Shown here: positions 1 through 24,268 of the stretch, piece after piece
Layout of the letters: every line of letters starts with the position of its first letter
How positions within the stretch are numbered: position 1 is the stretch's first letter
Position numbers and translations under genes: made by a program
Source: Desulfobacterales bacterium
Lineage (GTDB): Bacteria; Desulfobacterota; Desulfobacteria; Desulfobacterales; UBA2174_A
Length of the DNA: 24,268 nucleotides
Assembly (NCBI GenBank): GCA_025454075.1
Contig: JALOPD010000019.1
Span: forward strand, 1-24,268
Reading direction: 5' to 3'
Notes under the pieces: model-generated
Databases searched by the model: none
What the model was told of the DNA's origin: nothing
What the model saw: only the letters and a program-made list of their open reading frames with translations

Positions 1-82
1 CTACGCCCTGGCCGCCGGGCTGGCGGCGGACCTGGCCGGGGTCATGGCCGCCGTGGCCGCCTGCAGTTACCTGCTGCGTTGA
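1..82 (+). CDS. 3' end of a membrane protein, probably SpmB-like nucleoside-recognition (Gate) domain protein (partial)
   Basis: Only the last 26 codons are present, in the frame that starts at base 2 and ends at TGA 80-82. The peptide is strongly hydrophobic, with the pattern AGLAADLAGVMAAVAA followed by a short tail. From memory this resembles the C-terminus of spore maturation protein SpmB (…VGLLADLIGIIVSIF…), a nucleoside-recognition (Gate) domain membrane protein also found in non-sporulating bacteria. The match rests on a very short stretch, so another polytopic membrane protein is possible. It lies 47 bp upstream of lptA on the same strand, so co-transcription is possible. Confidence 0.45.
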   Translation, partial: YALAAGLAADLAGVMAAVAACSYLLR

Positions 83-129
83 TTCGACCGGCCGCCTTGA
101 TGTAGGATGCCGGCAAGGAGATTCAGACC

Positions 130-714
130 ATGACACGAAGAAATTGGATCGCGGCGCCCCTGCTGCTGGCGGGCTGGCTTGCATGCGCGGCCGCGGCTTC
201 AGCGGCCGACCTGTTCCCCACGGACAGTGCCGGGAGTTCCAAGGAGCCGATTGAAATCGTCGCCGACCGAATGGTCACCAACAACACCGAGAGATGGGCC
301 GACTTCACCGGCGCCGTGAAAGCCACTCAGGGCAGGTTCACGATGACCTCCGATGCCCTGCGCATCCACTATGAGGGCGACCTTTTGAATCCGCCCAAGG
401 GAAAACCCGTGCAGGAGTCCATCCAAAAGATCGTGGCCACCGGGCGGGTGCACATCGTCACCGACCAGTACACCGCGGACGCCGAACGCGCGGAGTACAC
501 CCCGGCAACCGACGTTCTGACGCTCACGGGGCCGAATTCAACCGTGGTCAGCGGGAAAAACACCCTGACGGGGTCGAAAATCGTTCTCAACCGGTCCACG
601 GGCAGCGCCGAGGTGGAGAGCGGCGGGTCCGGACGCGTGAAGGCGGTGTTTCACCAGGAGCCCAAGGGCGCCGGGACGCCGGAGGCGAAGAAGACGGAGG
701 GGGAAAAAGATTAG
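130..714 (+). CDS. lptA: LptA/OstA-type periplasmic lipopolysaccharide transport protein
   Basis: This 194-residue protein begins with a signal peptide: basic MTRRNW, a hydrophobic stretch to about residue 22, and likely cleavage after ASA near residue 25. The rest reads as an OstA-like beta-jellyroll. It has the typical opening EPIEIVADRM near residue 40, repeated short strands through VTDQYTADAERAEY and LTGSKIVLN, and a charged C-terminal tail. LptA forms the periplasmic bridge carrying LPS from the LptBFGC complex to LptDE. An AAGGAG ribosome site precedes the ATG. The usual partners lptC and lptB are not adjacent in the window; downstream is a convergent gene whose stop codon overlaps the stop of lptA. 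The family call is firm. The exact paralogue (LptA or another OstA-domain protein) is slightly less so. Confidence 0.85.
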   Translation: MTRRNWIAAPLLLAGWLACAAAASAADLFPTDSAGSSKEPIEIVADRMVTNNTERWADFTGAVKATQGRFTMTSDALRIHYEGDLLNPPKGKPVQESIQKIVATGRVHIVTDQYTADAERAEYTPATDVLTLTGPNSTVVSGKNTLTGSKIVLNRSTGSAEVESGGSGRVKAVFHQEPKGAGTPEAKKTEGEKD

Positions 715-992
715 AAGCGGCGCTGGAGCCGTTGGAGCTTGCGCAGACGGTCGTATTTGAGCAGAAGGTCGATCCACTGCCGGAACAGGGCGTCCATGTC
801 GCCGGGGCGCTTCCGGCCGGCGGCCTCCGCCTGGCTTTCCGCCTCGGCCAGCGCCTGGGCGATATCCGGCCGATCCGGCTCCCGCTCGAGCAGGCGGCGG
901 TAAATGGCGACCGCCTTCTCCCAGTGCCCCTGGGCGGCAAAAAGCCGGGCCAACGTCGCCGTGCCGTGGGGATATTCCTCTTCCATTTCCAT
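711..992 (-). CDS. Small tetratricopeptide-repeat (TPR) protein
   Basis: The gene encodes 93 residues. Positions 8-42 form a TPR-like helix pair (ATLARLFAAQGHWEKAVAIY, then RRLLEREPDRPDIAQALAEA). A charged helical segment follows, ending in an Arg/Leu-rich tail. There is no signal peptide or membrane segment, so it is probably cytoplasmic and may be a protein-interaction module. It is the last gene of the murJ-ftsB-TPR run on this strand, starting 10 bp after the ftsB-like stop, with AGAGG shortly before the ATG. A second in-frame ATG two codons later is also possible. Its TAA overlaps the TAG of the convergent lptA by 3 bases (TTAG shared at 711-714). Its specific function is unknown; the operon context suggests a cell envelope or division link. 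Confidence 0.75.
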   Translation of the reverse strand: MEMEEEYPHGTATLARLFAAQGHWEKAVAIYRRLLEREPDRPDIAQALAEAESQAEAAGRKRPGDMDALFRQWIDLLLKYDRLRKLQRLQRRF

Positions 993-1002
993 GCCGCCTC
1001 TC

Positions 1003-1296
1003 TCAGCGATCGGGCGGCCGCTGCGGTTTCACCACGATCTCGTCCTGCCCGATCATGCCGAACTCCTTGCGCGCCACGCTTTCGATGTACTTGGGGTCGT
1101 TTTTCAGGCGGTCGATCTCCACCCCGAGGGTCAGATTTTCCTGGGTGATCTGCTGATTCTGGAACCTGATGCGGTCGCGTTCTTTTTTCATCAGGCTGAG
1201 ATCGGCCAGCCCCCGCGCGCTGAAGACGATGAAGAACATCAGCGACAGAATCAGGCACACGGCGATGGAGAGCAGAACGCCTTGCTTCTTGTTCAT
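1003..1296 (-). CDS. ftsB: FtsB/DivIC-family septum formation initiator
   Basis: This 97-residue protein has the FtsB/DivIC architecture. A short cytoplasmic N-terminus (MNKKQG) leads into one transmembrane helix at about residues 7-28. A coiled coil with many charged and Gln residues follows at about 33-66, then a short distal region with ARKEFGMIGQDEIVV, the conserved post-coil segment of the family. FtsB/DivIC proteins link FtsL and FtsQ/DivIB in the divisome. I chose the ATG at 1296 because it overlaps the murJ stop as ATGA, indicating translational coupling; the open frame continues upstream only as an overlap with murJ. It sits between murJ and a small TPR gene. Family confidence is high. 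Whether it is functionally FtsB or another initiator of the family cannot be told from sequence. Confidence 0.85.
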   Translation of the reverse strand: MNKKQGVLLSIAVCLILSLMFFIVFSARGLADLSLMKKERDRIRFQNQQITQENLTLGVEIDRLKNDPKYIESVARKEFGMIGQDEIVVKPQRPPDR

Positions 1297-2906
1297 CGGG
1301 AGCGGCTCCCCCTCCTCATGTGGTTCCACAGGTTGCGCACCTCGTCGCTGCCGGCCGCCCAGGCGGCGGCGGCATAGATGAGCACGCCGGCGGCGATGCT
1401 GGTGCAAAGCCCCAGCCCCAGCTGCGCCGTGGTCGGATGGGGGTCGGCGAGCATCCCGCGCGAGACCGCCCACACGCCGACGGCCATGACGGCCGCGCTG
1501 AAGATCGAACGCGCCAGCGATGCGCCGATGGAACGCCAATCCACCCCGCCGAGCCTTCGCTGCAGCACCGCCAGCAGGATCCCCAGGTTCAGCATCGCGG
1601 CGAGCGATGTCGCCAGCGCCATCCCGCCGTGCGCCATCGGCTTCATCAGCATCAGGCCCAGCAAAATGTTCGCGAGAATGGAAAGTGTTGCCGCGAGCAG
1701 CGGGGTTCGGGAGTCCTGCTGCGCGAAAAAGGCCGATACCGCAATCCGCAGCGTGGCAAACGCCCACAGGCCTAAAGCATAATATGAAAGCGCCTGGGCC
1801 GTCAACCGCACATCGACCGCCGAGAACGCCCCGCGCATGAACAGCAGCGCCACGATCGGCTCTCCCAGCAGAACCAGGCCGGCCATGGCGGGGATGGTCG
1901 CAAAGGACACCAGGCGGAACGCGAAGGCGAAGGTTTCGCGCAGGCCGGCGGTGTTCCCGAGGGCGGCCTCGCGCGCCATGCTCGGCAGCGCCGCGGTCGC
2001 CCCGGCCATGGCGACCACGCCGAGTGGAAATTCCACCAGGCGGTCCGCGTAGTAGAGGTAGCTGACGCTGCCCTCCGCCAGCAGGGAGGCCATCAAGGTG
2101 CCCACCAGGATGTTGATCTGGTAGACCGCGCCGCCGAGAACGGAGGGCACCATCAGCCGCGCCATGCGCGCGAGGGCCGGATGGAACCCACGCGCCGCCC
2201 GCCGCAGGCGCAGCCGGTGCCGCAGCAGGAAAGGCGCCTGAAACAGCAGCTGGACAAAACCGCCGACGAGCACGCCGACGGCCAAACCGGTCACCGGGCG
2301 CTCCATGTGCGGTGCCAGGGCCGCCAGCGAGCCGATCATGCTGAGGTTGAGCAGCGTGGGGGTCAAAGCGGGCGCGGCGAAACTGCCGTAGACGTTGAGC
2401 GCCCCCATGCAAAGGGCCATCATCCCGGCGGCGAAAAGATACGGAAACATCAGCCGGGTCAGGCGGACGGTGAGCGCCAGCTTGGCTTCGGTGAAACCGG
2501 GAGCCACCAGCGGCACGAACCAATCCGCGGCGAGCACGCCCACCACGCAGAGCGCCGTCAGCACCGCCGCAAAAACGCGCGCCGCCGAACCGAACAGCCG
2601 CTCGGCCTCCGCCGGGCCCCCGCGGTAGAGCGTTTCCGTAAAGACCGGTACGAAAGCCGAATTCAAGGCCCCTTCGCCGACCAGGCGGCGAAACAAGTTG
2701 GGGATCCGGAACGCCGCCAGGAAGGCGTCGGAACTGAAGCCGGCCCCGAAGGTTGCGGCGATCATGGCGTCGCGCACGAACCCCAGGACACGGCTCAAAA
2801 AAGTGGCCAGGGCCACGACGCCGGCCGCACGGGCCACCCGTTTGGTTTCGGAATCTTGCCCCGCGGCTCGACGTGCCGGCGATGCGTGATAGACCGGCGA
2901 TACCAC
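1293..2906 (-). CDS. murJ: MurJ lipid II flippase (MviN family)
   Basis: The product is a 537-residue polytopic membrane protein of the MOP exporter superfamily that flips lipid II across the inner membrane for peptidoglycan synthesis. Diagnostic motifs are LSRVLGFVRDAMIAATFGAG near residues 38-57, then FRIPNLFRRLVGEGALNSAF, and later FPLGVVAMAGATAALPSMAR and FAQQDSRTPL. About 14 hydrophobic helices run along the protein. The only usable N-terminal start is the GTG at 2906, which gives a tail longer than usual before the conserved region and has only a weak ribosome site. A GTG at 2837 (residue 24) is an alternative. The stop overlaps the ftsB-like start as ATGA. It is divergent from rpsT. 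The family call is firm; the start is not. Confidence 0.93.
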   Translation of the reverse strand: MVSPVYHASPARRAAGQDSETKRVARAAGVVALATFLSRVLGFVRDAMIAATFGAGFSSDAFLAAFRIPNLFRRLVGEGALNSAFVPVFTETLYRGGPAEAERLFGSAARVFAAVLTALCVVGVLAADWFVPLVAPGFTEAKLALTVRLTRLMFPYLFAAGMMALCMGALNVYGSFAAPALTPTLLNLSMIGSLAALAPHMERPVTGLAVGVLVGGFVQLLFQAPFLLRHRLRLRRAARGFHPALARMARLMVPSVLGGAVYQINILVGTLMASLLAEGSVSYLYYADRLVEFPLGVVAMAGATAALPSMAREAALGNTAGLRETFAFAFRLVSFATIPAMAGLVLLGEPIVALLFMRGAFSAVDVRLTAQALSYYALGLWAFATLRIAVSAFFAQQDSRTPLLAATLSILANILLGLMLMKPMAHGGMALATSLAAMLNLGILLAVLQRRLGGVDWRSIGASLARSIFSAAVMAVGVWAVSRGMLADPHPTTAQLGLGLCTSIAAGVLIYAAAAWAAGSDEVRNLWNHMRRGSRSR

Positions 2907-2916
2907 TAGAAAATTC

Positions 2917-2945
2917 TTGACATCATGTGTAAACTCAACTATTAA
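2917..2945 (+). promoter_or_regulatory. Sigma-70-type promoter of rpsT
   Basis: A perfect -35 box TTGACA (2917-2922) is separated by 17 bp from a -10 box TATTAA (2940-2945). Transcription would start near 2952, giving an untranslated leader of about 50 nt before rpsT. The region is clearly AT-richer than the flanking genes. Confidence 0.75.
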
Positions 2946-3001
2946 TTGCCGTTCGACGATTATTCTTATTCAACGCCCACACCTGGAAAGGAGCCATACG
3001 C

Positions 3002-3268
3002 TTGGCCAACCACGCATCAGCGCTCAAACGCGCCCGCCAGAACGAGGACCGCAAACTGCGCAACCGCATCACCAAAACCCAGGTGAAGCACCTGGTGAAA
3101 ACCGTCCGGCAGGAGGTTGCCGCCAAATCCACGGACGCACTGCCGTCCAAGCTGAACGCCGCCAAGTCTTTGATCGACAAGGCCGCCAAAAAAGGCGCCA
3201 TCCATCGTAAAACCGCGGCACGCAAAATTTCCCGGCTGGCCAAACTGGTGAACACGCTCAAGGCGTAG
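3002..3268 (+). CDS. rpsT: 30S ribosomal protein S20
   Basis: The protein has 88 residues, the normal S20 length, and is rich in Lys, Arg and Ala. The start MANHASALKRARQ and the later KLNAAKSLIDKAAKKGAIH and RKISRLAKLVN segments are characteristic. S20 is a primary 16S rRNA-binding protein of the small subunit. The start codon is TTG, set by AAAGGAG 8 bases upstream. No in-frame ATG could give the conserved N-terminus. A UUG start is also used by rpsT in E. coli, where it is tied to autogenous translational control, so similar control is plausible here. The gene is monocistronic, divergent from murJ and convergent with lptE. Confidence 0.97.
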   Translation: MANHASALKRARQNEDRKLRNRITKTQVKHLVKTVRQEVAAKSTDALPSKLNAAKSLIDKAAKKGAIHRKTAARKISRLAKLVNTLKA

Positions 3269-3342
3269 TTCGCCTCCGTGTCATGGATTCACTCGCACTG
3301 CGGTGACCCAAGTTTTCCTGTTCCCCGGCGTCTTCGTCACTC

Positions 3343-3370
3343 TTAGGCGCGGTTTTTGAACCGCGCCTAA
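3343..3370. terminator. Perfect 12-bp hairpin between rpsT and lptE, putative bidirectional terminator
   Basis: The arms TTAGGCGCGGTT (3343-3354) and AACCGCGCCTAA (3359-3370) pair perfectly around a 4-base loop. The hairpin lies between convergent genes, as expected for a shared terminator. Neither orientation has a clear run of Us after the stem, so termination strength is uncertain. The right arm contains the lptE stop codon. Confidence 0.55.
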
Positions 3371-3927
3371 AAATTATCGGTGAACCGGTTGTAAATCCTT
3401 TCAGCAATGCGAGTGGCGACAACCCCCAGAGTGGCTCTCTGTCTCTGCTCGGTCAGAATTTTGTCGTCCCCGACGACAAAGGCTTGGCTGTCGGAAAGCC
3501 CGGTGGCCGACCAGACCTCTTTTCCTCCGGGTTCCACCAGCCGAACGTCCAGCGTCAGCGTGACGCTCCGCTCGCCGGCGCCGTCCCTGTTGCGGGAGGC
3601 GACGGTTCTCAACTCCACGGAGCGGATGACGCCCCTCATGACGAGATCGGCCTGAGACTCGCTGCCGACCAGGGCCGTCCGGCTGCGCTTGGTGAATTCG
3701 AAGACCACGGCATTGGTCACGGTGGTTTCCAGAGCGGGCTCGTTGGTTCTGTTTTCGAACATGCTCACAAAAACGGTTTGAGCGCCTCCGGGCAGCTTGG
3801 CTTCAGCTTGAAACCGGTAACCGCACCCACCGATCGCCAGCGCCGCCGCCGTTGCAACCGCGATCCACCATGCCGTCTGCCGTTTTTTCAGGGTCGCTTC
3901 CTTCCGCGGAGGGATGGCCGGGTTCAT
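3367..3927 (-). CDS. lptE: LptE-like outer-membrane LPS-assembly lipoprotein
   Basis: The product is a 186-residue lipoprotein. Basic residues RKEATLKKRQ precede a hydrophobic stretch ending in the lipobox AIGGC, so Cys35 is the lipidated residue. The mature part begins CGYRFQAEAKLPGGAQTVFV, typical of LptE/RlpB, followed by a small alpha/beta domain with FENRTNEPALE and TNAVVFEFTKR. LptE plugs LptD, the outer-membrane LPS translocon. I chose the ATG at 3927 because GGAG lies about 5 bases upstream. Another ATG at 3954 overlaps the leuS stop (TGATG) and would add nine residues by coupled translation. It follows leuS in an apparent leuS-lptE operon. The C-terminal stop falls inside a strong hairpin. 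Confidence 0.85.
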   Translation of the reverse strand: MNPAIPPRKEATLKKRQTAWWIAVATAAALAIGGCGYRFQAEAKLPGGAQTVFVSMFENRTNEPALETTVTNAVVFEFTKRSRTALVGSESQADLVMRGVIRSVELRTVASRNRDGAGERSVTLTLDVRLVEPGGKEVWSATGLSDSQAFVVGDDKILTEQRQRATLGVVATRIAERIYNRFTDNF

Positions 3928-3953
3928 AGAATCTCCGCTGTCCGAAACGAACA

Positions 3954-6548
3954 TCACACCACGATGTTCACGAGCTTGTTTTTCACCACGACGATTTTCT
4001 TGACCGGTTTTCCCTGTACGAACTTCTGCACGCTTTCGTCCGCCAGCGCCTGCCGCCGCACCTCGTCGTCCGTCGCGTGGACCGCCGCCGTCATCCGGCC
4101 GCGCAGTTTGCCGTTGACCTGGATGACGATCAGGGCCGCGTCGCGTTCGATGACGTCCTCGCGCCAGGCGGGCCACGGTGCCAGCAAAACGCTCTGCGCA
4201 TGGCCGAGCGCCGCCCACATTTCCTCGGCGATGTGCGGCACGAGGGGGGAGAGCATCAACGTCAGCGACTCGACGGCGAAGCGCATCACCCCGCTTTGCT
4301 CCGCCCGGCCGCCCGACTCCAGGCCGACGGTCGCCATGGCGTTGAAGAGCTCCATGACGGCGCTGATGGCCGTGTTGAAATGAAACCGCTCCTCGATGTC
4401 CCGCGTCACCTTCCGGATCGTCTCGTGCGTCTTGCGGAAAATGTCCTTCATGGGCTCGCTGAGCGCCTCCGGGCTGCCGTCATAGGGGCGCGCGCCGGCG
4501 ATCGCCGGCATCCACTCCGCCGTCAGCCGCCAGACGCGGTTCAGGAACCGGTAGCCGCCTTCGACCCCCTGTTCGCTCCATTCCAAGTCCTTCTCGGGGG
4601 GCGCAGCGAAAAGGCAGAAGAGCCGGGTGGTGTCGGCCCCGAAGCGTTCGAGCAGCGTGTTCGGGTCGACCACGTTTTTTTTGGACTTGGACATCTTCTC
4701 CACGCGGCCGACCGCCACCGGCCGCCCGCAGGCGCTGCAGGCCCGCTCCCCGTCCCCCGAGCGCACCTCCGAGGGCAGCAGGAATCCGTGCTCCAAGCAG
4801 GCAACGGTTTCCTTGCACACCATGCCTTGGGTCAACAGCCGGGTGAAGGGCTCCTTGTAGGACACCAGCCCCTCGTCCTGCAGCACGCGGGTGAAGAAAC
4901 GCGAGTAGAGCAGGTGCAGGATCGCGTGCTCCACCCCGCCGATGTACTGGTCGACCGGCATCCAGTAGTCCACGGCGTCCCGCTCGAACATGCCCTTGGT
5001 GCAATCGGGGCTGCAGAAGCGCTCGAAGTACCAGGAGGACTCGACAAAGGTGTCCATGGTGTCGGTCTCCCGCCGAGCGTCGGCAGCGCCGCACGCCGGG
5101 CATTCCACCTTCGCGAAGGAGGCGAGCGCCGGCAGCGGCGACTGGCCGCCCTCGAGCAGGTCGGCGTCCTCCGGCAGCACGACCGGCAGGTCTTTTTCCG
5201 GGACCGGCACGATCCCGCAGCGCGCGCAGTGGATCACCGGGATCGGCGCCCCCCAGTAGCGCTGCCGCGAGATGCCCCAGTCCCGCAAGCGGAAGCTGAC
5301 CGTGCTGCGGCCGAGATCCTTCGCCTCCAGGTGCGCGGCGATGGCGTCCTGGGCGCTGCGGTTCGTGAGACCGTTGAAAGCGCCGGAGTTGACCATGATC
5401 CCCTCTCCGGAATAGGCCTCGGTCATGGCGGCGGGGTCGAGCTCGCTGCCGGCCGGCTGGACCACCACGATGATCGGCAGCCCGTATATCCGGGCAAACT
5501 CGAAATCGCGCTGATCGTGGGCCGGTACCGACATGACGGCGCCGGTGCCGTACTCCATCAGGGCGAAGTTGGCAGTGTAGATCGGCATCCGGCGGCCGGT
5601 CAGCGGGTTGAGGCAGTAAGCGCCGACGAACACCCCCTCCTTTTCATAGTTCTCCAGGGCCTTGGCCGAGCGGTCCTGGTGCGAGATGCGCTCGACGAAC
5701 GCCAGCACATCGGCCTCCTGCGCCGTCCCCCGGCAGAGTTGCGGAACCAGGGGGTGCTCGGGCGCCAGGCACATGAACGTCGCCCCGAAAACGGTGTCGT
5801 GCCGCGTGGTGAAAACAGGGATCGCGCCGCCGCCGCCTTCCAGCGGGAAGCGGATCTCGGCCCCCAGGCTCTTGCCGATCCAGTTCTTCTGCATGGTGAT
5901 GACCTTTTCAGGCCATCCGGGCAGCCGGTCGCAATGCAGGAGCAGGTCCTCGGCGTAGCGGGTGATCCGGAAGAACCACTGCCACAGCTTTTTCTGGCGC
6001 ACCGGCTTGCCGCAGCGCCAGCACATCCCGGCCTCCACCTGCTCGTTGGCGAGCACGGTCTGGCAGGGGTCGCACCAGTTCACGTAGGACTCCTTGCGAA
6101 AGGCCAGGCCTTTTTGAAGCATCTTCAGAAAGAGCCATTGCTCCCACCGGTAGTACTCCGGCCGGCACGTGGCGACTTCCCGTTCCCAGTCGTAGCTGAA
6201 GCCCATCCGTTTGAGCTGGGAGCGCATGTTGGCGATGTTGGCGTAGGTCCACCGGGCCGGGTGGGTCCGGTTGGCAATGGCGGCGTTCTCGGCTGGCATC
6301 CCGAAGGCGTCCCAGCCCATGGGGTGCAGCACGTTGAAACCGCGCATCCGCTTGTAGCGCGCCACCACATCGCCGATGGTGTAGTTGCGCACGTGGCCCA
6401 TGTGAATGTTGCCGGAAGGATACGGAAACATCTCCAGCAGGTAATACTTGGGCCGGTGCGGGTCCTCTTCGACCCGGAACAGGCCCTGGGATTCCCATTG
6501 GTTCTGCCACTTGCGCTCGATGACGTGCGGGTTGTACCTTTCCTCCAT
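3954..6548 (-). CDS. leuS: Leucyl-tRNA synthetase
   Basis: This 864-residue class Ia synthetase charges tRNA-Leu with leucine. The HIGH motif is HMGH at residues 49-52, and KMSKS starts at about residue 618, close to the position in the E. coli enzyme. The connective editing domain carries [12 protein letters not shown] and the conserved SVPAHDQRD, whose Asp supports post-transfer editing. Two Cys pairs in the N-terminal part (CDPC and CWRC) and two more later (CARC, CPAC) suggest zinc-binding insertions. The C-terminus has an anticodon-binding region and ends with a short beta domain. The ATG at 6548 gives the standard start [15 protein letters not shown], with AGAGGA upstream. It is divergent from rng and is followed directly by lptE. 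Confidence 0.97.
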
Positions 6549-6792
6549 GCGATGCCGTCCTCTTCTCCGTCAGGAAAGCGATGCAGGGGCAAACGGGGCG
6601 ATGCCCGTGAATGCCGCTGCTTTTGGGGGTGTTGAGAGAAAGGAACTAATGCCATACAATTCGGCGAAGTGCAAGAATCGGTAGATTTCATTTGACTTAT
6701 AAGCGCAGATTTCATACAAGTAAAAGATTTGAAGGTTACGAAAAAGACCGAAATAATTCACGATACCGCTTACGAGCGATGAAAAGAGGTTC
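6549..6792. other. Divergent intergenic region between leuS and rng
   Basis: These 244 bp should hold the control signals of both divergent genes. On the plus strand I see one candidate promoter for rng (listed separately) and a 9-base direct repeat AGATTTCAT at 6683-6691 and 6707-6715. No convincing promoter could be fixed for leuS on the minus strand. I see no T-box or other riboswitch core. An 11-codon frame at 6649-6684 with a fair ribosome site is probably chance. Confidence 0.5.
6692..6720 (+). promoter_or_regulatory. Candidate promoter of rng
   Basis: TTGACT (6692-6697) is separated by 17 bp from TACAAG (6715-6720), in an AT-rich stretch ending about 70 bp before the rng start. The -10 box matches consensus at four of six positions. 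The repeated AGATTTCAT abuts the -35 box and overlaps the first base of the -10 box. Confidence 0.45.
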
Positions 6793-8256
6793 ATGAGCAC
6801 CAAGCTTCTCATCAATGCCAGCGACCCGGAGGAGATCCGCGTCGCCACGGTCAAAGACGGCCGTCTCGAGGAATTCCGCGTGGAAAGCGCGGCCCGCGAG
6901 ATCACCCAGGGAAACATCTATAAAGGGGTCATCACGCGCATCGAGCCGAGCCTGCAGGCGGCGTTCGTCGATTACGGGGGCGATCGCAACGGCTTTCTCC
7001 AGAAACAGGACCTCCACTGGGACTATTTTCACGAAGAGGACCGCGGGGACACGGCCCTGCAACGGCTCGTGAAACGGGGCCAGGGGCTCATGGTGCAGAT
7101 CGGAAAGGACCCGATCGGCACCAAGGGGGCCATGCTCACCACCTACATCTCCCTGCCGGGGCGCTACGTGGTGCTGATGCCGGGGCACTCCGTGCGCGGG
7201 GTCTCCCGCAAGATCGACGACGAGGCCGAGAGGGCCCGCCTCAAACAAATCGTCGGCGAGCTGGAGGTCCCCGAGGGGTTCGGGGTCATCGTGCGCACGG
7301 CGGGCATCGGGTGCAGCAAAACCATGATCTCCAAAGATTTGAAAGATTTGCTGCGCCTCTGGAAGACGATCAAGGGCAAGGTGATGAAGGAAAAGGACAC
7401 CGCCCTGCTCTACAAGGAACGGGCTCTGGTGCTGCGCTCCATCCGGGACTCCTTCAGCCCCGAAGTCTCCGAGATCCTCATCGACGAGCCCAACACGTTC
7501 AACGAGGCCAGGGAGCTGGTCGACATCTTCGCCAGCAAGCAAACCCAGGTCGTGACGCTCTACCAGGAGGAGAAGCCGCTCTTCTCGAAGTTTCAGATCG
7601 AGGACCAGATCGCCTCCATCTTCGAAAACCGGGTTCCGCTCAAATCCGGCGGCTCCATCGTCATCGCGCCGACCGAGGCCCTGGTGGCCATCGACGTCAA
7701 CTCGGGCAAATCCACCCATGAAAAATCGGTGGAGCAGACCGCCTTTCAGACCAACCTGGAGGCCGCCGAGGAAATCGCGCGCCAGCTGCGGCTGCGCGAC
7801 CTGGGCGGGCTCATCGTCATCGACTTCATCGACATGAAGGAATCCAAGCACCGCGCCGAGGTCGAACGCGAGCTGAAGACCCATGTGAAGCTCGATAAGG
7901 CCCGGACCAAGGTCGGCCGGGTTTCCAAGTTCGGCCTTTTGGAGATGTCCCGGCAGCGCATCCATCCGTCCATCGAGTTCGGCAGCCACGTCGCCTGCCG
8001 CTGCTGCCAGGGCAAGGGCATGATCCCCTCCACGGAGACCCTGGGCATCGGGTTCCTCCGCAAACTCGGGATGGAGTCGCTGAAAAGCGAGGTCGCGCGC
8101 GTGAAAGGGATCGTCCCGCCGGCGGTCGCGGATTACCTGCTCAACAAGAAACGCCGCGACATCGTCGAGTTGGAAAACCGCCGGAACATCACCATCGAAA
8201 TCGAAAGCGACGCCGGCCTGCTGCCGACGGAGAGCCGCATCGAGTGCTCCCGTTGA
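6793..8256 (+). CDS. rng: Ribonuclease G (RNase E/G family)
   Basis: The 487-residue length matches RNase G and lacks the long C-terminal scaffold of RNase E. In order: an S1-like RNA-binding domain (ITQGNIYKGVITRIEPSLQA, about residues 36-125); an RNase H-like and DNase I-like catalytic part with metal-binding Asp301 (VAIDVNSGKS) and Asp344 (GLIVIDFIDM); and the zinc-link motif CRCCQGKG, whose Cys402 and Cys405 match the CPxC motif of the family. RNase G cleaves 5'-monophosphorylated single-stranded RNA in rRNA maturation and mRNA decay. The ATG at 6793 follows AAGAGG. It precedes the yajC-secDF genes after a 146-bp gap with promoters of its own, so it may be a separate unit. Confidence 0.95.
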   Translation: MSTKLLINASDPEEIRVATVKDGRLEEFRVESAAREITQGNIYKGVITRIEPSLQAAFVDYGGDRNGFLQKQDLHWDYFHEEDRGDTALQRLVKRGQGLMVQIGKDPIGTKGAMLTTYISLPGRYVVLMPGHSVRGVSRKIDDEAERARLKQIVGELEVPEGFGVIVRTAGIGCSKTMISKDLKDLLRLWKTIKGKVMKEKDTALLYKERALVLRSIRDSFSPEVSEILIDEPNTFNEARELVDIFASKQTQVVTLYQEEKPLFSKFQIEDQIASIFENRVPLKSGGSIVIAPTEALVAIDVNSGKSTHEKSVEQTAFQTNLEAAEEIARQLRLRDLGGLIVIDFIDMKESKHRAEVERELKTHVKLDKARTKVGRVSKFGLLEMSRQRIHPSIEFGSHVACRCCQGKGMIPSTETLGIGFLRKLGMESLKSEVARVKGIVPPAVADYLLNKKRRDIVELENRRNITIEIESDAGLLPTESRIECSR

Positions 8257-8268
8257 ACCGCCCGACGG

Positions 8269-8297
8269 TTGACACCCTTACCCGTTTCCGGTATCAG
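8269..8297 (+). promoter_or_regulatory. Candidate upstream promoter of yajC-secD-secF
   Basis: A perfect TTGACA (8269-8274) is separated by 17 bp from TATCAG (8292-8297), starting 13 bases after the rng stop. It is the first of two well-spaced promoter-like signals in this gap. Confidence 0.5.
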
Positions 8298-8337
8298 GGG
8301 GCACGTCGCACCACAATATCCGCCGTACGATTAAGGT

Positions 8338-8366
8338 TTGACGCGGCCATAAAATTCCAGTATATG
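8338..8366 (+). promoter_or_regulatory. Candidate proximal promoter of yajC-secD-secF
   Basis: TTGACG (8338-8343) is separated by 17 bp from TATATG (8361-8366). It lies about 69 bp downstream of the first candidate and 36 bp before the yajC start, so its transcript would have a leader of roughly 30 nt containing the ribosome site. Confidence 0.55.
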
Positions 8367-8402
8367 AGCGCCACTTTTACTAAACGTTAAGGAGGTTTCA
8401 AC

Positions 8403-8744
8403 TTGGTCAACATCGCTTACGCCATGGGACAAGGAGGCGCGCCGGAAGGCGGCGCCGCTGGTTTTGCGAGCTTCATCCCGCTCGTCCTCATGTTCGCCAT
8501 CTTCTATTTCCTCCTGATTCGTCCCCAGCAGAAAAGGAACAAGGACCACCGCGCCATGCTCGCCAACTTGAAGAAGGACGACCGCATCGTCACCAGCGGC
8601 GGACTTCACGGCCGCGTCACCGGACTGGACGAGACCACCCTGACGGTGGAAATCGCCGACAAGGTCCGGGTCAAGATCAGCCGCGGTAACGTGGCCGCGA
8701 TCGTCCAGTCCGCCCCGCCCGCCCCAGCGGAAACCAAAAAATAA
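8403..8744 (+). CDS. yajC: YajC, Sec translocase accessory subunit
   Basis: This 113-residue protein has one transmembrane helix (about residues 22-38, FIPLVLMFAIFYFLLI) followed by the invariant RPQQKRNKDHR. A small cytoplasmic beta domain follows, with GDRIVTSGG-like KDDRIVTSGGLHGRVTGL and a Pro/Ala-rich tail. YajC associates with SecD and SecF at the SecYEG channel. The start codon is TTG at 8403, fixed by a perfect AGGAGG 8-9 bases upstream; the short lead MVNIAYAMGQGG is not conserved. It is the first gene of yajC-secD-secF. Confidence 0.95.
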   Translation: MVNIAYAMGQGGAPEGGAAGFASFIPLVLMFAIFYFLLIRPQQKRNKDHRAMLANLKKDDRIVTSGGLHGRVTGLDETTLTVEIADKVRVKISRGNVAAIVQSAPPAPAETKK

Positions 8745-8862
8745 TCCACCCACGATCCGGTCGTGGCGCCTGTTGCCCTCCCGTGTCTTGAAACGCCTGC
8801 TTCAGGACGGAGGAGCCGGGTTGCCCTGACATTCGTCCGGCAACCGCAGAAGGGAAGACGCT

Positions 8863-10440
8863 TTGAAACGCTTTTCGATCAGACTGGTGATGGTTCTGGC
8901 GGTCATTATCGCCGCCGTCGTTTATGTCATCCCGACATTCAAGCCCGAGATCTGGCCCCACCGTAAGATCAACCTCGGGCTCGACCTGCAGGGGGGGATG
9001 CATCTGGTTTTAGAGGTGAACACCGAAAAGGCCGTCGAAGCCGCGGTTGAGCGCAACTTCCAGGAAATCCGCGAACTCGTGAAGAGAAACCAGGTTCAAG
9101 GAGCCACCGTCGAGCGATCGGGAGCGCTGAAGATAACCGTCCACGTGCAGGGGAAGGAAAACGCCGACAAATTCAAGCTCCTCCTGGACAAGGAACTGCG
9201 GGACCTCCGCATCACGAACCGGAGGGAGGAGGCGGACCTGTTTGCGGCCGTCTTCGATCTTCCCGACAAGGAGAGCGACCACATCAAAAAGATGTCGGTG
9301 GATCAGGCCCTGGAAACCATCCGCAACCGCGTGGACCAGTTCGGCGTGTCCGAACCGGACATCCGGCGCCAGGGGGACAACCGCATCCTGATCCAGCTGC
9401 CGGGCATCCAGGACACGCAGCGGGCCAAGGACCTGATCGGCCGGACGGCGCTGCTGGAGTTCAAGCTGGTCGACGAGGCCCACGATGTCAACGCCGCGCT
9501 GCAGGGCAGCATGCCCCCGGGAAGCGAGATCCTATATAAAATCGACGAGGACCCGACCACCCGACGCACGAGCCGGACCCCGTTCCTGCTGAAAAAAGGC
9601 ACTTTGCTCACCGGCGCGTCGCTCACGGACGCACGCGTCCAGTTGGATTCCCAGTACGGCGAGCCTTACGTCTCCATCGAGTTCGACCGCAAGGGAGCAC
9701 GGTCTTTCGAGCGCATCACCGGTGAAAACGTCGGCAAGCGCCTGGCCATCGTCCTCGACAACAAGGTTTATTCCGCCCCCACGATCCAGGAAAAAATCGG
9801 GGGCGGAAAGGCCCGCATCACCGGCCGCTTCACCATGGAGGAAGCCCGCGACCTGGCCATCATTCTGCGGGCCGGGGCGCTGCCCGCACCGGTGACCATC
9901 CTGGAAGAGCGAACGGTGGGCCCGTCCCTCGGCTACGACTCCATCCGCCAGGGGATGATCGCCATGGCGGTGGGCGGCGCCCTGCTGCTGCTCTTCATGG
10001 CGCTTTACTACAAGCTGTCCGGTATCCTGGCGGACTTCGAGGTCCTGCTCAACATCGTTCTCACCGCAGCCGGGCTGGCGGCCCTCGGGGCGACCCTCAC
10101 CCTGCCGGGCATCGCCGGGACGATTCTCTCGGTGGGCATGGCCCTGGACAACAACATCCTGATCTACGAGCGCATCCGCGAGGAACTGCGCCTCGGAAAG
10201 ACGCCGCGGGGCGCGGTGGATGCCGGCTTCGACCGGGCCACACTGACCATCCTGGACGCCAACGTGACCACTCTCATCGCCGCCGCCGTGCTCTACCAGT
10301 TCGGGACCGGTCCGGTGCGCGGCTTCGCCGTGACGTTGAGCCTCGGGGTGGTGGCCAGCATTTTCACCGCCGTTGTCGTGTCGCGCCTGGTGTTCGACTA
10401 CATCCTGAACACCCAAAAGGTCAAAACCATCAGCATCTAA
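8863..10440 (+). CDS. secD: Protein translocase subunit SecD
   Basis: The 525-residue membrane protein has the SecD layout. TM1 lies at about residues 7-27, then the conserved LGLDLQGGMHLVLEV, and a large periplasmic domain with IRNRVDQFGVSEPDIRRQG and QLPGIQDTQRAKDLIGRTA. Five clustered C-terminal helices form the RND-like part. The family motif usually written GMAVDANVLIFERIREE appears as GMALDNNILIYERIREE, keeping the proton-path Asp (Asp429) and changing the next residue from Ala to Asn. SecDF uses the proton gradient to pull secreted proteins across the membrane. The start is TTG at 8863 with AGGGA upstream; no earlier in-frame start gives a better fit. The 118-bp gap from yajC contains small inverted repeats. 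secF follows after 16 bp. Confidence 0.97.
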   Translation: MKRFSIRLVMVLAVIIAAVVYVIPTFKPEIWPHRKINLGLDLQGGMHLVLEVNTEKAVEAAVERNFQEIRELVKRNQVQGATVERSGALKITVHVQGKENADKFKLLLDKELRDLRITNRREEADLFAAVFDLPDKESDHIKKMSVDQALETIRNRVDQFGVSEPDIRRQGDNRILIQLPGIQDTQRAKDLIGRTALLEFKLVDEAHDVNAALQGSMPPGSEILYKIDEDPTTRRTSRTPFLLKKGTLLTGASLTDARVQLDSQYGEPYVSIEFDRKGARSFERITGENVGKRLAIVLDNKVYSAPTIQEKIGGGKARITGRFTMEEARDLAIILRAGALPAPVTILEERTVGPSLGYDSIRQGMIAMAVGGALLLLFMALYYKLSGILADFEVLLNIVLTAAGLAALGATLTLPGIAGTILSVGMALDNNILIYERIREELRLGKTPRGAVDAGFDRATLTILDANVTTLIAAAVLYQFGTGPVRGFAVTLSLGVVASIFTAVVVSRLVFDYILNTQKVKTISI

Positions 10441-10456
10441 TCAAGGGACGCCTTTC

Positions 10457-11497
10457 ATGTCGATCGAAATCATCAAGTCCAACATCAACCTCGACTTCGT
10501 GGGCAAACGCAAGCTCGCCTACTCTTTCTCCGGAATACTGCTCCTGCTCAGCATCCTCTCCCTCGTCGTCCGGGGGCCCAACTACGGGGTGGACTTCGCC
10601 GGTGGGTCCATCGTTCAGGTCCGGTTCGCGGGCGCCGTCGCCATCGACAAAATCAGGGACGGCCTGCGCGCCACCGGCATCGAAAACGTTTCGGTGCAAA
10701 GCATGGGCGATGCCAGGGACAACGAGTTTCTGATCCGCACCGACACGATGGAAACCGGGCAGGATTTCACCTCCAAACTGAGCCGTAACCTTGAAGCCGC
10801 TGCAGGATCGGGGGTTGAAGTGCGTCGCCTTGAGATGGTGGGCCCCCAGGTCGGCAATGATCTTAAGGAGAAGGCCCTGCTCGCCATTCTGTTCTCCCTT
10901 CTGCTGACCGCCGTATACATTTCCGGCCGGTTCGAGTTCAAGTGGTACCAGAGCGCCATCATCGCGTTCATCCTCGGAAGCGCGGTTTACACGCTTTACA
11001 CCTTCAACGTGCCCATGCCTTACATCATCCCGGCGGCGCTGGCGGTAACCCTGGTGCTGTTTTGGATATTCGGCCTGAAGTACGCCCTGGGCGCTATTGT
11101 GGCCCTGATCCACGATGTCACCATCTCGGCCGGCGTGCTGTCCTTCCTGGGCAAGGAGTTCACGATCACCGTTATCGCCGCGTTGCTGACCATCATCGGC
11201 TACTCCCTCAACGACACGATCATCGTCTATGACCGCATCCGCGAAAACGTCCGCAAGTTGTCGAAAACCTCTCTCGGCGTGATCATCAACCGCAGCGTCA
11301 ACGAAACACTGAGCCGGACCATCATGACTCAGGGGTTGACGCTGGTTATGGTTGTTTCCCTTTACTTCCTTGGCGGAGAGATCATCCACGATTTCGCCCT
11401 GGCGCTTTTGGTCGGTTTCGTCGTAGGGACCTATTCCTCGATTTACGTGGCCAGCCCCATCGTGCTCACGTGGGAGGAACACGCCAAGAAAAAGTGA
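10457..11497 (+). CDS. secF: Protein translocase subunit SecF
   Basis: This 346-residue protein partners SecD. TM1 lies at about residues 20-40, followed by the family signature YGVDFAGGSIVQVRF, a small periplasmic domain, and five C-terminal helices starting near residue 140 (VGPQVGNDLKEKALLAILFS). The motif IIGYSLNDTIIVYDRIRENV carries the conserved Asp and Arg involved in proton coupling. The length is slightly above the usual 300-320, with additional hydrophobic sequence (YIIPAALAVTLVLFWIFGL) between the helices. It ends with a charged EEHAKKK tail. The ATG lies 16 bp after the secD stop, which implies co-transcription. A GC-rich hairpin follows the gene. Confidence 0.96.
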   Translation: MSIEIIKSNINLDFVGKRKLAYSFSGILLLLSILSLVVRGPNYGVDFAGGSIVQVRFAGAVAIDKIRDGLRATGIENVSVQSMGDARDNEFLIRTDTMETGQDFTSKLSRNLEAAAGSGVEVRRLEMVGPQVGNDLKEKALLAILFSLLLTAVYISGRFEFKWYQSAIIAFILGSAVYTLYTFNVPMPYIIPAALAVTLVLFWIFGLKYALGAIVALIHDVTISAGVLSFLGKEFTITVIAALLTIIGYSLNDTIIVYDRIRENVRKLSKTSLGVIINRSVNETLSRTIMTQGLTLVMVVSLYFLGGEIIHDFALALLVGFVVGTYSSIYVASPIVLTWEEHAKKK

Positions 11498-11537
11498 CGT
11501 GCCGCGCGCATAGCGGCGCTTTCGTCCGCCCACCGGC

Positions 11538-11574
11538 AACCCCCCTTGGCCCCCAAAGGGGGGTTTCACTTTGT
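11538..11574 (+). terminator. Rho-independent-like terminator after secF
   Basis: A perfect 10-bp stem, AACCCCCCTT (11538-11547) with AAGGGGGGTT (11556-11565), closes an 8-base loop and is followed by a broken T-rich stretch (TTTCACTTT). It lies 40 bp after the secF stop. The T-run is interrupted, so some read-through into dprA-topA is likely. Confidence 0.6.
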
Positions 11575-11608
11575 GCGGCGGACCCGACACCGCAGGGAGA
11601 CAAACCGC

Positions 11609-12727
11609 GTGGAGAAGCTTCTCCCCTGGCTGCACCTGAAGAGCGTTCCGGGGATCGGGAACCACCTGTTCAAGCGGCTCATCGACCACTTCGGGACACC
11701 GGAGGCCGTCCTGCAGGCATCGGCGGCCGAACTCCTGGCGGTGGAGGGCATCACGCCGCGGACGGTCTCGGCCCTGCAGACGCGGAAAGCGCCGGACGGC
11801 GCGGCGGATGAAATCGAGCAGGCGCAGCGCCGCGGCTTTCGGCTGATCCCCCTGACGCACGCGGACTACCCGTTCCTGCTGCGGCAGATCCCGGACCCTC
11901 CGCCGCTGCTTTATGTCAGCGGCGACCTGTCTCGGTGCGAACGCCCGGTGGCGGTGGTGGGGTCGCGCCACGCGACGGCCTACGGGCTGACCATGGCCCG
12001 GCAGCTGGGCAGCGACCTGGCGAGCCTGGGGTTCACGGTGGTCAGCGGGATGGCGGTCGGCATCGACGCCGCCGCCCACGAGGGCGCGCTCAGCGCCCAC
12101 GGGCGAACTGCGGCGGTGCTGGGCAGCGGGCTGGCCAACGTCTACCCGCCGCAGCACCGGCGCTTGTTCGAACGCATATCGGCCGGCGGCGCGGTGTTGT
12201 CCGAATTCCCGCTCGCGGCGGAGCCCGAAGCACACCATTTCCCGATCCGCAACCGGGTCATCAGCGGGATGTCGCTGGGCACCGTGGTGGTGGAGGCCGG
12301 CAAGAACAGCGGTTCCCTGATCACGGCCCGGCTGGCGGCCGAGCAAAACCGCGAGGTGTTCGCCGTTCCGGGCAGCATTCAATCGTTCAAGAGCATGGGA
12401 ACCCACACGCTCATCAAGCAGGGCGCCAAGCTCGTTGAAAACGCCCAGGACATCGTCTCCGAGCTCGGGCACTTCCTGGCCGACAGCGCCCCGGGAGACG
12501 GCCGGCCAAATGTTCCGCCGGTTGAAAAAGGACATCCGCTGACCGAGGAAGAAAAAGAGGTGTGCCGGGCGCTCGGCCCCTACCCCTTGCACATTGACGA
12601 ACTCGTGCGAAAGCTGGCCATGGACGCCGGCCGGCTGTCCGGCATCCTGCTGCAGCTGGAACTGAAGGGAATCGTGACGCAGCAGGCCGGAAAGCTGTTT
12701 TCGGCTGCCGACGACCGCAATGTTTAG
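11609..12727 (+). CDS. dprA: DprA/Smf DNA-processing protein
   Basis: DprA loads RecA onto incoming single-stranded DNA during transformation. From the GTG at 11609 the protein has 372 residues. An N-terminal helix-hairpin-helix part (LKSVPGIGNHLFKRLIDHFG) comes first. The Rossmann-like DprA core follows: VAVVGSRHATAYG, VVSGMAVGIDAAAHEGAL, VLGSGLANVYPPQHRRLF, FPIRNRVISGMS and VVVEAGKNSGSLITARLA. A C-terminal winged-helix domain lies at about residues 310-365. I prefer this GTG, preceded by GGGAG, over the TTG at 11546, which lies inside the terminator stem and would add 21 non-conserved residues. topA follows after 22 bp, a common pairing. No competence genes are nearby, so its role in uptake here is inferred from family only. 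Confidence 0.93.
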   Translation: MEKLLPWLHLKSVPGIGNHLFKRLIDHFGTPEAVLQASAAELLAVEGITPRTVSALQTRKAPDGAADEIEQAQRRGFRLIPLTHADYPFLLRQIPDPPPLLYVSGDLSRCERPVAVVGSRHATAYGLTMARQLGSDLASLGFTVVSGMAVGIDAAAHEGALSAHGRTAAVLGSGLANVYPPQHRRLFERISAGGAVLSEFPLAAEPEAHHFPIRNRVISGMSLGTVVVEAGKNSGSLITARLAAEQNREVFAVPGSIQSFKSMGTHTLIKQGAKLVENAQDIVSELGHFLADSAPGDGRPNVPPVEKGHPLTEEEKEVCRALGPYPLHIDELVRKLAMDAGRLSGILLQLELKGIVTQQAGKLFSAADDRNV

Positions 12728-12749
12728 CGACAGGGAGCGATAAGACGAC

Positions 12750-15029
12750 ATGAGCAAACCGTTAGTGGTGGTGGAATCCCCGGCCAAGGTGCGCACGATC
12801 AAGAAATACCTGGGCAGCGACTACAACGTGGCCGCCACGGTGGGACACATCAAGGACCTTCCCCAGCGCGAAATGGGCATCGACGTCGAGGCCGGTTTCA
12901 CGCCGCAGTACACCAGCATCCCCGGCAAGCAGAAGGTGATCCAGGCCCTGAAACAGGCCGCGGCCGACGCCGAGGATGTCTACCTGGCGCCGGACCCCGA
13001 CCGCGAAGGCGAGGCCATCGCCTGGCACACGGCCGAGGTGCTCAAGAAAAAGGGGCGCCGCTTTCACCGGGTCCTGTTTCACGAGCTGACCAAGGACGCC
13101 ATCCGCAACGCCATGAACCAGCCCCGCGAGCTGGACCCGCACAAGTACGAGGCCCAGCAGGCGCGCCGGATCCTCGATCGGCTGGTGGGCTACCAGGTCT
13201 CGCCCCTGCTGTGGCGCAAGGTCAAGGGCGGGCTGAGCGCCGGCCGTGTGCAGAGCGTGGCCCTGCGGGTGATCTGCGAGCGCGAACGCGCCATCCAGGC
13301 CTTCGACCCCCAGGAGTACTGGTCCGTCACCGCTCACCTGGAAGGCGCCGCGCCGCCCCCCTTTGCGGCGAAACTGGTCAAGAAAGGCAAGGAGAAGCTC
13401 GCCATCCCGAACGAGGCAGCGGCGCAGAAGATCCTGGCCGAGCTCAAGGGCCAGGTCTTCACCGTGGGCAAGGTCCAGAAGAAGACCGTCCGCAAGAACC
13501 CGGCGCCGCCCTTCACGACCAGCAAGCTTCAGCAGGAGTCCATCCGCCGGCTGCGGTTCACCGCCAAAAAAACCATGATGCTCGCCCAGCAGCTTTACGA
13601 GGGCATCGAGCTGGGGCCCGGCGAGCCCGTCGGGCTGATCACGTACATGCGCACGGACTCGACGCGGATCGCGGATGTGGCGGCCGCCGAGGCCCAGCAG
13701 CTGGTGCTCCAGCAGTTCGGCCGCGACTACGCGCTGGACAAGCCCCGCCAGTTCCGCAATTCCAAACAGGCCCAGGATGCGCACGAGGCGGTCCGGCCGA
13801 CGTCGGCTTTCAACACCCCCGAGAACATGGCCCCTTACCTCACCAAGGACCAGCTGGCCCTGTACCAGCTGATCTGGCAGCGATTCATCGCTTCGCAGAT
13901 GCAGGAGGCGCTCATCGACCAGGTCTCGGCTTCCATCCTGGCCGGGCCCTACGTGTTCACGGCCAGCGGGTCCGCAGTCAAGTTCCCCGGTTTCATGGCC
14001 CTCTACCGCGCCGAGGAGGAGGATTCGGAATCGAACGGCGAAAAAGCCCGGGAGCAGCTGCCTGACCTGCCCGAAGGCGCCCGGCTGAAGCTGCACCGCC
14101 TGGAGCCCAAACAGCACTTCACCCAGCCGCCGCCGCGTTTTTCGGAAGCGTCCCTGGTGAAGGAGCTCGAGGAGAACGGGATCGGACGCCCGAGCACCTA
14201 TGCCGCGATCCTCTCCACCATCCGCGACAAGGGGTACGTGGAGATGCTGCGGGGGTACTTCCGGCCGAGCGAACTCGGCTTCATCGTGAACGACTTGCTG
14301 GTGATGAGTTTTCCCGACGTTTTCGACGTTGAATTCACCGCCCGCATGGAGGAGAACCTCGACCGGGTGGAGTCCGAAAAGGCGAACTCCCTGGACATTC
14401 TGACCCAGTTCTACGAGCCGTTCCGAAAGGACCTCGACACGGCGGCCGAGAAGATGGTGAGCATCAAGGGGATCGGGGTGGAGACGGGGCTGAAATGCCC
14501 GGAGTGCGGCCACCCCCTGCACATCAAGATCGGCAAGAACGGCCATTTTTTAGCCTGCAGCGGCTACCCGGCGTGCAAGTACTCCAGCGACTACACGCGC
14601 GACGAGAGGGGGCGCGTCCAGCCGGTGGTCCCTCCCGCGGATGAGGCCACGGACAAGGTCTGCGCCAAATGCGGCAAACCCATGGTCCTCAAACGGGGCC
14701 CTTTCGGGGATTTCCTGGCCTGCAGCGGTTTCCCCGGCTGCAAGAACACCCAGTCGCTTTCCGTCAACGGCTCGGCCAAGAGCATCGGCGTCAAATGCCC
14801 CCAGGAGGGCTGCAGCGGGGACCTGCTTGAAAAAACCTCCAAACGCGGCAAGGTGTTCTACGGCTGCAACCGCTACCCGGAATGCAGCTTCGCCACGTGG
14901 GACAAGCCGGTGGCGCGCGACTGCCCGGCCTGCGGCGCCAAATTTTTAGTGGAGCGCACCACTAAAAAGCAAGGCACCCTGCACTCCTGCCTGAACCCGG
15001 ACTGCGGCTTCAAAGAGCGGATGGAGTAA
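12750..15029 (+). CDS. topA: DNA topoisomerase I (type IA)
   Basis: This 759-residue enzyme relaxes negative supercoils. The TOPRIM domain opens with VVVESPAKVRTIKKYLG and contains DPDREGE at residues 82-88, the metal-binding acidic triad. The catalytic tyrosine is Tyr299 in GLITYMRTDSTR. The central gate domain includes ARRILDRLVGYQVSPLLW and the SAGRVQSVALR motif. The C-terminus carries four tetracysteine zinc-finger-like units: CPEC…C…C, CAKC…C…C, CPQEGC…C…C and CPAC…C…C. The ATG at 12750 gives the canonical start. It follows dprA by 22 bp with GGGAG somewhat far upstream. The next promoter, for the ilv operon, begins about 20 bp after its stop, and no topA terminator is evident. Confidence 0.97.
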   Translation: MSKPLVVVESPAKVRTIKKYLGSDYNVAATVGHIKDLPQREMGIDVEAGFTPQYTSIPGKQKVIQALKQAAADAEDVYLAPDPDREGEAIAWHTAEVLKKKGRRFHRVLFHELTKDAIRNAMNQPRELDPHKYEAQQARRILDRLVGYQVSPLLWRKVKGGLSAGRVQSVALRVICERERAIQAFDPQEYWSVTAHLEGAAPPPFAAKLVKKGKEKLAIPNEAAAQKILAELKGQVFTVGKVQKKTVRKNPAPPFTTSKLQQESIRRLRFTAKKTMMLAQQLYEGIELGPGEPVGLITYMRTDSTRIADVAAAEAQQLVLQQFGRDYALDKPRQFRNSKQAQDAHEAVRPTSAFNTPENMAPYLTKDQLALYQLIWQRFIASQMQEALIDQVSASILAGPYVFTASGSAVKFPGFMALYRAEEEDSESNGEKAREQLPDLPEGARLKLHRLEPKQHFTQPPPRFSEASLVKELEENGIGRPSTYAAILSTIRDKGYVEMLRGYFRPSELGFIVNDLLVMSFPDVFDVEFTARMEENLDRVESEKANSLDILTQFYEPFRKDLDTAAEKMVSIKGIGVETGLKCPECGHPLHIKIGKNGHFLACSGYPACKYSSDYTRDERGRVQPVVPPADEATDKVCAKCGKPMVLKRGPFGDFLACSGFPGCKNTQSLSVNGSAKSIGVKCPQEGCSGDLLEKTSKRGKVFYGCNRYPECSFATWDKPVARDCPACGAKFLVERTTKKQGTLHSCLNPDCGFKERME

Positions 15030-15048
15030 ACGTTGAACGCGAAAACGC

Positions 15049-15077
15049 TTGACATCTCCACTGCCGGCTGTTAGCCT
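15049..15077 (+). promoter_or_regulatory. Promoter of the ilvB-leuA operon
   Basis: A perfect TTGACA (15049-15054) is separated by 17 bp from TAGCCT (15072-15077). The -10 box is weak, but the position fits: transcription would start near 15084, about 25 nt before the leader peptide. The result is a leader RNA of roughly 220 nt before ilvB. Confidence 0.6.
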
Positions 15078-15108
15078 GAATCGAATTCGAAAAAAGATTG
15101 GTTGTCGC

Positions 15109-15207
15109 ATGACTCATCGAATCGCCATTATCAACCTTATTAGCCTTATTATCGTCATCGCCGAGGTCATCATCGGCGATGATGACAAAGGGGTGGTAAT
15201 GGCCTAA
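15109..15207 (+). CDS. Ile/Val/Leu-rich leader peptide of the ilv operon attenuator
   Basis: A 32-codon reading frame starts at ATG 15109 and ends at TAA 15205-15207. Fifteen of its 32 residues are branched-chain: nine Ile, four Val and two Leu, most of them clustered between codons 5 and 22 (IAIINLISLIIVIAEVII). Several are encoded by ATT and CTT, codons that the neighbouring GC-rich genes mostly avoid in favour of ATC and CTC/CTG. This is the classic composition of a ribosome-mediated attenuation leader, as known for ilv operons of enteric bacteria. No strong Shine-Dalgarno precedes the ATG, a weak point. The frame is followed by an antiterminator/terminator pair and ilvB. The peptide itself probably has no function beyond being translated. 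Confidence 0.85.
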   Translation: MTHRIAIINLISLIIVIAEVIIGDDDKGVVMA

Positions 15208-15275
15208 GCGCAACCCAAAAGCCAGGAAGCAGAAAATCCGTTACCACCCCCGAAGGCGGTAACGGATTTTTTTTT
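15124..15275 (+). promoter_or_regulatory. Transcription attenuator (alternative RNA structures) of the ilv operon
   Basis: Four elements can be read directly. GCCATTA (15124-15130) can pair with TAATGGC (15197-15203), hiding region 2. TCATCGCCGA (15155-15164) pairs perfectly with TCGGCGATGA (15173-15182), a probable pause hairpin. GGGGTGGTAA (15190-15199), at the end of the leader frame, is a perfect complement of TTACCACCCC (15241-15250): the antiterminator. That pairing excludes the downstream terminator stem (15233-15270). Inferred logic: a ribosome stalled at Ile, Val or Leu codons exposes 15190-15199, the antiterminator forms and ilvB is transcribed. With ample amino acids the ribosome reaches the stop at 15205, covers this strand, and the terminator forms. 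Confidence 0.8.
15233..15275 (+). terminator. Attenuator terminator before ilvB
   Basis: A 13-bp perfect stem, AAAATCCGTTACC (15233-15245) with GGTAACGGATTTT (15258-15270), is followed by an unbroken run of nine Ts (15267-15275, partly in the stem). This is the best intrinsic terminator in the window. It lies 27 bp before the ilvB start, with GGAGA as the ribosome site in between. Confidence 0.9.
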
Positions 15276-15302
15276 AAATGGATTCTACCGGAGACAAACG
15301 CC

Positions 15303-16988
15303 ATGAAGATGACCGGCGCCCAGATCTTGATGACGATGCTGAAACAGGAAGGCGTGGACACGCTGTTCGGGTTCCCTGGAGGGGCCGTGATCGACATCTA
15401 CGACGAACTGGCCCGGACCGACATCCGGCACATTCTCGTCCGGCACGAGCAGGGCGCCGTTCACGCCGCCGACGGCTATGCCCGCGCCAGCGGCAAGGTG
15501 GGGGTCTGCCTGGTCACCTCGGGGCCCGGGGCCACCAACACGGTGACGGGCATCGCCTCGGCGCACGCCGACTCCATCCCGGTCGTGGTCATCACCGGCC
15601 AGGTGCCGACCCACCTCATCGGCAACGACGCGTTCCAGGAAGTGGACATCGTCGGCATCACCCGCCCCTGCACCAAGCACAACTACCTGGTGAAATCCCT
15701 GCCCGACCTCGCCCCCACCCTCAAGGAGGCGTTTCACCTCGCCCGGTCGGGCCGGCCCGGGCCCGTGCTGGTGGACATTCCCAAAAACGTCGCCAACGGC
15801 CGCATCGAGTACCTGCCTCCGGGCGAGAACCGCATACGCCCGTACACGGCGACCCCGCAGCCCCACGCCAAGCAGCTGCGGACCGTGGCCAACCTCATCC
15901 GGGAGGCCCGGCGGCCGCTGATCTTCGCAGGCGGCGGCGTCGTTCTCTCCGGCGGCTCGGAGGAGTTGGCGCGCCTGGCGCGGCGGGCGCAGATGCCGGT
16001 CACCACCTCGCTGATGGGCCTGGGCGCATTTCCCGGCGAGGACCCCCTGTTTCTGGGCATGCTCGGCATGCACGGCACCTATGCCTCCAACATGAGCACG
16101 GGCGCCTGCGACCTGATGCTGGCGGTAGGCGTCCGCTTCGACGACCGCGTCACCGGCAAAACCGACGCCTTCGCCTCCCAGGCCGCCATCGTGCACATCG
16201 ACATCGACCCGACCTCCATCCGCAAAAACGTCCCGGTCAGCGTCCCGGTGGTCGGCGACTGCCGCATCAGCCTGCAGCGGTTGAACGAGCTGATCACCGA
16301 GGAGCAGATGCAGGAGATGGTTTCCCGACGGGCCGAGTGGCTGGAGCGCGTCTCTCTGTGGAAGGCCTCCCAGCCCCTCGCCTACTGCCAGGGGGCCACC
16401 ATCAAACCGCAATACGTGGTGGAACAGGTGCATGCCCTCACGCGGGGCGAGGCCATCATCACCACGGAGGTGGGGCAGAATCAGATGTGGGCCGCCCAGT
16501 TCTACCGGTTCAACCGGCCCAACCATTTCATCACTTCCGGCGGCCTCGGAACGATGGGCTTCGGCCTCCCGGCCGCCATCGGCGCCCAGATCGCCTGCCC
16601 GGAAAAAACCGTGGTGGACATCGCCGGCGACGGCAGCATCCAGATGAACATCCAGGAGATGGCCACGGCGGTCCAATACGGGCTGCCGGTCAAGGTCGTC
16701 ATTCTCAACAACGGCTACCTCGGCATGGTCCGGCAGTGGCAGGAGCTTTTTTACGGCGGCCGCTACAGCGCCACGCGCATGAACCATGCGCCGGATTTCG
16801 TCAAGCTGGCCGAAGCCTATGGAGCGGTGGGCCTGCGGGCCACACGCCCCGATGAGGTCGCACCGGTGCTGAAGGAGGGTCTGGCCCTGCGCCGGCCCGT
16901 GATCATGGATTTCGTGGTGGATGCCGAGGAGAGCGTCTATCCGATGGTGCCGTCCGGTGCGCCGCTCACGGAAATGCTGCTCGTATAG
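15303..16988 (+). CDS. ilvB: Acetolactate synthase (acetohydroxyacid synthase) large subunit
   Basis: The 561-residue thiamine-diphosphate enzyme joins pyruvate with pyruvate (valine/leucine branch) or with 2-oxobutyrate (isoleucine branch). The N-terminal domain holds the catalytic Glu49 in LVRHEQGAVHAADGYAR and TSGPGATNTVTGIASAHADS. The central FAD-binding domain includes VGVRFDDRVTGK. The C-terminal ThDP-binding domain carries GDGSIQMN (Gly442-Asp-Gly) and ILNNGYLGMVRQWQELFY (Asn at 469), and ends PMVPSGAPLTEMLLV. The length and motif order are standard for the catalytic subunit. It is the first structural gene behind the attenuator. The small subunit ilvN starts 16 bp later. Confidence 0.97.
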   Translation: MKMTGAQILMTMLKQEGVDTLFGFPGGAVIDIYDELARTDIRHILVRHEQGAVHAADGYARASGKVGVCLVTSGPGATNTVTGIASAHADSIPVVVITGQVPTHLIGNDAFQEVDIVGITRPCTKHNYLVKSLPDLAPTLKEAFHLARSGRPGPVLVDIPKNVANGRIEYLPPGENRIRPYTATPQPHAKQLRTVANLIREARRPLIFAGGGVVLSGGSEELARLARRAQMPVTTSLMGLGAFPGEDPLFLGMLGMHGTYASNMSTGACDLMLAVGVRFDDRVTGKTDAFASQAAIVHIDIDPTSIRKNVPVSVPVVGDCRISLQRLNELITEEQMQEMVSRRAEWLERVSLWKASQPLAYCQGATIKPQYVVEQVHALTRGEAIITTEVGQNQMWAAQFYRFNRPNHFITSGGLGTMGFGLPAAIGAQIACPEKTVVDIAGDGSIQMNIQEMATAVQYGLPVKVVILNNGYLGMVRQWQELFYGGRYSATRMNHAPDFVKLAEAYGAVGLRATRPDEVAPVLKEGLALRRPVIMDFVVDAEESVYPMVPSGAPLTEMLLV

Positions 16989-17004
16989 CAATGAAGAGGA
17001 CGGG

Positions 17005-17493
17005 ATGAACGCGGAAAAACACGTCATGACCATGCTGGTCGACAACGAGCCGGGGGTGGTGTCCCGGGTGGCGGGATTGTTCAGCGGCAAGGGTTTCAAC
17101 ATCGAGAGCATCTGCGGCAGCCCGACGAACGACCCGAAAGTTTCGCGCATCACCATCGTCACCCAGGCCGACGCGCCGGTCGTGGAGCAGATCGAAAAGC
17201 AGCTGCGCAAGCTGGTCAACATCATCAAGCTGCGCAGCCTGAACGGGCCGCGCTGCGTGCGGCGCGAACTCACGCTGGCCTGCATCACCGTCAAGCCGGA
17301 GCAGCGCGCCGAGGTCCTGCGGATCGTGGACCTTGCCGGCGGGAAGATCGTCGACGCGGGTCTCAGCCACCTGATCGTCGAGGTGTCCGGCGAGCAGGAG
17401 GAGGTCCAGACGACCCTGAACCTTCTGCAGCCCTACGGAATCAAGAAGCTCGCGCGCACCGGACCCATTGGGCTGATTCGCGAGCCGAAATGA
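17005..17493 (+). CDS. ilvN: Acetolactate synthase small (regulatory) subunit
   Basis: The protein has 162 residues. An N-terminal ACT domain (VMTMLVDNEPGVVSRVAGLF, SGKGFNIESICGSPTND) normally binds valine for feedback inhibition. A C-terminal domain (RRELTLACITVKPEQRAEVL … TGPIGLIREPK) completes the long ilvH/ilvN type. The ATG at 17005 is chosen because GAGGA precedes it and the conserved N-terminus starts there; the open frame runs upstream only into ilvB. It binds and activates IlvB. A structured palindromic element begins at the base after its stop codon and separates it from ilvC. Confidence 0.96.
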   Translation: MNAEKHVMTMLVDNEPGVVSRVAGLFSGKGFNIESICGSPTNDPKVSRITIVTQADAPVVEQIEKQLRKLVNIIKLRSLNGPRCVRRELTLACITVKPEQRAEVLRIVDLAGGKIVDAGLSHLIVEVSGEQEEVQTTLNLLQPYGIKKLARTGPIGLIREPK

Positions 17494-17619
17494 GACGACA
17501 GCGCAGAAAGCCCGATGTCTGCGTTGCGCTTCGCCCCGCGGTTGCTGCGGCGTACGAAAAGTACGCCTCGCTCCACGGGACCCGCGCGCCTTGGCCTCGG
17601 ATCTTTGTGCGCTGTCGTC
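17494..17619. repeat. 126-bp nested palindromic element between ilvN and ilvC (REP/MITE-like)
   Basis: Perfect 12-bp inverted termini, GACGACAGCGCA (17494-17505) and TGCGCTGTCGTC (17608-17619), enclose more pairing: AAAG with CTTT, CCGA with TCGG, CCCGCGG (17535-17541) with CCACGGG (17573-17579, one mismatch), and a central GGCGTAC (17549-17555) with GTACGCC (17561-17567) around a GAAAA loop. Almost the whole element can fold into one long interrupted hairpin. It starts immediately after the ilvN stop. It contains no convincing gene and is not seen elsewhere in the window. From memory, similar GGCGTAC…GTACGCC intergenic repeats occur in deltaproteobacterial genomes, but I cannot verify this. 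It could be a non-autonomous mobile repeat, an RNA processing site or a partial terminator. Confidence 0.65.
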
Positions 17620-17684
17620 GACATGGCTTTGGATGCTCGAACCTTCGTTATTGAAAATTCAGAAAAAGAAAAGGAGCGGATTAC

Positions 17685-18734
17685 ATGGCGACATTCGATT
17701 TCGGCGGAGTGATGGAAGAAGTGGTGACGGAAGACGAGTTCCCCCTGCAGAAGGCCCGGGAGATCCTGCAGAAAGAGGTGGTGGCCGTCGTGGGCTACGG
17801 CGTCCAGGGCCCCGGCCAGGCCCTCAACATGCGCGACAACGGCATCCGCGTGATCGTCGGCCAGCGCAAAGGAGGGACATCCTGGGAGCGGGCTCTGGCC
17901 GACGGCTTCGCCCCCGGAGAGACCCTGTTTTCGCCGGAGGAGGCCGCCGAGCGGGCCACAGTGATCCAGTATCTGCTCTCCGACGCCGGCCAGGTGGCCA
18001 TGTGGCCGCGGATCAAAGCCTGCCTGAAGGACGGCGACACGCTCTATTTCTCCCACGGTTTCGCCATCGTCTACAAGGACCAGACCGGGATCGTCCCGCC
18101 GACGAACGTCGATGTCGTCCTGGTGGCGCCGAAAGGCTCCGGCCGCACGGTGCGCACCAACTTCCTGGACGGCAGCGGCATCAACGCGAGCTTTGCCGTT
18201 TTCCAGGACGCCACGGGCAGGGCCAAGGAAAAGGCGCTGGCGCTCGGGATCGCCATCGGCTCCGGGTATCTGTTCCCCACCACGTTCGAACGCGAGGTCG
18301 TCAGCGATCTCACCGGCGAGCGCGGGATCCTCATGGGCGCCTTGGCGGGCGTGATGGAGGCCCAGTACGACCTGCTGCGCCGGAACGGCCACAGCCCGAG
18401 CGAGGCCTTCAACGAAACCGTCGAGGAACTGACCCAGAGCCTCATCGGCCTGGTGGGCGCCAAGGGGATGGACTGGATGTTCGCCAATTGCTCCACCACG
18501 GCCCAGCGCGGGGCGCTGGACTGGGCCCCCCGCTTCCGGGACGCGGTGGCGCCGGTGTTCGCGCAGCTCTACCAGCGGGTCAAGAGCGGCGAGGAGACGC
18601 GGCGCGTCCTGCAGGCCAACAGCACCCCCGACTACCGCGAGAAGCTCGACAAGGAGCTCGCGGCGATGCACAACTTGGAAATGTGGCGTGCGGGGGCCGC
18701 CGTGCGCTCGCTGCGGCCGGAAAACCGCAAGTAA
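17685..18734 (+). CDS. ilvC: Ketol-acid reductoisomerase (NADP+), Bacteroidetes-type variant
   Basis: The 349-residue enzyme isomerises and reduces acetohydroxyacids to 2,3-dihydroxyacids. The Rossmann motif reads GYGVQGPGQALNMRDNG instead of the more common GYGSQGHAQALNLRDSG. The cofactor loop GQRKGGTSW fits NADPH. The HGF motif has His124 (YFSHGF), and the metal-binding part includes Asp208 and Glu212 (DLTGERG) and AFNETVEELTQSLIG. The C-terminus MWRAGAAVRSLRPEN and the length above the usual ~330 match the type I remember from Bacteroidetes, so horizontal origin is possible; base composition looks like the neighbours. AAGGAG precedes the ATG. A 191-bp gap holding a palindromic element separates it from ilvN. 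cimA follows after 55 bp. Confidence 0.95.
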   Translation: MATFDFGGVMEEVVTEDEFPLQKAREILQKEVVAVVGYGVQGPGQALNMRDNGIRVIVGQRKGGTSWERALADGFAPGETLFSPEEAAERATVIQYLLSDAGQVAMWPRIKACLKDGDTLYFSHGFAIVYKDQTGIVPPTNVDVVLVAPKGSGRTVRTNFLDGSGINASFAVFQDATGRAKEKALALGIAIGSGYLFPTTFEREVVSDLTGERGILMGALAGVMEAQYDLLRRNGHSPSEAFNETVEELTQSLIGLVGAKGMDWMFANCSTTAQRGALDWAPRFRDAVAPVFAQLYQRVKSGEETRRVLQANSTPDYREKLDKELAAMHNLEMWRAGAAVRSLRPENRK

Positions 18735-18789
18735 AGAGGAGCCGGGTGGAACCCGGTTGACGAACGCCATCTCCCCGGGGAGAAGATGC

Positions 18790-20400
<1,611 letters not shown>

Positions 20401-20523
20401 CCGAAATGGCATTCGAGTATCTTGGTATTCAGGTCTTCTGATGACACCGGCCACACAAGACCTTTTACCAAACACCTCGATAACCAAATACCCAAACACC
20501 TTGTTGCCCAAAAGGAGCTCCCC
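20401..20523. other. AT-richer gap between cimA and leuA with short repeats
   Basis: These 123 bp are visibly less GC-rich than the flanking genes. They hold a 10-base direct repeat CCAAACACCT (20468-20477 and 20492-20501, 24 bp apart) and a 7-bp inverted repeat AGGTCTT/AAGACCT (20431-20437 and 20457-20463). No clear promoter or terminator is visible. A good AAGGAG site precedes leuA. An internal control point is possible but unproven. Confidence 0.4.
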
Positions 20524-22062
20524 ATGACCGATCGCGTGATCATCTTCGACACCACCCTGCGGGACGGCGAGCAGAGCCCGGGGGCCAGCATGAACGCTGC
20601 GGAGAAGATGCGGATTGCCATCCAGCTGGAAAAGCTCGGCGTCGACGTCATCGAGGCCGGCTTCCCGGCCGCTTCGGAGGGCGACTTCGAGGCCGTCTCC
20701 CAGATCGCCGGCCGTTTGAAACAATCCGAGGTGGCCGGCCTGGCCCGCGCCGCCCGGCCGGACATCGACCGCGCCTGGCAGGCGATCCGGCATGCGGCGC
20801 GGCCGCGCATCCACACCTTCATCGCGACCTCCGACATCCACCTGGAGCACAAGCTCAAGATGAGCCGCGACGAGGTGGTCCGGGCCGCCGTCGCGGCCGT
20901 GGCCTATGCCAAATCCCTCACGGACAACGTCGAATTTTCAGCCGAAGACGGCTCGCGCAGCGACCGCGACTACCTGTGCCGGGTGTTCGAAGCGGCCATT
21001 GCCGCCGGCGCCACGACCGTGAATCTGCCCGACACGGTGGGGTACGCGATCCCCGGCGAGTTCGCGGAGCTCGTGGGCTACATCCGCCAGCACACCCCCA
21101 ACATCGGCCGGGCCGTGCTGAGCGTCCACTGCCACGATGACCTGGGGCTGGCGACGGCCAACACTCTGGCCGCCATCCACCACGGGGCGCGGCAGGCGGA
21201 GGTGACGATCAACGGCATCGGCGAGCGGGCCGGGAACACCTCGCTGGAGGAGGTGGTGATGGCCCTGCACACGCGCGCCAATTTCCTGAAGTCGGGCACC
21301 CGCATCAAAACCGAGTACATCTACCCGACCAGCCGCCTGGTGAGCATGATCACCGGCCTGCTTGTGCAGCCCAACAAAGCCATCGTCGGCGCCAACGCCT
21401 TCGCCCACGAGGCCGGCATCCACCAGGACGGGGTCCTCAAAAACCCCATGACCTATGAGATCATGAAACCCGAAACCATCGGGTTGAGCGCCAACCGGCT
21501 CGTCCTCGGCAAGCACTCCGGCCGGCACGCGCTACGCACGCAGCTCAAGGACCTGGGCTACGACCTGTCGGACGAAGAGCTGAACCTGGTCTTCGGGAAG
21601 TTCAAGGAGCTGGCGGACAAGAAAAAGCACGTCATGGACGAGGACCTCGAGGCCATCGTCACGGAAGGCATCCTGAGGACCGCGGACGTCTTCGTGCTCG
21701 ATTATCTGCACGTGACGGCCGGGACCACGGTGCTGCCCATGGCGAGCGTGCGGCTCAAGATCAACGGCCGCCCCGCCCAGGATGCCGGCTACGGCAACGG
21801 CCCGATCGACGCCGCCTACAACACGATCGCCAAGCTCACGGGTACGAGCTCCGAGTTGATGCGGTTTTCGATCAGCGCCCTCACCGGCGGCACCGATGCC
21901 ATGGGCGAAGTGACGGTGCGGTTGCGGGAAAACGGGCTTCTGGCCCTGGGCAAGGGCGCCGACCCGGACATCATCACGGCCAGCGCCAAGGCCTACATTA
22001 ACGGGCTGAACCGGCTGGAGTACCTGAAGAGCCACCCGATGCAGGAAGCGGTGGGGCTGTGA
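20524..22062 (+). CDS. leuA: 2-Isopropylmalate synthase
   Basis: The 512-residue enzyme condenses 2-oxoisovalerate with acetyl-CoA, the first committed step to leucine. The barrel opens FDTTLRDGEQSPGASMN, with VDVIEAGFPAASEGDFEAV, metal-binding HCHDDLGLATANTLAA and NGIGERAGNTSLEEVVMAL, and AHEAGIHQDGVLKN. The C-terminal allosteric domain (about residues 390-500) normally binds leucine and includes YGNGPIDAAYNTIAKLTG. The length matches long-form LeuA. The ATG at 20524 follows AAGGAG by 7 bases and starts the conserved sequence; the longer open frame upstream has no conserved residues. It is the last gene of the operon in this window; leuCDB are not here. Two hairpins follow it. Confidence 0.96.
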   Translation: MTDRVIIFDTTLRDGEQSPGASMNAAEKMRIAIQLEKLGVDVIEAGFPAASEGDFEAVSQIAGRLKQSEVAGLARAARPDIDRAWQAIRHAARPRIHTFIATSDIHLEHKLKMSRDEVVRAAVAAVAYAKSLTDNVEFSAEDGSRSDRDYLCRVFEAAIAAGATTVNLPDTVGYAIPGEFAELVGYIRQHTPNIGRAVLSVHCHDDLGLATANTLAAIHHGARQAEVTINGIGERAGNTSLEEVVMALHTRANFLKSGTRIKTEYIYPTSRLVSMITGLLVQPNKAIVGANAFAHEAGIHQDGVLKNPMTYEIMKPETIGLSANRLVLGKHSGRHALRTQLKDLGYDLSDEELNLVFGKFKELADKKKHVMDEDLEAIVTEGILRTADVFVLDYLHVTAGTTVLPMASVRLKINGRPAQDAGYGNGPIDAAYNTIAKLTGTSSELMRFSISALTGGTDAMGEVTVRLRENGLLALGKGADPDIITASAKAYINGLNRLEYLKSHPMQEAVGL

Positions 22063-22089
22063 GAAAAAGGGATGCGGGATGAAGATTCC

Positions 22090-22140
22090 TGCGGGGTCTC
22101 ACCCCGCATGCCGATCGCCCCGCAGCGACGATCGGGTTTC
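22090..22140. terminator. Two tandem hairpins between convergent leuA and pyrD
   Basis: TGCGGGGT/ACCCCGCA (22090-22097 and 22101-22108, 3-base loop) is followed by CCGATCG/CGATCGG (22111-22117 and 22129-22135) and then GTTTCTT. The second, with its short T-rich tail, suits termination of leuA. Read on the other strand the same hairpins could end pyrD, whose stop lies at 22141. The T-runs are weak. Confidence 0.5.
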
Positions 22141-23064
22141 TTACGTCTCCAGCGTACCCACGAGATCGGCGATGTCCCGGATGCCGTGCAGCCGGAGATA
22201 GTGCTCGATGCCCGCAATGACATCCAGCGCCGTGCGGGGGTCGATGAAATTGGCGGTGCCGATCTGAACGGCCGTGGCCCCGGCGATGAGGAACTCGATG
22301 GCGTCCTCGGCCCGCCGGATCCCGCCGATGCCGATGACCGGGACCCGCACCGTGCGGGCCACCTGCCACACCATGCGCAAGGCCACGGGCTTGATGGCCG
22401 GCCCGGACAGGCCGCCGGTGATGTTGGCCAAGCGCGGCCGCCGGGTTTCGATGTCGATGGCCATGCCCGTGATGGTGTTGATGAGCGAAACGGCGTCGGC
22501 GCCGGCCTGCTCCACGCTGCGGGCGATGACGGTGATGTCCGTGACGTTGGGGGAGAGCTTGACGATCACGGGCTTGCGGGTCCTCTTCCGGACCGCCGCA
22601 ACGACGCGTGCGGCCGCCAGGGGGTCCACCCCGAAGACGACCCCCCCGGCCTTCACGTTCGGGCAGGAGATGTTCACTTCGAGGGCCGCAATTCCATCGA
22701 TGGCTTCGATGCGCGCGGACAGGGCCGCGTACTCGTCGACGGAGGTGCCGTAGATATTGGCGATGACCGGTGGCTGCAGGGTGCGCAAAAAAAGCATCTT
22801 TTCGGCCTCGAAGACGTCGATGCCCACGTTTTCCAGCCCGATGGCGTTCAGCATGCCGCAGGCGGTCTCGACGATGCGCGGCGGCGGGTTGCCTTTGACG
22901 GGTTTGAGGGCCAACCCCTTGACGATGATGGCCCCCAGCCGGTTCAAATCGACCAGCGACTCGAATTCCCGCGCGTAGCCGAAGGTTCCGGAGGCGGTCA
23001 TGACCGGGTTTTTGAGCGCCAGGCCGCCGATCGTGACCGCCATATTGGCTGTTGCGTTCGACAT
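22141..23064 (-). CDS. pyrD: Dihydroorotate dehydrogenase, class 1B catalytic subunit
   Basis: This 307-residue FMN enzyme oxidises dihydroorotate to orotate in pyrimidine synthesis. Typical segments are LKNPVMTASGTFGYAREF, NPPPRIVETACGMLNAIGLE, the catalytic-loop cysteine Cys134 in LEVNISCPNVKAGGVVFG, and PVIVKLSPNVTDI, with phosphate-binding VPVIGIGGIRRAEDA and GATAVQIGTANF. SCPNVKxGG marks class 1B, which works as a heterotetramer with PyrK (FAD and 2Fe-2S) and uses NAD+. No pyrK is adjacent: upstream is a divergent regulator and downstream the convergent leuA, so the partner must be elsewhere or absent. The ATG at 23064 has GAAGAGG only two bases away; an ATG eight codons later is an alternative. 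Confidence 0.94.
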   Translation of the reverse strand: MSNATANMAVTIGGLALKNPVMTASGTFGYAREFESLVDLNRLGAIIVKGLALKPVKGNPPPRIVETACGMLNAIGLENVGIDVFEAEKMLFLRTLQPPVIANIYGTSVDEYAALSARIEAIDGIAALEVNISCPNVKAGGVVFGVDPLAAARVVAAVRKRTRKPVIVKLSPNVTDITVIARSVEQAGADAVSLINTITGMAIDIETRRPRLANITGGLSGPAIKPVALRMVWQVARTVRVPVIGIGGIRRAEDAIEFLIAGATAVQIGTANFIDPRTALDVIAGIEHYLRLHGIRDIADLVGTLET

Positions 23065-23147
23065 GGCCTCTTCTTACCACAGCCCTTCCCCAAGTCAAGG
23101 CGGCCGGCCCCATGGCCAAACGTCGCTCGCGGATTTCCCCGGGACGC

Positions 23148-23176
23148 TTGCGGAACAGACATTCCAGTGTTATTAT
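23148..23176 (+). promoter_or_regulatory. Candidate promoter of the PAS/sigma-54 activator gene
   Basis: TTGCGG (23148-23153) is separated by 17 bp from TATTAT (23171-23176), a near-consensus -10 box, 37 bp before the start codon. The -35 box is only half conserved. A weaker sigma-54-like match, TGGTAA-N5-TTGTC, lies at 23177-23192 just downstream. Confidence 0.45.
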
Positions 23177-23212
23177 TGGTAAAAATTTTGTCTTGCCATC
23201 GGGTATGCCTCC

Positions 23213-24268
23213 ATGGACCTGTCCTCGCACTGGAAAACCATCATCGACACCCTCAAGGAAGGGCTGGTGGTGGTCGGCCCGGACGGCACCATCGCGGCCG
23301 TCAACCCGGCGGCGGAGCTGCTGACCGGGTATTCCGCCGACGAATTGATCGGGCAATCCTGCCGGATGCTGGATTGCACGGGGTGTGTCATTTTCGGCCA
23401 GGGGACGGGAGAGAAGTGGTGCAAGCTGTTCCAGGACGGCACGGTCAAGGCCAAGAAATGCCTGATCACCAGCAAGGACCATCACTCCGTCAGCATCCTC
23501 AAAAATGCCACGGTGCTGCGCGACGCGGACGGCCGGGTCATCGGCGCGGTGGAGACCCTGACCGACATCTCCGAAATCGTGCGCCAGCAGGAGGAGATCC
23601 TGGCGCTGCGCAAAACCCTGGACCTGGACGACAACTATTTCGGGATCCTCGGCAAGTCCGCACCCATGCAGCGCCTGTTCGAGATGATTCAAAGCGTCTC
23701 GCAGTCCGACACGCCGGTGATGATCAACGGCCAGAGCGGGACCGGCAAGGAAATGGCGGCGCGCGCCATCCACTGGGCAAGCCCCCGGGAATGCAAGCCG
23801 TTCATCAAGGTCAACTGCGCCGCGCTCAATGAAAACCTTCTCGAAAGCGAGCTTTTCGGCCACGTGAAGGGTGCGTACACCGGGGCGGACCGCAGCCGCA
23901 TCGGACGCTTCGAAGCCGCGAGCGGCGGCAGTATTTTTCTGGACGAGATCGGCGACATCCCGCTTTCAACCCAGGTCAAGCTGCTGCGGGTCCTGGAGGA
24001 AAAGGAAATCGAGCGGGTCGGCGACCATACCCCCATCCGGGTGGACGTGCGCATCATCACGGCCACGAACAAGAACATCGAGGATCTGATCGCGCAAGGA
24101 CGGTTCCGCGAAGATCTTTACTTTCGGGTGAACGTTTTTCCGCTCACCATCCCTCCGCTCAAGGATCGACCCGAGGACATCCCCATCATCATTCAGCACT
24201 TCCTCGAACAGCACAACCAGAAAAGCGCCAAGAAGGTCACCGGCCTCTCCCCCGAGGCCGTGGCCCGG
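23213..24268 (+). CDS. PAS-domain sigma-54-dependent transcriptional activator (3' end missing)
   Basis: The frame is open from ATG 23213 to the window edge (352 codons) and continues beyond it. Residues 5-125 form a PAS domain (LKEGLVVVGPDGTIAAVNPA … VIGAVETLTDISE) with cysteines at 50, 55, 58, 70 and 83. A short coiled linker leads to the AAA+ domain: Walker A GQSGTGKE (173-180), LLESELFGHVKGAYTGA with the sigma-54-contacting loop GAYTGA (220-225), Walker B SIFLDEIGD, and ATNKNIEDLIAQGRFREDLYFR. The missing part should hold the rest of AAA+ and probably a Fis-type DNA-binding helix-turn-helix. No receiver domain precedes PAS, so it likely senses a cytoplasmic signal directly. The start lacks a good ribosome site. 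Target genes cannot be inferred; pyrD is divergent. Confidence 0.93.
   Translation, partial: MDLSSHWKTIIDTLKEGLVVVGPDGTIAAVNPAAELLTGYSADELIGQSCRMLDCTGCVIFGQGTGEKWCKLFQDGTVKAKKCLITSKDHHSVSILKNATVLRDADGRVIGAVETLTDISEIVRQQEEILALRKTLDLDDNYFGILGKSAPMQRLFEMIQSVSQSDTPVMINGQSGTGKEMAARAIHWASPRECKPFIKVNCAALNENLLESELFGHVKGAYTGADRSRIGRFEAASGGSIFLDEIGDIPLSTQVKLLRVLEEKEIERVGDHTPIRVDVRIITATNKNIEDLIAQGRFREDLYFRVNVFPLTIPPLKDRPEDIPIIIQHFLEQHNQKSAKKVTGLSPEAVAR

Follow-up and report, generated by a model that had tools for sequence, protein, structure and literature searches.

What occupies the 273-nt gap between topA and the branched-chain amino acid operon of this Desulfobacterales bacterium, and how widely is it shared? 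A reading of the sequence alone had placed a complete ribosome-mediated attenuator in the gap, in front of ilvB-ilvN-ilvC-cimA-leuA. We examined that element in the window (the whole stretch of 24,268 nt that was analyzed) and in its relatives.

The operon and its leader

The gene identities given by the sequence-only reading agree with the NCBIfam assignments, by which the five gene products together provide the synthesis of all three amino acids, isoleucine, valine, and leucine. The genes are as follows.

Upstream of the 273-nt gap: topA, with the plus-strand operon following the gap (NCBIfam)
15303..16988, plus strand: ilvB, acetolactate synthase large subunit, the first regulated gene in our reading (TIGR00118, 835.7 bits)
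17005..17493, plus strand: ilvN, acetolactate synthase small subunit (TIGR00119, NF008864)
17685..18734, plus strand: ilvC, ketol-acid reductoisomerase (TIGR00465)
18790..20400, plus strand: cimA, citramalate synthase (TIGR00977, 726.8 bits, cutoff 450)
20524..22062, plus strand: leuA, 2-isopropylmalate synthase (NF002086, TIGR00973)
3' of leuA: pyrD, convergent (NCBIfam)

The IlvB protein of the window is 76% identical to its best full-length relative (G005) and 81% identical to a 159-residue fragment (G007). The region in front of ilvB contains the following elements.

15049..15077, plus strand: predicted promoter, TTGACA at 15049-15054, a 17-nt spacer, and TAGCCT at 15072-15077 (from sequence)
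15109..15207, plus strand: leader peptide frame MTHRIAIINLISLIIVIAEVIIGDDDKGVVMA, 32 codons and TAA, with 15 Ile/Val/Leu residues (from sequence; I/L/V-rich in relatives)
15124..15136, plus strand: region 1, located within codons 6-10 and forming the 5' side of the protector (anti-antiterminator) helix (12 of 13 bp paired with 15191-15203)
15152..15185, plus strand: inner hairpin, 15152-15164 with 15173-15185 (13 bp in the minimum-energy fold)
15190..15203, plus strand: region 2, partner of region 1 or region 3, in the last codons of the frame (from pairing)
15238..15250, plus strand: region 3, antiterminator partner of region 2, overlapping the 5' arm of the terminator (13 bp with 15190-15202)
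15233..15275, plus strand: intrinsic terminator 3:4, 13 bp (15233-15245 with 15258-15270) and nine Ts (from sequence and covariation)

The four strands give three mutually exclusive helices, 1:2, 2:3, and 3:4, the last two sharing positions 15238-15245. The promoter, the 32-codon frame, and the terminator with its nine Ts are present as the sequence-only reading had described them. The Ts occupy 15267-15275, and four of them also base-pair within the terminator stem. The 10-base antiterminator pairing that had been reported, 15190-15199 with 15241-15250, is exact, but the 2:3 helix extends over 13 bp (15190-15202 with 15238-15250), including one G-U. By sequence, the attenuator is indeed complete; region 1, which a full attenuator requires, and the inner hairpin had been overlooked. 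The inner hairpin sits within the 1:2 helix and, by eye, is also present in relatives.

A second segment, TTATTAGCC (15137-15150), directly follows region 1, is well conserved, and is also able to pair with region 2. It looks like a second copy of region 1, and a deletion in one relative (L084) seems to fuse the two.

The fold of 15084-15302 had a z score of -4.45, equaled by none of 200 shuffles. The duplex between region 3 and the leader reached -25.4 kcal/mol compared to a shuffle mean of -11.8 kcal/mol, and none of 60 shuffles equaled it. The I/L/V richness of the frame was matched by 5 of the 482 start-to-stop frames of 20 to 50 codons in the window, a count that includes nested starts and may include the leader's own among the 5. 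A scan of the window with consensus promoter and terminator models called neither the leader promoter nor its terminator, and no clear Shine-Dalgarno sequence was found 5' of the leader frame in the window.

Homologous leaders

An IlvB scan of genome contigs supplied the best 80 loci among the matches listed, and a script was run over 79 of them. Four (L001, L003, L004, and L009) had a leader peptide like that of the window and a T run. Fifteen other loci passed a loose I/L/V filter and were judged by eye to lack the shared ending. Three more leaders (L081, L083, and L084) were obtained by a family search. A covariance model, R1, was built from these seven leaders and the window, which as one of the 8 training rows matches R1 by construction. 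When run over 45 sources, R1 also detected the element in L002 and L005, where it lies 5' of ilvD.

In the order to which L001 belongs, R1 matched 333 of 389 genomes (E ≤0.01, strict filters), with some of the weaker matches possibly being to the terminator only. We took the sampled order to be Desulfobacterales because Desulfamplus (L012; genome G340 of the order draw) is placed there by NCBI. The leaders examined below are 119 from the order, chosen with R1 from 115 of the 333 genomes (mostly the best-scoring ones), plus the window. We excluded two loci, L128 and L130, as mainly terminator matches that lack an I/L/V frame; together they make up four rows, and their genomes are not in the order list. 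In A5, echoes of the hairpin on the reverse strand were also left out.

Named loci led to 20 genomes, of which three also belong to the order draw. Nine of the 20 matched R1 at E ≤0.01; in two of the 9, G400 and G401, the match covers little beyond the terminator. R1 had no match in Geobacter, Magnetospirillum, Sideroxydans, a gammaproteobacterium, and 7 others of these 20 genomes. In a draw of 395 genomes from the phylum, 31 matched at E ≤1e-6. Fifteen of these were shared with the order sample and 16 were not, and some of the 16 may be members of the order that are missing from the order draw. A similarity search of plasmids with the leader returned nothing.

Of 118 order leaders, 111 have a TTGAC motif 25 to 90 nt 5' of the leader start, compared to 5.3% of shuffles, and in 86 of the 111 it was located at -57 to -64. 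The -10 hexamer is poorly conserved: a two-hexamer score of at least 9 was reached in 33 of 118 order leaders and in 14.8% of shuffles. Most order leaders have no Shine-Dalgarno-like 4-mer upstream (35 of 119 do). The duplex of region 3 with the leader had a median z score of -4.0 in the 119 order leaders, and no shuffle was as good in 92 of them. The same was true for 16 of 21 leaders outside the order sample.

Covariation of the competing helices

All three competing helices covary. Alignment A4 comprised 96 sequences (95 from the order and L125), and its fitting used 1:2 and 3:4 but took no account of 2:3. In it, the 2:3 helix was paired in 95.6% of cells, with 6 of 13 pairs changed on both sides. 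The corresponding values were 99.1% and 4 of 13 for 3:4, and 89.1% and 9 of 12 for 1:2. None of 500 shuffles reached any of five measures for any of the helices, in a control that ignores the relatedness of the sequences, and slid partners were paired in at most 58% of cells. One position changes in step across regions 2, 3, and 4. The 1:2 pair formed by columns 27 and 190 was unpaired in 50 of the 96 sequences. With the first 8 rows only, covariation was weaker, with 50 and 7 of 500 shuffles having at least as many pairs in which both sides changed. The shuffles of the fold and of the duplex, together with the covariation of the helices, reject a chance origin of the element.

The sequence-only reading had proposed that covariation of the three helices and conserved Ile/Val/Leu richness be sought in related leaders, and that homologs keeping the terminator without the frame or the antiterminator pairing would count against an attenuator. 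The helices covary across the 96 homologs, and the richness was found in 119 of 119 order leaders. As to the homologs that would count against it, the opposite was seen: the frame was present in all 119 and 2:3 was paired in 95.6% of cells. The latter comparison is not blind, because the leaders were found with a model of the whole element and the terminator-only L128 and L130 had been set aside. Selection by R1 therefore makes loss of the frame hard to see among the examined leaders; the results on phase, codons, and stops are less exposed to this bias than is the presence of the frame.

Position of the stop codon and choice of codons

The leader frame is 38 to 63% I/L/V (median, 50%) in the 119 order leaders and at least 40% in 116 of them. 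On average, the first Ile, Leu, and Val codons are found at positions 5.4, 7.6, and 12.3, respectively. The stop codon lies within region 2 in 72 of the 119 leaders and ends 1 to 12 nt 3' of region 2 in the remaining 47; the terminator arm begins 20 to 45 nt beyond the stop. Among the 21 leaders outside the order sample, the stop was located in region 2 in 7, no more than 12 nt after it in 12, and just before it in 2.

In the window and its relatives, region 2 carries stop codons in two phases. The frame enters region 2 in these phases in 53 and 43 of 96 leaders, and the third, stop-less phase is never used. The phase changed at least 5 times on an IlvD tree (48 rows) and at least 7 times on an IlvB tree (38 rows), both quick trees scored with a strict phase label; a looser label had given 10 and 9 changes. 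Shuffled labels gave averages of 14.0 (IlvD) and 12.5 (IlvB). Judging from these sequences, it is the place of the stop that is conserved, not the end of the peptide.

These data bear on the alternative that the frame is a gene for a small, functional, hydrophobic (membrane) protein and the hairpin no more than its terminator. In its favor, the peptide has a strongly hydrophobic composition, and conservation is highest at codon position 2, with difference rates of 0.403, 0.305, and 0.431 at positions 1, 2, and 3 (114 leaders). The latter pattern is expected when Ile, Leu, and Val interchange. However, the C terminus of the peptide occurs in two phases that switch repeatedly, and the end of the frame pairs, with covariation, with an arm of the terminator. 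Phe (1.3%), Met (1.4%), and Trp (0.3%) are scarce beside Ile, Leu, and Val, which make up 51% of the order leaders; Thr accounts for 2.0%. Moreover, 118 of the 119 order leaders precede a branched-chain gene, the remaining one being cut by the end of its contig. We consider a functional protein very unlikely.

Codon usage was evaluated in the leader codons 5' of region 2, with the gene immediately downstream at each of 116 loci as the baseline. CTG was seen 23 times among the Leu codons (248 expected), as opposed to 268 for CTT (111 expected), 189 for CTC (91), and 52 for CTA (17). For Ile, ATT was seen 460 times (231 expected) and ATC 212 times (399). For Val, the counts were 175 for GTC (106 expected), 126 for GTA (51), and 34 for GTG (109). 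The rare codons ATA (47 seen, 88 expected), TTA (28 and 33), and GTT (29 and 97) were not enriched, and the bias is more than a plain preference for rare codons. RNA structure may account for part of it. In the leader of the window, both Leu codons are CTT, and 6 of the 9 Ile codons are the common ATC. In the accessible part of their paper, Elf and Ehrenberg describe attenuator codons as those read most supply-sensitively and report that a change from CUA to CUG in a leu leader cut sensitivity (PMC1183508). The bias found here is in line with what that text describes for attenuation control codons (PMC1183508).

Computed folding and the proposed mechanism

A ribosome was represented by masking 15 nt upstream and 13 nt downstream of the first P-site base, a footprint of our choosing. 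In the window, before region 3 is present, the probability that region 2 is paired upstream was 0.96 without a ribosome and 0.00 to 0.01 with a ribosome at codons 10-12. Before region 4 is present, the probability of 2:3 was 0.86 without a ribosome, 0.80 to 0.87 with one at codons 2-25, and 0.00 with one at any of codons 27-33, the last of which is the stop. With the whole transcript made, 3:4 had a probability of 0.91 without a ribosome and 0.90 with a ribosome at the stop. Stalls at codons 10-13 (Leu, Ile, Ser, and Leu) gave 2:3 a probability of 0.85 to 0.86; the values were 0.74 at Ile14, 0.80 at Val16, and 0.74 at Glu19. For stalls at Ile 5, 7, 8, 15, 17, 21, and 22 and at Val 20, the terminator was favored at equilibrium. 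Val 29 and 30 are computed to be positions where a stalled ribosome would give termination.

The same pattern was examined in the 119 order leaders. Without a ribosome and before region 3, region 2 was computed to be paired upstream with a probability of at least 0.5 in every leader (median, 0.87); with a ribosome on the I/L/V codons, the mean was only 0.56. The probability of 2:3 before region 4 was at least 0.5 in 117 of the 119, and in the window this held with or without a stall. A ribosome bound at the stop was computed to block 2:3 in 117 leaders, with region 3 left unmasked. The I/L/V share of codons was 58% upstream of the blocking zone (1659/2883) as opposed to 20% inside it (118/589).

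At full-length equilibrium, the terminator was favored in 113 of the 119 leaders without a ribosome and in all 119 with a ribosome at the stop; six leaders favored 2:3 even without a ribosome. A stall position giving 2:3 a probability of at least 0.5 existed in only 39 of the 119 order leaders, and in 2 of the 21 outside the order sample. Since only 39 of 119 switch at equilibrium, the decision in most leaders must be kinetic. A kinetic decision is part of the standard attenuation model.

We conclude that the leader of the window is very probably a translation-coupled (class I) transcription attenuator sensing charged Ile-, Leu-, and Val-tRNA. The grounds for this conclusion are the anatomy of the sequence, its conservation and covariation, the placement of the stop, the codon bias, and computed folding. 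Transcription would start slightly 3' of 15077, and translation of the leader would begin at 15109. When Ile, Leu, and Val are ample, the ribosome would reach the stop and occupy region 2, 3:4 would form, and RNA polymerase would halt on reaching the run of Ts. Under shortage, the ribosome would stall in the I/L/V run (codons 5-22), where it would disturb or cover region 1, to the fullest extent at codons 10-12, and leave region 2 free. The free region 2 would then capture region 3 before region 4 exists, and transcription would continue into ilvBNC-cimA-leuA. Without translation, 1:2 would pair first and the terminator would form. Translation of the leader, stalling, readthrough, and a response to amino acids are predictions of this model.

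A metabolite- or ppGpp-binding riboswitch, or a T-box, with an incidental frame could be considered, as some bacterial ilvB leaders bear ppGpp riboswitches according to the accessible part of one survey (PMC10272879). However, Rfam 15, in a comparison that covers Rfam riboswitches only, gave no match at the gathering score in the window and 20 related loci, and the frame, the codon bias, and the placement of the stop are all conserved. With E values up to 10, positions 15040-15310 yielded no riboswitch and no T-box; the 23 Rfam hits below the cutoff, which include His_leader at 15.6 bits (cutoff, 49), contain no ilv leader. We regard a riboswitch or T-box as exceedingly improbable. The lack of a match at the cutoff in the window or the 20 related loci also led us to reject the element as an existing Rfam family. 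A plain intrinsic terminator, or a decayed attenuator that lost amino acid sensing, would agree with the finding that 3:4 varies least of all the parts (pairing in 99.1% of cells) but has next to no likelihood, since regions 1 and 2, for which it has no need, are retained with compensatory changes, as are the frame and the position of its stop.

Genes behind the attenuator

The first recognized gene 3' of the attenuator was ilvD in 73 of the 119 order leaders, ilvB in 43, cimA in 1, and ilvC in 1, as called by tblastn with six reference proteins; the single leader with none is at the end of its contig. In L001, L002, L003, and L005, topA is followed by (ilvD), ilvB, ilvN, ilvC, cimA, and leuA, with the attenuator immediately 5' of the first ilv gene. 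The operon of the window therefore resembles those without ilvD at the head. The sequence-only reading had called an attenuated operon with a citramalate gene less familiar in this lineage. Such an operon is present, but the relatives with enough flanking sequence (the same four loci) share it.

Outside the order sample, the core was found in 17 places, 13 of them 5' of cimA, 2 of leuA, and 2 of ilvB. Four more leaders from the 20-genome set have the core 5' of cimA in 3 cases and of leuA in 1.

Attenuators located directly 5' of cimA outside the order sample are those of L212-L214, L216-L220, L223-L225, L227, and L228. In the cimA-linked attenuators, the match ends approximately 15 to 40 nt from the tblastn-placed start of cimA, and the terminator and the ribosome-binding site therefore almost touch. 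L222 and L226, where the core lies 5' of leuA, have another leader peptide (MNINTINIISGNAVEVLPVVVNLLVLGVYRRA and a near copy).

Several genomes carry two attenuators. In G053 (L197/L198) and G086 (L170/L206), they are found 5' of ilvD and of ilvB; in G582 (L214 and L215), 5' of cimA and of ilvB; and in G203 (L123 and L131), both are 5' of ilvD-like genes. The paired copies suggest duplication at a split of the operon.

Comparison with known attenuators

According to the sequence-only reading, the antiterminator strand inside the end of the frame set this leader apart from known layouts. This did not hold: E. coli thrL and ilvL also have region 2 at the end of the frame, and we rejected the layout as new. 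A duplex scan of six E. coli K-12 leaders located region 2 within the frame for thrL, ilvL, and leuL and downstream of the stop for pheL and hisL. In thrL, region 2 stops 1 nt short of the last base of the stop codon, and in ilvL, 25 nt short of it. The scan is crude and placed region 2 of trpL inside the frame; in the textbook anatomy of trpL, region 2 follows the stop, and the scan is thus wrong there. Like the window, thrL and ilvL have a leader peptide in which the regulated amino acids abound, an antiterminator and a terminator that exclude each other, and region 2 in the end of the frame. The window differs from them in the sequences of the leader peptide and helices and matches no Rfam leader family at the cutoff. 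Unlike thrL and ilvL, leaders of its type occur in Desulfobacterales and in other genomes of the phylum draw.

As far as the accessible text of two papers goes, the ilvBNC attenuator of C. glutamicum (ilvB-II motif) is similar to the window in having an Ile/Leu/Val leader peptide, a terminator, an antiterminator, and an anti-antiterminator (PMC11857589, PMC10272879). Its control codons are given there as CUU and GUA (PMC11857589), both of which are also enriched in the order leaders. Its peptide, at 15 residues (PMC11857589), differs from the 32-residue peptide of the window, it belongs to a different lineage, and the window has no Rfam match.

The part of PMC10272879 available to us also describes the ilvB-OMG motif (41 representatives) and the Leptospira ilvB motif (7 representatives), which resemble the window in their predicted upstream frames, rich in branched-chain codons, 5' of ilvB. 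Compared by description only, their peptides are rich in Thr as well, unlike the order leaders with 2.0% Thr. The motifs described in the available portions of PMC10272879 and PMC8632094 are ilvB-II (Corynebacterium), ilvB-OMG, Leptospira ilvB, and Veillonella ilvD. In these portions we found no placement of any of the four in Desulfobacterales; ilvB-OMG is said to occur in various phyla. Other reports concern a leucine-rich attenuator peptide in S. aureus (PMC5794164) and attenuators in Actinobacteria (PMC1262725). In the literature searched for delta-proteobacterial, Geobacter, and Desulfo- leaders, we found no fitting description; Vitreschak 2004 and Lopatovskaya 2010 may mention one.

Significance of the leader family

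As read from its sequence and those of its relatives, the element in front of ilvB is a real, complete, and conserved branched-chain attenuator. The mechanism is ordinary attenuation of the trp/thr/ilv type, and the novelty lies in the leader family, which has no Rfam 15 match at the cutoff in the window or the 20 related loci and of which the literature searched gave no description. We lean toward the broader view that a single ancestral attenuator, missing from Rfam, serves as the pathway's main switch throughout Desulfobacterales and extends into other lineages of the phylum. It would have kept its place ahead of the pathway while different genes (ilvD, ilvB, cimA, or leuA) came to follow it, and would have been duplicated when the operon split, with its stop held on region 2 by moving between two phases.

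A large bacterial order gains in this element a specific and testable candidate regulator of branched-chain amino acid synthesis. The more than 100 homologous attenuators amount to a natural experiment on stop position, codon choice, and helix competition, and their strong avoidance of CTG bears on the idea of selective charging beyond enteric bacteria.
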